A stretch of 64,000 nucleotides of DNA from Lachnospiraceae bacterium. Lineage in GTDB: Bacteria > Bacillota > Clostridia > Lachnospirales > Lachnospiraceae. Below, piece after piece: positions 1-64,000 of the stretch. Numbering within the stretch: the stretch's first letter is position 1; each line of letters opens with the position of its first letter. The notes beneath the pieces were generated by a model, which saw only the letters and a list, made by a program, of their open reading frames with translations, was not told where the DNA came from and did not search any database. Position numbers and translations under genes: made by a program. Location of the stretch: contig JAEERY010000092.1 of NCBI GenBank assembly GCA_016286035.1, positions 1-64,000 on the forward strand, given 5' to 3'.

Positions 1-88
1 TATTACTAATTCCATTAGGTGTACTCGGATATTCACCTCGATAATACAATTCCACGCATTTTCTTTTAAATTCAAAACTATAGTGCAT
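1..88 (-). CDS. IS3-type transposase OrfA, N-terminal fragment cut by window edge
   Basis: Reading leftward from an ATG at 88, the frame stays open to the edge for 29 codons and begins MHYSFEFKRKCVELYYRGEY. This resembles the N-terminal helix-turn-helix of IS3-family OrfA-like transposases, which bind the element's ends. A Shine-Dalgarno AGGAGG (about 97-102) sits 8 nt before the ATG, inside the right arm of a terminator-like hairpin. The rest of the element lies outside the window, so whether it is intact cannot be judged. The family call rests on a short N-terminal resemblance. Confidence 0.6.
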   Translation of the reverse strand, partial: MHYSFEFKRKCVELYYRGEYPSTPNGISN

Positions 89-125
89 AAAAAACCCTCC
101 TTCCTAGTTGTCTAGGAAAGAGGGT
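89..125 (-). terminator. Intrinsic terminator after mcp, abutting the transposase start
   Basis: Arms 94-107 and 112-125 pair over 14 bp with a 4-nt loop. The single mismatch becomes a G-U wobble only in minus-strand RNA. On the minus strand the stem is followed by six T (94 to 89), ending right at the transposase ATG. It would terminate mcp transcription, and it also buries the transposase ribosome site in its stem. Confidence 0.8.
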
Positions 126-169
126 ACATATCAATATGTTCAAGCGGATCTTTCATATTGTTTTACTAT

Positions 170-1930
170 CTAGATTGTAAACATTCCAACATTCTCACGA
201 AGTTCGTCTGCAACCATCTTAAGTGTTTCAGCCTGTTCTACAACATTCTCCATGTTTGAATCGAGAAGTGAGAGTGAAGCACTTGTTTCTTCTGTAGATG
301 CTGCATTCTCCTGAGAGAGTGAAGAAAGCGATTCTACCGAATCGAGTATTGAATTCTTGTTGTCATCAAGAGACTGTACAAGTTCAACGATCTGATTATT
401 GCCTTCTTCAGATTCTTTAAGCAAGTTAAGCATATCCTTGAAGGAATCGCTCATGCTGCTGAGTGCCTTACCTTCATCCTCGGTAGCTGTTCTGATATCT
501 TCAGTAAGATTTCTGTTGCGTTCTGAGAGTGTAGATATCTGTTTTAACATACCGGTAATCTCATTAGCAGCATCGTTTGATTCGGCTGCAAGATCTTTGA
601 TGTTATCAGCAACAACCGCGAATCCCTTACCGGCCTCACCAGCTCTGGCTGCCTCGATCGAAGCATTGAGAGCAAGAAGATTTGTCTGGCTTGCTATCGA
701 GATGATAAGATCTGCCGACTGACTGATCTGACTTACAACGTGAGCTGTCTCGGTAACGGAATCAGAAACCTGTTTTGCTTTATCTCTTGTATTCTGACCT
801 GAGATCATGAGTTCGCTTAACTGACCCTGAACTCTTGTTGATTCATTTATTACGGCACGACCGTTATCAAGGTTTGTATTAGCAGCGCCAAGAACTTCCG
901 AAACAGCATTTCCAATCTGAACCGTTATATCAAGAGTTGTCTGAACATCATTTGCCATATCGGTTGCGCCTGCAGCAAGATCGGAAACTGCCTGATTGAT
1001 ATCAGCGGTAGATCTCTGGCTGTCTTCGATCTTTTCTTTTGTCTCAACAGCTACATTATCAACGCTTGCAGCATTATCGATAATCCTTCCGAGTGCATTC
1101 TGAAGGCTGCTTCTCATGTTCTCAGCGGAGAAGCCTATATTCTTGAATTCCTTTATCGGAGAATCCATATCCTGGTGTGTTACAAAATCTCCGGTTGCCA
1201 TGTTGTCCATCGAATTTGCAATCCTTCTTACGCCAGCTGTAAGTGATCTCGCTGTTATAATAACGAGAATGTAAAGAAGTACAACCAAAACAAAGAATAT
1301 CACAAGAGCAAAAAGAGCTTTCATATTTATGGCTTTTCTTGCTGTAACCGATTCGGCATCAGCCCATGATTCAACTATATCGGTCATACATGAAAGAGAG
1401 TCTCTTGTGACTTCAAACTGTTCGTTAAATTCGGTTATATCTCCTTCATTCGTTGTGAAATCATAGCAGTTTAACCATTTGTTATAATTTTCATAGAATT
1501 CTGCTTCATATGTTTTATAATTCTTACCATCTACAAGCGTTTCTGTATAAAGACTGGGATTCTGTTTTGCGATTTCAGATGCGCCCTCAACCCTTTCGAT
1601 CAACTGGCCGAGATTTTCCTCATAAACAGCAAGTTTTGCAGCATAGAGCTGTTCCATTACTTCAGGCGGAAGAGCACCTTCTGACTGTGAAATGCTCATG
1701 TATTGTTCAGCAGCGACCATTGACTGATAATAGTCTCTGTCGCCGTTAACGAGTCTTGTGTTTATCTGATACAGAGTATTAAAGTAAAGTTCCTCGGAAT
1801 CACCATAGGTTTTATCCATCTCATATCCCATAACTATAACTGATATGATAAGACAGATAACAAGCGGCAATACAAGCAGCTGTAATGCCATCATGAATGA
1901 CATGTTTGTCTTAGAAAATAGTTTTTTCAT
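170..1930 (-). CDS. Methyl-accepting chemotaxis protein
   Basis: Transmembrane chemoreceptor of 586 residues that would signal to CheA/CheW. The start at 1930 is chosen because GGAGG lies 8 nt upstream (1938-1942); the longer upstream frame lacks a site. Order: short cytoplasmic N-terminus, membrane helix at about 12-35, an extracytoplasmic ligand domain of about 190 residues, second membrane helix ([20 protein letters not shown]), HAMP, then the methyl-accepting coiled coil. The conserved hairpin tip is present ([20 protein letters not shown], then [15 protein letters not shown]). The sensor domain is not one I recognise, so the ligand is unknown. It is divergent from serC and ends at a strong terminator. 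Confidence 0.95.
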
Positions 1931-2062
1931 ATAAATACCTCCGAAATCCTTCGTGTGTGACTTTATAATTTTATCACAGTAGTGTAACAGATGTATATAA
2001 GTATTGGGACAATTTGTGAACAAAGTGTGTTTTTTTCTAAATATTATTTGTATAAATGATTC

Positions 2063-2091
2063 TTGACGATACGCATTTATGATTGTAAAAT
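2063..2091 (+). promoter_or_regulatory. Probable promoter of serC-serA
   Basis: TTGACG (2063-2068), a 17-nt spacer and TAAAAT (2086-2091) make a good sigma-A-type promoter in the divergent mcp-serC gap, about 60 nt before the serC start. Confidence 0.6.
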
Positions 2092-2153
2092 AATGCAAGT
2101 GCGAACTTATAAGAGTCGCAACTATAAACAGATTTATATAGGAGGAAACAAAA

Positions 2154-3236
2154 GTGGCAAGAGTATATAACTTTTCCGCAGGTCCCGCAGTTTTACCTGA
2201 AGAAGTATTAAAAGAAGCTGCAGAAGAAATGATGGATTACAGGGGAAGCGGCATGTCCGTAATGGAGATGAGCCACCGTTCCAAAGTTTATGACAATATA
2301 ATAAAAGAAGCAGAAGCAGACTTAAGAGAGCTTATGAACATCCCTGATAACTATAAGGTACTTTTCCTTCAGGGCGGTGCCAGCCAGTTCTTCGCAGAAG
2401 TTCCCATGAACATGATGAAGAATAAGAAGGCCGGTTACATTGTAACAGGTCAGTGGGCTAAGAAAGCTTACCAGGAAGCAAAGATCTACGGTGAGGCTGT
2501 TGAACTTGCTTCAAGTGCAGACAAGACATTCTCTTACATACCTGATTGTTCTGATCTTCCTATCACGGATGATATGGACTATGTATATATCTGCGAAAAC
2601 AATACGATCTATGGTACAAAGTTTAAGACACTTCCCAATACAAAGGGCAAGGATCTTGTATCAGATGTATCATCATGCTTCCTTTCAGAGCCTATAGATG
2701 TTTCTAAGTATGCTGTTGTTTACGGCGGCGTACAGAAGAATGTAGGTCCTGCAGGATGCGTTATCGCAATAATCAGAGAAGACCTCATCACAGACGATGT
2801 TCTCCCCGGAACACCTACAATGCTTAAGTGGAAGACTCAGGCAGATGCTGATTCTCTTTACAATACACCTCCGTGCTACACGATCTATATCTGCGGAAAG
2901 GTATTCAAGTGGCTCAAGAAGATGGGCGGACTTGAGAAGATGAAAGAGATCAATGAGCAGAAAGCTAAGATTCTTTATGATTTCCTTGACAGCAGTGAAC
3001 TCTTCAAGGGTACGGTTGTTAAGGAAGACCGTTCTCTCATGAACGTTCCTTTTGTAACAGGTAATGAAGAACTTGATGCAAAATTCGTTGCTGAAGCAAA
3101 GGCTGCAGGTTTTGAAAACCTTAAAGGCCATAGATCGGTAGGCGGTATGAGAGCATCTATCTACAATGCTATGCCTATCGAAGGTGTTAAGGCACTCGTA
3201 GAGTTCATGAAGAAGTTTGAAGCTGAGAATAAATAA
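2154..3236 (+). CDS. serC: Phosphoserine aminotransferase
   Basis: Converts 3-phosphohydroxypyruvate and glutamate to phosphoserine and 2-oxoglutarate in serine synthesis. The 360 residues open with the SerC signature [16 protein letters not shown], and the PLP lysine is K195 in [11 protein letters not shown]. Length is normal for the family. The start is GTG, supported by GGAGG at 2141-2145. serA follows after 12 nt, so the two form an operon. No serB-type phosphatase gene is seen in the window. Confidence 0.97.
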
Positions 3237-3248
3237 GAGGAGTTTGAA

Positions 3249-4412
3249 ATGTTTAAGTATAATTGCCTTAATCCGATAGCTGCCGTCGGTCTTAACAATT
3301 TTGACAGCAATTACGAAAAGACAGATGATGTCAATGAAGCAGAAGGCATACTTGTACGTTCAGCAAGCATGCATGAGATGGAGCTTCCCGAGAAGCTTCT
3401 CTGCGTAGCAAGAGCAGGCGCAGGTGTAAACAATATCCCTCTTGATAAGTGTGCAGAGAAAGGTATCGTAGTATTCAACACACCCGGTGCAAACGCAAAC
3501 GGTGTTAAGGAACTCGTATTTGCAGGAATGCTTTTAGCAAGCCGTGATATCACAGGCGGTATCCAGTGGGTTAAGGATAACGCATCAGATCCCGAAGTAG
3601 GCAAAGCTGCTGAAAAGGCAAAAAAAGCTTTCGCAGGAACTGAGATCCAGGGTAAAAAGCTTGGTATCATCGGTCTCGGCGCAATAGGTATTAAGGTGGC
3701 AAACGCTGCTACAAGTCTTGGCATGGAAGTACTTGGATACGATCCTTATCTTTCAGTTGATCAGGCTTGGAACTTAAGCAGAGCCGTAAAGCATGTGATA
3801 AATGTAGAAGATATCTATGCTGAATGTGATTTCATCACAATACATGTTCCTCTTCTTGACTCTACAAAGGGTATGATCAATAAAGAAGCGATCGAGAAGA
3901 TGAAAGACGGTGTTATCATTCTTAACTTTGCACGTGATCTTCTTTGCAATGAAGCAGATGTTATCGAAGGCATCAAAGCAGGCAAGGTTCGTAAGTATGT
4001 TTCTGATTTCCCGAATGCAACCACAGCTGGTCAGGACGGATGTATCGTTATACCTCACCTTGGAGCTTCTACAGAAGAGTCAGAAGACAATTGTGCGGTT
4101 ATGGCTGTTAAAGAGATGAGAGATTACCTTGAGAACGGTAACATCATCAATTCAGTAAACTATCCCAGATGTGACATGGGTATCTGTGCACAGGCCGGAA
4201 GAGTTGCAGTATTCCACAAGAATATCGCAAACATGATTGCAAGCTTTACTAAGGTATTCGGTGACAATAAGATCAATATCTCAGATATGACAAACAAGTC
4301 CAAGGGTGAATTCGCTTACACTATGCTTGATATCGAGAGCCCTGCTACAGAAGAGATAGTAAAAGAGCTTAATGCTATTGACGGCGTATACAGAGTACGT
4401 GTTGTAAAATAA
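3249..4412 (+). CDS. serA: D-3-phosphoglycerate dehydrogenase
   Basis: NAD-dependent first step of serine synthesis. The 387 residues hold the split substrate domain (with LCVARAGAGVNNI), the Rossmann motif GLGAIGIKVAN, the NFARDLL segment with the conserved Arg, and the catalytic His in VIPHLGASTEES. A C-terminal ACT domain (about 315-387) would be the serine-sensing module. This is the short single-ACT type. It has its own GAGG ribosome site and is translated with serC; a hairpin terminator follows. Confidence 0.97.
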   Translation: MFKYNCLNPIAAVGLNNFDSNYEKTDDVNEAEGILVRSASMHEMELPEKLLCVARAGAGVNNIPLDKCAEKGIVVFNTPGANANGVKELVFAGMLLASRDITGGIQWVKDNASDPEVGKAAEKAKKAFAGTEIQGKKLGIIGLGAIGIKVANAATSLGMEVLGYDPYLSVDQAWNLSRAVKHVINVEDIYAECDFITIHVPLLDSTKGMINKEAIEKMKDGVIILNFARDLLCNEADVIEGIKAGKVRKYVSDFPNATTAGQDGCIVIPHLGASTEESEDNCAVMAVKEMRDYLENGNIINSVNYPRCDMGICAQAGRVAVFHKNIANMIASFTKVFGDNKINISDMTNKSKGEFAYTMLDIESPATEEIVKELNAIDGVYRVRVVK

Positions 4413-4441
4413 TTTAATTTAAGACAGATTTTTACTATGAT

Positions 4442-4472
4442 CCGGCGTTGCATTCGTAACGCCGGTTTGTAT
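4442..4472 (+). terminator. Terminator after serA
   Basis: A perfect 8-bp stem CCGGCGTT/AACGCCGG (4442-4449 with 4458-4465) is followed by the weak T-rich tail TTTGTATT. It separates serCA from the next promoter. Confidence 0.7.
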
Positions 4473-4496
4473 TATATAAGCTTTCTATGATATAAT
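4467..4496 (+). promoter_or_regulatory. Probable promoter for 4521-9274
   Basis: TTGTAT (4467-4472), an 18-nt spacer and TATAAT (4491-4496) lie 25 nt before the start of the small gene. Confidence 0.5.
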
Positions 4497-4520
4497 GTAG
4501 GCTGTTTGGAGGTATATGTT

Positions 4521-4793
4521 ATGACAGCAGAAGATATTGAATTTCTTAATACTATTCAGGAATACGCAGACAAGGTCATGCCCGATATCGACCCTCAGAA
4601 AGTTCAGATATCAGAGCAGCTTCAGAAGTTAAGACCCATAATCCAGGAACTTGCCATGAAGCATAAGATGACTGTTGAAGATACATTTATAAGATATATG
4701 GATCTGGCGACAGAAAGAGCCGTTAATTATGAAAATAAGATGAATGATGAATTTGAAGGCACTTTTTCCAAACCCCAGATGCCTAAATACTAA
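4521..4793 (+). CDS. Small acidic protein of unknown function
   Basis: 90 residues, starting at the ATG placed 8 nt after GGAGG (4508-4512); an in-frame TTG further up overlaps that ribosome site and is rejected. The protein is soluble, with no signal or membrane segment, and looks mainly alpha-helical. I recognise no domain. It lies 21 nt before the DUF1015 gene with no terminator between, so the two are probably co-transcribed. Confidence 0.75.
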   Translation: MTAEDIEFLNTIQEYADKVMPDIDPQKVQISEQLQKLRPIIQELAMKHKMTVEDTFIRYMDLATERAVNYENKMNDEFEGTFSKPQMPKY

Positions 4794-4814
4794 TATGAGA
4801 GGATACTAAACATT

Positions 4815-6050
4815 ATGGCAAAGATCAAACCGTTCAAGGCATATCGTCCCGCCAAGGGACTGGAAGACAAGATAGCAGCTCTTCCATATGATGTATATAA
4901 CAGAGCTGAGGCTAAGGTTGTTGTTGACAATAATCCCCTTAGCTTTCTTGGAATAGACAGAGCGGAGACACATTTCCCCGATGATGTGTCCACTTATGAT
5001 GACAGAGTTTACGACAAGGCAAATGAGCTCATACAGACATGGATAAAAGAGGGCAAGTTTGTTCAGGATGATAAAGAGTGCTACTACCTTTATCAGGAAG
5101 AATGGAGAGGCCGTAAGCAAACGGGTATCGTAGGATGTGCTTCCATTGATGATTATGAGAACAAAGTGATTAAAAAGCACGAGAATACCCTTGCCGCAAA
5201 AGAACAGGACAGAATAAATCACATTGACCGTACGAACATGCAGACAGGTCCCATCTTCCTTTCATTCTGCTCAAACGAAGCTATCGATTCATTTATGAAT
5301 TCATATATTCTAAAGACGCCTGTATATGATTTTACGAGTGAAGATGATGTAACTCACAGAGTATGGGTTATAGATGCTGACGATGATATAGCATTTGTAA
5401 AAGAATGTTTTGAAAAGATGGATGCCATATATATAGCGGACGGACATCACAGATGTGCATCTGCTGTTAAAGTCGGCCTTAAGAGAAGGGCGGAAGGCAG
5501 ATCAAACGGAAATTCGGAATCTGATTTCTTTATGTCTGTTCTTTTCCCTGATAATCAGCTTGAGATCATGGATTACAACAGAGTTCTTAAAGACAAGGCT
5601 GAAAAAAGTAATGATGAGCTGCTTGAGCTTATCGGTAAATACTGTGATATAGAAAAGAAAGACAGCCAATATAAACCTAAGGCTAAAGGCGAGGTTGGAA
5701 TGTATATGGACTATACATGGTATAAACTCACTTTTAAGAAGGAATTTACAAGCGAGGATGCCGTGGACGGTCTTGATGTTGCTTTCCTTCAGAAATATAT
5801 ACTTGACGGAATATGGGGCATAAAGGATCCCAAAACAGATTCACGTATTGATTTTGTCGGAGGAATAAGAGGGCTTGACGAACTTGAGAGAAGATGCGGT
5901 GTTGACTGTCAGGTTGCATTTGCGATGTATCCCACAAGCATTCTTGAACTCTTTGCTGTAGCAAATGAGGGACGACTTATGCCGCCCAAGTCTACATGGT
6001 TTGAACCTAAATTGAGAAGCGGCATATTCTTGCACGACATAAAAGCTTGA
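4815..6050 (+). CDS. DUF1015 family protein
   Basis: A 411-residue soluble protein that opens IKPFKAYRPAKGLEDKIAAL, followed by PYDVYNRAEA, the hallmark start of DUF1015. Other family-like segments are GIVGCASIDDY, KKHENTLAAKEQDR and IADGHHRCASA, the last a conserved Gly-His-His cluster suggestive of a catalytic or metal site. The biochemical function is not known to me. In related Clostridia the gene sits beside serC and serA, as here, which hints at a link with serine or phosphate-ester metabolism; that is inference. The GlgB-like gene follows after 27 nt. Confidence 0.9.
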   Translation: MAKIKPFKAYRPAKGLEDKIAALPYDVYNRAEAKVVVDNNPLSFLGIDRAETHFPDDVSTYDDRVYDKANELIQTWIKEGKFVQDDKECYYLYQEEWRGRKQTGIVGCASIDDYENKVIKKHENTLAAKEQDRINHIDRTNMQTGPIFLSFCSNEAIDSFMNSYILKTPVYDFTSEDDVTHRVWVIDADDDIAFVKECFEKMDAIYIADGHHRCASAVKVGLKRRAEGRSNGNSESDFFMSVLFPDNQLEIMDYNRVLKDKAEKSNDELLELIGKYCDIEKKDSQYKPKAKGEVGMYMDYTWYKLTFKKEFTSEDAVDGLDVAFLQKYILDGIWGIKDPKTDSRIDFVGGIRGLDELERRCGVDCQVAFAMYPTSILELFAVANEGRLMPPKSTWFEPKLRSGIFLHDIKA

Positions 6051-6077
6051 TTTACCGGCATAAAGAAGGAGAAGGAA

Positions 6078-8315
6078 ATGAAGGATAAACTATATAAGAT
6101 GATGAGCTGGCCTCAGATAGAGGCTGTGGTTTACGGTGAAGAAGGAAATCCGCAGACTATACTCGGAAGGCATAATATTTCCGCATATACACTTTATCAG
6201 ACTTTTATCCCTACTGCTGAGAGCGTTACTCTTTGCATATCAGACGATAAAAAGACATATCCAATGGAACTCGCCGATGAAGCAGGATTCTTTGCGATCG
6301 CAATAGTCGGAAAGGACAGAAGGGACTATGTCTACAACGTTGTTTACAAGGACGGAAAGACAGCAACCATACATGATCCTTATGTGTTTGACGTTAAGCT
6401 TACGAAAGAGGAAACAAATGCGTGGAACAAAGGAGCATGTCTTGATGCCTATAAGTTTATGGGAAGCCACGCCATTGAATTTGACGGCGTAAAAGGAACG
6501 GTTTTTCGTGTTTGGGCTCCCAATGCTGTAAGAGCATCAGTTATCGGTGACTTTAATTCCTGGGACGGACATTCTCATCCCATGATGTTTGATGAGAACA
6601 CCGGAATATTCAGCTTATTCATTCCCGAACTTGATGCCGGTAATGAATACATGTATGAGATCTGTGCAAAGGGAGGAGCTGTATATACAAAGCTTGACCC
6701 TTATGCAACAAAGTTGAATAATGGTCACTGCGTGATAGAAGACAAGCGTACATTCCGCTGGAATGACAAGACTTACATGGCTGACAGAAAGAAGAATGCA
6801 TCCAAAGACATAATCAACATCTTTGAGATTGATTCCGATATGTGGTCACAGGACGAAGAAGGATATGATCCCAAAAAGACTGATGAACTTGTCAAATACA
6901 TAGAGGAAGTCGGTTATACGCATGTTCTTATAAATGTTTCGACCGACAGCTTTTATGCTATTAATCCGTATATGCTTCAAAACGACAATCTCAAGAAGTT
7001 TGTAAATGCCATGCATTCAATCGGGAAAGGAGTTCTGATAAGGTGGAATCCAACATGCTTTGCTCCCGATGAAGACGGAATGAAATCATTTGACGGTACT
7101 TATCTGTACGGTCATCTTGATGACAGAAAGAGATATAATCTTTTATTCGGTTATAACTTCAATTACGGTAGAGAACAGGTAGACAATTACCTGATGTCCA
7201 ACGCCAACTTCTTCTTTGATGAATTCCATGCAGACGGACTTCATATCGAAGAGATAAGTACCATTCTTTATCTTGACTATGGCAAGAATGAAGGAGAATG
7301 GGTTCCGAATATGTACGGCGGTAACGAGAACCTTGATGCTATCAATTTCTTAAGAAGCGTCAATACCGTATTTCACAGAAAGTATCCGGGAATAATAACA
7401 GTGACTAAGGAAACATGCATGTTCCCGAAAGTAACTTATCCCGTCAAGGAAGACGGACTTGGATTTGATTTTATATGGGATAACGGATTTACTGATGATT
7501 ATATGTCATTCTTAAGAAAGGGTGACACAGATATACGTAAGATAACCGACAATATGGCTTACGCATACAGTGAGGATTATATCTTGACTGTATCAAAAGA
7601 AGATGTCCTTGCAGCAAATGATTATGATTTTGAGAGAGTTGCGGACGGAGCAGGCTTCTATGATTATATAGCTTATGATAATTCCGAAAAGCTTAAAGTT
7701 AAGAGAGCAACCCTTGCTCTTATAATGGCACGTCCGGGTAAAAAGCTCATATACATGGGACAAGATGAAAAGAATATAAGCACAGAGTTAAACAATCTGT
7801 ATCGCAAGCTTCCTGCATTTCATGTGCTTGACAGAAACCCCGACGGTTTTGAATGGGTTTATGCATTCTCGGGCGGAAACGGTGTTATAGCCTTTTTGAG
7901 AAAAGGCGAGATATTTAAGGACAATATACTCGTTGTCTGCAATTTCTCAAGAGAGACATACGAAGAATACAAGTTAGGAATATCTTATGAAGGTAAGTAT
8001 AAGAGGATCTTCTGTTCAGAAGAGAGCCGATTCGGCGGAGATTACAAAATGGCCAATAAGGCCGTTGAAACCGTCGATGAAGAATATGACGGCAAAGAGA
8101 GCAGCCTGACTGTAGGTCTGCCGGCTCTTTCTGTTTCATATTTTTCATATACACCTTTTGTTGAGGAAGAGTTCTTAAAGATTGCAGCAAAGAAAGCTGA
8201 TGCCATAAGAAAAGAACTTGAGAAGGAAGCTGACAGAAGGGCAAAAGAACTTGAAGAAGATGCACTAAGGAAAGCTAAAGAATACAATAGCTTAAGCAAG
8301 AGAAGATTATCATGA
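6078..8315 (+). CDS. GlgB-like alpha-amylase-fold protein, catalytic residues lost (probable pseudoenzyme)
   Basis: 745 residues with the layout of a 1,4-alpha-glucan branching enzyme. There is an N-terminal carbohydrate-binding region, a CBM48-like domain (GTVFRVWAPNAVRASVIGDF, about 140-230), a TIM barrel (about 240-575), an all-beta C-domain (about 590-690) and a charged helical tail (695-745). Diagnostic GlgB stretches survive, such as YLDYGKNEGEWVPNMYGG. The four amylase motifs are changed, by hand alignment. Region I DWVPAHF is RWNPTCF (R322, C327). The region II nucleophile Asp is E391 in DGLHIEEI, with Arg now H389. The region III acid/base Glu is K444 in TVTKET. In region IV SHDEV is SKEDV (K507, E508). 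It probably cannot cleave glucan but may bind it. The frame is intact and its end overlaps the MscS gene. Confidence 0.85.
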   Translation: MKDKLYKMMSWPQIEAVVYGEEGNPQTILGRHNISAYTLYQTFIPTAESVTLCISDDKKTYPMELADEAGFFAIAIVGKDRRDYVYNVVYKDGKTATIHDPYVFDVKLTKEETNAWNKGACLDAYKFMGSHAIEFDGVKGTVFRVWAPNAVRASVIGDFNSWDGHSHPMMFDENTGIFSLFIPELDAGNEYMYEICAKGGAVYTKLDPYATKLNNGHCVIEDKRTFRWNDKTYMADRKKNASKDIINIFEIDSDMWSQDEEGYDPKKTDELVKYIEEVGYTHVLINVSTDSFYAINPYMLQNDNLKKFVNAMHSIGKGVLIRWNPTCFAPDEDGMKSFDGTYLYGHLDDRKRYNLLFGYNFNYGREQVDNYLMSNANFFFDEFHADGLHIEEISTILYLDYGKNEGEWVPNMYGGNENLDAINFLRSVNTVFHRKYPGIITVTKETCMFPKVTYPVKEDGLGFDFIWDNGFTDDYMSFLRKGDTDIRKITDNMAYAYSEDYILTVSKEDVLAANDYDFERVADGAGFYDYIAYDNSEKLKVKRATLALIMARPGKKLIYMGQDEKNISTELNNLYRKLPAFHVLDRNPDGFEWVYAFSGGNGVIAFLRKGEIFKDNILVVCNFSRETYEEYKLGISYEGKYKRIFCSEESRFGGDYKMANKAVETVDEEYDGKESSLTVGLPALSVSYFSYTPFVEEEFLKIAAKKADAIRKELEKEADRRAKELEEDALRKAKEYNSLSKRRLS

Positions 8316-9274
8316 TATTATTTCTTAACAAACTGGCTGAAAGCAATATAAACGTCCTTTATGATGTTGATAACGAACAACCCGCTATAGATGATCAGTT
8401 CGGGATGCAGACAGTCGAGGACATCAGCGAAAATATTAAAAGCGGCGCATTGCAAACATATCTAAACGAACTTCCGGACAAGCTGATAGCTATGGGAGTT
8501 AAGGTTCTGCTTACATTTATCATAGTTCTTGTGGGCATTAAACTCATTAAGATGTTCAGAAAGGCTGTAAGCAAGGCGCTTAATAAAGCAAATGTCGAAA
8601 AGGGCGTTATCCAGTTTACAGACAGTCTTATCAAGACTGTACTGACCATACTTTTAGTTTTATGGGTAGCTGTAAACTTCGGAGTCGAGGCAACCTCGAT
8701 AGCCGCTCTTATAAGTTCTGTATCTATAGCCATAGGTCTTGCGCTGCAGGGTTCTTTAAGTAACTTTGCCGGCGGTATCCTGATCTTATTACTTAAACCT
8801 TTCAAGGTAGGAGATTACATCAAAGAGGATACTCACAGCAACGAAGGAACTGTAAAGGAGATCAATCTCTTTTATACCAAGCTTCTTTCATACGATAACA
8901 AGACAATAGTTCTTCCAAACGGCATACTTGCCAATTCCAGCATGGTCAACTTTTCGGATGACGGAAAAAGAAGACTGGATCTGAGGATCAGCATCTCTTA
9001 CGACGCTGATATAAAAACTGCACGAGAAGTGATAGAAAAGGTCGTTGATGAAAACAAACTCATTCTTTCGAATCTTCAAAAAAACGTCTTTGTTGCAGAC
9101 CTTTCGGAAAGCTGCGTTACTCTCGGTGTAAGATGTTTTGTGAAAGCCGATGAGTATTTCAAAGCAAGGTGGGGATTGCTCGAAGATATTAAATATGCAA
9201 TGGATGAAAACGGTATAACCATACCGTACCCTCAGCTTGACGTACATATCAAAGACAAGGTTAAAGCCAAATGA
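8312..9274 (+). CDS. Small-conductance mechanosensitive channel, MscS family
   Basis: 320 residues. An N-terminal region of about 60 residues is followed by three membrane helices (about 58-82, 103-125, 130-160). The pore helix and beta domain carry the MscS signature LQGSLSNFAGGILILLLKPF and VGDYI, then VLPNGILANSSMVNFS. It releases solutes under hypo-osmotic stress. The ATG overlaps the end of the GlgB-like gene by 4 nt and has little ribosome site of its own, so translation is probably coupled. The tRNA-Thr promoter follows just after the stop. Confidence 0.93.
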   Translation: MILFLNKLAESNINVLYDVDNEQPAIDDQFGMQTVEDISENIKSGALQTYLNELPDKLIAMGVKVLLTFIIVLVGIKLIKMFRKAVSKALNKANVEKGVIQFTDSLIKTVLTILLVLWVAVNFGVEATSIAALISSVSIAIGLALQGSLSNFAGGILILLLKPFKVGDYIKEDTHSNEGTVKEINLFYTKLLSYDNKTIVLPNGILANSSMVNFSDDGKRRLDLRISISYDADIKTAREVIEKVVDENKLILSNLQKNVFVADLSESCVTLGVRCFVKADEYFKARWGLLEDIKYAMDENGITIPYPQLDVHIKDKVKAK

Positions 9275-9293
9275 TAACAAGACAAATTTAGGC

Positions 9294-9321
9294 TTGAAAT
9301 ATGACAGTATTTTGATATAAT
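9294..9321 (+). promoter_or_regulatory. Promoter of tRNA-Thr
   Basis: TTGAAA (9294-9299), a 16-nt spacer and a consensus TATAAT (9316-9321) end 9 nt before the tRNA. Confidence 0.7.
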
Positions 9322-9330
9322 TTACTAGAT

Positions 9331-9403
9331 GCTGAAATAGCTCAGTTGGTAGAGCACTTCACTCGTAATGAAGGGGTCGAGGGTTCGAGTCCCTTTTTCA
9401 GCT
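9331..9403 (+). tRNA. tRNA-Thr (anticodon CGU)
   Basis: A full 73-nt cloverleaf. The acceptor GCTGAAA pairs with TTTCAGC and the D-arm is GCTC/GAGC around AGTTGGTA. The anticodon stem CTTCA/TGAAG encloses the loop CTCGTAA (anticodon CGT, reading ACG), and the T-arm has loop TTCGAGT. The discriminator is T and CCA is not encoded. It has its own promoter and terminator. Confidence 0.96.
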
Positions 9404-9416
9404 TAAAAAATGACGA

Positions 9417-9445
9417 TACCGGACATAAAAAGTCCGGTATTTTTT
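9417..9445 (+). terminator. Terminator after tRNA-Thr
   Basis: A perfect 8-bp stem TACCGGAC/GTCCGGTA (9417-9424 with 9432-9439), a 7-nt A-rich loop, then a run of six T. Confidence 0.9.
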
Positions 9446-9463
9446 GTGCGTCATTAACTTGAA

Positions 9464-9492
9464 TTGACAGGTTGCATATGATATCATCAAAT
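9464..9492 (+). promoter_or_regulatory. Probable promoter of argH-asd
   Basis: A consensus TTGACA (9464-9469), a 17-nt spacer and a weaker TCAAAT (9487-9492) precede argH. Confidence 0.5.
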
Positions 9493-9535
9493 CTAGACTT
9501 AATTTATATATGAACAATATATGGAGGTGTACCAC

Positions 9536-10945
9536 ATGGCTCAGCTATGGGGCGGAAGATTTACAAAAGAGACCGAAGAGAGCGTTTTTAAATTCAATGA
9601 ATCATTTTCATTTGATCAGAGACTGTTCTTTAAGGATATAGAAGGAAGCGTGGCTCACGTTGTCATGCTTGAAAAACAAAAGATCATAACTCTTGAAGAA
9701 AAAGATGCGATTGTAAAAGGACTCACTTCGATACAGGAAGATGTTGAAAAAGGAAGACTTACTTTTGAAGAAGGATTCGAAGATGTTCACAGCTTTATCG
9801 AAGCAAAACTCATAGAGCGAATCGGCGATGCAGGAAAGAAAATGCACACCGGCAGGAGCAGGAATGATCAGGTCGCTCTTGATATGCGCCTCTATGTTAG
9901 AGAAGAGATAGTCTCAGTAGATGATCTGCTTTATGATCTTTTAAAGGTGATATACAGAGTGATGTCCGAGAATATAGAAACTTATATGCCCGGTTTCACA
10001 CATCTTCAGAAAGCGCAGCCGGTTACGGTAGCTCATCATCTCGGAGCATATTTTGAGATGTTCAAAAGAGACCGTTCAAGACTTAAAGACCTTTATAACA
10101 GAATGAACTTCTGTCCTTTGGGCGCAGGAGCTCTGGCAGGTACCACTTATCCTCTTGACAGAGAGTATGTTGCAAGCATGCTCGGTTTTGAGGGTGCAAC
10201 ATTAAACAGTATGGATTCTGTATCTGACAGAGATTACTGTATTGAGCTTTTATCATCTTTAAGCACGATAATGATGCATCTTTCAAGATTCTGCGAAGAA
10301 ACCATCATATGGAATTCCAATGAATACAGATTTATTGAGATAGATGATGCTTATTCTACAGGCTCAAGCATAATGCCCCAGAAAAAGAACCCCGATATCG
10401 CTGAACTCGTCAGAGGAAAGACCGGCAGGGTTTACGGTTCTTTGATGAGCATGCTCACAACAATGAAAGGACTTCCGCTTGCATATAACAAGGATATGCA
10501 GGAAGACAAGGAAGTAACATTTGATGCGATCGATACGGTAAAGGATTGTCTTAAACTGTTCACCGGAATGATCGATACAATGAAGTTCAGACCTGAAATC
10601 ATGGCGAGATCCGCAATGAACGGATTCACGAATGCCACTGATGCCGCCGATTATCTTGTTAAGAAAGGTGTTCCTTTCAGAGATGCTCACGGCATAATCG
10701 GAAGACTCGTATTGTTATGCATAGAAAAGAACTGCAGTATAGAAGATCTGGAACTCGAAGAGCTAAAGAGCGTTTCGGATGTGTTTGAAGCTGATCTGTA
10801 CGACGCTATCACATTAAAGACCTGTGTCGAAAAGAGACTTACTAAGGGAGCTCCGGGACCTAAACAGATGAAAGAGGTCCTTGATCTGTATGAAAAGTAT
10901 CTTAAGGACAGGAATGTTTTGTATCAATCATATGTAAAAGAATAG
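9536..10945 (+). CDS. argH: Argininosuccinate lyase
   Basis: Last step of arginine synthesis, splitting argininosuccinate to arginine and fumarate. It has 469 residues from the ATG at 9536 (MAQLWGGRF), chosen because GGAGG at 9523-9527 sits 8 nt before it. Seen: HTGRSRNDQVALDMRL, FTHLQKAQPVTVAHH, and the fumarase/aspartase-superfamily signature GSSIMPQKKNPD, whose mobile loop carries the catalytic Ser. Length is normal. No argG or other arg gene is in the window, so argH stands apart and is paired only with asd 28 nt downstream. Confidence 0.97.
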   Translation: MAQLWGGRFTKETEESVFKFNESFSFDQRLFFKDIEGSVAHVVMLEKQKIITLEEKDAIVKGLTSIQEDVEKGRLTFEEGFEDVHSFIEAKLIERIGDAGKKMHTGRSRNDQVALDMRLYVREEIVSVDDLLYDLLKVIYRVMSENIETYMPGFTHLQKAQPVTVAHHLGAYFEMFKRDRSRLKDLYNRMNFCPLGAGALAGTTYPLDREYVASMLGFEGATLNSMDSVSDRDYCIELLSSLSTIMMHLSRFCEETIIWNSNEYRFIEIDDAYSTGSSIMPQKKNPDIAELVRGKTGRVYGSLMSMLTTMKGLPLAYNKDMQEDKEVTFDAIDTVKDCLKLFTGMIDTMKFRPEIMARSAMNGFTNATDAADYLVKKGVPFRDAHGIIGRLVLLCIEKNCSIEDLELEELKSVSDVFEADLYDAITLKTCVEKRLTKGAPGPKQMKEVLDLYEKYLKDRNVLYQSYVKE

Positions 10946-10973
10946 TTATTTATATAACGGGAGGAGAATTATT

Positions 10974-12059
10974 ATGAGTGAGAAGTTAAAAGTAGGTATC
11001 CTTGGTGGTACGGGTATGGTAGGTCAGAGATTTATATCTCTTCTTGAAGATCATCCCTGGTTTGAAGTTACAACGATAGCTGCAAGCCCCAGAAGTGCCG
11101 GCAAGACTTACGAAGAAGCAGTAGGTGACAGATGGAAGCTTGATAAGCCCATGCCTGAAGCAGTTAAAAAGATCGTTGTTATGAACGTCAACGAAGTAGA
11201 GGCTGTTTCATCACAGGTTGACTTTGTTTTTTCAGCTGTTGACATGACAAAGGACGAGATCAGAAAGATAGAAGAAGATTATGCAAAGGCTGAGACACCT
11301 GTCGTCAGCAATAACTCTGCTCACAGATGGACTCCTGATGTACCAATGGTTGTTCCGGAGATCAATCCTGAGCATATGAACGTAATAGATTTCCAGAAAA
11401 AGAGACTCGGAACAAAGAGAGGATTCATAGCAGTTAAACCCAACTGTTCTATCCAGTCTTATGCACCGGTTCTTACGGCCTGGAAGGAGTTTGAACCTTA
11501 TGAGGTTGTAGCTTGCACGTATCAGGCTATATCCGGAGCAGGAAAGACTTTCAAAGACTGGCCCGAAATGATCGAGAACGTTATCCCTTATATAGGCGGT
11601 GAAGAAGAAAAGAGCGAAATGGAGCCTTTAAGGATCTGGGGTAAGATTGAAGACGGTGTAATAAAGCCCGCAGAATCTCCCGTGATCACATGCCAGTGTA
11701 TAAGAGTTCCCGTTCTTAACGGTCACACCGCTGCAGTATATGTAAAGTTTAAAAAGCAGCCTACGAAAGAACAGCTTATACAGAAGCTTAGAGAGTTTAA
11801 GGGAGTTCCTCAGGAACTTGAACTTCCCAGCGCTCCCAAGCAGTTTATACAGTACCTTGAAGAGGATAACAGACCTCAGGTTAAACTTGATGTTGATTAT
11901 GAAAACGGAATGGGTGTATCCGTAGGTCGTATCCGTGAAGACAAGATCTATGACTGGAAATTCATAGGACTTTCCCATAACACGATAAGAGGTGCTGCAG
12001 GCGGCGCTGTTCTTTGCGCAGAGCTTCTTAAAGCACAGGGTTATATTACAAAGAAATAA
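10974..12059 (+). CDS. asd: Aspartate-semialdehyde dehydrogenase
   Basis: Reduces aspartyl phosphate to the semialdehyde that feeds lysine, threonine, methionine and isoleucine synthesis. The 361 residues have the NADP motif GILGGTGMVGQRF at the N-terminus, the catalytic Cys158 in KPNCSIQ, and a His near GLSHNTIRGAAGGA at the C-terminus. The sequence resembles the archaeal/fungal-type Asd branch more than the E. coli type; that is a judgement from motif spacing. It follows argH with a GGGAGGAG site and no terminator between. Confidence 0.95.
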   Translation: MSEKLKVGILGGTGMVGQRFISLLEDHPWFEVTTIAASPRSAGKTYEEAVGDRWKLDKPMPEAVKKIVVMNVNEVEAVSSQVDFVFSAVDMTKDEIRKIEEDYAKAETPVVSNNSAHRWTPDVPMVVPEINPEHMNVIDFQKKRLGTKRGFIAVKPNCSIQSYAPVLTAWKEFEPYEVVACTYQAISGAGKTFKDWPEMIENVIPYIGGEEEKSEMEPLRIWGKIEDGVIKPAESPVITCQCIRVPVLNGHTAAVYVKFKKQPTKEQLIQKLREFKGVPQELELPSAPKQFIQYLEEDNRPQVKLDVDYENGMGVSVGRIREDKIYDWKFIGLSHNTIRGAAGGAVLCAELLKAQGYITKK

Positions 12060-12097
12060 GCAGCAAAAAAGACATAAGTATTGGGGATTACGCATAA

Positions 12098-13861
12098 ATG
12101 AATGAGGACAACAACTATCAGATAAGCCTCCTTTCGGCTGTTAACAGTAAACTGGCTAAAAGCGAGGGTATGCTGAAAAACATCTGTGATATTTCAGAAA
12201 GTGCCTTCATATATTTCGATTATGAAGACAAAAAACCTTATGTGCTGGGAAACTGGTCACATTTCTTTGGATTTGAACCATCACGATTCGTTTCTGTAGG
12301 TCAGATCGTCGATCTGACCGAGGACGAATTCGTCGAGGGTATTTATCGCGTCTTAAATCTTGAAAAATCCGGCGAAGAAAAAGCTTCATATGATTTCAAA
12401 TTGAGAGATAAAAAGCTCTATATCTCCTGCAATGTCAATGTATTATATGACAATGCGGGTATACCCGTCTGGAAGATCGTTGTTTTCAATGATGTTACCA
12501 GATTTAAACAGCAGAATGAAGAGCTCACATACATGGCTTACTTTGATACTCTTACAGGTCTGTACAACAGAAATTATTTTGTTGTGATGCTTGGTGAACT
12601 TGTTCAGAAAGCCAAAGAGAATAATACGGTTGTAAGCGTACTCTTCATTGACGTTGACGATTTCAGAAAAGTCAATGACGGCATGGGCATAGTAGAGGGG
12701 GACGAAGTTGTTCAGTCTATAGGTCTTTCTTTCAAACATTTGATGGATGACAACCTCTTGGTTTCTCATTTCAACAGTGACGTTTTCTGCATGGCTATAT
12801 ATGATCCTGTCGGAAAAAGAAGCGTAGAAGCCGTAACCGATAAGATCAGGGATATAATGAAAACTCCGATCAAACTCGTTAACGGCAAGGAAGCAACACT
12901 TACCGTAAGTATTGGTGTAGCCGAATATCCCGAATCAACAGAGAATTACTTTGAACTTATCAATCTTGCCGAAATAGTCATGTTAAAAGCAAAGAACAAA
13001 GGCAAGAACAATGTTCAGTATTATGACAGACCGATAATCGATGAGTTCATTGAGAATATCGAGCTTGAAAAGAAGATGGCAAAAGCTTTAAAGGATCAAA
13101 GCTTCTTCATGTATTATCAGCCTCAGTATGATACGACCACCGGAGAATTAAGAGGTGTAGAAGCTCTTGTAAGGTGGCGACAGGAAGACGGAAGCGTAGT
13201 AAGCCCCGAAACCTTCATCCCCATTGCGGAGAAGAACGGTTCGATACTGTTACTCGGAGACTGGATAATTGAAGAAAGTATCTCGGACTTTGCCAAGTGG
13301 AAAGAAGAATACGGAAATATGGATGATTTCCTGTTGTCCATCAACGTTTCTTCACTTCAGTTCAAGAACAAGAACTTTGTTAAATATCTGATTTCAATAA
13401 TAAAGAAATACAATATCAGTCCTACAAATATCGAACTTGAGATAACAGAGAGCGTGTTCATTGACAACATGCAGGAGATCATTCACAAGATGAAGCTTCT
13501 TAAGGACTTTGGTATAAGATTCTCGATGGATGATTTCGGAACAGGGTTCTCTTCATTGTCGTATTTAAGAGACCTGCCTATAGATACATTAAAGATCGAC
13601 AAATCATTTGTTGATGATGTTGTAACCGACGGTTCAACAAGAACCATCGCCGAATCTATCATAGATCTAAGTAAAAAGCTTGGTTTCGATACTATCGCCG
13701 AAGGTGTTGAACAGGAAGTCCAGTACAGCCTTCTTAAGAACATAGGATGTGAGAATATACAGGGCTATTATCTCGGAAAACCGATGCAGTTTGAACAGAT
13801 AGGAGCTTTACTTGATAAACGAGGAATGAATGAACCAGATACCGAGGAAGTTTCCGGTTAA
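12098..13861 (+). CDS. PAS-GGDEF-EAL protein, probable c-di-GMP phosphodiesterase
   Basis: A soluble 587-residue signalling protein with a PAS-like domain (about 25-135), a GGDEF domain (about 145-310) and an EAL domain (about 325-575). The cyclase motif is degenerate: N226-S-D-V-F in place of GGDEF, so cyclase activity is unlikely. The EAL side looks complete: E355-A-L, SINVSSLQF, LEITES, MDDFGTGFSSL, KIDKSF, AEGVE and IQGYYLGKP. The likely role is c-di-GMP hydrolysis, with PAS sensing an unknown cue and the GGDEF remnant perhaps binding GTP. It begins a run of tightly spaced genes to 20985. Confidence 0.93.
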   Translation: MNEDNNYQISLLSAVNSKLAKSEGMLKNICDISESAFIYFDYEDKKPYVLGNWSHFFGFEPSRFVSVGQIVDLTEDEFVEGIYRVLNLEKSGEEKASYDFKLRDKKLYISCNVNVLYDNAGIPVWKIVVFNDVTRFKQQNEELTYMAYFDTLTGLYNRNYFVVMLGELVQKAKENNTVVSVLFIDVDDFRKVNDGMGIVEGDEVVQSIGLSFKHLMDDNLLVSHFNSDVFCMAIYDPVGKRSVEAVTDKIRDIMKTPIKLVNGKEATLTVSIGVAEYPESTENYFELINLAEIVMLKAKNKGKNNVQYYDRPIIDEFIENIELEKKMAKALKDQSFFMYYQPQYDTTTGELRGVEALVRWRQEDGSVVSPETFIPIAEKNGSILLLGDWIIEESISDFAKWKEEYGNMDDFLLSINVSSLQFKNKNFVKYLISIIKKYNISPTNIELEITESVFIDNMQEIIHKMKLLKDFGIRFSMDDFGTGFSSLSYLRDLPIDTLKIDKSFVDDVVTDGSTRTIAESIIDLSKKLGFDTIAEGVEQEVQYSLLKNIGCENIQGYYLGKPMQFEQIGALLDKRGMNEPDTEEVSG

Positions 13862-13873
13862 GGGGGTTTTTAT

Positions 13874-15232
13874 ATGCTCATAGGACGAGAAGCAGAGATC
13901 AATTTACTCAATTCATATTATAACAGGCCCGATGATCAGGTTATGATAATGTATGGTCTTGACGGAGTCGGGAAGAGTTCACTTGCAAAAGAATTCGAAA
14001 AAGATGTAAGGTCGTATCATTTTGACTGCAAGCCTTTATTCGAAAGAGAGATGCTGTATCAGTGGGCAAATTACAGTCATAAGGAACTTGATCTTAATGC
14101 ATATCCTTCTTTCACAGATGTCTTTGAGGCTATAGATGCTTCAGAAGACAGTTCAAAGACTGTCCTGGTATTTGACGAATTTCAGTATCTTTTAAAATAT
14201 TCAACAGATTTTACTTCACAGCTTTTTAAGTTCTTGACTGAAAGCGAGAAGACATACTTTGTTATACTCATCAGTTCTTCGATTGAATGGGTGGAGAACA
14301 GTATGGTCAAAAAGATCGGAATGGATGCGAAGCATATAACAGGTTTCTTTAAAGTAAAGGAACTCAGTTTTGCAGCCTTCAGAGAATATTTTGCAAAGAT
14401 GCGTTTTGAAGATGTAGTAAGCGCATATGCAATACTTGGCGGAATACCCAGGCTCTGGACATATTTTGACAGAAACAAGAGCTTGAAAGAGAACATCGTC
14501 AACAACATTCTTGATGTAAATTCCCCTCTGTTCACATACGGTGAAGAAGCGGTTAAAAAGGAACTCAGAGAGACTGGAGTATACAATACAATACTATGTG
14601 CACTTGCATCGGGAAAGAACAAGCTTAACGATCTTTATAATCATACTCTGTTCTCAAGAGCTAAGATAAGTGTATACATAAAGAATCTTATGGAACTCGG
14701 TTTTGTCAGCAAGGAATTCTCTGTTGATACTGAAGGGCGAAACAATACGCAAAAGGGTATATATGATATCTGCATCAATTACGTGGATTTTACATATAAG
14801 TATATATTCCCTTTTAAAAATGAGCTTGAAGAAGATTCAAGAGCTGCTTTTTATGAAAAGCATATCAAGCCAAACATAAAGAAATATACTGCCAAATTCT
14901 TCCCTGTAGTTTGCAGGGAGTATCTTGAATATCAGAATGAACATGGCAACCTTCCGATAAGATACAGCAGACTCGGAAGATGGATAGGAAAGCTTGGCAC
15001 CATAGATTTTGTTGCAAATGATGAGAACGGAAACACTCTTCTTGTTCTGTGCAACTGGGAAAAGCCGATGATAAGATTCGATGATTACGAATGGCTTTTG
15101 TTCTGTGCAAAACAGGCAAGGATAAGAGCTGACTACTGTATGCTCATTTCGGCTCAGGGATTTGATGAGAAACTGAAATTTGCATCAAGCAGTAAGAAGA
15201 ACATCACTTTGGTGACATTGGATAATATGTGA
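13874..15232 (+). CDS. AAA-type ATPase of the archaeal-ATPase/DUF234 group
   Basis: 452 residues with Walker A GLDGVGKSS (28-36) and Walker B VLVFDEFQYL (D101, E102), then a sensor-like ISSS and a winged-helix-like middle (about 240-290). The C-terminus (about 330-450) has IDFVANDENGN and LLVLCNWEK, resembling the nuclease-like DUF234 end of these P-loop proteins. Such genes are common in Clostridia and Archaea but their cell function is not established. It starts 12 nt after the c-di-GMP gene, and topB starts 1 nt after its stop, so the three are surely co-transcribed. Confidence 0.85.
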   Translation: MLIGREAEINLLNSYYNRPDDQVMIMYGLDGVGKSSLAKEFEKDVRSYHFDCKPLFEREMLYQWANYSHKELDLNAYPSFTDVFEAIDASEDSSKTVLVFDEFQYLLKYSTDFTSQLFKFLTESEKTYFVILISSSIEWVENSMVKKIGMDAKHITGFFKVKELSFAAFREYFAKMRFEDVVSAYAILGGIPRLWTYFDRNKSLKENIVNNILDVNSPLFTYGEEAVKKELRETGVYNTILCALASGKNKLNDLYNHTLFSRAKISVYIKNLMELGFVSKEFSVDTEGRNNTQKGIYDICINYVDFTYKYIFPFKNELEEDSRAAFYEKHIKPNIKKYTAKFFPVVCREYLEYQNEHGNLPIRYSRLGRWIGKLGTIDFVANDENGNTLLVLCNWEKPMIRFDDYEWLLFCAKQARIRADYCMLISAQGFDEKLKFASSSKKNITLVTLDNM

Positions 15233-15233
15233 T

Positions 15234-17264
15234 ATGGGTAAGAAACTGATCATTACGGAGAAACCTTCCGTTGCCAGAGAGTTTGCTGCCGCTTTAAAAG
15301 AAAATACCAGGAATCATAAAGGATATATGGAATCGGATAATTATATAATCACATGGTGTGTGGGTCATCTTGTCACCATGTGTTATCCTGATGCATATGA
15401 TCCCGCTTTAAAAAAATGGAATCTTAATACGATTCCTTTTGTACCTACAGATTATAAATACCAGATAATAGAAAATGTTAAAGATCAGTTTGAAGTCATA
15501 AAAAGTCTCTTTAACAGACCGGATGTTGATGTTATTTACAATGCAGGCGACTCGGGACGTGAAGGTGAATATATCCAAAGGCTCGTCATGCAAGAAGCTG
15601 GGTATAACAAAAATGCATTGTTAAAGAGAGTATGGATCGACTCACAGACTGAAGATGAGATTCTTAGGGGCATAAGGGAAGCAAAGGATATGTCGGAGTA
15701 TGATAAGCTTTCCGATGCAGCATATCTGAGAGCCAAAGAAGATTACCTTATGGGTATCAATTTTTCACGTGCTCTTACTCTCAAATTCGGAGGTTATATA
15801 ACAGATTTCATGAAGAGCGACAGAACGGTCATTGCCGTCGGTCGTGTAATGACGTGCGTTCAGGGAATGGTCGTTAGAAGAGAACGTGAGATCAGAGAAT
15901 TTGTAAAGACACCTTTTTATAAGATAAATGCGATATTCTCGGATGATAACTTTGATAAAGGCCCCATATCTTATCTGGGTGAGTGGAAGGTCACAGAAAA
16001 AAGCAAATACTACAACACCCCGAATCTGTATAAGGAAAACGGATTTTTAAAGAAGGAAGATGCGAATTCTTTTGTTGAATATATAAGATCATTTGAAACA
16101 GGTGAAGTGGCCGGCATAGATAAAAAGAAACAGACCAAGAATCCTCCGCTTCTTTATAACCTTGCCGAACTTCAGAATGACTGTTCAAAACTCTTTAAGA
16201 TCAGCCCTGACCAGACTCTTTCGATAGCTCAGGAGCTGTACGAGAAGAAGATGACAACATATCCCCGTACAGACGCAAGGGTTTTATCATCTGCCGTAGC
16301 TTCCGAGATATATAAAAATCTCAATGGCTTAAAGAACATCAACATGGTAAAGGGATTTGTCGAGGAGATATTTGCGACAGGAGCTGACAAGAAAATCTCC
16401 AAATCCAGATATGTAAATGATAAACAGATAACAGACCATTATGCTATAATCCCGACCGGGCAGGGTATCAACAACCTTACAAAACTAAGTGATGTTTCAA
16501 GAAAAGTTTATGAGATAATAGTCAGAAGATTTCTGGCTGTATTTTATAAGGCTGCGGTATATCAAAAGATAAGTCTCGAGACTCTTGTAGAAACAGAGAG
16601 TTTCTTTTCCAACTATAAGACTCTTTTGGATGAGGGATATCTCAAAGTCATGAAATACTCTTTTGCATCTTCAAAGGACAAACAGCCTCAGACAAAAGAT
16701 GAAAAGACTTCCGAGGATGAACTCGAACAGGATGCAGACGTTAATCTTGAGGAGTTTTTGAAGACTGTAAAAAAAGGAACTGTTGTAAGCCTTAAAGAAA
16801 TAAATATACGTGAAGGCGAGACAAGTCCTCCGAAAAGATATAATTCGGGATCGATCATTCTTGCGATGGAGAATGCCGGTCAGCTCATTGAAGACGAGGA
16901 ACTCAGAGCCCAGATAAAGGGCAGCGGTATAGGAACAAGCGCAACAAGAGCAGAGATACTCAAAAAACTTGTTGCAAATAAATATCTGGCGATAAATAAC
17001 AAGACACAGATCATAACTCCCACGCTTCTGGGTGAGCTTATTTATGAAGTCGTATCAGCTTCGATAAAACCTCTTTTAAATCCGGAGCTTACCGCAAGCT
17101 GGGAAAAAGGACTTACAGGAGTCGCAAACGGAGGCATATCCTCTGACGAATATATGATCAAACTCAATGATTTTGTTGTAAGAAGGACTGACGGAGTCAA
17201 GAAAAGCACGGTAACACGAGAACAGCTCAACAATAATTTCAAAGTTATCAGGGGATTTTATTGA
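15234..17264 (+). CDS. topB: DNA topoisomerase III (type IA)
   Basis: 676 residues. The Toprim domain begins KKLIITEKPSVAREFA and carries the metal site AGDSGREGEYI, with Gly instead of the second Asp as in other Gram-positive TopB proteins. The nucleophile is Y343 in TTYPRTDARVL, preceded by the family segment SIAQELYEKKM. No C-terminal zinc fingers are present. It relaxes and decatenates DNA after recombination or replication. Its start lies 1 nt after the ATPase stop, suggesting translational coupling; whether the two proteins act together is unknown. Confidence 0.95.
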   Translation: MGKKLIITEKPSVAREFAAALKENTRNHKGYMESDNYIITWCVGHLVTMCYPDAYDPALKKWNLNTIPFVPTDYKYQIIENVKDQFEVIKSLFNRPDVDVIYNAGDSGREGEYIQRLVMQEAGYNKNALLKRVWIDSQTEDEILRGIREAKDMSEYDKLSDAAYLRAKEDYLMGINFSRALTLKFGGYITDFMKSDRTVIAVGRVMTCVQGMVVRREREIREFVKTPFYKINAIFSDDNFDKGPISYLGEWKVTEKSKYYNTPNLYKENGFLKKEDANSFVEYIRSFETGEVAGIDKKKQTKNPPLLYNLAELQNDCSKLFKISPDQTLSIAQELYEKKMTTYPRTDARVLSSAVASEIYKNLNGLKNINMVKGFVEEIFATGADKKISKSRYVNDKQITDHYAIIPTGQGINNLTKLSDVSRKVYEIIVRRFLAVFYKAAVYQKISLETLVETESFFSNYKTLLDEGYLKVMKYSFASSKDKQPQTKDEKTSEDELEQDADVNLEEFLKTVKKGTVVSLKEINIREGETSPPKRYNSGSIILAMENAGQLIEDEELRAQIKGSGIGTSATRAEILKKLVANKYLAINNKTQIITPTLLGELIYEVVSASIKPLLNPELTASWEKGLTGVANGGISSDEYMIKLNDFVVRRTDGVKKSTVTREQLNNNFKVIRGFY

Positions 17265-17305
17265 CGTTGCTCTTGTGTTATAATCAATCTAAAATCAGGA
17301 CGGGA

Positions 17306-17980
17306 ATGATGATGGAAGTTATAAGCATAAAAGATATGTATTCTCTTGATGAGACTATTGCAAAGCCTCTTTTAGAGCGGTACACATACCCATGGGAGGT
17401 TCTCCCACATATAAAGGAATTCATAATAAAGCTGGGAGAAACTCTGCCGGCTGATATTTATGAGTGCATTTCCGATGATGTATGGATCGCAAAGAGTGCG
17501 AAAGTTTTTGACAGCGCATATATCGGCGGGCCTTGCATAATAGATGAGGAAGCCGAAGTTCGTCACTGTGCTTTCATAAGAGGTAGCGCCATAGTCGGAA
17601 AAAATGCTGTTGTAGGTAATTCAACCGAGCTTAAAAATGTAATACTTTTCAACAGGGTTCAGGTTCCCCATTATAATTATGTAGGTGATTCGATCCTTGG
17701 ATTCAAATCGCATATGGGAGCAGGTTCCATCACATCAAATGTAAAGTCTGATAAAACGCTTGTCGTTATAAAAAACGGTGAACAAATGATAGAAACCGGA
17801 ATAAAGAAAGTGGGAGCAATGTTAGCAGATGATGTTGAAGTCGGCTGTAACAGTGTCCTCAATCCCGGTACCGTTATATGCAGAGAAACAAATATTTATC
17901 CTGTAAGCTGTGTAAGAGGTGTCATTCCTCCAAAGAGCATATATAAGGAGAATGGAGTAGTTGTTTCAAAGAGAGGGTAA
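17306..17980 (+). CDS. Left-handed beta-helix (hexapeptide-repeat) protein, GlmU-like acyltransferase fold
   Basis: About 224 residues; three consecutive in-frame ATGs (17306, 17309, 17312) follow a weak AGGACGGG, so the exact start is uncertain. A short N-terminal segment leads into repeated hexapeptides (for example VWIAKSAKVFDSAYIGGPCI, then AFIRGSAIVGKNAVVGNS) typical of the LbH fold, with VGDSILGFKSHMGAGSITSN resembling the acetyl-CoA-binding part of GlmU. There is no nucleotidyltransferase domain, so it is not a full GlmU. Sugar or amino-sugar acylation is plausible, but the substrate is unknown. It lies 3 nt before the next gene. Confidence 0.8.
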   Translation: MMMEVISIKDMYSLDETIAKPLLERYTYPWEVLPHIKEFIIKLGETLPADIYECISDDVWIAKSAKVFDSAYIGGPCIIDEEAEVRHCAFIRGSAIVGKNAVVGNSTELKNVILFNRVQVPHYNYVGDSILGFKSHMGAGSITSNVKSDKTLVVIKNGEQMIETGIKKVGAMLADDVEVGCNSVLNPGTVICRETNIYPVSCVRGVIPPKSIYKENGVVVSKRG

Positions 17981-17983
17981 TGT

Positions 17984-19399
17984 ATGAGCGATGAAACTTT
18001 ATTCTACAATGAGCTTGAAGCATTGATAGATACAGTCATAAAGGCTGAAAGAGACCATGTGATCCATGGTCTGCTCATATTTAATCTTGATGATTTTGCC
18101 GAGATCAATAACCTTGTGGGTGTTGATGGCGGTAATGAGATACTGGATATTATAAGCGGCAAGATAAATGAGTTCTTCAAGGGAACCGATATCGTTGCAA
18201 AGCTTCGCGGTGATGAGTATGCAGTTCTTGTACGAAACATAAGAGCCGTTACGGATTTAGAGAAGTTATGTGAAAAGATACTTACATCTGTTTCGGAGAT
18301 ATATGTTTCCGATATGCAGGTCACATCATCAATAGGTGTTTCCGTATATCCGTTCCACGGCAGGACTTATGCCGATCTTTTGGACAAGGCATATCAGGCT
18401 CTAATGAGAGCCAAGGCAAACGGTAAAAACGGCTACAGAATATATGAATCTGCCGTTACTAAAGCAAAATTCAGTGAATACATCTTAAACGGTATTTACG
18501 GAGAGATAGATTACAGGAGCATATCAGGAAGTGACTGGGACAGATACTTTATGGATGTCTGCAGACAGATGTTCAGATATGATTCCAATATATATGCTTC
18601 TTTGAATTCAATACTTGAGATATTCTGTCTCTATCACGGATTCAGCAGAGCTTTCATATTGACGAACGGCGAGCATTCCGTTTATGATGAAAAGCATCTT
18701 GAATTTGCTCTTCCGGGATGTGAATATCCCAATACTGATGTGATGAATCTCTTAAAGCAGGATCTTGTTCTAAGGCTTTATGAAGATTTCGATGACTGTG
18801 CCATAGTACATACTGATGATCAGTATACAGATCCCGAGATACTTGAATATATGAGAGTAATGGGAGACTGTGAGATAGTATTCTTCGCCGTAAAGGATGA
18901 GGGAAAATGTATAGGCGGAATCGTTTATGAAAAAATCGAAGAGGATGGTAACCGTATATCCTTGAACGATCTTGCCAAATTCTCCTCACAGGCAGGTGCC
19001 ATAATGTCATATGCTTTGATATCAAACCGTTTCAGAGCATCCAAGGATCTTATGGCCAAGATCGAGATGTTCGAGGGAATGCCGGCAGATATCTATATCA
19101 TAGATTCCGAGAACTATACTATCGAATATATGAACTCAAGAGCACTTGATGCAGCCGGAGTTTCGGCTATAGGATCAAAGTGTTATAAAATACTCCATAA
19201 TTTCATTACCGTATGTGAAGACTGTCCCTTAAAGAACATGAATCCTGATGACACTACGGCTAATGCAAAGATCGAGACATACAACTTTTCAACATGTAAA
19301 CTCTGTCTTAACATGTATTCCTGGGTTTCCGGCAGAGACAACAAAGGAAAAGCTCTTCTTGTAAGTGTTGATGTTGAGGATCTGTTCGGAGAAGTTTAA
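17984..19399 (+). CDS. GGDEF protein with GAF-like and PAS-like domains
   Basis: 471 soluble residues. An N-terminal GGDEF domain (about 5-165) has the variant R75-G-D-E-Y: the first Gly is Arg, but the catalytic acidic pair and the upstream FNLDDFAEINN metal segment remain, so cyclase activity is possible but uncertain. A GAF-like domain (about 185-345) and a C-terminal PAS-like domain (about 355-465) follow. The latter holds a CEDCPLKNM and a CKLCLN pair, suggesting a metal or redox site. GGDEF at the N-terminus with sensors behind it is the reverse of the usual order. The gene sits between the beta-helix protein and pssA. Confidence 0.87.
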   Translation: MSDETLFYNELEALIDTVIKAERDHVIHGLLIFNLDDFAEINNLVGVDGGNEILDIISGKINEFFKGTDIVAKLRGDEYAVLVRNIRAVTDLEKLCEKILTSVSEIYVSDMQVTSSIGVSVYPFHGRTYADLLDKAYQALMRAKANGKNGYRIYESAVTKAKFSEYILNGIYGEIDYRSISGSDWDRYFMDVCRQMFRYDSNIYASLNSILEIFCLYHGFSRAFILTNGEHSVYDEKHLEFALPGCEYPNTDVMNLLKQDLVLRLYEDFDDCAIVHTDDQYTDPEILEYMRVMGDCEIVFFAVKDEGKCIGGIVYEKIEEDGNRISLNDLAKFSSQAGAIMSYALISNRFRASKDLMAKIEMFEGMPADIYIIDSENYTIEYMNSRALDAAGVSAIGSKCYKILHNFITVCEDCPLKNMNPDDTTANAKIETYNFSTCKLCLNMYSWVSGRDNKGKALLVSVDVEDLFGEV

Positions 19400-19424
19400 C
19401 TGAAAAGAAAGGCTTGTTAAACCA

Positions 19425-20129
19425 ATGTTTCTGGGTTTTTATGATTATACCTGTTTTTTGACATATCTTTCCCTGCTTTCTGCGGGGCTTGGCATATTTG
19501 TGACTCTTCACGGTTCAGGGCATCCGTATCTGGGCATATTTTTTCTGATGTTTTCCGGATTGTGTGATGCATTTGACGGAAAAGTTGCAAGGACCAAGAA
19601 AAACCGTTCGGAAGCCGAGATAAAATTCGGTATCCAGATCGATTCGCTTACCGATCTCGTTGCATTCGGTGTTCTTCCTGCATGCATAGGAGATGCGCTC
19701 GTCAGAGTAAGTGAATTCATTCCCGATGTTCCGAGAAGTCCCGATGCCACCAAATTTGAGAATTCGCTTTGCGTACTTTTATTTACCATAATGCTTCTTT
19801 ACATACTGGCCGCAATGATCAGACTGGCATACTTCAATGTAGATGAAGAAGAACGTCAGAAAAAAGAAGAAGGTGTTAGACTCTTTTACAGCGGTGTTCC
19901 TGTAACAAGTGCTTCACTTGTATTTCCGACGGTCATGTTGTTTCAGTATATAATTCCTGTCGATATTACAATGGTGTATTTTGCGTTCATGATCGTTCTT
20001 GGCTTTTTATTCCTTTCAAGATTGCAGATCAAGAAACCTACTTTTAAAGGACTTATGATCATGGTAGGTATCGGTATCGTTGAATTCATATTGTTGTTTG
20101 TCGCATGGAATATGTTTCAGGGTAGATGA
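19425..20129 (+). CDS. pssA: CDP-alcohol phosphatidyltransferase, probable phosphatidylserine synthase
   Basis: A membrane protein of 234 residues. The CDP-alcohol phosphotransferase motif is readable: CDAFDGKVARTKKN, then GIQIDSLTDLVAFG, with the Asp ladder in place but four extra residues between the AR and the Gly. Several hydrophobic helices follow. It transfers phosphatidyl from CDP-diacylglycerol to serine. The next gene, 1 nt away, is a phosphatidylserine decarboxylase, which fixes the substrate as serine with fair confidence. The start has only a weak AAAGG site. Confidence 0.9.
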   Translation: MFLGFYDYTCFLTYLSLLSAGLGIFVTLHGSGHPYLGIFFLMFSGLCDAFDGKVARTKKNRSEAEIKFGIQIDSLTDLVAFGVLPACIGDALVRVSEFIPDVPRSPDATKFENSLCVLLFTIMLLYILAAMIRLAYFNVDEEERQKKEEGVRLFYSGVPVTSASLVFPTVMLFQYIIPVDITMVYFAFMIVLGFLFLSRLQIKKPTFKGLMIMVGIGIVEFILLFVAWNMFQGR

Positions 20130-20130
20130 T

Positions 20131-20985
20131 ATGCTTTCAGATCCGGTAAAAATCCCAAAAGACAGTAAAGAATTGATGTTTTTATACAGAACGATACCCG
20201 GAAGGATAGCTCTTAAGCTTTTAAGCTCAAGGGCTGTTTCTTATGTTGCGGGTGCATATATGGATTCTTCTCTTTCATGTTCGATGATAGAGCCGTTTGC
20301 AAAGAATAACGATATCGATATGTCACAATACGAAGAAGAAAAATATGACTGCTTTAACAGTTTCTTTACAAGACATATAAGATCAGATCTTAGGCCCATA
20401 GATATGGAACCATCTCACTTTATTGCCCCCAGTGACGGCCTGTTAAGCGCTTATCATATTCACGAGGGACTTATCGTTCCAATAAAGCAGAGTAATTATT
20501 CTGTCTATGATCTGGTAAGGGATAAAAGAGTTGCTGATATGTACAAGGACGGTATCTGTCTTGTATTCAGGCTCTGTGTAGACAATTATCACAGATACTG
20601 TTATCCGGTCAGCGGATACAAAAGCAAAAATAAGCATATCGACGGTTCTCTTCATACCGTTAGACCGATTGCTTTAAGGACTCTTCCCGTATTAACCGAA
20701 AACAGTAGGGAATATACGCTTATAAAGACCGATAATTTCTCCACTGTTCTCATGATGGAGGTCGGTGCGATGCTGGTCGGCAAGATCAAAAATCTTCATG
20801 ATGAAAAACAGGTTGCAAGAGGCGAAGAGAAAGGTTACTTCGAATATGGCGGTTCAACCATAGTCCTGCTTATAAAGAAAGATAAGGTCATATTTGACGA
20901 CAGATTGTTCGAGGCTACCGATAACGGATATGAAACACCTGTTTTAATGGGAGAGTGCATCGGACATTCATTTGCACAAGGTTAA
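20131..20985 (+). CDS. psd: Phosphatidylserine decarboxylase
   Basis: Makes phosphatidylethanolamine from phosphatidylserine. There are 284 residues from the ATG at 20131, 1 nt after pssA's stop; a longer frame reaching into pssA is rejected. The self-cleavage motif is G240-G-S-T (S242 would become the pyruvoyl group), with family segments FNSFFTR, IAPSDGLL and DNYHRYCYPVSG carrying the Asp and His needed for processing. This is the longer, Clostridium-type Psd. Together with pssA it gives a complete two-step PE route. Confidence 0.95.
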   Translation: MLSDPVKIPKDSKELMFLYRTIPGRIALKLLSSRAVSYVAGAYMDSSLSCSMIEPFAKNNDIDMSQYEEEKYDCFNSFFTRHIRSDLRPIDMEPSHFIAPSDGLLSAYHIHEGLIVPIKQSNYSVYDLVRDKRVADMYKDGICLVFRLCVDNYHRYCYPVSGYKSKNKHIDGSLHTVRPIALRTLPVLTENSREYTLIKTDNFSTVLMMEVGAMLVGKIKNLHDEKQVARGEEKGYFEYGGSTIVLLIKKDKVIFDDRLFEATDNGYETPVLMGECIGHSFAQG

Positions 20986-20991
20986 GAAATT

Positions 20992-21030
20992 CATTGATTT
21001 TTGCCAGTACATGTGGCAAAATAATCAATG
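20992..21030. repeat. 39-bp imperfect inverted repeat upstream of the NifU-like gene
   Basis: CATTGATT + TTTGCCA (20992-21006) is repeated inverted as TGGCAAA + AT + AATCAATG (21014-21030). That is 15 matched pairs around a 7-nt centre, with a 2-nt bulge. No T-tract follows, so it is not a standard terminator. It may be an operator for the iron-sulfur pair or a stabilising hairpin of the psd transcript. Confidence 0.75.
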
Positions 21031-21105
21031 CGGATAAAACTTCCATTTTCCCTCTATACACGTGGGAATTTCGGAGGATATATAAAATCGAAAGGAGTTT
21101 CACAC

Positions 21106-21807
21106 ATGATTTATTCAAAAGAAGTTGAAGAGATGTGCCCCGTAAAGCAGGGTGTTAATCACGGTTGCGCACCTATACCCGAAGAAGCAAAATGGGTAAA
21201 GGCAAAAGAGGTCAAGGATATCAGCGGTTATACACACGGTATCGGCTGGTGTGCACCTCAGCAGGGAGCATGTAAGCTTTCTCTTAATGTTAAGGATGGT
21301 ATCATCCAGGAGGCACTTGTAGAGACTATCGGTTGTTCTGGTATGACTCATTCCGCTGCTATGGCAGCTGAGATCCTTCCCGGCAGAACCGTTATGGAAG
21401 CTCTTAACACCGACCTTGTTTGTGATGCTATCAACACAGCAATGAGAGAACTCTTCCTCCAGATAGTTTACGGACGTTCACAGTCTGCATTCTCTGAGGA
21501 CGGTCTTGCAATCGGAGCAGGTCTTGAAGATCTCGGTAAGGGTACACGTTCCATGGTTGGTACAACATACGGAACACTTGCTAAGGGTCCCAGATATCTT
21601 GAACTTACAGATGGTTATATCACAGGTATAGCTCTTGATGAGGATAATGAGATCATTGGTTACAAGTATGTTAACTTTGGTAAGATGATGGACTTCATCA
21701 AGAAGGGTGACGATGCCCAGACTGCTCTTGACAAAGCTTCAGGTCAGTATGGTCGTGTAGCTGATGCTGCTAAGATCATCGATCCCAGAACAGACAAAGA
21801 AGTTTAA
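21106..21807 (+). CDS. NifU-like iron-sulfur cluster assembly scaffold protein
   Basis: 233 residues, starting at the ATG 8 nt after AAAGGAG (21091-21097). The middle part, GACKLSLNVKDGIIQEA followed by ETIGCSGMTHSAAMAAEIL, matches the NifU/IscU-type scaffold fold with its GC-S/G motif. Cysteines are at 11, 21, 49, 56, 77 and 106, more than in IscU. The usual third cysteine pattern is not obvious, so it is a variant family. It probably holds or passes Fe-S clusters. It is paired with the GGGtGRT gene 26 nt downstream, and the inverted repeat at 20992 precedes it. Confidence 0.8.
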   Translation: MIYSKEVEEMCPVKQGVNHGCAPIPEEAKWVKAKEVKDISGYTHGIGWCAPQQGACKLSLNVKDGIIQEALVETIGCSGMTHSAAMAAEILPGRTVMEALNTDLVCDAINTAMRELFLQIVYGRSQSAFSEDGLAIGAGLEDLGKGTRSMVGTTYGTLAKGPRYLELTDGYITGIALDEDNEIIGYKYVNFGKMMDFIKKGDDAQTALDKASGQYGRVADAAKIIDPRTDKEV

Positions 21808-21833
21808 GATCAGGATTAAGGAGGATTTTTAAG

Positions 21834-22853
21834 ATGGCTTTATTTGAATCATATGAAAGAAGAGAAGCTCAGATCCTTGCTAAGCTTAAAGAGTACGGCA
21901 TCGGATCTATCGAAGAGTGTAAAGATATTTGTGATGCTGCCGGAATAGATGTATATCATCTTATCGAAGGCATCCAGCCCATCTGTTTTGAGAATGCAAA
22001 GTGGGCTTATACTGTTGGCGCAGCTATCGCTATCAAAAAGAACTGCCGCAGAGCTGCTGATGCAGCAGCTGCTATAGGTGAAGGCCTTCAGGCTTTCTGT
22101 ATCCCAGGTTCAGTTGCCGATACACGTAAGGTTGGTCTCGGACATGGTAACCTAGGAAAGATGCTTCTTGAAGAAGAGACTGAGTGTTTCGCATTCCTTG
22201 CAGGTCACGAGTCATTCGCAGCAGCTGAAGGCGCTATAGGTATCGCTGAAAAGGCTAACAAGGTTCGTACAAAACCGCTTAGAGTTATTCTTAACGGTCT
22301 TGGTAAGGACGCAGCTCAGATCATCTCAAGAATCAACGGTTTCACATTTGTTGAGACAGAGTATGATCCTTATACAAACACTGTTAAGGAAGTATCACGC
22401 AAGTGCTACTCAAAGGATGCTAACTCACCTCGTGCAAAGGTTAACTGCTATGGTGCAAATGACGTTTGTGAAGGTGTTGCTATCATGTGGAAAGAGAACG
22501 TTGATGTTTCTATCACAGGTAACTCAACCAATCCTACAAGATTCCAGCATCCCGTTGCAGGTACATACAAGAAGGAAAGAGTTGAAGCAGGCAAGAAGTA
22601 TTTCTCAGTTGCTTCAGGCGGCGGTACAGGACGTACACTTCATCCCGATAACATGGCTGCAGGTCCCGCTTCTTACGGTATGACAGATACCATGGGACGT
22701 ATGCACTCAGACGCTCAGTTCGCTGGTTCTTCATCAGTTCCCGCTCACGTTGAGATGATGGGTCTTATCGGTGCAGGTAACAACCCGATGGTTGGTATGA
22801 CAGTTTCAACTGCTGTTTCAATCGAGGAAGCTGCTAAGGCAGGTAAGTTCTAA
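21834..22853 (+). CDS. GGGtGRT protein, function unknown
   Basis: 339 residues with the name-giving motif G262-G-G-T-G-R-T followed by LHPDNMAAGPASYGMTDT. A good AAGGAGG site precedes the ATG. There is no membrane segment. Eight or more cysteines (32, 51, 71, 89, 118, 191, 205, 212) and glycine-rich loops suggest a nucleotide- or cluster-binding enzyme. This family is known in anaerobic Firmicutes next to a NifU-like scaffold, as here, but I know of no assigned function. Codon use looks optimised, hinting at high expression. Confidence 0.88.
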   Translation: MALFESYERREAQILAKLKEYGIGSIEECKDICDAAGIDVYHLIEGIQPICFENAKWAYTVGAAIAIKKNCRRAADAAAAIGEGLQAFCIPGSVADTRKVGLGHGNLGKMLLEEETECFAFLAGHESFAAAEGAIGIAEKANKVRTKPLRVILNGLGKDAAQIISRINGFTFVETEYDPYTNTVKEVSRKCYSKDANSPRAKVNCYGANDVCEGVAIMWKENVDVSITGNSTNPTRFQHPVAGTYKKERVEAGKKYFSVASGGGTGRTLHPDNMAAGPASYGMTDTMGRMHSDAQFAGSSSVPAHVEMMGLIGAGNNPMVGMTVSTAVSIEEAAKAGKF

Positions 22854-22871
22854 TATATTTTGACTTTACAG

Positions 22872-22907
22872 ATCGGTCGGTATTTATTTTACCGGCCGAT
22901 TTTTTTG
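22872..22907 (+). terminator. Terminator after the GGGtGRT gene
   Basis: An 11-bp stem ATCGGTCGGTA/TACCGGCCGAT (22872-22882 with 22890-22900, one G-T pair) followed by eight T. Confidence 0.92.
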
Positions 22908-22971
22908 TTGTTTTATTTTTTCGAAGTATTATAATTATAATTAAGTAATTTTTGGGGAGATAGCATGACAT

Positions 22972-23913
22972 ATGATCTTTAAATGTCTTTATCAGAATGG
23001 TAACAGTAATACCGATCAGAATGTTTTAAAGGATTCTTTAAAATCAGGTCATACAATCGGTAATGTTACACTTTCCGAAAACTATCTTTTTGTAAAAAAA
23101 GGGTTAAAATGTTTTTATATCGCATATCAGGATTCTCAAAGGATATTCAGGAGAGTCCGTACACTTCATGCAAATATCTGCTGCGGTGACGGTGATCTTG
23201 AAGTTGAATATCTTGTTATCATGGCGAATGATCGTGAACTGATGGAGATATCTCTTCCAGGCAAGAAAGCTGCTCAGATACTGATGAATGAACTGAGAGA
23301 ATTGGTCCCGACTCTTGATACAAAAGCTCCGAAAGATTCCCCGAAACAGGAAAAAGAAAAAGATAAATACAGAATAAGCGGTCAGGAACTTCATTTTGAT
23401 CACCCGCTTGCATATGATGAAGTATTTGATAACTTCATGGATTCATATTCGGTATATTATAACGTGGACCGTGAGGATGTGACCGAAGGCTTTGACGCTC
23501 AAGCTGTTTTTGATTCGAAGAGTGAACAGTATTTTCTTATAAAATCCGCCAAGGTCGCAGATATACACACTGCTGAATATGTATATTTTAAAAAGATCGA
23601 TAAGCTGACAACCGATGTTCTTAAAGAAGTTGATGAAAAGGCCTGGAATGAAGGCATATCACATGTAAAACCGGGACCCGATCATAAGAATACGGATGTT
23701 GTACTCGTGATATTTTCGGAATCTATCGATGATGATGCTTTAGAGTGCATCAAGAAAATTAAACACAGTAAGAATTATAATCATGCGTTATACGGCTATT
23801 CCAATTACAGATTGATTGTTATTGGACTTGACAGCGGGATTGCTTATTTCAATAAGCAGGCAAGGATCCTGATGGAGTCTGTTGGCAATATAATTATAGG
23901 GAAAAGGAGATGA
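22972..23913 (+). CDS. Unknown soluble protein of two domains
   Basis: 313 residues; GGGGAGA at 22954-22960 precedes the ATG by 11 nt. I recognise no family. The N-terminal half (about 1-110) is beta-rich and ends in an amphipathic helix (KKAAQILMNELRELV), rather like a small PH-type fold. A charged KE/Q-rich linker (about 118-135) follows, then a mixed alpha/beta half ending in a hydrophobic strand pattern. It has no signal or membrane helix. The stop lies 4 nt before cstA, so it is co-transcribed with the transporter; a regulatory or accessory role is only a guess. Confidence 0.7.
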   Translation: MIFKCLYQNGNSNTDQNVLKDSLKSGHTIGNVTLSENYLFVKKGLKCFYIAYQDSQRIFRRVRTLHANICCGDGDLEVEYLVIMANDRELMEISLPGKKAAQILMNELRELVPTLDTKAPKDSPKQEKEKDKYRISGQELHFDHPLAYDEVFDNFMDSYSVYYNVDREDVTEGFDAQAVFDSKSEQYFLIKSAKVADIHTAEYVYFKKIDKLTTDVLKEVDEKAWNEGISHVKPGPDHKNTDVVLVIFSESIDDDALECIKKIKHSKNYNHALYGYSNYRLIVIGLDSGIAYFNKQARILMESVGNIIIGKRR

Positions 23914-23917
23914 AAAG

Positions 23918-25621
23918 ATGACAGCATTATTAATCATTCTTGCAGCTATAGCATTGCTCATCATAGGATATGTTACCTATGGTTCATGGCTTGCTAAGCA
24001 ATGGGGCATCGACCCAACAAGAAAAACTCCTGCTATCGAAAAAGAAGACGGTGTTGACTATGTCGCAGCACCCCCTGCTGTACTGATGGGACACCATTTT
24101 TCTTCAATCGCAGGCGCAGGTCCTATCAACGGACCTATTCAGGCATCCGTATTCGGATGGCTCCCGGTATTCTTATGGTGTATAGTCGGAGGTATATTCT
24201 TCGGCGGCTTACAGGACTACGGTTCACTTTTTGCATCTATAAGACATGACGGAAAATCTCTCGGCGAGATCATAAGTGATACGATGGGACAGAGAGCAAA
24301 GAAACTCTTCCTTGTATTCGGACTTCTTGTTCTTATCCTTGTTATCGCATCTTTTGTAAATGTCGTCGCAGGAACATTCTTTACGGAAGAGGGCGGTTTC
24401 GGTTTAACGGGCAGTCCTACAAACAATCAGACAACAGCTATGATATCCTTGCTCTTCATAGTTATAGCAATCGTATATGGTTACTTCACCAACAAGATGA
24501 ATATCAAGACACTTCCCGCTTCAATAGCAGGTATAATTGCGATAATCATAATCACAGTTATCGGCCTTAACTGCGGTTTTGTTATGGGAAGAACAGCATG
24601 GATCATCTTCATTGGCGTATATATCGTTATAGCTTCTCTGGTTCCTGTATGGATCCTTTTACAGCCCAGAGATTATCTTTCAAGTTTTCTGCTCTATGCC
24701 ATGATGGCAATAGCAGTAATAGGTATTCTTGTAGCAGCATTCACGGGAAATGCATCGTTCTCTATTCCTGCTTTCAACGGATTTAAGCTTGAGAACGGAT
24801 CATTCTTATTCCCGACTCTGTTTATCACTGTTGCGTGCGGTGCCTGCTCAGGTTTCCATTCACTTATCTCTACGGGAACAACATCTAAACAGCTTAAGAA
24901 CGAAAAAGATGCAAAGCCTATCGGTTACGGCTCAATGCTTATCGAGTCAGCTCTCGGTATAGTATCACTTATAGCTGTAGGTATGGTATACGCAAAGTAT
25001 ACCGAAGGCGGTTTCGGTTCACCTTCAGCTGCATTCGGTGCTGGTATCGCAACAATGTTCGGTCCTGAAGGAAGCGGTATCTACAATACGATAGCAGCTC
25101 TTCTTACACTTGCTGTTTCTGTATTCGCGCTTACATCACTTGATACAGGTACAAGACTTTCAAGATTCATGTTCTCTGAACTCTTCTTAAAGGAAGAGGA
25201 GGCTACATGGAAAGATGCATCCGGCATCAGAAAGGTCCTTGCACATCCTCTGTTCGGTACAACTTTCATGGTTGTTATCGGATGTATCTTAGGTGGATTA
25301 AAGCTTTCTGCTATATGGGCACTTTTCGGTGCAGCTAACCAGCTCCTTGCAGGTATTGCTCTGTTGGCTGTATGTGCATGGCTCGGTGAAGTTGGAAAGA
25401 ACAATAAGATGTTCTTTATCCCCATGGTATTCATGCTCTGTGCAACTCTGACATCACTTGTACAGACCGTAATCAAGAAGTTTGGTGTTGTATTTACTCC
25501 CGATGCAGTATGGGGTGACTGGTTCCAGTTGATCTTCGCACTTGCTATGGCTGTACTCGCAATCATCCTTGTTGTTGAAGGGATCCAGACTTTCTCAAAG
25601 CAGAAAAAAGCTAAAGCTTAA
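23918..25621 (+). CDS. cstA: CstA-family transporter (carbon starvation protein)
   Basis: 567 residues with about 15 membrane helices. CstA marks are VMGHHFSSIAGAGPINGPI near residue 60, GGLQDYGSLFASIRHDGKSL, and the late segment LDTGTRLSRFM. CstA and its relative BtsT import peptides or pyruvate in enterobacteria; the substrate here cannot be read from sequence. The ribosome site GGAGA overlaps the end of the preceding unknown gene. A strong terminator follows. Confidence 0.93.
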   Translation: MTALLIILAAIALLIIGYVTYGSWLAKQWGIDPTRKTPAIEKEDGVDYVAAPPAVLMGHHFSSIAGAGPINGPIQASVFGWLPVFLWCIVGGIFFGGLQDYGSLFASIRHDGKSLGEIISDTMGQRAKKLFLVFGLLVLILVIASFVNVVAGTFFTEEGGFGLTGSPTNNQTTAMISLLFIVIAIVYGYFTNKMNIKTLPASIAGIIAIIIITVIGLNCGFVMGRTAWIIFIGVYIVIASLVPVWILLQPRDYLSSFLLYAMMAIAVIGILVAAFTGNASFSIPAFNGFKLENGSFLFPTLFITVACGACSGFHSLISTGTTSKQLKNEKDAKPIGYGSMLIESALGIVSLIAVGMVYAKYTEGGFGSPSAAFGAGIATMFGPEGSGIYNTIAALLTLAVSVFALTSLDTGTRLSRFMFSELFLKEEEATWKDASGIRKVLAHPLFGTTFMVVIGCILGGLKLSAIWALFGAANQLLAGIALLAVCAWLGEVGKNNKMFFIPMVFMLCATLTSLVQTVIKKFGVVFTPDAVWGDWFQLIFALAMAVLAIILVVEGIQTFSKQKKAKA

Positions 25622-25641
25622 TTATAAAATAGTATCTTTTT

Positions 25642-25672
25642 ACCGGGATGGGTATGCTCATCCCGGTTTTTT
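25642..25672 (+). terminator. Terminator after cstA
   Basis: A perfect 9-bp stem ACCGGGATG/CATCCCGGT (25642-25650 with 25659-25667) followed by six T. Confidence 0.92.
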
Positions 25673-25780
25673 ATGCTTTTTTAGGGCGTTTTTTGCAATT
25701 TATCTGTTCACTTTACAAGAAATGTGCTATTATATTTTGTGGTGTAAGTTAACGCAGACACATTATTTAGTGGGAATTAT

Positions 25781-26419
25781 ATGAAAAAGTTAAGTATAGC
25801 TATATTGACTGCCACACTGAGCCTGTTTTTGTTCGGATGCGGCAATACGGAAAAACTTCAGACATATTATGACGGTATGATGGCTTTTCAGGGCAATATA
25901 TCGATCATAACGGAAACTCTTGATCTTATCGATGAAAATAAGACTCAGGCACCTGCACTTGTATGTGATCAGCTTGATAAGCTCACGGAACAGTTCAAAC
26001 TGATGTCTGAGCTTGAAGTTCCTAAGAATTTCAGCGGATGTGAAGAACTTGCCGATGATGCATACACATATATGCAGGAGGCAGACAGATTATACAAGGA
26101 ATGGGCGGCCGATCCCGATAATGCCGACGAACAGCTTGTGGATATGGCAAAGCAGAATTATGACAGGGCACTTACCAGAGTGAATTATATTTCCATAATT
26201 CTTCAGGGAGGAATACCCGAAGGCGAAGGAGTTACTATCACTGAGGAAGATGCTGAAGACTTCAAGCCTGTTGAGGACAGCAAGACTCAGCCTGATGTTG
26301 AAGAGATAGGTGAGAGTCCTTTGGAAGATGAGGAATTTGAAGAAGAGTATGAGGAAGAGAGCGGAGAAAATGAATTCTCCGAAACAGAAAATGCTCTGAA
26401 TAACGGTGCGACGGAGTGA
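25781..26419 (+). CDS. Secreted lipoprotein of unknown function
   Basis: 212 residues with a clear lipoprotein signal: MKKLSIAILT, hydrophobic core, then LFGC with the modified Cys at 20. The mature part is helical to about residue 155 (EKLQTYYDGMMAF, CDQLDKLTEQFKLM, NYDRALTRVNYIS). It ends in a very acidic, Glu/Asp-rich disordered tail of about 50 residues. I recognise no domain. It is flanked by terminators on both sides, so it is monocistronic. A role at the outer face of the membrane is likely. Confidence 0.85.
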   Translation: MKKLSIAILTATLSLFLFGCGNTEKLQTYYDGMMAFQGNISIITETLDLIDENKTQAPALVCDQLDKLTEQFKLMSELEVPKNFSGCEELADDAYTYMQEADRLYKEWAADPDNADEQLVDMAKQNYDRALTRVNYISIILQGGIPEGEGVTITEEDAEDFKPVEDSKTQPDVEEIGESPLEDEEFEEEYEEESGENEFSETENALNNGATE

Positions 26420-26427
26420 GTCAGATG

Positions 26428-26469
26428 ACACCAAAGGTTTGTGACAACGACGCAGACCTTTGGTGTTTT
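26428..26469 (+). terminator. Terminator after the lipoprotein gene
   Basis: A perfect 11-bp stem ACACCAAAGGT/ACCTTTGGTGT (26428-26438 with 26456-26466), extended inside the loop by further pairs, and followed by TTTT. Confidence 0.88.
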
Positions 26470-26492
26470 AAATTATATGCAGGGAAACATTT

Positions 26493-28958
26493 ATGACAAA
26501 ACAAGAATTCAAACAACTGTGTGAAAGCAAGATAGTGATGTTGGACGGAGGCATGGGATCATGTCTTATTAAGGAAGGTATGCCTCAGGGAGTTTGTCCT
26601 GAAGCATGGATGCTTGAAAATCCCGACATCCAGAAAAAAATACAGTCAGGCTACGCTCTTTCAGGAGCTGACATTTTATATGCTCCTACTTTTACAGCAA
26701 ACAGACCAAAGCTTGCGGAACATGAACTTGCTGACAGACTTGAAGAGATCAATATAGGTCTTGTAAATAATGCTCGTGAAGCTGCATCTGTTGCAGATCA
26801 TAAAGTCTATATCGCCGGTGACATGACCATGACAGGTATCATGTTAAAGCCCATGGGTCCCATGGAATTCGAAGAGCTTATTGACATATACAAGGAACAG
26901 GCAGCTGCTCTTATAAAGGGCGGTGTCGATCTTTTTATAGTTGAGACAATGATGAGCCTTCAGGAGACAAGAGCGTGCGTAATCGCCATAAAGGAATTAT
27001 GCGATCTCCCGATAATGGCAACACTTACTTTTGAATCGGACGGCCGCACACTTATGGGAAGTGACGCAAAGACTGCAGCCATCACGCTTGCCGCTCTCGG
27101 AGTTGACGCTGTTGGAACAAACTGTTCAACGGGTCCCAAAGATATGAGTGCCAACGTAAGAGCAATGAGGGAAGTTGTCGATATACCGATAATCGCAAAA
27201 CCGAATGCCGGATTACCTGCGCTTGATGCTGACGGAAATACATATTATGACAATACTCCGGATAACTTTGCAAATGAGATGAAAGACATAATAGATGCCG
27301 GAGCAACGATAATAGGAGGATGCTGCGGAACCAATCCTGATTATATAAAAGCCGTTTTTGAAAAGAAATATGAAAAGGCTATCCTTGATATCGAAAGAAA
27401 ACCTCATATGCATTATCTTACCAGTGAACGTCGTACTGTATCATTTACTCTTGATGACAGCTTTATGATAGTCGGAGAGAGGATAAATCCGACCGGTAAG
27501 AAAGCCTTCCAGGCTGAACTCAGAGAAGGCAATATAGAAAGAGCTCTGGAGTTTGCAACAGAACAGGAAGCAAACGGAGCAACTCTTCTTGATGTAAACT
27601 TAGGTATGGGCGGTGTAGATGAAAAAGAGCTTATGCTTCATACGATTGATGAGTTGGCAGGTGTTACACAGTTGCCGCTTTGTATAGATTCATCTCATGT
27701 TGATATAATCGAAGCTGCTTTGAGAAGATATCCCGGAAGAGCACTGATAAATTCAATCTCAAATGAAAGTCATAAGAGAGATCCGCTCCTTAAGATAGCA
27801 AAGAAATACGGAGCCATGTTCATCTTACTTCCGCTTTCCGATAAAGGCCTTCCTGAATGCATCGAAGAAAAGATCGATATTATAAAAGCAGTAAGTGATG
27901 AGGCTTTCAAACTCGGATTTAAGAAAGAAGATATAGTTGTAGACGGTCTGGTTGCCACTGTCGGTGCCAACAAAAAAGCTGCTATAGAAACGATAGAAAC
28001 GATCAAATACTGTTATACAAACGGATTTGCAACAACATGCGGTTTATCGAACATCTCATTCGGTCTTCCTCAAAGAGGATATATAAATGCGACCTTTTTG
28101 AGCATGGCGATAGCAAACGGTCTTACTATGGCTATAAGCAATCCAAACCAGAATCTTTTGATGGCTACCGCACTGGCAGCAAATCTTTTAAGGAACAAAC
28201 AGGATGCTGATATTCTCTACATAGAAAAGATGAATGCATTAGCTGAGGCAGGTGTTGACTCTACGGGTGGAAATGTATCACTCGCACCCAAGGGTACTGC
28301 CAAAGCGGAAACGGAGTGTGCCAGGCCTGAGGAAGTGTTAAAAACCTCAGTGCTCAAAGGTAAGCAGACATCAATCGCAAAGGATACTCAAGCCTGTCTT
28401 GATGCGGGACTTGAACCTCAGTATCTTTTGAATGACGTTTTGATACCCGCGATCAACGAAGTCGGTGATCTTTTTGAAAAAGGAAAGTATTTCCTTCCTC
28501 AGCTTATCTCCAGTGCAGAGACTATGAAAATGTCCATTGAGATACTGGAGCCGCTTCTCGGTAACGGAGCCGATAAAGGAGATATGCCCGTCATAGTCAT
28601 TGCGACTGTTGAAGGCGATATTCACGATATAGGGAAAAATCTGGTTGCTCTGATGTTAAAAAACTATGGTTTCAATGTAATAGATCTTGGCAAGGATGTA
28701 CCCAAGGAAAAGATAGTTGAAGCCGCACTGGAATATGATGCTGACATAATAGCACTTTCAGCCCTGATGACCACAACTATGAAGCAGATGGACCACGTTA
28801 ATCAGCTTGTAAAGGAAAAAGGGTTAAAAGCAAAAGTTGTAATAGGCGGTGCAGTAACCAGTGAGCATTATGCCGAAGAGATAAAGGTTGACGGATACAG
28901 CAAGGATGCGGCCGCTGCGGTAAAGCTGTGTCAGAAACTTCTTAACATGGTATCTTGA
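26493..28958 (+). CDS. metH: Cobalamin-dependent methionine synthase, short form without activation domain
   Basis: 821 residues in MetH order. The homocysteine/zinc domain (1-290) has the zinc cysteines C211 in GTNCSTGP and C277-C278 in GGCCGTNP. The methyltetrahydrofolate barrel (about 320-580) has VGERINPTGKKAF. The helical cap spans about 610-695. The B12-binding domain (about 697-821) has D709-x-H711-x-x-G714 in EGDIHDIGKN. The C-terminal SAM-dependent reactivation domain of classical MetH is absent, so reactivation of cob(II)alamin must come from another protein. No B12 or SAM riboswitch is apparent in the short upstream gap. Confidence 0.95.
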   Translation: MTKQEFKQLCESKIVMLDGGMGSCLIKEGMPQGVCPEAWMLENPDIQKKIQSGYALSGADILYAPTFTANRPKLAEHELADRLEEINIGLVNNAREAASVADHKVYIAGDMTMTGIMLKPMGPMEFEELIDIYKEQAAALIKGGVDLFIVETMMSLQETRACVIAIKELCDLPIMATLTFESDGRTLMGSDAKTAAITLAALGVDAVGTNCSTGPKDMSANVRAMREVVDIPIIAKPNAGLPALDADGNTYYDNTPDNFANEMKDIIDAGATIIGGCCGTNPDYIKAVFEKKYEKAILDIERKPHMHYLTSERRTVSFTLDDSFMIVGERINPTGKKAFQAELREGNIERALEFATEQEANGATLLDVNLGMGGVDEKELMLHTIDELAGVTQLPLCIDSSHVDIIEAALRRYPGRALINSISNESHKRDPLLKIAKKYGAMFILLPLSDKGLPECIEEKIDIIKAVSDEAFKLGFKKEDIVVDGLVATVGANKKAAIETIETIKYCYTNGFATTCGLSNISFGLPQRGYINATFLSMAIANGLTMAISNPNQNLLMATALAANLLRNKQDADILYIEKMNALAEAGVDSTGGNVSLAPKGTAKAETECARPEEVLKTSVLKGKQTSIAKDTQACLDAGLEPQYLLNDVLIPAINEVGDLFEKGKYFLPQLISSAETMKMSIEILEPLLGNGADKGDMPVIVIATVEGDIHDIGKNLVALMLKNYGFNVIDLGKDVPKEKIVEAALEYDADIIALSALMTTTMKQMDHVNQLVKEKGLKAKVVIGGAVTSEHYAEEIKVDGYSKDAAAAVKLCQKLLNMVS

Positions 28959-28976
28959 TAATGGAGGAATAATTAG

Positions 28977-29387
28977 ATGGAAGAAAAAAACGAAGTACTG
29001 GAATATCTTAAACAGATAAAAGAGACCAATAAGAAAAGGCTTTTCTGGTCGAGACTTACGGCAGTTTTAATGGCTGTATTTGTTGCACTTGTAGCCTGTG
29101 TTGTTCCTGCAGTGCTAAATACCTTAAGAACAGCAGAAAATACGATGTTAACAGCCAATGATACTCTTTTACAGGCTCAGACCATCATGACCGACCTTAC
29201 TGACACGGTTGCTACCATGGAAGAGACGCTTGAATCTGTGACCAAGTTGGTCAACGACAGTTCCGAAAGCCTTGTAAGCGCTTTTGACAATATCAATTCC
29301 ATTGACTTTGAAGGTCTTAACAAAGCGATCGAAGATCTTGGAAATGTCGTGGAGCCTTTAAGTAATTTCTTTAAGAAATTCAAATGA
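28977..29387 (+). CDS. Small single-pass membrane protein with coiled coil
   Basis: 136 residues. A basic N-terminal stretch precedes one membrane helix (about 28-48, LTAVLMAVFVALVACVVPAV), then a Thr/Ser-rich heptad-like helical region to about 115 and a basic end. The layout is like DUF948-type proteins, but I cannot assign a family. It has a GGAGGA site and lies 18 nt after metH, so it is likely on the metH transcript; a link in function is not evident. Confidence 0.75.
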   Translation: MEEKNEVLEYLKQIKETNKKRLFWSRLTAVLMAVFVALVACVVPAVLNTLRTAENTMLTANDTLLQAQTIMTDLTDTVATMEETLESVTKLVNDSSESLVSAFDNINSIDFEGLNKAIEDLGNVVEPLSNFFKKFK

Positions 29388-29391
29388 TAGG

Positions 29392-29419
29392 TTACAGATA
29401 TAATTTATTAGTGTATACT
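29392..29419 (+). promoter_or_regulatory. Probable promoter of ilvB-ilvN
   Basis: TTACAG (29392-29397), a 16-nt spacer and TATACT (29414-29419) lie 44 nt before ilvB. No T-box or leader peptide is visible in this short gap. Confidence 0.45.
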
Positions 29420-29462
29420 TTGAGATATCAGTTTTTAATAATCAATGACAGGAGAATTAATT

Positions 29463-31082
29463 ATGACCGGCGCAGATGTAATGGTTAAATGTCTTATTGA
29501 AGAAGGCGTCAAAGAGATATATGGATATCCCGGTGTTGCGATAGCACCTTTTTATGAAGCTGTACGAGCTTCAGGAAAGATCCATTCAACACTCGTAAGG
29601 ACTGAGCAGTCGGCTGCTCATGCTGCAAGCGGTTATGCGCGAGTCAGAAAAGATATCCCCGGTGTCTGTGCAGTTACAAGCGGCCCCGGTGCCACTAATC
29701 TTATAACGGGAATAGCAACAGCTTTTGCCGACAGCATTCCGCTTGTATGCATAACAGGTCAGGTAAAGAGCGAGCTTATGGGCGGCGATGTATTTCAGGA
29801 AGCTGATATCACCGGTGCATGCGAATCATTTGTTAAATATTCATATCTTGTAAGAGATGTTGATGATATCCCGCGCATATTCAAGGAGGCATTCCATGTT
29901 GCAAATACCGGAAGAAAAGGTCCGGTACTCATTGATGTGCCGATAGATATGCAGCAGGCTGAAGTTAAGCGATTCAGTTATCCCGATGAAGTAAATATGC
30001 GCACTTATAAGCCAACAGTTAAAGGCAATATGGTGCAGATCAATAAAGTCATAAAGGAACTTGAAAAGGCTAAAAAACCTCTTATATATGCAGGAGGAGG
30101 AGTGCTTCTTTCAAATGCAGGCGATAAACTTGAAGAATTCGCCATCAAGCACAATATCCCTGTTGTATCAACCATGATGGGTATAGGTGTTCTTCCCACA
30201 GACCATCCTCTGTATTTCGGAATGGTAGGAAACAACGGTAAGGCCTATGCTAACAGAGCTGTTGCAGAATGTGATGTTATTATGGTGGTAGGGGCAAGAG
30301 TTGCTGACAGAGCAGTTAATCAGCCCGAACTCATAACCAAAGACAAGGTAATGATACATATAGATGTCGATCCTGCCGAGATCGGAAAGAACGCCGGTCC
30401 TTCCATACCTCTTGTAGGAGATGCATACTATATATTTGATGATCTTCTTGTAAAGGAATATGAAGCTGATTACAGTGAATGGCTTGATACTCTTTGCGAA
30501 TACAAAAAGAGATTTGCTACAAAATTCAATGAGAATACAAAATATGTTGATGCTCCCATGTTCATCAAAAAGCTTACCGCTGCAATGAAAGACGATTCTA
30601 TATACGTTGCAGATGTAGGGCAGAATCAGATGTGGTCATGCGGTTATGTACGTGTTAAGGACGGACAATTCCTTACAACTGGCGGAATGGGAACCATGGG
30701 ATATTCCATACCTGCTGCAATGGGTGCCAAGATGGCTGCTCCCGACAGGCAGGTCGTTGCAGTATGCGGAGACGGTTCTTTCCAGATGAGCATGTGCGAG
30801 TTTGCCACAATAAGACAGAACAATGTACCCGTAAAGGTTGTATGCTTTAACAACGGTTATCTGGGTCTTGTTCGTCAGTTCCAGCATTACAATTATGCAG
30901 ATAATTACAGCGTTGTCGATCTTAGCGGCAATCCTGATCTTGAAAAACTTGCTGCGGCTTATGATATGCCGTTTATCAGAGTTACATGCATGGAAGAGGT
31001 AGATGCAGCTATCGAAACATTTCTTAAGGATGACAACAGATATCTCATGGAATGCATGCTGGATCCGCTGGCAAATTGTTGA
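29463..31082 (+). CDS. ilvB: Acetolactate synthase, large catalytic subunit
   Basis: ThDP enzyme making acetolactate or acetohydroxybutyrate for valine, leucine and isoleucine. There are 539 residues from the ATG at 29463, chosen because AGGAG at 29450-29454 lies 8 nt before it. Seen: the catalytic Glu in VRTEQSAAHAASGYAR, TSGPGATNLITGIA, FQEADITGACESFVKYS (biosynthetic-type), and the ThDP/Mg motif GDGSFQMS with NNGYLGLVRQ. It is shorter than E. coli IlvB by about 20 residues. The regulatory subunit follows after 35 nt. Other branched-chain genes are at 43.2-44.8 and 49.5-51.3 kb. Confidence 0.95.
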   Translation: MTGADVMVKCLIEEGVKEIYGYPGVAIAPFYEAVRASGKIHSTLVRTEQSAAHAASGYARVRKDIPGVCAVTSGPGATNLITGIATAFADSIPLVCITGQVKSELMGGDVFQEADITGACESFVKYSYLVRDVDDIPRIFKEAFHVANTGRKGPVLIDVPIDMQQAEVKRFSYPDEVNMRTYKPTVKGNMVQINKVIKELEKAKKPLIYAGGGVLLSNAGDKLEEFAIKHNIPVVSTMMGIGVLPTDHPLYFGMVGNNGKAYANRAVAECDVIMVVGARVADRAVNQPELITKDKVMIHIDVDPAEIGKNAGPSIPLVGDAYYIFDDLLVKEYEADYSEWLDTLCEYKKRFATKFNENTKYVDAPMFIKKLTAAMKDDSIYVADVGQNQMWSCGYVRVKDGQFLTTGGMGTMGYSIPAAMGAKMAAPDRQVVAVCGDGSFQMSMCEFATIRQNNVPVKVVCFNNGYLGLVRQFQHYNYADNYSVVDLSGNPDLEKLAAAYDMPFIRVTCMEEVDAAIETFLKDDNRYLMECMLDPLANC

Positions 31083-31117
31083 TCTTAAATGATACTTGAT
31101 TAATAGAGAGGAACACG

Positions 31118-31603
31118 ATGAAAAGGATATATTCAGTTCTTGTAGAAAACAGATCGGGTGTACTTTGTAAAGTAGCAGGACTTTTCAGCCGCAGATGCTT
31201 CAATATAGACAGCCTTGCAGTGGGTGAGACCGATGATCCGAACACATCATGCATGACAATAGTAAGCAGCGGTGATCAGCGTACCATCGAACAGATCGAA
31301 AAACAGCTTAACAAGAAACTTGATGTCATTAAGGTAAAGACATTTGACGAACCTTCAGCTATAAGCAGAGAGCTTATGCTCTTAAAGGTTAAATACAATA
31401 AGAATACACGCAGGGATATCATGGAAAACTGCGATATAATGGGAGCGACCATTGTTGATATGAGCAAGACTCATATGATAATCCAGATGTGTGATACACC
31501 GGAAAGAACATCCCTGTTTATAAAAATGTTAACAGGCGTAAGTATAATAGAAGTTGCAAGAACAGGTTGCCTGGCTCTTCAAAAATGCAGTGAAGAAAAC
31601 TGA
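31118..31603 (+). CDS. ilvN: Acetolactate synthase, small regulatory subunit (copy 1)
   Basis: 161 residues with an N-terminal ACT domain (YSVLVENRSGVLCKVAGLFS, then RRCFNIDSL with the valine-site Asn) and the C-terminal ALS_ss domain. It binds the large subunit and gives valine feedback. It pairs with ilvB 35 nt upstream. A second, clearly different small subunit is encoded at 43196, upstream of ilvC. Confidence 0.94.
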   Translation: MKRIYSVLVENRSGVLCKVAGLFSRRCFNIDSLAVGETDDPNTSCMTIVSSGDQRTIEQIEKQLNKKLDVIKVKTFDEPSAISRELMLLKVKYNKNTRRDIMENCDIMGATIVDMSKTHMIIQMCDTPERTSLFIKMLTGVSIIEVARTGCLALQKCSEEN

Positions 31604-31766
31604 TATTAAGATCTCATATATTAATACCTGATAATCCGTTATACGGTTCTGTTACTGTTAATATGCTAGTCTTAATTAGTATGAATTAATGGGCTTACAA
31701 TAAGGATCGTATATACGGTCTTTCGGTGATAAAATGAGAATCTTTTTTTCTGTTTGATTTTTTATA

Positions 31767-34007
31767 TTGACAGTTGTATTGACAGCTTGTGCTTTTAATG
31801 CAAAAAAGTCCAATAAACCTATAGGGAAAAGTGTTGCCATTTTGTTATCCGCTATCACTCCTCCCATAATAGGAAATATGTTGATAATCGCGTCCGGCTA
31901 TGAGGTATTATCTACCGTCGGATGCTATTTTTATTTTCTCGGCATGGATCTTTCCATGTTCAGCCTGCTGGTTTTTACATTTGATTACTGCATGATCAAA
32001 TGGTCTAACTTAGCATTGAAGAGGATTATATATTCATTACTGATAATAGACGCGATCCAGATAGTCCTTAATCCCATTACAGGCCATGCATTTGATACAG
32101 AGATGATCGAATTTGGTGGATATCCGTATTACAGGATAATACCTTTTGGCGGCCTTACATTTCACAGGATATTGGATTACGGTATATTCCTTGCCGCTTT
32201 TATCATATTTATCAATAAAGCTCGAAAATCTCCGAAGTATTACAAGGAAAGATACACTGTTATAATCGTAAGTTTGTCTATCACATGCCTTACGCTGACA
32301 TATTTTATATTCTCGAGAACACCCATAGACAGATCCATGATATGTCTTGGGATATTCGGACTGTTGGTATATTATTTCTCAATACACTACAGGCCGCTGC
32401 GATTGCTCGACCGTATGCTTGCAGATCTTGCCAGCGATATTCCCGATGCACTTTTTCTTTTTGATGCATATAATAATTGTATCTGGGCAAACACTGCTGG
32501 ATGCCAGCTTGTAAACATTGAAAATGATCAGTTTGATAAAGCATTCGACGCTCTTGTGAATCTGTTCGGTCCTCCGAACGATGACAGGGAAGCATGGATG
32601 ACCAGAAGGATAGTAGGGCAGGGAGACACTGCAAGATATTTCACTCTTGAATGGCATACGCTTAAAGATGATGCAGACCGTTCAGCCGGTGTGTATATGA
32701 GTGTCAGAGACAACACAGCCGAACAGCAGACTTACAAGCAGGAATTCTATAATGCCACTCACGATACACTTACGGGAATTTATACAAAAGAGTATCTTTA
32801 CGAGATAATCCATAAAACCATTCTTGAAAATCAGAATGAGGATTACATCGTAGTATTTGTTGATGTTAAGAATTTCAAGATAGTAAATGACATATTCGGG
32901 ACCGATTTCGGTGACTATGCAATTAAATGCATTGCAGCATGGATAAGTACGGATGTTTCCGATAATTGCGTATACGGCCGTCTTGCTGGAGACACTTTCG
33001 GAATATGCCTTCCAAAGAAGGATTTCGATGAACAGAGACTTAACATGCAATTGCAGGATTTCATTGTTGTAAACGAAAATCTTGAACATCATATACTGAT
33101 TCATCTCGGTGTCTACGAAGTTATTGACAGAAATACCGAAGTTTCGGTAATGTTTGATCGTGCTCATTTAGCACTTTCTCATATTAAGGATGATTATCAG
33201 AAACACATTGCCTACTATGACGACGAGATGCGTAAAAAGGTATTGTGGGATCAGAATATATCCGCTCAGCTTCATGAAGCGATAACGTTAAGACAGCTTT
33301 GCCCCTACCTTCAGCCTATAGCTGACAGTTCAGGCAAAGTAGTCGGATGCGAAGCACTTGTTCGATGGATACATCCCGAAAACGGTTTCATGCCTCCTGG
33401 TAAATTCATTCCTGTATTTGAAAAGAACGGAATGATCGTGGAAGTTGATAAATATATGTGGAGATGTGCATGTGAGATCCTTTCATCATGGAAAGAAAAG
33501 GGGATCGATCTGTTTGTATCCGTAAACATATCGCCCAAGGATTTCTATTTCATGGATGTCAACGCTGAGATAAGAAGACTTGTAAAGAAATACGAAGTAG
33601 ATCCTGCTAAACTGAGGATTGAGATCACGGAATCAGTGATGATGGATGATGTTGATAATCGTATGGATATTTTAAAGCAGTTCAGAGAAGAAGGCTTTAT
33701 CGTTGAAATGGATGATTTCGGCAGTGGTTTTTCTTCACTTAACATGCTTAAGGATATGCCTGTCGATGTATTAAAGATCGACATGAATTTCCTCGGTAAG
33801 ACGACTGATGACGAAAGATCGAATACGATCGTTCAGAATATAATCAATCTTACTCACGATCTTAAGATAGAATCTCTGACAGAAGGAGTCGAGACAGAAA
33901 ATCAATACAAAGCCCTCGCGCAGATGGGCTGCAGACTGTTCCAGGGCTATTATTTTGCAAAACCTATGCCCATTGAAGAGTTTATGAGTTTTTATTCTGC
34001 CAACTGA
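31767..34007 (+). CDS. Membrane-bound PAS-GGDEF-EAL protein with an in-frame TGA near its apparent start
   Basis: From TTG 31767 the frame gives 746 residues: a seven-helix membrane region (about 1-205, like the 7TM domain of some histidine kinases), a PAS-like domain (about 212-320), GGDEF (about 325-485) and EAL (about 495-740). The cyclase motif is degenerate (A407-G-D-T-F). The EAL set is intact: E529-A-L, VNISPKDF, IEITES, MDDFGSGFSSL, LKIDMNF, EGVETE and FQGYYFAKP, so phosphodiesterase is likely. TTG 31767 has no ribosome site. The natural start seems to be ATG 31734, seven codons before an in-frame TGA (31755-31757) that splits the first membrane helix. It is either a nonsense mutant or read through. 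Confidence 0.85.
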   Translation: MTVVLTACAFNAKKSNKPIGKSVAILLSAITPPIIGNMLIIASGYEVLSTVGCYFYFLGMDLSMFSLLVFTFDYCMIKWSNLALKRIIYSLLIIDAIQIVLNPITGHAFDTEMIEFGGYPYYRIIPFGGLTFHRILDYGIFLAAFIIFINKARKSPKYYKERYTVIIVSLSITCLTLTYFIFSRTPIDRSMICLGIFGLLVYYFSIHYRPLRLLDRMLADLASDIPDALFLFDAYNNCIWANTAGCQLVNIENDQFDKAFDALVNLFGPPNDDREAWMTRRIVGQGDTARYFTLEWHTLKDDADRSAGVYMSVRDNTAEQQTYKQEFYNATHDTLTGIYTKEYLYEIIHKTILENQNEDYIVVFVDVKNFKIVNDIFGTDFGDYAIKCIAAWISTDVSDNCVYGRLAGDTFGICLPKKDFDEQRLNMQLQDFIVVNENLEHHILIHLGVYEVIDRNTEVSVMFDRAHLALSHIKDDYQKHIAYYDDEMRKKVLWDQNISAQLHEAITLRQLCPYLQPIADSSGKVVGCEALVRWIHPENGFMPPGKFIPVFEKNGMIVEVDKYMWRCACEILSSWKEKGIDLFVSVNISPKDFYFMDVNAEIRRLVKKYEVDPAKLRIEITESVMMDDVDNRMDILKQFREEGFIVEMDDFGSGFSSLNMLKDMPVDVLKIDMNFLGKTTDDERSNTIVQNIINLTHDLKIESLTEGVETENQYKALAQMGCRLFQGYYFAKPMPIEEFMSFYSAN

Positions 34008-34015
34008 TAGGCTCG

Positions 34016-34332
34016 AACGATTATACCGAGTACTCTCTTATAAGGCTGGATGGAGAAAACTGGGAGAGTGAAGGATGTTCCGAGAACAAACTGATCGTCA
34101 ATGAAACAGAAGAGTTTGATGGCTGGGATTCATGGAAGAAAGCCACAAGGAAGGCTATTACTGTACAGTGAAGTTTGAAAGAGACGGTGATAAGATAACA
34201 GCTTATACTAAAAACCAGGGTATCTCCCTAACGAATGTCACACTAATAAAAGATGGTCAGAAAGATATCTATATGGCTCTTACGGGAGATCAGTGTGCAA
34301 TAACGGACATCCGGATATCAAATAATCAGTGA
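34016..34332 (+). pseudogene. Frameshifted remnant of an unknown protein C-terminus
   Basis: Two overlapping frames form one sensible protein end. The frame through 34019 reads DYTEYSLIRLDGENW and NKLIVNETEEFDGWDSWK up to about 34138. The next frame then reads ESHKEGYYCTVKFERDGDKI and ends TDIRISNNQ at 34332. Adding one A at 34136-34139 would join them (WDSWK + ESHKEGYY). It has no start or ribosome site of its own. The composition suggests a beta-sandwich ligand domain of a larger signalling protein. It may be what is left of a gene, or of a C-terminal extension, beside the EAL gene. Confidence 0.6.
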
Positions 34333-34344
34333 TTTTATTAAGAT

Positions 34345-34388
34345 AAAAAGACTCAGATCCTTATTAACGCAAGGTCTTGAGTCTTTTT
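34345..34388. terminator. Bidirectional terminator
   Basis: The stem 34347-34362 with 34371-34386 (AAAGACTCA..CCTT against AAGG..TGAGTCTTT) has T-runs on both strands. It lies between the + strand remnant and the minus-strand phosphatase gene and can serve both. Confidence 0.85.
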
Positions 34389-34427
34389 TATTCCAAATAT
34401 ACAAATCTTAATCATCAATCACAGCGT

Positions 34428-35036
34428 TCACAATATGTAGGACATATCGTTGATATGCCTTATTCTGCGTTTTTTGTCATCACCTATGATCATATGTGAT
34501 AACCCTCCGGCCGGACCATGTATATCTACCTGGTAATATGATTCAACAGACAGTCCAATATACATGGCATTCCATATGCTCAACAGGTCTCCATGAGAGA
34601 CAATGATGACATACTCCTCATCACTTTCGATAATATCTTTAAAAAAGGGCCAAAGACGATTCCATGCATCGCGTCTGCTCTCACCGTCTGAGAACAGTCT
34701 GTCGTCAACCGTCTTTTCAGGACATTCAATATTGTCACGAAGCCATTGCACGGATTTCCCACAGCACTTTCCGAGATTTCTTTCTCTCAGTTCCTGCCTG
34801 AAGATCGGATTAACTCCCAGGTGTTTTGAGATAGCCTCCGCTGTCTGCTTTGCACGCTTAAGATCAGAAGAATACAAAACAACATCTTTACCGGCAAGTT
34901 CATCACCAAGTTTTTTCCCTATGTTATCCGCCTGAGCCTTGCCAAGCTCTGTTAGATCCCAATCAGTCCATGAACCCACCATACCATTCGTGTGGTGAAC
35001 AGATTGTGTATGTTGAACTGTGATTATATGTTTCAT
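34428..35036 (-). CDS. Histidine phosphatase family (phosphoglycerate-mutase-like) protein
   Basis: 202 residues with the mutase-like fold. The usual N-terminal RHG motif reads QHT (VQHTQS): the phospho-acceptor His (H9) stays but the phosphate-gripping Arg is Gln. Other family parts are present: LTELGKAQADNIGKKL, YSSDLKRAKQTAEAI, the acid RERNLGKCCG, and the second His in IIVSHGDLLSIW. It may be a phosphatase with altered phosphate binding; the substrate is unknown. The start is supported by AAGGA upstream. It is an isolated minus-strand gene. Confidence 0.87.
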   Translation of the reverse strand: MKHIITVQHTQSVHHTNGMVGSWTDWDLTELGKAQADNIGKKLGDELAGKDVVLYSSDLKRAKQTAEAISKHLGVNPIFRQELRERNLGKCCGKSVQWLRDNIECPEKTVDDRLFSDGESRRDAWNRLWPFFKDIIESDEEYVIIVSHGDLLSIWNAMYIGLSVESYYQVDIHGPAGGLSHMIIGDDKKRRIRHINDMSYIL

Positions 35037-35196
35037 CTGTATTAGTCCTTCTTCATCAAATTCTGATTTTTATAATTCTATCATAAGCAACCCAAATGAA
35101 AAAAGAGAGATTTTTATACTGAAGATATAATGAAATCCTATAGTAAATAATAGAATGTCGGTATTAGACTATATATTCTTATCATGTTATTCTTTC

Positions 35197-35202
35197 TATA
35201 AT
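35197..35202 (+). promoter_or_regulatory. Consensus -10 box (TATAAT) before the tRNA-like element
   Basis: TATAAT lies 6 nt before the first base of the tRNA-like element, placing a start site at about its 5' end. No good -35 box is seen at 16-18 nt upstream. Confidence 0.4.
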
Positions 35203-35208
35203 GATTTA

Positions 35209-35279
35209 GATGCTGTGGCCGCTGGAATGGCATAGGTTTTCATAGACTGAAGATGATGGTTCGAGTCCATTCAGCATCA
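35209..35279 (+). tRNA. Degenerate tRNA or tRNA-like element, possible UCA anticodon
   Basis: 71 nt fold as a cloverleaf. The acceptor GATGCTG/CAGCATC is a perfect 7 bp. A short D-arm GCC/GGC encloses GCTGGAAT with the usual GG, the variable loop is 5 nt, and the T-arm GATGG/CCATT has loop TTCGAGT; the discriminator is A. The anticodon stem TAGGT/GACTG is poor (one G-A mismatch, two wobbles). Its loop TTTCATA would place UCA (35240-35242) as anticodon, reading UGA, with T at position 37. CCA is not encoded. It may be a decayed tRNA, a tRNA-mimic leader of the kinase gene, or an unusual suppressor. Confidence 0.5.
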
Positions 35280-35316
35280 TTTACAGATTAATTACAAATA
35301 ACAAAAGAGGTAAAAA

Positions 35317-36162
35317 ATGAAAAGAATTCTTACTATTCAGGATATATCATGTCTTGGTAAATGTTCAATAACTATTGCGCTTCCCGTTATATCAGCGATG
35401 GGAGTTGAAACTGTCATACTTCCGACTGCAGTATTGTCAACTCATACCATGTTTAAAAACTTTACCGTCAGAGATCTTACAGAAGATCTGATACCCATAA
35501 CCGATCACTGGAAAAAAGAAAATGTTAAATTTGATGCGATATATACAGGCTATCTGGGGTCCGCAGAAGAGATCTCCATCGCGAAGCATATTTTTGATGA
35601 ATTCAAAACCGATGATACACTTATCTTTATTGATCCTGTTATGGCTGATAACGGTAAGCTTTATCCGGCTTTTGATCTTGAATATGCCAAACTGAATGCT
35701 TCGCTTTGTTCAAAAGCCGATATCATAGTTCCAAATATAACCGAGGCATGCTTAATGACAGGTACTGAATATAAAGAAAGCTATGATGAATCATACATAA
35801 AAGAACTGATATCGAAACTTGCAAAGCTAGGTTCGAAAATGGTTGTTATCACAGGGGTTTCTTTAAGTCCGGGTAAAACCGGTATATATGGTTATGATAC
35901 CGTGAAAGATGAATATTTCATATATCAGAATGATCGCGTTGATGCAAGCTATCACGGTACGGGAGATCTGTTCTCAAGCATAGCTGTCGGTGCTCTGATG
36001 AGAAGTCTCACGATCAAGGATTCATTCAAGATAGCTGCCGATCACACTGCAGATACAATACGCGAGACACTAAAGAACCCGAATAAACCATGGTATGGAG
36101 TAGATTTTGAATCTACGATGCCCAATCTTATAAAAGCTCTTGAAACCTCTTTAAATGATTAG
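35317..36162 (+). CDS. pdxY: Pyridoxamine/pyridoxal kinase
   Basis: 281 residues of the ribokinase-like fold that phosphorylate B6 vitamers for PLP salvage. Seen: ILTIQDISCLGKCSITIALP at the N-terminus, AIYTGYLGSAEEI, DPVMADNGKLY, PNITEACLMTG, and the catalytic anion-hole and base motif GTGDLFSS near residue 213. A GAGG site precedes the ATG. It lies 37 nt after the tRNA-like element and may share its transcript. PLP is used by SerC and TrpB encoded nearby, but no regulatory link is visible. Confidence 0.92.
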   Translation: MKRILTIQDISCLGKCSITIALPVISAMGVETVILPTAVLSTHTMFKNFTVRDLTEDLIPITDHWKKENVKFDAIYTGYLGSAEEISIAKHIFDEFKTDDTLIFIDPVMADNGKLYPAFDLEYAKLNASLCSKADIIVPNITEACLMTGTEYKESYDESYIKELISKLAKLGSKMVVITGVSLSPGKTGIYGYDTVKDEYFIYQNDRVDASYHGTGDLFSSIAVGALMRSLTIKDSFKIAADHTADTIRETLKNPNKPWYGVDFESTMPNLIKALETSLND

Positions 36163-36208
36163 AATCCCAATCATATCAAATTTAATTCAGAGGATCGATA
36201 AAAAACGC

Positions 36209-36238
36209 TTGACAAACACACAGTCATGATGTTTTAAT
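36209..36238 (+). promoter_or_regulatory. Promoter of the trp operon
   Basis: A consensus TTGACA (36209-36214), an 18-nt spacer and TTTAAT (36233-36238) precede the T-box leader. Confidence 0.65.
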
Positions 36239-36244
36239 TTAGAA

Positions 36245-36542
36245 AACCGATGATGAGGAGTGAGTAATTCTTACATCACTTTATATGAGAGAGTTGCGGA
36301 TGGTGCGATCGCAGCATAAAGCGTAGGAACGAATGGACCTCAGAGGGCGAACAGAAACGTTTATACGGAGTATGGGAGACGGAGCAGACTCTCCGTAAAA
36401 AAAGTCAGCATATGATGGTATGTGTTTATCAATAGAGGGATGCTACCGTAGTATGCATGAGTGGATGATTTTTCATCAAGCAGGGTGGCACCGCAGGAAT
36501 AGAACCTGTCCCGGCATTACAGTTTTGTAATGCCGTTTTTTT
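36245..36542 (+). promoter_or_regulatory. Tryptophan T-box riboswitch leader
   Basis: A leader of about 300 nt that senses uncharged tRNA-Trp. The T-box core AGGGTGGCACCGC is at 36482-36494. A specifier TGG (Trp, 36334-36336) sits in the context GAATGGACC in the stem I internal loop, with AGAAACG-type stem I elements after it. The leader ends in a terminator, a 9-bp stem CGGCATTAC/GTAATGCCG (36512-36520 with 36527-36535) followed by seven T. Uncharged tRNA-Trp should stabilise the antiterminator and open trpC onward. Confidence 0.93.
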
Positions 36543-36564
36543 ATTGCAAAGGAGTGAGTATATC

Positions 36565-37347
36565 ATGATTTTGGATAAGATCGTTGAAGATAAGAAAGTA
36601 AGGCTTGTCGAACACAAGGCACGTGTCAGTGAAGCAGATATAAAAAGAGAAGCCGAAAACACAATAAAAGATGGAGATTTCAGAGTAAATCTTTTTTATA
36701 ATGCACTTGCTGCTGACGGCATCTCCATTATAGGTGAGTTCAAGAAAGCTTCTCCGAGCCTCGGTAAGATCGATTCTAAGATCGATCTTATGGAAAGGAT
36801 AGATGAGTATAACGCTTCAGTCGATGCGATCTCGTGCCTTACAGAGGAGGACCACTTTAACGGCAATATAGAATATCTGAAACAGATAAGAGAAGTTTCA
36901 CTTCTCCCTATACTAAGAAAAGATTTCATGATAGATGAATATCAGTTTTATGAAGCAAGAGTTATAGGCGCCGATGCAGTCCTTCTTATAACAGCGATCC
37001 TTGATGACGCTCAGATGTTAGACTTTTACCAGCTGGCAAGAGAGTTAAAGCTCGATGTTTTGGTAGAGACACATGATGAGTATGAGATTGAAAGGGCGCT
37101 AAAGATAGATCCCCGTATCATTGGTGTAAATAACAGAAATCTGAAGGATTTTTCAATATCTTTAGAAAACACGGGTAGGTTAAAGAAATATATACCTCAG
37201 GATAAGGTAAGCATTGCCGAAAGCGGCATAATGAATGACAGCGATGTTGAATATCTAAAAGAAGTCGGTGTGGATGCTTTTCTTATCGGAAGGGCATTCA
37301 TGGAAAGCGAGAATCCCAAAGAACTCGCACTACGGTGGAAAAGATGA
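36565..37347 (+). CDS. trpC: Indole-3-glycerol-phosphate synthase
   Basis: 260 residues forming a TIM barrel. The start at 36565 follows AAAGGAG directly after the T-box terminator. Seen: SIIGEFKKASPSLGKI with the catalytic Lys, CLTEEDHFNGN, LRKDFMIDEYQFYEARVIGA and GVNNRNLKDF, and AESGIM. It closes the indole ring in tryptophan synthesis. It is first in the operon, which is unusual; trpF overlaps its stop by 4 nt. Confidence 0.96.
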   Translation: MILDKIVEDKKVRLVEHKARVSEADIKREAENTIKDGDFRVNLFYNALAADGISIIGEFKKASPSLGKIDSKIDLMERIDEYNASVDAISCLTEEDHFNGNIEYLKQIREVSLLPILRKDFMIDEYQFYEARVIGADAVLLITAILDDAQMLDFYQLARELKLDVLVETHDEYEIERALKIDPRIIGVNNRNLKDFSISLENTGRLKKYIPQDKVSIAESGIMNDSDVEYLKEVGVDAFLIGRAFMESENPKELALRWKR

Positions 37348-38012
37348 CAAAGATAAAGATATGCGGAATAACAAAAGTCGAAGAAATTGAATACCTTAAT
37401 AATGAACATGTGGATTATGCAGGTTTTGTTATATACAAAAACAGCAAGAGATATATAACAGTGGAAAGGGCGGCAGCAATAGCCGAATCATTAAATCCCG
37501 ATATCAAAAAAGTTGCAGTCTGCGTATCTCCCGATGTTGAACTTCTAAAGGAGATAGAAAACGGAGGTTTTGATATCATTCAGGTTCATAAGGGACTAAG
37601 CAATGCCGTTATAGATGCTTCCTCAATACCGATATGGTATGCCGTCAATGCACAGGATACAGGTCATGCTGCAATGACAATGGAATGGATACATCAGCTT
37701 CCGATCAGGCTTGGGACCAAGATAGAGGCCATTGTTATGGATGCCCCGGATTTCGGAAGCGGTAAAACATTTGACTGGCATAAGAGCAAAAGGCTCTTAA
37801 AAGCGGGTACTTTATCACCGCCGTCGGAAGATAAGCTCTTTACCAAGAAATTTGTTCTTGCGGGAGGACTCGATGCCGAAAATGTGGCCGAAGGAATAAA
37901 CATTTTCAATCCCGACATCGTAGACGTAAGCTCCTCTGTAGAAGGAGAATCGGGTAAAGATAAAGATAAAATATCAGCATTCGTAAATGCGGTAAGATCT
38001 ATAGAACAATGA
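37344..38012 (+). CDS. trpF: Phosphoribosylanthranilate isomerase
   Basis: 222 residues. ATG 37344 overlaps the trpC stop (ATGA), so the longer GTG frame is not needed. The general base Cys is in KICGITK at the N-terminus and the acid Asp in VMDAPDFGSGKTFDW; LAGGLDAENV marks the phosphate loop. About 20 residues are inserted relative to short TrpF (RLLKAGTLSPPSEDKL). It is translated in coupling with trpC. Confidence 0.94.
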   Translation: MTKIKICGITKVEEIEYLNNEHVDYAGFVIYKNSKRYITVERAAAIAESLNPDIKKVAVCVSPDVELLKEIENGGFDIIQVHKGLSNAVIDASSIPIWYAVNAQDTGHAAMTMEWIHQLPIRLGTKIEAIVMDAPDFGSGKTFDWHKSKRLLKAGTLSPPSEDKLFTKKFVLAGGLDAENVAEGINIFNPDIVDVSSSVEGESGKDKDKISAFVNAVRSIEQ

Positions 38013-38024
38013 AAGGATACAAAC

Positions 38025-39212
38025 ATGAATAAAAAAGCATACTACGGAGAATACGGCGGACAGTTCGTTTCAGAATCTTTAATGAACACACTGGATGAGA
38101 TAGATAAAGCTTTTGAAGAAGCTATCCGCGATCCCGAGTTTTTGAAACAATATCATTACTATCTTAAGCAGTATGTAGGCAGAGAGACTCCTTTATATCT
38201 TGCTGAGAGATTAAGTGAAAAGTACGGAACAAAGATCTATCTTAAAAGAGAGGATCTAAACCATACCGGTGCTCATAAGATCAATAACGTTATCGGACAG
38301 ATACTTCTTGCAAAACGCATGGGAAAAAAGAAGATCATAGCAGAGACAGGTGCCGGACAGCACGGTGTTGCTACGGCAACCGGAGCAGCTCTTTTCAATA
38401 TGGAATGCACTGTTTACATGGGTAAAGAAGATGTTAAGCGCCAGGCTTTGAATGTTATGAGAATGGAAATGCTCGGTGCCAAGGTTGTCGCAGTTGAGTC
38501 GGGAAGCAATACTCTTAAGGATGCGACAAATGAAGCTATAAGAACATGGGCAAAGACAGCTGAAGATACCTTCTATATCATAGGATCAGCGATAGGTCCT
38601 TATCCATATCCGAAGATGGTAAAGGAATTCCAGGCTGTAATAAGCAGAGAAGCAAAGAAACAGCATTATGAGGCTGAAGGAAGACTCCCCGATGTTGTTA
38701 TGGCATGTGTCGGCGGCGGATCAAACTCAATCGGAATGTTTGCAGATTTCATAGACGAGCCTTCGGTTGAACTCATCGGTGTCGAAGCAGCCGGAAAGGG
38801 AATTGATACAATGGAACATGCCGCATCAATGGCAAAGGGACGTCCCGGAGTCCTTCACGGAACACGTTCATATCTTCTTCAGGATGAGGACGGAAATATT
38901 CAGCTTGCACATTCAATATCTGCAGGACTTGATTATCCGGGTGTCGGTCCGGAACACGCTTATCTTCATGATACCGGCAGAGCCAAATACGTTCCGATAA
39001 CGGACGGTGAAGCGATGGATGCACTTATGGAGCTCACACAGACAGAAGGTATTATACCTGCTATAGAAAGTGCTCATGCAGTAGCTTATGCTTTTAAGAA
39101 AGCTAAAGAAATGACCCCGGATCAGTCCATGATCATATGCCTGTCCGGAAGAGGAGATAAAGATGTTAATACGATATCTGATTATCTTGCGGGAAAAGGA
39201 TATCTTAACTGA
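38025..39212 (+). CDS. trpB: Tryptophan synthase beta subunit
   Basis: 395 residues of the common TrpB1 type. PLP lysine K85 is in [10 protein letters not shown], with [14 protein letters not shown], the phosphate loop [10 protein letters not shown], and the conserved LSGRGDKD near the end. It condenses indole with serine. The AAAGGATAC site and 12-nt gap fit the operon; trpA follows after 17 nt. Confidence 0.97.
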
Positions 39213-39229
39213 TCATAAAGGAGATAGTT

Positions 39230-40024
39230 ATGACTAAGAATCGAATTGAGGCTCATTTAAGCAGCCTTAAAGAAAAGAATGAAAAAGCTTTTATCACATA
39301 CATAACGGCAGGTCTTCCTGATATGGAAAAGACCGCTACGATACTCAAAGCCCAGAATGACACGGACATAATCGAACTCGGTATTCCTTTTTCGGATCCC
39401 ATAGCAGACGGACCGGTCATTCAGCAGGCAAGTTATGAAGCGATACTCAACGGAGCTACAGTCGGCAAAACATTTGAGCTTATGAAGAACCTCAGAAGTG
39501 AAGGGTTCGAAAAGCCGATAGTATTCATGCTCTATTACAATACGATAGTAAATATGGGAACCGATGAATTTGTTAAAAGATGTCATGAAAGCGGAGTTGA
39601 CGGACTCATAGTGCCAGACCTTCCCTTTGAAGAACAGGAAAACCTTTTAAAGGCTCTTGATGGTGACGATACAACGATACTGATACAACTTGTATCACCT
39701 GTGTCCAAAGAAAGGATCCCTCAGATACTTGACGGTGCGCGAGGATTTGTATACTGCGTATCATCCATGGGTGTTACGGGACAGTCAGCAGATTTCCATA
39801 AAGAAGTCAAGGAATACCTCTCATATGTAAAGAGCATCTCTAAAATACCGGTTATGATGGGATTTGGCATAAGAGAAGCAAAAGATGTTAAAGAGATGAA
39901 GGATCTTATAGACGGTGCCATAGTAGGTTCATATTTCATAAACATAATGAGAGAAAATGACTTTGATCCCAAAGCGGCAAAAGAATATTCAGAGAGATTC
40001 AAGAAAGAATTAAATGCACTGTAG
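39230..40024 (+). CDS. trpA: Tryptophan synthase alpha subunit
   Basis: 264 residues forming a TIM barrel. The catalytic Glu is in [20 protein letters not shown], which also holds the catalytic Asp region, and [14 protein letters not shown] matches the phosphate-binding loop. It splits indoleglycerol phosphate and feeds indole to TrpB. It has the GGAGATAG site and is followed by trpD. Confidence 0.96.
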
Positions 40025-40055
40025 TAATAAATTCAAATATACGGAGGATAAGAAA

Positions 40056-41078
40056 ATGATAAAAGAAGCAATTGAAAAGATCGTACTTAAAGAAGACCTT
40101 ACATATGATGAAGCATATACCGTTATGAACGAGATAATGGACGGTCAGTCAACACCTACACAGAATGCAGCCTTCCTTGCGGCTCTTTCAACAAAGTCAG
40201 CAAAAGCAGAGACTATCGATGAGATCAAGGGATGTGCTGTGGCAATGAGAGAACATGCATTAAAATGTGACACAAAAGGCATGGAAACTCTTGAGATAGT
40301 AGGTACAGGCGGAGACAGAGCAGGAAGTTTCAATATCTCGACAACAACAGCATTTGTAACGGCAGCTGCAGGTGTCAAGGTTGCAAAGCACGGTAACAGA
40401 GCAGCTTCCTCCAAGTCAGGTACTGCCGATTGTCTCGAAGCATTGGGAGCAAATATATCACTTGAACCCGAGAAATGTGTTGATCTTCTAGACAAGACAG
40501 GTTTTTGTTTCTTCTTTGCACAGAAATATCACACATCAATGAAGTACGTCGGAGCAATACGTAAAGAGCTCGGCTTCAGAACTGTGTTCAATATCCTCGG
40601 TCCCCTTACAAACCCTGCAAATCCTTCGATGATACTTTTGGGCGTTTACGATGAATACCTGATAGAGCCGCTTGCAAGAGTTCTCTACGGAATGGGTGTT
40701 AAAAAAGGAATGGTCGTATACGGACGTGAAAAGCTTGACGAGATCTCATCAGTCGGAGAAACAGCTGTCTGTGAATTCGAGAAGGGCAGATACACAACTT
40801 ATGAGATAAAGCCTGAAGATTTCGGTTTTGATCGTTGCTCAAAAGCAGATCTTGTCGGTGGAACACCCGAAGAAAATGCACAGATCACAAAGAGTATTTT
40901 AAACGGAACAGATAAAGGTCCCAAGAGAAACACAGTACTTATGAATGCCGGTGCAGCTCTTTATATAGCAGGCAAGGCAGATTCACTCGAAGCAGGTGTT
41001 AAACTCGCTGAAAAGATCATTGACAGCGGCAAGGCATATGAAGCTATGGAAAGATTTGTTGAGGAGTCAAACAAATGA
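40056..41078 (+). CDS. trpD: Anthranilate phosphoribosyltransferase
   Basis: 340 residues from ATG 40056, 8 nt after ACGGAGG; an upstream frame crossing the trpA stop is rejected. Seen: [20 protein letters not shown], the glycine-rich PRPP loop, and [21 protein letters not shown] and [15 protein letters not shown]. It is not fused to TrpG. The stop overlaps trpE's ATG by 4 nt. Confidence 0.96.
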
Positions 41079-42535
41079 TACCTTCAAAAGAAGAATTATA
41101 TGATTATAAGGAACAGTACAGATACGCTCCCGTTAAGAAAGAGATCCTTTCTGATATAAGGACACCTATAGAGGTCTTAAGAATACTCAAGAAAAAGAGT
41201 GAGCATGTCTATCTTCTTGAAAGCGTTGAAGATCAGGTTAACTGGGGCAGATACACTTTTATGGGATTCAATCCCAAGATGTGCATCACCTGCGATGACG
41301 GCGAAATAAAGATCACCGATGATAAAGGCAATGTTATATGTAAGGAACACGTTGATCATCCGGCAGTTCATATTAAGGAAATAGTCGAAAAACATAAATG
41401 TCCAAGGATAGAAGGATTCCCAACCTTCACAGGCGGTCTTGTGGGTTACTTTGCATATGATTACATCAAATACAGTGAACCGAAATTAAAACTTGATGCT
41501 GCAGATGAGGAACAGTTTAAAGACGTTGACCTCATGCTCTTTGACAAGGTTATCTGTTTTGACAATTTAAGACAAAAGATCGTCATCACAGCACTTGTCG
41601 ATCTTAATGATATTGAAAACGGTTATGATCAGGCACAAAAAGACATAGATTCAATTATAGACCTTATAGAGAACGGCACTCCGGCAAAGATCGAACCCGG
41701 TGTGTTAAGATCCGACTATCGAGCACTTTTCAGTAAAGAAGAATACTGTAAGATGGTTGAAAAGGCAAAGAAGTATATATATGAAGGCGATATCTTCCAG
41801 GTCGTTTTATCAAACAGGCTTGAAGCTGATTTTGAGGGCAGTCTTTTTGATACATACAGATTGCTAAGGACCATCAATCCCTCTCCTTATATGTTCTATT
41901 TTTCGGGAGATGATATAGAAGTGGCCGGTGCTTCACCGGAAACACTTGTAAAATGTGAGGATGGAATACTTCATACTTTCCCGCTTGCAGGCACAAGACC
42001 TAGAGGAAAAAATGCGGCCGAAGACAGAGCTCTTGAAAAAGAACTGTTGGCTGACGAAAAGGAAAAAGCCGAGCATAACATGCTTGTCGATCTCGGAAGA
42101 AACGACATCGGCCGGATAAGTGAGTTCGGATCGGTTGAAGTAGAGGAATATATGACTGTTCAGCGTTATTCCCATGTGATGCATATAGGGTCAACGGTCA
42201 AAGGTAAACTCAGAAGCGATCTTAAGGCAACCGATGCGGTTGATTCCATACTTCCCGCAGGAACATTATCGGGTGCCCCAAAGATACGTGCGTGCGAGAT
42301 CATAAACGAACTTGAGAATAACAAAAGGGGAATTTATGGCGGTGCTATAGGATATATCGATTTTACCGGCAATCTTGATACATGTATAGCAATAAGGATT
42401 GCATTCAAGAAAAACGGCAAGGTGTTTGTAAGATCGGGAGCCGGTATCGTTGCAGATTCTGTGCCTGAAACCGAATACCACGAATGCATAAACAAAGCCA
42501 AGGCTGTCATGATGGCCGTAAAAAACCAGGCTTAA
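41075..42535 (+). CDS. trpE: Anthranilate synthase component I
   Basis: 486 residues. The feedback site LLES is at the N-terminus ([17 protein letters not shown]). The chorismate domain has [48 protein letters not shown] and [11 protein letters not shown]. Tryptophan should inhibit it. It starts within the trpD stop, so the two are coupled, and trpG comes 12 nt later. Confidence 0.97.
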
Positions 42536-42547
42536 AGGAGAAAAAAT

Positions 42548-43114
42548 ATGATCCTGTTAATCGATAATTACGACAGTTTTTCATACAATCTCTATCAGTT
42601 TATAGGGACGATAAACACAGATATAAAAGTAATAAGAAACGATGAGCTTTCGGTAGATAAGATAGATTCACTGAAGCCCACGCACATAGTCATTTCTCCG
42701 GGTCCCGGAAAGCCTATCGATGCAGGTGTCTGTGAAGAGGTGATCAAAAATCTCGGTGACAGATATCCCATACTCGGTGTATGTTTGGGACATCAGGCCA
42801 TATGTGAAGTATACGGTGCCACTGTAGATCATGCTTCAAAGCTTATGCACGGAAAGATGAGTATAGCTCATATAGATACTGAATCAAAACTCTTTAAAGG
42901 TCTTGATCAAGACATCGAAGTTGCAAGGTATCATTCACTTGCGGCTGTTAAAGAGACTCTTCCCGATTGTCTTAAGGTCACAGCAATGACTGATGATAAC
43001 GAGATAATGGCTGTTGAACATAAAGAATATAATGTATACGGTGTCCAGTTCCATCCCGAATCCATACTTACTCCCGACGGCATGACTATAATTCGCAATT
43101 TCCTTGCCATTTAA
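42548..43114 (+). CDS. trpG: Anthranilate synthase component II (glutamine amidotransferase)
   Basis: 188 residues of a class I amidotransferase. The nucleophile is C79 in LGVCLGHQA, with His and Glu in QFHPESIL, and the start reads LIDNYDSFSYNL. It gives ammonia to TrpE and may also serve PabB, a common double role. It is the last gene of the trp operon; no clear terminator is seen before the next promoter. Confidence 0.96.
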   Translation: MILLIDNYDSFSYNLYQFIGTINTDIKVIRNDELSVDKIDSLKPTHIVISPGPGKPIDAGVCEEVIKNLGDRYPILGVCLGHQAICEVYGATVDHASKLMHGKMSIAHIDTESKLFKGLDQDIEVARYHSLAAVKETLPDCLKVTAMTDDNEIMAVEHKEYNVYGVQFHPESILTPDGMTIIRNFLAI

Positions 43115-43118
43115 TTCG

Positions 43119-43147
43119 TTGACAATGGAATTATAGATTTATATAAT
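43119..43147 (+). promoter_or_regulatory. Fully consensus promoter upstream of the second ilvN and ilvC
   Basis: TTGACA (43119-43124), exactly 17 nt, and TATAAT (43142-43147): a perfect sigma-A consensus only 5 nt after the trpG stop. It starts a leader of about 40 nt before ilvN. Confidence 0.9.
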
Positions 43148-43195
43148 AGGAAATGAGCGTTTTTTAAGATTATTAAAAAGGGAACGGTACGGATA

Positions 43196-43702
43196 ATGAA
43201 AAGAAAAGTATTTCAGTTACTTGTAGAGAACACATCGGGAGTATTGAGCAGGATCTCCGGATTGTTTTCAAGAAGAGGCTACAATATAGAGTCTATCACG
43301 GCAGGTGTTACAGCCGATCCAAAGGTTTCCCGTATTACGATAGTCGCAAGCGGAGACGATGAGATACTTGAACAGATCGAAAAGCAGGTTGCAAAACTTG
43401 TTGATGTATGTGATGTAAAAGAGCTCAAACCCGATCAAAGTGTTTATCGTGAACTCGCTCTGATAAAAGTTAAGGTTGATGCGAAGTCAAGAGAAGGTGT
43501 CATAAGTCTCGCTAATGTCTTCAGAGCAAACATTATCGATGTTTCTCCCGAAGGTCTCATCATTGAGATAACCGGCGGTCAGGATAAGATCGAAGCATTT
43601 ATAAGTCTGCTTAGCGGATACGAGATCTTAGAGCTTGCCCGCACAGGTATCGCAGGCTTAAGAAGAGGAACGGATGATATAGTTTATCCTAAGGTTGATT
43701 AA
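43196..43702 (+). CDS. ilvN: Acetolactate synthase small regulatory subunit (copy 2)
   Basis: 168 residues. The ACT domain (FQLLVENTSGVLSRISGLFS, then RRGYNIESITAG) is followed by the ALS_ss C-domain. It is clearly divergent from the copy at 31118 (for example RRGYNIES against RRCFNIDS) and is not a recent duplicate. It has no adjacent large subunit but sits 82 nt before ilvC behind its own promoter. It may regulate IlvB in trans or serve a second large subunit elsewhere. Confidence 0.93.
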   Translation: MKRKVFQLLVENTSGVLSRISGLFSRRGYNIESITAGVTADPKVSRITIVASGDDEILEQIEKQVAKLVDVCDVKELKPDQSVYRELALIKVKVDAKSREGVISLANVFRANIIDVSPEGLIIEITGGQDKIEAFISLLSGYEILELARTGIAGLRRGTDDIVYPKVD

Positions 43703-43751
43703 CGTTCATTACTTGGGTCACCAAGATAAAAAAAGAAATACATTATATTAA

Positions 43752-44807
<1,056 letters not shown>

Positions 44808-44834
44808 TATTTTCTTCAGTCAATATTCAAGGAT

Positions 44835-44862
44835 AGAGAGCCTTTTGGCTCTCTTTTCTTTA
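44835..44862 (+). terminator. Terminator after ilvC
   Basis: An 8-bp stem AGAGAGCC/GGCTCTCT (44835-44842 with 44847-44854), loop TTTT, then TTTCTTT. Confidence 0.85.
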
Positions 44863-44914
44863 TATCCCAAATATGATATAATGGCTGTGTTTGTAAATTA
44901 TTAACGGGTAGGAT

Positions 44915-45580
44915 ATGTTAAAGGCAGAAAACATATATAAAAGCTACGGAAAAAAAGAAGTATTAAAAGGCACATGCATAAGTGTAATGCCGGGTGAGAT
45001 ATCAGCTCTGGTCGGAAAGAACGGATGCGGTAAATCAACGCTTCTTCAGATAATAACGGGTACACTTAAAGCAGATAAGGCTGAGATCTCTTTTTTCGGA
45101 AAAGATGCATGCAAAGACAGCAAAGTGTTTTCCAAGTACGCAGGATATGTACCGCAGGATGATCCTTTGTTTGAAGAGCTTACCGTTAAGGACAACTTAA
45201 GATTCTGGGCGGCAGGCATAAAGAATCCCGATCTTAATGTTATAGAACAGTTCGGACTGACTGAACTGTTAAACACCAAAGTGAGTGCATTATCCGGCGG
45301 TATGAAGCGCAGATTAACGATTGCAAGTACACTGCAGAGAAAACCGCCCGTGCTTGTTCTTGACGAGCCTACCTCATCTCTGGATCTTTATTATCAGGAG
45401 AGTATCAGGGAGTGGATGAAAGACTATGTTTCCCGCAACGGTACCGTAGTTCTTTCAACTCATAACGAAAAAGAGATACTGATGGCTGATACAATATGGC
45501 TGTTTAACGACGGCAAGACTAAAAAGATCAAAAAAGAAGAACTCGATATGGATGATATAAGAAGAGAGATCTCTTCCTGA
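44915..45580 (+). CDS. ABC transporter ATP-binding protein
   Basis: 221 residues with Walker A GKNGCGKSTLL, Q-loop GYVPQDDPLF, signature LSGGMKRRLTI (first Ser-Gly-Gly intact), Walker B VLVLDEPTSSLD and the H-loop His in LSTHNEKE. This is the type that drives ABC-2 exporters. TATAAT at 44877-44882 likely begins its transcript. The next three genes are a membrane protein and two ABC-2 permeases, so the four form one export system; the cargo is unknown. Confidence 0.93.
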   Translation: MLKAENIYKSYGKKEVLKGTCISVMPGEISALVGKNGCGKSTLLQIITGTLKADKAEISFFGKDACKDSKVFSKYAGYVPQDDPLFEELTVKDNLRFWAAGIKNPDLNVIEQFGLTELLNTKVSALSGGMKRRLTIASTLQRKPPVLVLDEPTSSLDLYYQESIREWMKDYVSRNGTVVLSTHNEKEILMADTIWLFNDGKTKKIKKEELDMDDIRREISS

Positions 45581-45633
45581 TCCTGTCGTTTTCTATAGAT
45601 TCACTTGAAGAAGAATGTGGAGGAGAGTTTATT

Positions 45634-47256
45634 ATGAGTATTACATACGATCCCATGACGGGAGAACCTATCGAGACTCCCGATGAGGAAGTCAAAGAGG
45701 TTGCTGCTGAAGCAACAGCAGCCGCAGAAGAAGTAAAGGAAGAAGTAAAAGAAGAGGCAAAAGAGGTTGAAGAAACTGCTGTGGAAGCTGTTGAAACAAC
45801 AGAGGCTGCCGTTAGCGAGGGTAATAATTTCGATCCGATGACAGGTGAGCCTGTTACCACGCCCGCATCACAGCCTGCAGGCGGTAACGACGCTCCCGTC
45901 AAGTCTGATTATTCGCCCATACCGGCAGAACCTACGAATGATGATAATCCCAAGTTCAAGCTTATCGGTATAGCTGCGATCGCACTTATTTGCGTTGCTC
46001 TTATCTTAGCTATAATATTCGGCGGACTTATCTCATCAAAGAAGGATAAGGTTAAAAAGGCAATTAAATCGACTTTCACGGTTGAGACAGGCCTTACAAA
46101 GGTAGCAAAGGATCTTAGCGGAATCCTTAACTCACAGGATTATACAGTTGAATTTGATGCTGATCTTGATGATCTCGGAAATATAAGCGGACAGAGTATT
46201 GTTGCTGGAAAAGAAAAGCAGGTTATCGTTGACCTTGATATCGACGAGATACCCAGTATGTCTGCAAAGATAGGTATTGATTCAAAGCAGGTTAAGGCCG
46301 AGATTCCGGAAATTTGCGATAAACTTTTCGTATATGACTATACAGCTGACAAAGACGGTATGATAACCGATTACGTTAATGATGATGAGCTCAAATCTCT
46401 TGATGCATCTCTTAAGATGATCTATGACGGTTACAACTCAGATACAGACGAGCTTCAGAAGGAGCTTACAAATTGCATGAACAAGCATCTTAAAGAGCTC
46501 GAGTTTGAAAATGCAGATAAAAAGTCATACAAGATCGACGGCAAGAAAGTTGAATGTAAGGGTTACAGTGTAGAGATCGACAAGGATTTCTGCCTCGACC
46601 TCTGGGATGATATCACAGATATTTACGTTGACGAGTATAAGGATAAATTTGAAGGTCTTGAAGAAGTTTCAGGTGAATCTTTGGAGGATTCTTTCAAGGA
46701 AGCACGTAACGAACTCAAATCAATGCCCGATATGACCGTTTATTTCTATATCTACAAGGGCAAACTTGCTTCAATCAAGGCTGAAGGCGATAAGAAATCA
46801 GGCGAGATCGAGATTCTCTTTAAGGGTGGCGATTACAGAGCTCAGAATATATCTGTTGAAGCTGACGGAGAAGAAGTATTTGCTTTAACCGGAAGCACAA
46901 AGAAGGATAAAGAGATCTACGGTATCGAGATAGACGGCGATGAGGTCTGCACTGTTGAGTACAACACTAAGAAGGGCAGCCTTGCGATATCTTATGACTA
47001 TTACTATGATGAATTCGAACTTGAGATGGACATCGATTCATCTTCAAGCGAGGTTTCGTTTGAGATCAAGGATTTCGATTTTGATGATGATGTCAGCGGA
47101 AGCATGAACTTCAAGTTCAAAAAAGGCGCTAAGATTGAGAAGTACACAAACACCGATGAGTTTGATGTAGGCGAAGCAAGCCAGAGTGATTTCATGGATC
47201 TTATAGAATCATTCGATTCAGATGTTTTGGAAGAGTTTGGTGGCTTATTCTTTTAA
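45634..47256 (+). CDS. Membrane-anchored protein with repeated DPMTGEP motif, in the ABC-2 operon
   Basis: 540 residues of no family I recognise. The motif DPMTGEP occurs twice (6-12 and 67-73), each followed by a P-I/V-x-T-P stretch. An acidic, Glu/Ala-rich low-complexity spacer lies between. One membrane helix (about 109-133) is flanked by KFK and KKDK, leaving the first 108 residues in the cytoplasm and a 400-residue, Asp/Glu-rich beta-type domain outside. Its stop directly abuts the permease ATG. It is probably an accessory or sensor part of the exporter, or its substrate-facing domain. Confidence 0.8.
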   Translation: MSITYDPMTGEPIETPDEEVKEVAAEATAAAEEVKEEVKEEAKEVEETAVEAVETTEAAVSEGNNFDPMTGEPVTTPASQPAGGNDAPVKSDYSPIPAEPTNDDNPKFKLIGIAAIALICVALILAIIFGGLISSKKDKVKKAIKSTFTVETGLTKVAKDLSGILNSQDYTVEFDADLDDLGNISGQSIVAGKEKQVIVDLDIDEIPSMSAKIGIDSKQVKAEIPEICDKLFVYDYTADKDGMITDYVNDDELKSLDASLKMIYDGYNSDTDELQKELTNCMNKHLKELEFENADKKSYKIDGKKVECKGYSVEIDKDFCLDLWDDITDIYVDEYKDKFEGLEEVSGESLEDSFKEARNELKSMPDMTVYFYIYKGKLASIKAEGDKKSGEIEILFKGGDYRAQNISVEADGEEVFALTGSTKKDKEIYGIEIDGDEVCTVEYNTKKGSLAISYDYYYDEFELEMDIDSSSSEVSFEIKDFDFDDDVSGSMNFKFKKGAKIEKYTNTDEFDVGEASQSDFMDLIESFDSDVLEEFGGLFF

Positions 47257-48468
47257 ATGATGTTTTGGGGATATTTTAAGACTGAATTCAAAAACAGCAT
47301 AGTAATGATCAAAAAACAGGCCATTGCTTATCTATTGATCATATTAGCACTGACTGCCGTATTTGCGGCAGTCAGCTTTGCAATTGGGAAAAATGATAAA
47401 CCAAGAGTAAAGACTGCAGTTGTGATGCCTGATGATAACAAGCTAACCCTGATGATGATCAGATATATATCGCAGATGGAAAGTGTAAGCAGCATGACAG
47501 AGTTTGTCTATATGTCAAAAGATGAGGCCTTTGATAGTCTTGATCGAAATGAGATAAATGTTGTCATCGAGCTTCCGCCTGATTTTTATGAAAATGTCAA
47601 CAACGGATACAATACTCCTATCGATATTTATATCAGAAATGATGCGGATGGTCTTACCAAAGGATTTGTACAGGTCATCAAAAGCGGCACGGGATATGTA
47701 AGGACTACTGAGGCTGCGGTCTATTCGTTTTTAAACATCAGCCGAAGCGGTGAGTATGAAGTCATACTTCAAAATGAGAGTATCGGTGATCATATTGCTT
47801 ATGTATATGCAAACCTTCTCATGCACAGAACACGAATATTTAATACCGCGATCATATCGGAGTTTGGTGAGGTAAACGGTTATGTATTCTATTTCTGGTC
47901 AGGATTTCTCATTGTTCTTTTATACATATGTCTTTCATTCGGATATCTTTACAGACCTCAGGAAAGATCCATAGAAAAAAAGCTTAAGGGCTTTAATATC
48001 TCATCTGTAAGGATCTCACTGATCAAAGAATTCATTATGAGCATTCATCTGACTGCTTCGGGGATAGTGCTTTATTTGATAGCTCTTTATGCCGGTAAGA
48101 AGATGGAGATCAGTTTCTTTGATCCTCATTTTTGGCACATACTTATCCTATGGCTTATATCGTTTTCACTTGCCGGTCTGTTTGACATGATCTATTCATT
48201 TGCCGGAAATGATTACGGCGTAATGGCAACACTTTTATCGGTAAGTGTTCTGATGGTCATATGTGCGGGAATGATAATCCCTTTTTCAAGACTCGGTCAG
48301 ATCCCGAAATTCATAGGATATATAGATCCCTTAAAATACATGTTTGCGGCTTTGATATGCTTAAGCAATAACAGTTTTCAGCTCAGTGCACTTTGTGCAT
48401 TGGCGATTATTATCCTTGTTGAACACGTTTTAGGTGGTATATGCAAAAGATATGTATATGGTTTTTGA
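47257..48468 (+). CDS. ABC-2 type permease, first subunit
   Basis: 403 residues. One membrane helix near the N-terminus (about 21-43), an extracytoplasmic domain of about 160 residues, then five to six helices from about 208 on. This is the usual ABC-2/YhgE-like layout. The ATG follows the previous stop with no gap, and its 3' end overlaps the next permease by 28 nt, so translation is coupled throughout. The partner ATPase is at 44915. Confidence 0.87.
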   Translation: MMFWGYFKTEFKNSIVMIKKQAIAYLLIILALTAVFAAVSFAIGKNDKPRVKTAVVMPDDNKLTLMMIRYISQMESVSSMTEFVYMSKDEAFDSLDRNEINVVIELPPDFYENVNNGYNTPIDIYIRNDADGLTKGFVQVIKSGTGYVRTTEAAVYSFLNISRSGEYEVILQNESIGDHIAYVYANLLMHRTRIFNTAIISEFGEVNGYVFYFWSGFLIVLLYICLSFGYLYRPQERSIEKKLKGFNISSVRISLIKEFIMSIHLTASGIVLYLIALYAGKKMEISFFDPHFWHILILWLISFSLAGLFDMIYSFAGNDYGVMATLLSVSVLMVICAGMIIPFSRLGQIPKFIGYIDPLKYMFAALICLSNNSFQLSALCALAIIILVEHVLGGICKRYVYGF

Positions 48469-49457
48469 CAACTTCAAAAGCTTTTCTTAAAAAGAAAATG
48501 TTATATATCACTGTGTTTGTGATGTTTCTTCTCTGTATGACCATCTTTGGTCTAAACAGGAATTCATCGGATTCAATAGGACTGATGATCAACTGTAACG
48601 ATGATGGATTGTCTGATAAACTCTACGATCATCTGTCAAAAGACAGAGCAGTGATCATATTTGAAGATCTATTGAGCATACAAGAAGCTCTAAACAAAGA
48701 TCAGATAAAACTCGCTTATGTGATAAACAAAACTCCTTATGATTATACCGTAAAAGGCATAGATAAGGGTGTTGTGGATATATATACATCACCCGGTTAT
48801 CTTTATTTGGAGGTTGATAAAGAGACATTTTATGATGCATGGCTTTCAAGCTGTTCTGATCTTTTGATAAAAGAAGAGAGCACAAAGATCTTTAACGGAG
48901 ACGGCAGGGAACTTACAGATAAGCTTATAAGCGAAAGAGACAGATATCTTAACAGCGATGAGCTTTTCGATTTTTCTCTTCATGAATATGAATCCGATAC
49001 GTATCAGTCTAAAGATGATATTACGATCAGGCTTATAATCTCACTCAGTATTTTTGTCATGGTATTTATAATGTTCGGACAGCAAAAGAGCGGTGAGAAC
49101 AAGAGCATAATCAACTGCTATCCGAAAAAACAAAGATATGCCTATATGTTCATCGCATCACTTAGTACGGCACTCATTATGGGTATAGCAGGTTTCATAT
49201 GCATAAACATCTGCTCTGACAGGGGATTATTAAAAGAGGCAGTAAGCATGTCTGTTTTTCTTATCATTACCGTTATATGGGTATATATTGCGGGGCTGGT
49301 TTTAAGAAAAGAGACATCATTCATAACACTTTGTCCCATACTCATCATCCTGCAGGCGATCATAAGTCCCGTTTTCATAGATCTGGGCATTTATATCCCT
49401 GTTATAGGTTTTGTAAAGTATCTTTTCCCTGTGACTTATTATATATTGCTTATATGA
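48441..49457 (+). CDS. ABC-2 type permease, second subunit
   Basis: 338 residues with the same layout as its neighbour: N-terminal helix (about 18-38), an external domain, then about six helices (from about 195). Sequence similarity to the first permease is low, so the pair is probably a heterodimer. It starts inside the preceding gene, with GGTGG as ribosome site. It carries the promoter of leuC in its 3' end. Confidence 0.83.
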   Translation: MQKICIWFLTTSKAFLKKKMLYITVFVMFLLCMTIFGLNRNSSDSIGLMINCNDDGLSDKLYDHLSKDRAVIIFEDLLSIQEALNKDQIKLAYVINKTPYDYTVKGIDKGVVDIYTSPGYLYLEVDKETFYDAWLSSCSDLLIKEESTKIFNGDGRELTDKLISERDRYLNSDELFDFSLHEYESDTYQSKDDITIRLIISLSIFVMVFIMFGQQKSGENKSIINCYPKKQRYAYMFIASLSTALIMGIAGFICINICSDRGLLKEAVSMSVFLIITVIWVYIAGLVLRKETSFITLCPILIILQAIISPVFIDLGIYIPVIGFVKYLFPVTYYILLI

Positions 49458-49475
49458 GTCTGATTTTGATATAAT
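49446..49475 (+). promoter_or_regulatory. Probable promoter of leuC-leuD
   Basis: TTGCTT (49446-49451), an 18-nt spacer and TATAAT (49470-49475) lie 38 nt before leuC, partly within the preceding permease gene. No T-box or leader peptide is seen. Confidence 0.5.
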
Positions 49476-49513
49476 ATATTGGAATTTTTATTAGTATTCG
49501 GAGGTAATTATAT

Positions 49514-50779
49514 ATGGGAATGACTATGACTCAAAAGATCCTTGCAGCCCATGCCGGACTTGAATATGTCGAGGCAGGACAGTTGATAGAGGCTGATCTC
49601 GATCTTGTACTAGGTAACGACATCACGAGTCCCGTAGCGATCCATGAGATTGAAAAGATGAAAGTAGAGGGAGTATTTGATAAGGACAAGATAGCACTTG
49701 TTCCTGATCATTTTGTTCCCAATAAAGATATAAAGAGTGCGCAGCATTGCAAATGCGTAAGAGAATTCGCAATGAAAAACAACATCACCAACTATTTTGA
49801 AGTTGGTCAGATGGGTATTGAGCATGCACTCCTTCCGGAGAAAGGTCTTACTGTTGCAGGCGATGTGATAATAGGTGCAGATTCTCATACATGTACCTAC
49901 GGCGCAGTGGGTGCATTCTCAACAGGTGTCGGAAGCACGGATATGGCTGCAGGAATGGCTACCGGAAAAGCCTGGTTCAAGGTTCCCGGTGCGATCAAAT
50001 TCGTACTTAAGAACAAACCCGCAAAGTGGATAAGCGGTAAAGATATAATCCTTCACATAATAGGTATGATAGGCGTTGACGGTGCTCTTTATAAATCAAT
50101 GGAATTTGTCGGCGACGGTATATCATATCTTACAATGGATGACAGATTCACTATCGCAAACATGGCAATAGAAGCAGGCGGAAAGAATGGAATATTCCCT
50201 GTAGACGATCTTTGCCTTGAATATATAAGACAGCACAGCAACAGAGAGCCTGTTGTTTACAGTGCAGACGAAGATGCTGTTTATGATCAGACTATAGAGA
50301 TCGATCTTTCTTCATTAAAGCCTACCGTTGCATATCCTCATCTTCCTGAGAATACAAAAACAATAGATGAGGCTGTCAAAGATGATATCGTTATCGATCA
50401 GGTTGTTATAGGTTCATGCACAAACGGAAGAATGGATGACCTTAGGATCGCAGCAAAGATCCTTAAGGGAAAACAGGTAGCAAAAGGAATAAGACTTATC
50501 GTTATACCAGGCACACAGCAGATATATCTCAATGCCATCAAGGAAGGTCTTGTACAGACTTTTGTTGAGTGCGGTGGTGTTGTGAGCACACCTACATGCG
50601 GTCCCTGTCTTGGCGGCTATATGGGTATCCTTGCCGAGAACGAAAGATGCGTATCAACAACAAACAGAAATTTCGTAGGCCGTATGGGACATATCACGAG
50701 TGAGATCTATCTTGCAAGTCCTGCAGTAGCAGCTGCAAGTGCAATAACCGGAAAACTTACCGGACCCGAGAATATTTAA
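49514..50779 (+). CDS. leuC: 3-isopropylmalate dehydratase large subunit
   Basis: 421 residues of the short, archaeal/HacA-type aconitase family. The [4Fe-4S] cysteines are in [13 protein letters not shown] and in [13 protein letters not shown], with the substrate segment [20 protein letters not shown]. It isomerises 2- to 3-isopropylmalate in leucine synthesis. GGAGG precedes the ATG by 9 nt. leuD follows after 18 nt; leuA and leuB are not in the window. Confidence 0.95.
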
Positions 50780-50797
50780 GCTTAAAGGAGAACCAAA

Positions 50798-51289
50798 ATG
50801 AAAAATGCCAAAGGCACTGTTATAAAATACAAAGACAATGTTGACACCGATGTAATAATCCCTGCAAGATATCTGAACAGTTCGGATCCAAAGGAACTCG
50901 CGGCACATTGCATGGAGGATATTGACAAAGACTTTGTAAACAATGTAAAACCCGGCGATATAATCGTTGCAGGCAAAAATTTCGGATGCGGCTCGTCAAG
51001 AGAGCATGCACCCATAGCCATCAAAGCATGCGGTGTCAGCTGTGTTATAGCCGAAACATTTGCAAGGATATTCTATCGTAATTCCATCAATATAGGATTG
51101 CCCATCATAGAGTGTCCCGAAGCTGCCAAGGCAATTGATGCCGGTGATGAGGTTGAGATCGATTTTGACAGCGGTCTCATAAAGGATATAACAAAGAATA
51201 CAGAATACAAGGGACAGCCTTTCCCCGCATTCATGCAAAAGATAATCGACTGCGAAGGGCTTGTTAATTACATTAATTCCGGAAAATAA
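50798..51289 (+). CDS. leuD: 3-isopropylmalate dehydratase small subunit
   Basis: 163 residues with the swivel-domain features [15 protein letters not shown] and [17 protein letters not shown], and an [12 protein letters not shown] substrate-binding segment. It pairs with LeuC. An AAAGGAG site lies before the ATG. The length fits the short LeuD2 type. A two-component system begins 29 nt later, perhaps on the same transcript. Confidence 0.95.
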
Positions 51290-51318
51290 TCATCAGTACC
51301 AAAGATTGGGGGATTCAG

Positions 51319-52017
51319 ATGAGCTACAGAATACTTGTTGCCGAAGATGACAATGATATAGTTGAGATCTTAAGACTATATCTTGAAAATGAAGGTTTTG
51401 AACTTGTTATCAGCAGAGACGGTCAGGAAGCACTTGAAAAGTTTGAAGAAAACGATATCGATGTTGCTCTGATCGATATCATGATGCCGAAATTAAACGG
51501 ATACGAGCTTATAAAAAGAGTCAGAGACACTTCTAACATACCCATTATAGTTATGAGCGCCAAAAACATGGACAGCGACAAGATCTTAGGCCTGACTCTG
51601 GGAGCAGATGATTATCTGACAAAACCTTTCAATCCTCTGGAGGTTGTTGCCAGGATCAAATCCCAGCTTAGAAGATTCTATGATCTTAACACCAATGTTG
51701 TTGAAGAGACAAACAACATCATCACAGTCGGCGAACTTGTGATGGATCCTTCCAACTTAAGCGTCAATAAAAACGGTAAGGAGATAAATCTTACTCCCAC
51801 CGAATTCAAGATCCTTTCTCTTATGATGAGAACTCCGGGAAAGATATATACAAAGATGCAGATCTTCGAAAATATCAACGGTGATTACTATGAGTCGGAT
51901 GACAATACACTCATGGTGCATATCTCAAAGATAAGAGAAAAGATAGAAGACGATCCCAAGTCACCCAAATATCTAAAAACAGTAAGAGGACTGGGATATA
52001 AGATTGAGAAGAACTGA
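51319..52017 (+). CDS. OmpR/PhoB-type response regulator
   Basis: 232 residues. The receiver (1-120) has the acidic pair in VAEDDND, the phospho-Asp D53 in LIDIMMPKLNG, and LTKPF with the conserved Lys. The C-terminal winged helix (about 130-232) ends in TVRGLGYKIEK, the PhoB-family hallmark. The cognate kinase is the next gene, 8 nt away. Targets are unknown. Confidence 0.95.
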   Translation: MSYRILVAEDDNDIVEILRLYLENEGFELVISRDGQEALEKFEENDIDVALIDIMMPKLNGYELIKRVRDTSNIPIIVMSAKNMDSDKILGLTLGADDYLTKPFNPLEVVARIKSQLRRFYDLNTNVVEETNNIITVGELVMDPSNLSVNKNGKEINLTPTEFKILSLMMRTPGKIYTKMQIFENINGDYYESDDNTLMVHISKIREKIEDDPKSPKYLKTVRGLGYKIEKN

Positions 52018-52025
52018 GCATTTCG

Positions 52026-53189
52026 ATGAAAAAAACTACCGAGACCAACAAGAAAAAGGAACAGGGAAAGCTTAAGCTGTACAGCACCATATCATCAAAC
52101 CTGATCACTTACATCATTGTAATGACCATGCTTGCTATGATGTTCGGTTTTGTGACTTACGGCTTTACCATGTATCAGATTTCCGAGAACAGATTCACCT
52201 CAGATGAAGCGTTCTTTATTTTTCTGTGCTTTTTTATAGGTCTTTATATGCTTTTAATGGTTCTGTTTTGTATCATCATCGGTAATCAGCTCTCAAAGCC
52301 GTTAAAGCTTCTAAGAAATGCCCTTGAAAACTTTGATGCCTCAAACATGCAGCACATAGAATATGAGGGACCTAAAGAATTCATGGACATGGTTGACAGT
52401 TTCAACAATCTGTCGGACCGTTTGAGAGATATCGAGAATGAGAATAAAAGACTGGCTGATGAGAAGAACAAGATGCTTGCGGATATCAGTCACGATCTGA
52501 AAACCCCCATCACAGTCATATCAGGTTATGCTAGAGCTTTGCATGACGGTCTTATAAAGGAAAACGAGGTAAAGGACTATCTTAAAATAATCGATCAGAA
52601 GAGCTCAAACGTAGCAGACCTCATCAATCAGTTCTATGAATACAGCAAACTTGAACACCCTGAATATAATTTTGAACTGTTCAAATTGAATATAGCTGAA
52701 TTCTTAAGAGAATTTCTTGTTGATAAGATCGATGAGCTTACCGTTAACGGTTATGAACTCGAGGTTAACTTTCCGGATAACGAAGTCGGTTATATCATGG
52801 GTAATGAGATGCAGTTAAAGCGAGTATTCGAAAACCTTATCGCAAACACCGTGGCTCACACACCGAAAGGCACGCTTCTATCATTCGATATGGGATGTAC
52901 AAGCGAAAAAGTCCTTATACGATACGAGGATAACGGCGGAGGCATCTCAGATGAAGTTGCTGACAGGATATTCGATCCTTTTGTAGTCAGTGATCCGTCA
53001 AGAAACAAATCAGGTTCCGGACTTGGTCTTTCCATCGCCAAGAAGATCGTTGAATATCACGGAGGCACGATAGTGCTTGAAAGATACGCCGGCAAGACTC
53101 AGACCAGTTATCTTATAACTCTTCCCCTTTATGAAGAAGAACAGGAGGAAGAAACAAAAGAGGTTGAACCCAAAAAGAAAAAAAGATAA
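52026..53189 (+). CDS. Sensor histidine kinase
   Basis: 387 residues. Two membrane helices (about 25-47 and 62-87) with almost no external loop suggest sensing in the membrane. HAMP follows (about 88-140), then H156 in DISHDLKTPITVISGYA (HisKA), N-box, G1 GGGISDEV, and G2 GSGLGLSIAKKIVEYHGG. The tail is Glu/Lys-rich. It phosphorylates the regulator just upstream. ruvA begins 18 nt later. Confidence 0.94.
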   Translation: MKKTTETNKKKEQGKLKLYSTISSNLITYIIVMTMLAMMFGFVTYGFTMYQISENRFTSDEAFFIFLCFFIGLYMLLMVLFCIIIGNQLSKPLKLLRNALENFDASNMQHIEYEGPKEFMDMVDSFNNLSDRLRDIENENKRLADEKNKMLADISHDLKTPITVISGYARALHDGLIKENEVKDYLKIIDQKSSNVADLINQFYEYSKLEHPEYNFELFKLNIAEFLREFLVDKIDELTVNGYELEVNFPDNEVGYIMGNEMQLKRVFENLIANTVAHTPKGTLLSFDMGCTSEKVLIRYEDNGGGISDEVADRIFDPFVVSDPSRNKSGSGLGLSIAKKIVEYHGGTIVLERYAGKTQTSYLITLPLYEEEQEEETKEVEPKKKKR

Positions 53190-53207
53190 GCGAGAGGAAA
53201 ATTATCC

Positions 53208-53798
53208 ATGTATGCTTTTTTAAGAGGTATATTGGCTGATACTGAAGAAGATGCGATCATAGTTGATGTTTCCGGAGTAGGATACAGAGTCTATGTTCCT
53301 ACGGCTCTGATATATGAAACAAAGATAGGCAGCGAGATATTTGTTCATACATACACATGCGTTCGTGAGGATGCATTCATTTTGTACGGCTTTTCGAGCA
53401 AGGAAGAACTCACTCTGTTTAAGAAGCTTATCACGGTAAGCGGTGTCGGACCAAAGGTCGCACTTTCGCTGCTTAGTGCTATGGATCATTCAAGTATAAT
53501 CAGCGCTATTATAACGCAGGACAGCAAACTGTTAAGTTCCGCTCCCGGTGTGGGATCAAAGACAGCAAACAGAATAATCTTGGAGCTTAAAGACAAGGTC
53601 GATGCGACTGATATACTTAATATACCGGCTAACGATAGCGTAAACAGTAAAGTGCTTGAACTTAGGCAGGAAGCATATGAAGCCCTTATCGGACTCGGCG
53701 TTTCAAACATAAAAGCCACACAGGCTTTAAACGAGATAGAGATCAATGAAGATTCCAAGATAGAGAATATTATCAAACAGCTTTTAGCTAAGATTTGA
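53208..53798 (+). CDS. ruvA: Holliday junction branch-migration protein RuvA
   Basis: 196 residues starting [11 protein letters not shown], with the OB domain, the two HhH motifs ([15 protein letters not shown] and [20 protein letters not shown]) and the C-terminal RuvB-binding three-helix domain. It binds four-way junctions as tetramers. AGAGG precedes the ATG. ruvB follows after 7 nt. No ruvC is in the window, as is usual in Firmicutes. Confidence 0.96.
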
Positions 53799-53805
53799 GG
53801 ATGAT

Positions 53806-54798
53806 ATGCAGCAGAGGATCATACAGACATCTGTAATCGAAGAAGATATAAAAAACGACAATATCCTTAGACCGCAGTTTCTTAAAGATTATGTCGGGCA
53901 GGAGGATATCAAGGCAAATATCAAGATATGCGTCAAAGCCGCTTTGGAAAGGGGAGAGGCTCTTGATCATGTCCTTTTTTACGGTCCTCCCGGACTCGGA
54001 AAGACAACGCTTGCCTGTATAATAGCGAATGAACTTAGTTCCAATATAAAAGTCACCAGCGGTCCTGCTATAGAAAAACCAGGTGACATGGCAGCTATAC
54101 TTAGCGGCTTAAAAAGAGGCGATGTTCTGTTTATAGATGAGATACATCGTCTTGCACGTCAGGTTGAGGAAGTTCTCTATACAGCAATGGAAGATTTTGC
54201 CATCGACATAATGATAGGCAAAGGACAGACCGCCAAATCTGTACGTATAGATCTTGAGCCATTCACTCTTGTCGGAGCAACAACAAAGGCCGGCAGTTTA
54301 TCAGCACCTTTAAGAGACAGATTCGGTCTTATACACAGACTTGAGTTCTATACAGATGATGAACTTAAAACCATCATAAATAATTCTGCGGATAAACTCG
54401 GTGTGAAGATAGAAGAAAACGGTGCAATAGAGCTTGCCAAAAGAAGCCGCGGAACACCGCGTATCGCTAACAGGTTCCTAAAAAGAGTAAGAGACTATGC
54501 TCAGGTCAGATATGACAATATCATAACAGAAACTGTTGCAAGAGAAGTTCTGGATCTTATGGATGTCGATGATAAAGGGCTTGATAAAACAGACAGGCTC
54601 ATCCTAAAGACCATGATAGAAAACTACGGCGGAAAACCGGTCGGTATATCGGCTATCGCCGCGTCTATCGGAGAGGATCCCGATACAATCGAGGATGTTT
54701 ATGAACCTTTCTTGGTACTTAAAGGTTTCATCAACAGAACGCCAAGAGGACGTATGGTCACTGATGCGGCGTATGAACATCTGGGGATCACGCCGTGA
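53806..54798 (+). CDS. ruvB: Holliday junction DNA helicase RuvB
   Basis: 330 residues. The N-terminus [16 protein letters not shown] is typical. Walker A is [11 protein letters not shown] and Walker [10 protein letters not shown], with sensor [19 protein letters not shown] and arginine-finger region. The wHTH C-domain ends with [19 protein letters not shown]. It is the motor that drives branch migration with RuvA. Confidence 0.97.
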
Positions 54799-54808
54799 CT
54801 TAATGGTA

Positions 54809-54837
54809 TTGCATTTCACAGACCATTTTAATATAAT
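54809..54837 (+). promoter_or_regulatory. Probable promoter of zapA
   Basis: TTGCAT (54809-54814), a 17-nt spacer and TATAAT (54832-54837) lie 42 nt before zapA. Confidence 0.6.
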
Positions 54838-54879
54838 TAATGTGTTTAGGTTTTAAGACAAAAAACAGGGGTAGAGAAT

Positions 54880-55281
54880 ATGGCAGCAAAGACAGATGCA
54901 GAAGTATTGATCGGTGGTAAGGTATACACTTTATGCGGGTATGAGAGTGAAGAATACCTGCAGAAAGTCGCTTCTTATATAAACAATAAACTTGCTGAAT
55001 ACAATGCGATGGAAGGATTCAGAAGATCTTCCATAGATATGCAGAACGTACTGATGCAGATCAATCTGGCAGATGATTATTTTAAAGCCAAGAAGCAGAT
55101 CGCAACCATGGAAGAAGAGATGGAGGCTAAAGATAAAGAAGTCTATGATCTCAAGCATGAGTTGGTAACAAATCAGATCAAGATGGAAAATCTGGACAAA
55201 TCTCTTAAAAGTGCTAAAGAAGAAATTGCTGTGAAGGATAAGAAAATTGTTCAGCTTGAAACTCAGTTAAAGCATAAGTAA
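54880..55281 (+). CDS. zapA: Cell division protein ZapA
   Basis: 133 residues. The N-terminal globular part (EVLIGGKVYTLCGYESEEYL) and long C-terminal coiled coil (about 65-133) match ZapA, which bundles FtsZ filaments. It is longer than the usual 85-110 residues because of an extended Lys/Glu-rich coil. It has its own promoter and a terminator behind, so it is probably monocistronic. Confidence 0.9.
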   Translation: MAAKTDAEVLIGGKVYTLCGYESEEYLQKVASYINNKLAEYNAMEGFRRSSIDMQNVLMQINLADDYFKAKKQIATMEEEMEAKDKEVYDLKHELVTNQIKMENLDKSLKSAKEEIAVKDKKIVQLETQLKHK

Positions 55282-55288
55282 AAGGTGA

Positions 55289-55319
55289 ACGGAATTCTTT
55301 ACGGATTCCGTTTCTTTTT
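55289..55319 (+). terminator. Terminator after zapA
   Basis: A 7-bp stem ACGGAAT/ATTCCGT (55289-55295 with 55305-55311) followed by TTTCTTTTT. Confidence 0.8.
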
Positions 55320-55350
55320 GGGTTTGGATCATCATATGAAGGTGTGAATC

Positions 55351-56643
55351 ATGACAAAACCTGAACTCTTGGCTCCTGCGGGTAAGTTTGATTGTTTCAA
55401 TGCCGCAGTAAATGCCGGAGCGGATGCTATATATCTTGCAGGAAAGGAATTCGGTGCAAGAGCATCTGCCGAAAACTTCACACAGGATGAAATAATAAAA
55501 GCACTTGATATTGCTCATTTACATGACAGAAAAATTTATCTGACACTTAATACTCTTATCAAAGAGCGTGAATGGGAAAGGATCGAGCCTTTTTTGCGTC
55601 CTCTTTACAATAACGGTCTTGACGGTGTCATAATTCAGGATCTCGGACTTATTTCATTTCTGAAAGAAGAATTTCCTTTACTGCCTATCCATGCAAGTAC
55701 TCAGATGTCCGTAACAGGTCCTTATGCTGCAAATCTTTTAAAGGATAAAGGTGTCATAAGGATAGTTCCCGCAAGAGAATTGTCCCTGGATGAGATCATC
55801 TCTTTAAAGGAAGAGACCGGACTTGAAATAGAGACTTTCATACATGGTGCCATGTGCTACTGTTATTCAGGAAGATGTCTTTTCAGTTCTTATCTTGGAG
55901 GCAGAAGCGGAAACAGGGGAAGATGTGCTCAACCCTGCAGATTAAATTATACGATCACAAAAGGTGATAAATATATTGAAAAAGATTCTATCAGGTATCC
56001 TTTAAGCCTTAAGGATATGTGTACCATCACATGTCTTGATAAACTTATCGATGCCGGTATAGATTCATTTAAAATAGAAGGAAGGATGAAGAGTCCTCAG
56101 TACGTGGCAGGTGTGACTTCCATATACAGAAAGTATATCGATATGTACACTTCCGAGAATGAATTCAGGATCGATCAGGCAGATATCGATCTGCTTAAAA
56201 AGCTCTATATAAGAACAGGGCTCGGTGAAGGATATTATTTCAGACATAACGGTCCTGAAATGATCACAAAGCTTAATCCCTCATACAATGAAGCCGATGA
56301 GAAGACGGATGCCATCATGAACGAAAGATTTGTTCATCCTGTTGCAAAGACAAAAGTGATGGGTGTCGCAACACTTGTTGCAAATGATAACGTCAGTCTG
56401 ATAATCAAATGCGGTAATACTGTAGTTACCGTTGAAGGTGATACGGTGCAAAGCGCACAGAACAGGCCTTTGACAAAAGATGAGGTTATAAAGCAGCTAA
56501 ACAAGACAGGAGAGAGTCTGTTTGAATTCGAACGAATCGAAGTCGAGATGGATGATAACTGTTTTATGCCTGTTAAAGCACTTAACGAACTGAGACGAAA
56601 AGGTTTTGATGTATTAAAGGAGGCATTGATCAATGGACATTGA
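55351..56643 (+). CDS. Peptidase U32 family protein (RlhA/TrhP-like), N-terminal portion
   Basis: 430 residues. The start KPELLAPAGKFDCFNAAVNA and the signature ETFIHGAMCYCYSGRCLFS, then GRCAQPCR, are the hallmark of U32 proteins, including a set of Cys able to hold an Fe-S cluster. Members such as TrhP and RlhA hydroxylate tRNA or 23S rRNA; protease activity is doubtful for most. In many Firmicutes the gene continues into a second domain. Here it stops at 56643 and overlaps a second gene carrying that domain by 11 nt. Confidence 0.9.
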   Translation: MTKPELLAPAGKFDCFNAAVNAGADAIYLAGKEFGARASAENFTQDEIIKALDIAHLHDRKIYLTLNTLIKEREWERIEPFLRPLYNNGLDGVIIQDLGLISFLKEEFPLLPIHASTQMSVTGPYAANLLKDKGVIRIVPARELSLDEIISLKEETGLEIETFIHGAMCYCYSGRCLFSSYLGGRSGNRGRCAQPCRLNYTITKGDKYIEKDSIRYPLSLKDMCTITCLDKLIDAGIDSFKIEGRMKSPQYVAGVTSIYRKYIDMYTSENEFRIDQADIDLLKKLYIRTGLGEGYYFRHNGPEMITKLNPSYNEADEKTDAIMNERFVHPVAKTKVMGVATLVANDNVSLIIKCGNTVVTVEGDTVQSAQNRPLTKDEVIKQLNKTGESLFEFERIEVEMDDNCFMPVKALNELRRKGFDVLKEALINGH

Positions 56644-57505
56644 ATACAACGCTTCCGTAATGAATAAAGTTCAGCTTGATACAGCTGTCAGATATCGACT
56701 AAAAAAAATATATATACCTTATGATCTTTTTTACAGAAATGAACTGATGCTGGATGATATCGACAAAATACATCACGGTTCGGATACCGATGTTTATATC
56801 TCTCTGCCTCAGATAATAAGAAAGAAAGATAATGATTATCTTGAAAGACTTAAGAGTTTTCTTCTTCTGGGAAAAGCTGACGGTGTCCTGATAAGAAACC
56901 TCGAAGAACTCGGATTCATTAATTCGCTTTCAAAAGATCTCGAAAAGCAGTTTATCAGCATAAACGGAAGGATTGATGGATATACTTCGCTTTTTATCGA
57001 AGCCGATCAGCCACTTTACTGTGCAAACAGGAACGCTTTGAGATTTATGAACGAATACTGTGACAAAGTTACGGCGCCGGCAGAATTATCCATACATGAG
57101 TTAAAAGAGCTTGAAGATAGGGATCTTATCATCGTTATATACGGCAGAGCTTTGCTCATGGTGAGCGCAAACTGTGTAAGAAAGACCGCGGATAAATGCG
57201 ATCCTAACGATAAGAGCGGTTTTGATTTCATATGGAGTTTAAAGGATCGCAAAAACATGGAATCCTTAGTTGTTACAAACTGCACTCACTGCTATAACGA
57301 GATATATAACAGTGTTGTAACATCTTTGCACAAGAGTATGTGGGATCTTATAAAAGCAGGTTTTCATGAGTTCAGGATAGATCTTACAAATGAAAGCGCC
57401 GAAAGCATAGGGGAGCTTTTGGATTATTATCTTATAGATCATAGAAGCGGCAGATATCCGTTTGATGAGTATACAGCCGCTCATATTTCAAAGGGAGTTT
57501 TATAG
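56633..57505 (+). CDS. Probable second half of a split U32-type protein
   Basis: 290 residues, soluble. It starts inside the U32 gene in another frame with GGAGG 8-12 nt before the ATG, so it is truly translated. The content (VRYRLKKIYIPYDL, YISLPQIIRKKD, YCANRNALRFMNEY, then LKDRKNMESLVVTNCTHCYN and EFRIDLTNESAESIGELLDY) looks like the C-terminal barrel region that other Clostridia carry fused to U32. The gene may be an old split of a single protein; the two products probably still assemble. Assignment rests on position and general resemblance. Confidence 0.7.
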   Translation: MDIEYNASVMNKVQLDTAVRYRLKKIYIPYDLFYRNELMLDDIDKIHHGSDTDVYISLPQIIRKKDNDYLERLKSFLLLGKADGVLIRNLEELGFINSLSKDLEKQFISINGRIDGYTSLFIEADQPLYCANRNALRFMNEYCDKVTAPAELSIHELKELEDRDLIIVIYGRALLMVSANCVRKTADKCDPNDKSGFDFIWSLKDRKNMESLVVTNCTHCYNEIYNSVVTSLHKSMWDLIKAGFHEFRIDLTNESAESIGELLDYYLIDHRSGRYPFDEYTAAHISKGVL

Positions 57506-57508
57506 GGG

Positions 57509-60370
57509 ATGTTGTTTTACATTGCAGAATTATCCAAATACATAATGGCTCTGCTCATTCTTGTTTACGGTATCGAGTGCATAGCCTATATCTTTAAGAT
57601 GAAGAATCCGTATGATTGTAACGGTATATACATCAGACAGCGGATATACATCTTTTTGATCAATTCACTTGCTTTTGTGACCATGTGTTTAAGGAGCGGA
57701 AAGTACGAATACCTCCTTTACGGTGTGGTAATAATCCTTGTCTTATTCTTCTTTATGGCAATGACCGTGCTGTTATACTCAAAAACAGATCAGGTACTTG
57801 TCAACAACATGATACTGCTTCTTGATATAGGATTTATCATACTTGCAAGGCTCAGTCAGAACAGAGGCATGAAGCAGTTCTTTATTGTTATCGTTTCGCT
57901 TGCGATAGCAATGTGTGTTCCATATATAATCAGCAGATTTAATACATTAAACAATCTTACAGCCATATATGCAACTCTTGGTATAACGGCACTTGCTGTC
58001 GTTTTAATGCTGGGAAAGATCACAAACGGTTCAAAACTGGCATACACCATAGCGGGTATAACGATACAGCCTTCGGAGTTTGTTAAGATCGTCTTTGTGT
58101 TCTTTGTGGCATCTTCACTTGCCAAAGCCAAGACTATCATAGACTATGCACTGGGCGGATGTATAGCTGCGATCCATGTGGTGATACTTGTTTTATCCAA
58201 GGATCTGGGCAGTGCTCTGATCTTCTTTTTGGCATATCTCATAATGCTGTTTATAGCATCAAAAAACTATCTGTATCTGTTTTTAGGTATACTTGCTGCC
58301 GCGGGTGCTTCCGTACTGGCATACAGGATGTTCCCTCATGTTCAGGTGAGGGTGCAGGCTTACCTTGATCCCTTCAGCAAGATAGATAACCAGGGATATC
58401 AGATATCTCAATCTCTGTTTGCTATAAGCTGCGGCAATTTCTTCGGTACGGGACTTATGAAAGGTGCTCCCGGAGATATCCCTACAGTAGAATCCGACTT
58501 TATCTTTTCGGCTGTTTCCGAAGAGATGGGTATCATATTTTCAATAGGCATGCTACTTGTCTGTCTGTTGACTTATGCGATAATTTTGAGAAACTCATTA
58601 AGAGAAAATGACCGTTTCAGAAGAGTCGTAAGCATAGGTCTCGGTACCATAATGATAGTTCAGACATTCCTTACTGTAGGCGGAGGAATAAAGTTCATAC
58701 CGCTTACAGGTGTAACTCTTCCTCTTGTAAGCTACGGAGGAAGTTCGGTACTGTCAAGTATCCTGATGTATTACACCCTGTTCGGGATTGTGCATAAGAA
58801 ACGAAATCATGATTATGAGGAATGGTATTACAATCTCGACGAGGATGCCGAGGATGACATATATGCCTACATGGAATATGTCGACGAACAAAACGAGATT
58901 GAAAAACAGGAACTTGCAGCCAAGAAGGAACACAAGAACAGAAGACGAAAAAGCGGAGTAAGGCCTCTTGAAACAAGACTTGTTTTCAGTCTGTTTTCAT
59001 TGCTTTTCTGTGCCATGAGCGCATATCTGTGTTACTATGTCTCAACGCACGAAAAAGAGCTTATAAACAACTCATACAATTCACGCCAGACCCTTCTTGC
59101 AAAAGAGAATACAAGAGGCAAAATCTACGACAGAAAAGGAAATGTTCTGGCTCAGACTCTTAAGAACGAATCAGGAAAAGAATACAGAAATTATCCTTAT
59201 GAAAATCTTTTTGCTCATGCTGTCGGTTATTCGACCAAAGGCAAGACCGGTATAGAGAGCATGGCCAATTATTATCTTATAAACACCGATGCATCCATCG
59301 CCCAGAAGGTTGAGAATGATATATCGGGAAGCAAAAACATGGGCAATGATGTATATACCACATTCGATTATGATCTTCAGGATCTTGCTTACAGATCAAT
59401 GGGTATATATAAAGGTGCCATCATAGTAAGTGATATAAAGACAGGCGAGATCTTAGCAATGGTCAGCAAGCCTGACTTTGATCCCAACCATATAGCTGCA
59501 AACTGGGATAAGTTCATGGAGGATAACGAGAGCGGAACTCTCATTAACCGTGTCACTCAGGGTATATATCCGCCCGGATCTACATTTAAGATCGTAACAG
59601 CTCTTGAATATATCAAGGAAAATCCTGATACATACATGAATTACAGATATACCTGTAACGGATCATACAAGGGAGACGGCATAAAGATCAACTGTTTCCA
59701 TGGTGCGGTTCACGGAAGCCAGAACTTTTTAACAAGTTTTGCCCATTCATGTAACTCATCGTTTGCAAACATTGGTATGACTCTTGACAGAGACAGTTTC
59801 GGAAACACTTTAAACGAGCTTATGTTCAACGAGAATCTGCCTACGGCATACAACTATACAGTAAGCAATCTTACGGTCAGCTCAAAAACAAGCGATTATG
59901 ATATGGCCCAGATAGCCATAGGTCAAGGCAAAGCTCAGATCACTCCTTTGCAGCTTAATATGATCACAAACGCCATTGCAAACAATGGTATAGTGATGGA
60001 ACCCAGAGTTCTTGACAGGGTTGTTTCATGCCAGGGCAATATCCTTGAAACATGGGAATCCAAAGAGTACAAGAGACTGATGAGTGAATCGGAAGCTTCG
60101 GCCATGAAGAATCTCATGGAATCGGTTGTTAAAGAAGGTACCGCAAAAGCAGGTATGTCGGGAGCCACCTATTCAGCTGCAGGAAAGACAGGTTCTGCCG
60201 AATTTGACAGTCTGAAACTCGATTCACACGCATGGTTCACAGGGTTTGCACCTGTTGACGATCCGCAGGTCAGTGTTACTATCATAATCGAATCGATAGG
60301 AACCGGCGGTGATTATGCAGTACCAATCGCAAAGCGTATATTTGACTGTTATTTTGACGAATACAGATAA
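57509..60370 (+). CDS. Natural SEDS (FtsW/RodA)-class B penicillin-binding protein fusion
   Basis: 953 residues carrying glycosyltransferase and transpeptidase in one chain. Residues 1-430 are a SEDS protein with about 12 helices, the active-site region IPTVESDF (D330) and PLVSYGGSS. A cytoplasmic charged linker (431-490) leads to one helix (491-511), then an external PBP domain. Its catalytic motifs are S691-T-F-K, S747-C-N and K893-T-G. It should polymerise and crosslink septal or side-wall peptidoglycan. There is no stop or start between the two halves. It begins 3 nt after the U32 partner gene, on the same transcript. Confidence 0.95.
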   Translation: MLFYIAELSKYIMALLILVYGIECIAYIFKMKNPYDCNGIYIRQRIYIFLINSLAFVTMCLRSGKYEYLLYGVVIILVLFFFMAMTVLLYSKTDQVLVNNMILLLDIGFIILARLSQNRGMKQFFIVIVSLAIAMCVPYIISRFNTLNNLTAIYATLGITALAVVLMLGKITNGSKLAYTIAGITIQPSEFVKIVFVFFVASSLAKAKTIIDYALGGCIAAIHVVILVLSKDLGSALIFFLAYLIMLFIASKNYLYLFLGILAAAGASVLAYRMFPHVQVRVQAYLDPFSKIDNQGYQISQSLFAISCGNFFGTGLMKGAPGDIPTVESDFIFSAVSEEMGIIFSIGMLLVCLLTYAIILRNSLRENDRFRRVVSIGLGTIMIVQTFLTVGGGIKFIPLTGVTLPLVSYGGSSVLSSILMYYTLFGIVHKKRNHDYEEWYYNLDEDAEDDIYAYMEYVDEQNEIEKQELAAKKEHKNRRRKSGVRPLETRLVFSLFSLLFCAMSAYLCYYVSTHEKELINNSYNSRQTLLAKENTRGKIYDRKGNVLAQTLKNESGKEYRNYPYENLFAHAVGYSTKGKTGIESMANYYLINTDASIAQKVENDISGSKNMGNDVYTTFDYDLQDLAYRSMGIYKGAIIVSDIKTGEILAMVSKPDFDPNHIAANWDKFMEDNESGTLINRVTQGIYPPGSTFKIVTALEYIKENPDTYMNYRYTCNGSYKGDGIKINCFHGAVHGSQNFLTSFAHSCNSSFANIGMTLDRDSFGNTLNELMFNENLPTAYNYTVSNLTVSSKTSDYDMAQIAIGQGKAQITPLQLNMITNAIANNGIVMEPRVLDRVVSCQGNILETWESKEYKRLMSESEASAMKNLMESVVKEGTAKAGMSGATYSAAGKTGSAEFDSLKLDSHAWFTGFAPVDDPQVSVTIIIESIGTGGDYAVPIAKRIFDCYFDEYR

Positions 60371-60431
60371 TTGTTTTATACTTGAGATAAGGTTTGAAGG
60401 CATTTGTTAACAGAAAGGCAAAGTATAAATC

Positions 60432-60884
60432 ATGATAGAAGCGACCAGTTGTGGAGGAGTGGTCATCTTCAGGGGTAAGATCCTGTTGTTATATAAGAAT
60501 ATCCACAACAAATATGAAGGATGGGTTCTACCGAAGGGAACTGTTGAAGAAGGCGAGGAATTTGAGGATACCGCTTTAAGAGAAGTTCTCGAGGAAAGTG
60601 GAGCTAAGGCAGGGATTATAAAATACATCGGAAAGAGCAATTATGATTTTACGATCCCCGGAGATGAAGTACACAAGACCGTGCATTGGTATCTTATGAT
60701 AGGCGACAGTTATTACAGCAAGCCGCAAAAAGAAGAGTTTTTCATGGATAGCGGTTTCTATAAATTTCATGAAGCTTATCATCTGCTCAAGTTTCCCAAC
60801 GAAAAGGAAATACTTGACAGAGCATATGCGGAATATCAGGATCTCAAGAAGAGAGGTCTGTGGGGAAGTAAGAAGTATTATTAA
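60432..60884 (+). CDS. Nudix hydrolase
   Basis: 150 residues with the Nudix box: G-x5-E-x7-R-E-x2-E-E-x-G read in KGTVEEGEEFEDTALREVLE followed by ESGA. The substrate is not evident; the Ap4A-type branch is possible because of the VLPKGTVEEGE context. The upstream gap has no clear promoter. The next gene starts 2 nt after the stop. Confidence 0.9.
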   Translation: MIEATSCGGVVIFRGKILLLYKNIHNKYEGWVLPKGTVEEGEEFEDTALREVLEESGAKAGIIKYIGKSNYDFTIPGDEVHKTVHWYLMIGDSYYSKPQKEEFFMDSGFYKFHEAYHLLKFPNEKEILDRAYAEYQDLKKRGLWGSKKYY

Positions 60885-60886
60885 GT

Positions 60887-61213
60887 ATGGTTACATATTC
60901 TGAAAGACTTTATACAGGCGATAAGATCGACTTAAAGAAGCTTAACAGGATAAAACGCAATATAAGGCAGGGCCGCGGAAGGTTTAGCCTTTATATAATT
61001 GCGCTGTCAAATAACTCACATGACCAGCTTGATATCATACACAATTCAATGTTCAAACAAAAACTCTACAGAAAATTTGATATTAGGATAGTCGGCCTTG
61101 CACAGTCTTACGATGAAGCCACATCACTTGTGATGAACATGCTTGATGATACCATGAATGAGACCGGGACCGTTAATATCAAAAAGTTTCTTGAAAAAGA
61201 TTTCTCTGTTTAG
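60887..61213 (+). CDS. Small conserved-looking protein of unknown function
   Basis: 108 residues, basic at the start (LNRIKRNIRQGRGRF), then a hydrophobic beta strand (SLYIIALS) and helices. No signal or membrane helix, and no domain that I know. The VGLAQSYDEATSLV stretch looks like an alpha/beta core. It starts 2 nt after the Nudix stop and ends 7 nt before the DUF2953 gene, so it belongs to this operon. Confidence 0.7.
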   Translation: MVTYSERLYTGDKIDLKKLNRIKRNIRQGRGRFSLYIIALSNNSHDQLDIIHNSMFKQKLYRKFDIRIVGLAQSYDEATSLVMNMLDDTMNETGTVNIKKFLEKDFSV

Positions 61214-61220
61214 GTGATTT

Positions 61221-61994
61221 ATGGCCGGCGTTTTGTTAACGATACTTAAGATAACTGGCATAGTGCTGCTGAGTATTATAGCTTTTTTATTACTGATACT
61301 CATCATTTTCCTGTTTGTTCCTGTAAGATACAAAGCAAAGGGAAGCTTTAAGGATAAGATACCTCAAGCAAAATTCAGTATAAGCTATCTGTTGTATATC
61401 CTTTATATCGTATTTAGATACGATCAAGGATTTTCCTACTGCATCAGGATCTTCGGGATAAAGCTCAATCTTAAAAAATCAAAGAAAAAAAGTGCTGACA
61501 AGGCTGATGATGAAAATCCGAAAGAAGAGAAAGATACATCTTCGGATGGCAGTCAGGATGAGAATGATGAAGTAGAAAAGAAGAGCTTTTCAGAAAAGAT
61601 AAGCGAAACAGTCCAAAAGATAGATAAGGCAATCGATATACTTTCAAGAGACACTACAAAAGAAGCTCTTGAAGTCACCAAATACAGGATCGGACGCTCG
61701 ATCAGATCAATGCTTCCGTATAAGGGAAAGGTTTATGCCCGCATAGGTCTTGAAAATGCCGGTACGACGGGTAAGATCCTCGGAGTATACAAGGCACTTT
61801 ATGATTACATCGGAGATGTTGTAACATTTTATCCTGTCTTTGACAGCGAAGTAATAGATATAAGCTTCGACCTTAAAGGAAGGATAAGAGCCATAACCAT
61901 CCTTTACCATCTGGTAAGGATATACATGGATAAGAACTGCAGACGCTTGATAAAGATGCTTATAAAGAGTAAGCGTAGAAAGGACAAAAAATGA
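61221..61994 (+). CDS. DUF2953 family membrane-associated protein
   Basis: 257 residues. One N-terminal membrane helix (about 3-33) is followed by VPVRYKAKGSFKDK and a beta-rich core that resembles YtfI/DUF2953. An acidic, Lys-rich linker (about 85-125) follows, then the conserved ARIGLENAGTTGKILGVYKAL and FYPVF end. Its next neighbour is gerW, and in Bacillus ytfI and ytfJ are also paired, linking it to sporulation or germination. Its stop overlaps gerW's start by 4 nt. Confidence 0.85.
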   Translation: MAGVLLTILKITGIVLLSIIAFLLLILIIFLFVPVRYKAKGSFKDKIPQAKFSISYLLYILYIVFRYDQGFSYCIRIFGIKLNLKKSKKKSADKADDENPKEEKDTSSDGSQDENDEVEKKSFSEKISETVQKIDKAIDILSRDTTKEALEVTKYRIGRSIRSMLPYKGKVYARIGLENAGTTGKILGVYKALYDYIGDVVTFYPVFDSEVIDISFDLKGRIRAITILYHLVRIYMDKNCRRLIKMLIKSKRRKDKK

Positions 61995-62386
61995 ATAACA
62001 ATTTCGGTTCTGTAATGGAGTCATTATTAAAAGGAGTGGATTCTATCCTGTCAACAAAGACTGTTGTTGGTGAACCCAAGCAGTTTGGAGATACGATAAT
62101 ACTTCCTCTTGTTGATGTGACATTCGGTGTCGGTGCCGGCGGTTCCGCAGCTGAAAAGAAAGACGGAGCAGGCGGCGGTCTTACAGGTAAGATGACCCCG
62201 AGTGCTGTTATAGTTATAAAAGACGGTCATACCAAGCTTGTTAATGTTAAGAATCAGGATACTATAACAAAGATCCTCGATATGGTTCCGGATCTTGTTG
62301 ACAAGATAAGCAGCAAAAAAGCAGAAAAAGAGCTTATGGACGATGACCAGGCAAAAGAGATAGCATTTCCCGAAAAAGAAGAGTAA
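61991..62386 (+). CDS. gerW: GerW/YtfJ family sporulation protein
   Basis: 131 residues. Seen: SVMESLLKGVDSILSTKTVV, GDTIILPLVDVTFGVGAGGS and the glycine-rich loop, then TPSAVIVIKDGHTKLVNV, typical of GerW. In Bacillus GerW is needed for L-alanine germination. It is also widespread in non-sporulating Clostridia, so it does not prove that this organism sporulates. Confidence 0.9.
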   Translation: MNNNFGSVMESLLKGVDSILSTKTVVGEPKQFGDTIILPLVDVTFGVGAGGSAAEKKDGAGGGLTGKMTPSAVIVIKDGHTKLVNVKNQDTITKILDMVPDLVDKISSKKAEKELMDDDQAKEIAFPEKEE

Positions 62387-62414
62387 AACGATCCGCCAAC
62401 GATGAGGACCGCCT

Positions 62415-62954
62415 ATGGATGCCCAAGAAGAATCTCTCTATTATGAGAAGAATCTCAACAACATGACGGAAGATGAACTAAGAGCTTTGCGACATTTTCT
62501 CTTTGATGAGCGCATAGCTTTAATAAATGAGCGCAAGGCTCAGGAAGAGTTCTATGAAAAATTCATGGAGGAGAGATTATCATTCAGAGAAGAGATGAAG
62601 CAACTTAATTCCAAAGTTTTGGAAGAAAGGAAGCGTTTAAAGGAAGAACAGTCCTTCTTCGACAAAAAGCTTATGATACTTCAAAACGGCTTTGCTTCTC
62701 TTGAAATGGACAGAAAGGCATTCCAGAGAGAAAAAGAGGCTTTTGAGAGCAGCAAGAACGCATACAGATCCGAAAAGCCAAAGAATGATACATATGTAAC
62801 GGACGGTCTTTTTGCGGGAGTTAATTCATATCTGGCTCTAAGAAAGAGATACAAGGAACTTTTAAGGATATTTCATCCGGATAATCTTGACGGAGACAAC
62901 AACATGTCTCTTCTTATAAAAGAAGAGTACGAAAAGATAAAGGAAAGCTTTTAA
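62415..62954 (+). CDS. Coiled-coil protein ending in a DnaJ-like HPD segment
   Basis: 179 residues. A long charged coiled coil (about 10-118) is followed by a short linker and a C-terminal piece, LALRKRYKELLRIFHPDN with H154-P-D156 and then a helix to the end. That is the J-domain helix II-HPD-helix III core without the N-terminal helix I. It may recruit DnaK. No further family is recognised. A bidirectional terminator follows. Confidence 0.75.
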   Translation: MDAQEESLYYEKNLNNMTEDELRALRHFLFDERIALINERKAQEEFYEKFMEERLSFREEMKQLNSKVLEERKRLKEEQSFFDKKLMILQNGFASLEMDRKAFQREKEAFESSKNAYRSEKPKNDTYVTDGLFAGVNSYLALRKRYKELLRIFHPDNLDGDNNMSLLIKEEYEKIKESF

Positions 62955-62965
62955 AAGAGCAATAA

Positions 62966-62989
62966 AAAAACACCCGAAAGGGTGTTTTC
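62966..62989. terminator. Bidirectional terminator between the HPD gene and rpmB
   Basis: Stem AAAACACCC/GGGTGTTTT (62967-62975 with 62980-62988) around a GAAA loop, with A- and T-runs that serve both strands. Confidence 0.88.
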
Positions 62990-63002
62990 TTATTCAGACT
63001 TC

Positions 63003-63188
63003 TTACGCCTTCTCAACAGCACCTGATCTTAAGCATCTAGTGCATACATGCATTCTCTTAGCAACTCCGTTGACCTTGCACATAACGCTTCTTACGTTAG
63101 AGTTCCAGATTCTGTTGGATCTTCTATGAGAATGGCTCACAGCGTTACCAAAATGTACGCCCTTACCACATATTTCACATTTTGCCAT
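63003..63188 (-). CDS. rpmB: 50S ribosomal protein L28
   Basis: 61 residues starting MAKCEICGKGVHFGNAVSHS. It has both CxxC pairs (C4, C7 and C49, C52), so it is the zinc-binding form. GGAGG precedes the ATG on the minus strand. It is divergent from asp23, the same arrangement as rpmB with yloU-yloV in other Firmicutes. No zinc-responsive operator is seen. Confidence 0.97.
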   Translation of the reverse strand: MAKCEICGKGVHFGNAVSHSHRRSNRIWNSNVRSVMCKVNGVAKRMHVCTRCLRSGAVEKA

Positions 63189-63331
63189 GGTTTTTCACCT
63201 CCAAGCTTTTGTTATTCCTTAAAATCAACATTAGTATATTATCAGAGCTTTAGAGTAAAATCAAGTAGAAAATTCATTTTTATCGGAAAAATGTAAAAAT
63301 ATTTGTAGTTTTCTTTTTAGGTCAAATAAAG

Positions 63332-63337
63332 TATAAT
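63332..63337 (+). promoter_or_regulatory. -10 box for asp23-fakA
   Basis: TATAAT 42 nt before the asp23 start, in the rpmB-asp23 divergent gap. The -35 region (TTTTCT at about 63309) is weak. Confidence 0.5.
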
Positions 63338-63378
63338 GATATCTGGTTAAAAACCTTAAATCTTAAGGAGGTTATTGC

Positions 63379-63738
63379 ATGAAGAATTCTTCAATGAATA
63401 CACACATGGGTAATATAACCATTGATAAAGAAGTTATTGCTCAATATGCGGGAACCGTTGCCATGGAATGCTTCGGTATTGTCGGTATGGCCGGTTTCAA
63501 TGTAAGAGACGGTATCGTAAAACTTCTCAAAAAAGAGAACTTTACAAGAGGCATCTCTGTGAGCTTAAAGAACGATAAGCTTATGCTGGAGTTCCACGTA
63601 ATAATTGCCTATGGTGTTAATATAAGAGCACTGTCAAGCAATCTGATCGAAAGTGTTAAATATAAAGTAGAAGAATTTACAGGTATTGAAGTGGCAAAGA
63701 TCAATATTTTTGTCGAAGGAGTACGTGTAATAGACTAA
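63379..63738 (+). CDS. Asp23/Gls24 family protein (YloU-like)
   Basis: 119 residues. Seen: GNITIDKEVIAQYAGTVAME, CFGIVGMAG, and the C-terminal VEEFTGIEVAKINIFVEGVR, typical of Asp23/Gls24 envelope-stress proteins. AAGGAGG lies before the ATG. It is followed 13 nt later by a DAK2 protein, the standard yloU-yloV pair. Confidence 0.94.
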   Translation: MKNSSMNTHMGNITIDKEVIAQYAGTVAMECFGIVGMAGFNVRDGIVKLLKKENFTRGISVSLKNDKLMLEFHVIIAYGVNIRALSSNLIESVKYKVEEFTGIEVAKINIFVEGVRVID

Positions 63739-63751
63739 GGAGGAGACCAAA

Positions 63752-64000
63752 GTGTCCAATAAAACTATAGATTCGATCATGCTGTCCAAGATGTTTCTTG
63801 CCAGCGCAAAGAATCTTGATTCCAAAAAAGAATGGATCAATGAACTTAATGTATTCCCCGTTCCTGACGGTGATACAGGTACAAATATGACCATGACGAT
63901 CATGTCTGCGGCAAAAGAGGTCGCTACACTTACAAGTGATGACATGGAAACGCTTTGCAAGAGTATCTCAAGCGGTTCTTTAAGAGGAGCAAGAGGTAAC
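63752..64000 (+). CDS. fakA: DAK2-domain protein, FakA/YloV-like, cut by the window end
   Basis: Start GTG 63752 after GGAGGAG. The visible 83 residues read LNVFPVPDGDTGTNMTMT, the conserved kinase loop of the DAK2 domain with its metal-binding Asp residues, then SSGSLRGARGN. FakA phosphorylates fatty acids held by FakB. The rest, including any C-terminal FakB-like or DegV-like part, lies past the window. Confidence 0.9.
   Translation, partial: MSNKTIDSIMLSKMFLASAKNLDSKKEWINELNVFPVPDGDTGTNMTMTIMSAAKEVATLTSDDMETLCKSISSGSLRGARGN

Follow-up and report, generated by a model that had tools for sequence, protein, structure and literature searches.

A GlgB-fold protein with a replaced active site at the second branching-enzyme locus of a Lachnospiraceae bacterium

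The window, by which we mean the whole stretch of 64,000 nucleotides that was analysed, carries a gene for a protein of 745 residues, here called glgB2. The gene is preceded by a DUF1015 gene and, farther upstream, by a serA-like gene, and it is followed by a gene for a mechanosensitive channel. The features of the locus are listed below. Active-site replacements were read from alignments with the genome's own GlgB1 and with E. coli GlgB, and the glucan sites, also placed by alignment, are those of PMC10254366.

3249..4412, + strand: serA-like 2-hydroxyacid dehydrogenase gene, farther upstream, a frequent neighbour in relatives
4815..6050, + strand: DUF1015 gene, upstream, a frequent glgB2 neighbour in the neighbourhood comparison
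6066..6071, + strand: AAGGAG, probable ribosome-binding site in the sequence 5' of the glgB2 start
6078..8315, + strand: glgB2, probable pseudoenzyme gene, 745 amino acids plus stop; intact open reading frame with ATG start
6078..6413, + strand: N1 domain, residues 1-112 (border set here; Pfam GlgB_N covers 11-102)
6459..6707, + strand: CBM48 domain, residues 128-210 (Pfam CBM_48)
6561..6563, + strand: W162, aligned to E. coli W159 (glucan site IV), kept
6783..7811, + strand: degenerate TIM barrel, residues 236-578 (borders set here, from fold and alignment)
7041..7043, + strand: R322, replacing the region I Asp (E. coli D335)
7056..7058, + strand: C327, replacing the region I His (E. coli H340)
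7242..7244, + strand: H389, replacing the region II Arg (E. coli R403)
7248..7250, + strand: E391, replacing the nucleophile Asp (E. coli D405)
7407..7409, + strand: K444, replacing the acid/base Glu (E. coli E458)
7596..7601, + strand: K507-E508, replacing the region IV His-Asp (E. coli H525-D526)
7854..7856, + strand: W593, aligned to E. coli W628 (glucan site VI), kept
7872..8147, + strand: Alpha-amylase_C domain, residues 599-690 (Pfam)
8154..8312, + strand: charged helical tail, residues 693-745 (predicted helix 696-744)
8312..9274, + strand: MscS-type mechanosensitive channel gene, whose ATG overlaps the glgB2 stop as ATGA

The fold of the protein is that of a branching enzyme. Pfam models for CBM_48, GlgB_N, and Alpha-amylase_C match the window protein, and the alpha-amylase catalytic domain is absent from its Pfam matches at E<=1. 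Six GlgB models of NCBIfam match as well, all under their cut-offs (best 452.4 vs 741 bits). Among PDB sequences, phmmer (E<=0.01, 26 distinct) retrieved branching enzymes, of which two carry a rice locus name, as well as a weak match to one maltooligosyltrehalose trehalohydrolase. An AlphaFold2 model based on 40 related sequences has a mean pLDDT of 87.9 and a pTM of 0.84, and the 50 Foldseek matches listed for it are branching enzymes, such as 3k1d (TM 0.82/0.85, rmsd 3.5). Since the model matches GlgB structures best, a different fold can be ruled out as an explanation. N1, CBM48, TIM barrel, and C domain are thus all present, the barrel being recognized by fold and alignment and not by a Pfam barrel model. 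The GlgB-like architecture of the original prediction, including its CBM48 domain, is borne out by the agreement of Pfam, AlphaFold2, and Foldseek. At least two canonical barrel stretches are missing, namely about 11 residues after about residue 289 (compared with 5gr2) and 25 columns after D563 (compared with GlgB1). The order N1-CBM48-barrel-C domain and the fold are common to the window protein and the type 1 bacterial GlgB described in PMC6339891. Unlike type 1 GlgB, the window protein lacks the seven active-site residues and these barrel stretches, carries a charged C-terminal tail, and stays under the NCBIfam cut-offs.

All seven GH13 active-site residues are replaced in a MAFFT alignment of the window protein with the canonical GlgB of its own genome (L002). 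A second alignment, to which E. coli K-12 GlgB was added, gives the identical seven residue pairs, so that the substitutions named in the original prediction (R322, C327, H389, E391, K444, K507, and E508) proved exact in both. Neither the Asp/Glu/Asp triad nor the histidines of regions I and IV nor the region II arginine is found. The structural comparison came without residue pairs, and the residue claims therefore rest on sequence alignment. A shift of the alignment that restores D/E/D is ruled out because the adjacent acids match their canonical neighbours. In canonical GlgB an acid directly follows the catalytic one (AEE, HDE), and E445 and D509 hence match those neighbours and not the catalytic residues. 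This bears on the idea that the protein is still a branching enzyme whose catalytic residues come from neighbours such as E445 and D509. Both are well kept in the genus (E445 in 18 of 18 proteins, D509 in 17), but canonical GlgB has the same acids, the Asp and His of region I and the Arg of region II are lost, and the extra conservation of the barrel described below is gone. We regard this idea as very improbable. Judged from its residues, the window protein is almost certainly without branching activity.

The loss of the active site is common to the genus. None of the 18 genus proteins aligned is canonical, each keeps at most two of the seven residues, and eight keep none. The replacements are restricted by charge class, with K or R at 444 and D or E at 508 in all 18, and with D or E at 391 and H at 389 in 17. 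Together with the invariant E445, this restriction speaks for an allosteric sensor or a different enzyme, in which the old active site would be reused as a pocket for a ligand such as a phosphorylated metabolite. However, entropy at the old-site positions is unexceptional for the barrel (18th to 53rd percentile within the barrel for 389, 391, 444, 507, and 508; 79th and 83rd for 322 and 327), and the charged pairs may simply fill the old site. Canonical barrel stretches are missing, and lineages outside the genus carry quite different residues at these positions. A reused pocket is accordingly rated as rather improbable.

The gene is widespread in the genus and its sequence is constrained. Of the 20 genus genomes, 19 have an orthologue, counting that of the window itself, and the exception is a genome that is 60% complete. 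Candidatus Colinaster and rumen Lachnospiraceae MAGs are among the named relatives, and it is from named records of the genus, together with the shared family code, that the family is taken to be Lachnospiraceae. Five of eight genus pairs were computable and gave dN/dS values of 0.031 (window vs L004), 0.013, 0.066, 0.056, and 0.041, which are rough, as dS is 1.0-3.4 and near saturation, but far below 1. For GlgB1, dN/dS was 0.018-0.026 in five pairs of 496 codons each. An assembly error is ruled out by the agreement of many genomes. Elsewhere in the window genome lies a canonical glgB (G000:C89), a gene whose presence the original prediction had left to be checked, and its product has all the canonical residues. 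Such a paralogue makes catalysis by GlgB2 redundant, and GlgB2 might be a redundant gene in early decay that is retained by chance. In G017 the orthologue is broken up between contigs, and stop codons occur within a few of the matches in relatives. The long open frames across the genus and the dN/dS range of 0.013-0.066 make this explanation hardly credible. The earlier description of an intact frame that shows no decay and is maintained by selection thus holds, given the complete reading frame, the spread of the orthologue, and the low ratios. The catalytic residues are lost in an intact gene, the gene is under purifying selection, and an active-looking paralogue is present in the genome, as expected of a pseudoenzyme. 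There is very little doubt that the window protein is maintained for a function.

The family was surveyed with the window protein, which matches 222 of 397 family genomes at E<=1e-90. An N1 profile at E<=1e-8 matches 243 of the 397, a number in which weak matches, perhaps to ordinary long GlgBs, are counted too. Beyond the automatic loci, 157 stretches were fetched, and 244 proteins were aligned; reading frames under 550 aa, duplicates, and substrings were left out, the split G017 orthologue among them. With 41 short GlgB1, 14 GlgB from other families of the order, and one masked protein (L257) set aside, 188 proteins are of the GlgB2 type: 18 from the genus, 53 other altered ones, and 117 canonical ones. 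A protein is termed altered when at least one of the seven active-site positions is changed; some of the 53 have a gap in an active-site column, and there the alignment is uncertain. L175 and L177 were counted as canonical GlgB2, yet stand beside the GlgB1 and other-family rows in the 244-row tree. The D/E/D triad is gone in 49 of the 53 altered proteins outside the genus and kept in four, which may be active to judge by these residues. Sampling took the best matches to the window protein, then the best listed matches to the N1 profile, and a few from an order search; because it was similarity-driven and not random, 53 altered proteins among the 170 outside the genus are a count and not a family-wide frequency.

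Gene neighbourhood places canonical and altered copies at the same locus. The order serA-like gene, DUF1015, GlgB2, MscS is common to many copies of both kinds, and the window gene has DUF1015 upstream and MscS downstream. Where there was room to tell, MscS was detected beside 99 of 111 canonical GlgB2 genes; for the other altered genes the count is 29 of 44, and for the genus it is 5 of 17. It was scored as not detected when tblastn gave no same-strand match to the window's MscS at 700 bases or less from the stop, and by this measure none of 38 GlgB1 genes has MscS beside it. The shared neighbours support orthology of canonical and altered GlgB2 independently of the tree. The window gene belongs to a second GlgB paralogue of the family (GlgB2), which in most cases has an MscS gene after it. 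Some gut bacteria, such as Blautia obeum and Dorea longicatena, have several glgB homologues (PMC10395257). Butyrivibrio hungatei MB2003 has a longer glgB2 (824 aa, CBM48) beside a shorter glgB1 (663 aa), both annotated as branching enzymes in PMC5716241, and may be a comparable case.

The first paralogue, GlgB1, generally accompanies GlgB2. A GlgB1-type match was obtained in 19 of 20 genus genomes and was not found in G002. All 32 tested genomes with an altered GlgB2, drawn from the set as it stood before 21 altered proteins were added, have a separate GlgB1 match (in G029 in two pieces), and the 30 of these GlgB1 that were fetched have all the canonical residues. Among the tested genomes with a canonical GlgB2, 27 of 30 have a GlgB1 match, and in three the search found GlgB2 alone; the difference between 32/32 and 27/30 is too small to weigh. 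Among further glycogen genes, one match to glgA and three to glgP exceed the cut-off in the window genome.

According to the trees, GlgB2 active sites were lost more than once at this one locus. All trees were built with the columns around the catalytic residues removed. The altered rows need 8 changes in a 244-row FastTree, 5 of them forced by starred branches, and 10 changes in a 62-row mixture-model tree, 7 of them forced. A single clade of 27 altered rows is 396 log-likelihood units worse (p-AU 5e-39), in a test that shares the long-branch pull of the model and whose 27 rows, of 71 altered ones, were picked after the first trees had been viewed. One origin of the catalytic loss is rejected by this test, with the long-branch caveat. 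Altered and canonical proteins stand side by side in the 62-row tree: L252 (altered) is beside canonical L280 with support 100, L166, L064, and L243 (altered) group with canonical L127 with support 99, and L273 and L286 (altered) group with canonical L130 with support 94, and 96 with L131. In the 244-row tree, 43 of the 71 altered rows, the window genus included, form one all-altered group (support 55, weak), so the losses are far fewer than the altered proteins. This group and the long branches make the exact number of losses uncertain. Repeated losses suggest that a non-catalytic role was already present in active GlgB2 and was selected for.

The domains differ in how they respond to the catalytic loss. 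Mean pairwise identity was computed from up to 400 sampled pairs per group. Canonical GlgB2 gives 0.46 for N1, 0.61 for CBM48, 0.72 for the barrel, and 0.52 for the C domain. The corresponding values are 0.41, 0.46, 0.39, and 0.40 for the 53 other altered proteins, and 0.68, 0.56, 0.53, and 0.61 for the genus, where N1 is highest. When pairs are matched at an N1 identity of 0.38-0.45, the median barrel identity is 0.71 for canonical proteins (2275 pairs) and 0.39 for altered ones (554 pairs). The median TIM/N1 identity ratio is 1.56 for canonical, 0.98 for other altered, and 0.76 for genus pairs. The matched medians indicate that the altered barrel loses its extra constraint and that N1 hardly changes; sampling by N1 may inflate N1 conservation in both groups, and the contrast between the groups is less affected. 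Each of the N1 residues Y6, W11, E15, Y19, and Y102 is shared by 70 or 71 of the 71 genus and other altered proteins and by 112-117 of the 117 canonical GlgB2. E. coli GlgB has a gap, R, N, and A at the positions of Y6, W11, E15, and Y19.

Conservation of this kind also speaks for a reading in which the glucan role is gone and the GlgB fold frames an N1 head, together with the tail, that binds another protein, possibly the product of a neighbouring gene such as MscS. This is the main alternative to a glycogen-associated role. N1 is the domain that best keeps its conservation, four of its residues are near-invariant and unlike those of E. coli, and the mscS start overlaps the glgB2 stop in the window, as part of the adjacency seen in most canonical GlgB2 genes. 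However, the window protein retains the tryptophans that align with glucan sites IV and VI, and 12 of 17 genus genes keep the pseudoenzyme without a detected MscS neighbour, which makes a tight tie to MscS unlikely. We consider pure protein binding somewhat unlikely as the function of the window protein.

The tail deserves separate mention. A charged helical tail exists as the original prediction described it, but its addition cannot be tied to the loss of catalysis. Among proteins with the end of the C domain present, 98 of 115 canonical GlgB2 have a tail of at least 25 aa, as do 34 of the 47 other altered proteins and 16 of the 17 from the genus, compared with 2 of 40 short GlgB1. As it is common in canonical GlgB2, the tail is a trait of the paralogue. 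A loose LKxEL-type tail motif occurs in 20 of 115 canonical and 3 of 47 other altered proteins and in none of 17 genus proteins or 40 GlgB1; with no genus protein carrying it, the motif was rejected as an explanation of the pseudoenzyme.

Surface sites for glucan were compared with those of E. coli GlgB, for which Table 1 of PMC10254366 lists twelve. Apart from W162 (site IV) and W593 (site VI), the representative residues of the other 10 are replaced or deleted in the window protein, and the columns of sites I, II, VII, VIII, and XII are gaps. PMC10254366 describes the region that holds sites I, II, and VII as conserved in Enterobacteria only. Canonical GlgB2 likewise lacks several of the E. 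coli residues, and site II is gapped in 113 of 117 of these proteins. In the W593 column, all 18 genus proteins and 48 of the 53 other altered proteins have W. In the site IV column, 13 of the 18 genus proteins have W and another 4 have Y, and of the 53 other altered proteins 47 have W. By sequence comparison, the kept W162 and W593 are compatible with glucan binding; as both are conserved in branching enzymes generally, they may be structural instead.

Our preferred reading is that the window protein is a GlgB-fold pseudoenzyme kept as a non-catalytic, glycogen-associated subunit that acts through N1, and for this statement as a whole the balance is even. That the protein is an N1-centred scaffold or regulator acting on glycogen is possible, with somewhat less than an even chance. 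The gene would descend from a GlgB2 that was still active as a second branching enzyme and that occupied this locus in the family. The protein would bind alpha-glucan at surface sites of CBM48 and the C domain (W162, W593), and its N1 head would transmit a regulatory or scaffolding effect. The simplest route would be a partnership with GlgB1, or with a different enzyme of glycogen metabolism, in the way that plant ISA2 pairs with ISA1. The glycogen sensor or scaffold suggested in the original prediction likewise stays a putative role. This subunit reading draws on the analogy with ISA2 and on the influence of N1 on chain-length transfer that is reported for active GlgB (PMC6339891). Several observations count against it. 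The neighbours of glgB2 (serC/serA-like genes, DUF1015, MscS) are non-glycogen genes, ten of the twelve E. coli surface-site residues are lost in the window protein, four altered proteins outside the genus keep the triad, and N1 identity is slightly lower in altered than in canonical proteins (0.41 vs 0.46).

Non-catalytic relatives of alpha-glucan enzymes are known from other organisms. The animal proteins 4F2hc and rBAT of the SLC3 family are GH13-fold proteins without glycosidase activity. They resemble the window protein in having a GH13-like fold without catalysis, but they are membrane-anchored transporter subunits and are not close to GlgB. Plant ISA2 is likewise a non-catalytic paralogue of an alpha-glucan enzyme that is conserved beside a catalytic one, and it is proposed to act via the arrangement of glucan-binding sites in a complex (PMC12510319). 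ISA2 is a plant protein of the debranching family that binds ISA1, whereas the window protein is bacterial and of the branching family, and its partner would be a putative one. Unlike in ISA2, active sites in GlgB2 were altered more than once within one paralogue. A review marks one inactive isoform in the GH13 counts of some Archaea and describes a branching-enzyme domain inactivated by a glgA-glgB fusion in some Chlamydiae (PMC11046441). Among the matches listed in a title and abstract search of the open-licence PMC literature, no report of a bacterial GlgB pseudoenzyme family was found.

The locus offers a natural experiment, in which one paralogue at one locus is found in a canonical and an altered state across many genera. 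As both states occur there, the non-catalytic function can be sought in what both keep, namely N1. Tentatively, GlgB2 of Lachnospiraceae may be two-functional, with an ancestral second job that is borne by N1 and is independent of branching. Selection on this job would have relieved the barrel, so that catalysis could disappear repeatedly, in parallel, at a single locus, and would have left a regulator of the storage polysaccharide, possibly with a reused pocket in the genus of the window. A second GlgB copy may carry the annotation of a branching enzyme, as it does in B. hungatei, and if a sizeable part of such copies is inactive, glycogen annotations and metabolic models of gut bacteria would need to be corrected. 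If the two-function reading is true, a bacterial regulator of storage polysaccharide would have evolved by repeated pseudoenzyme formation.

The second branching-enzyme paralogue, GlgB2, carries another altered active site in g208, a genus-level group whose GlgB2 members are L062, L214-L217 and L219. In the alignment, these proteins have Ser, Lys and Glu at the positions of the nucleophile, the acid/base and the stabiliser, respectively, a combination that differs from that of the window genus. Both sets of GlgB2 proteins fall within one all-altered group of the tree, which is weakly supported. Genome G029 also encodes a GlgB2 of the altered type (L163), and its match to the short paralogue GlgB1 (G029:C176:17198-19137) is split into two pieces, perhaps by a frameshift or an assembly error. 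In the window genome, three glycogen phosphorylase matches exceed the family cut-off (G000:C66, C94 and C39), one of them at a contig end.

The genes flanking glgB2 in the window are as follows:

4506-4793, 95-aa ORF, no Pfam match
4815-6050 (+), DUF1015 protein gene, between the serC/serA-like genes and glgB2
8312-9274 (+), MscS-type channel gene, its start overlapping the glgB2 stop

Among genes with room to tell, an adjoining MscS gene was detected at 99 of 111 canonical GlgB2 genes and at only 5 of 17 from the window genus.

Relatives of the 95-aa ORF lie near DUF1015 in a number of related loci, often in the opposite orientation. The DUF1015 protein itself contains an ADGHHR stretch. Similar motifs occur in ParB/Srx-fold serine kinases, and the protein is a candidate serine-pathway enzyme that is worth a look.
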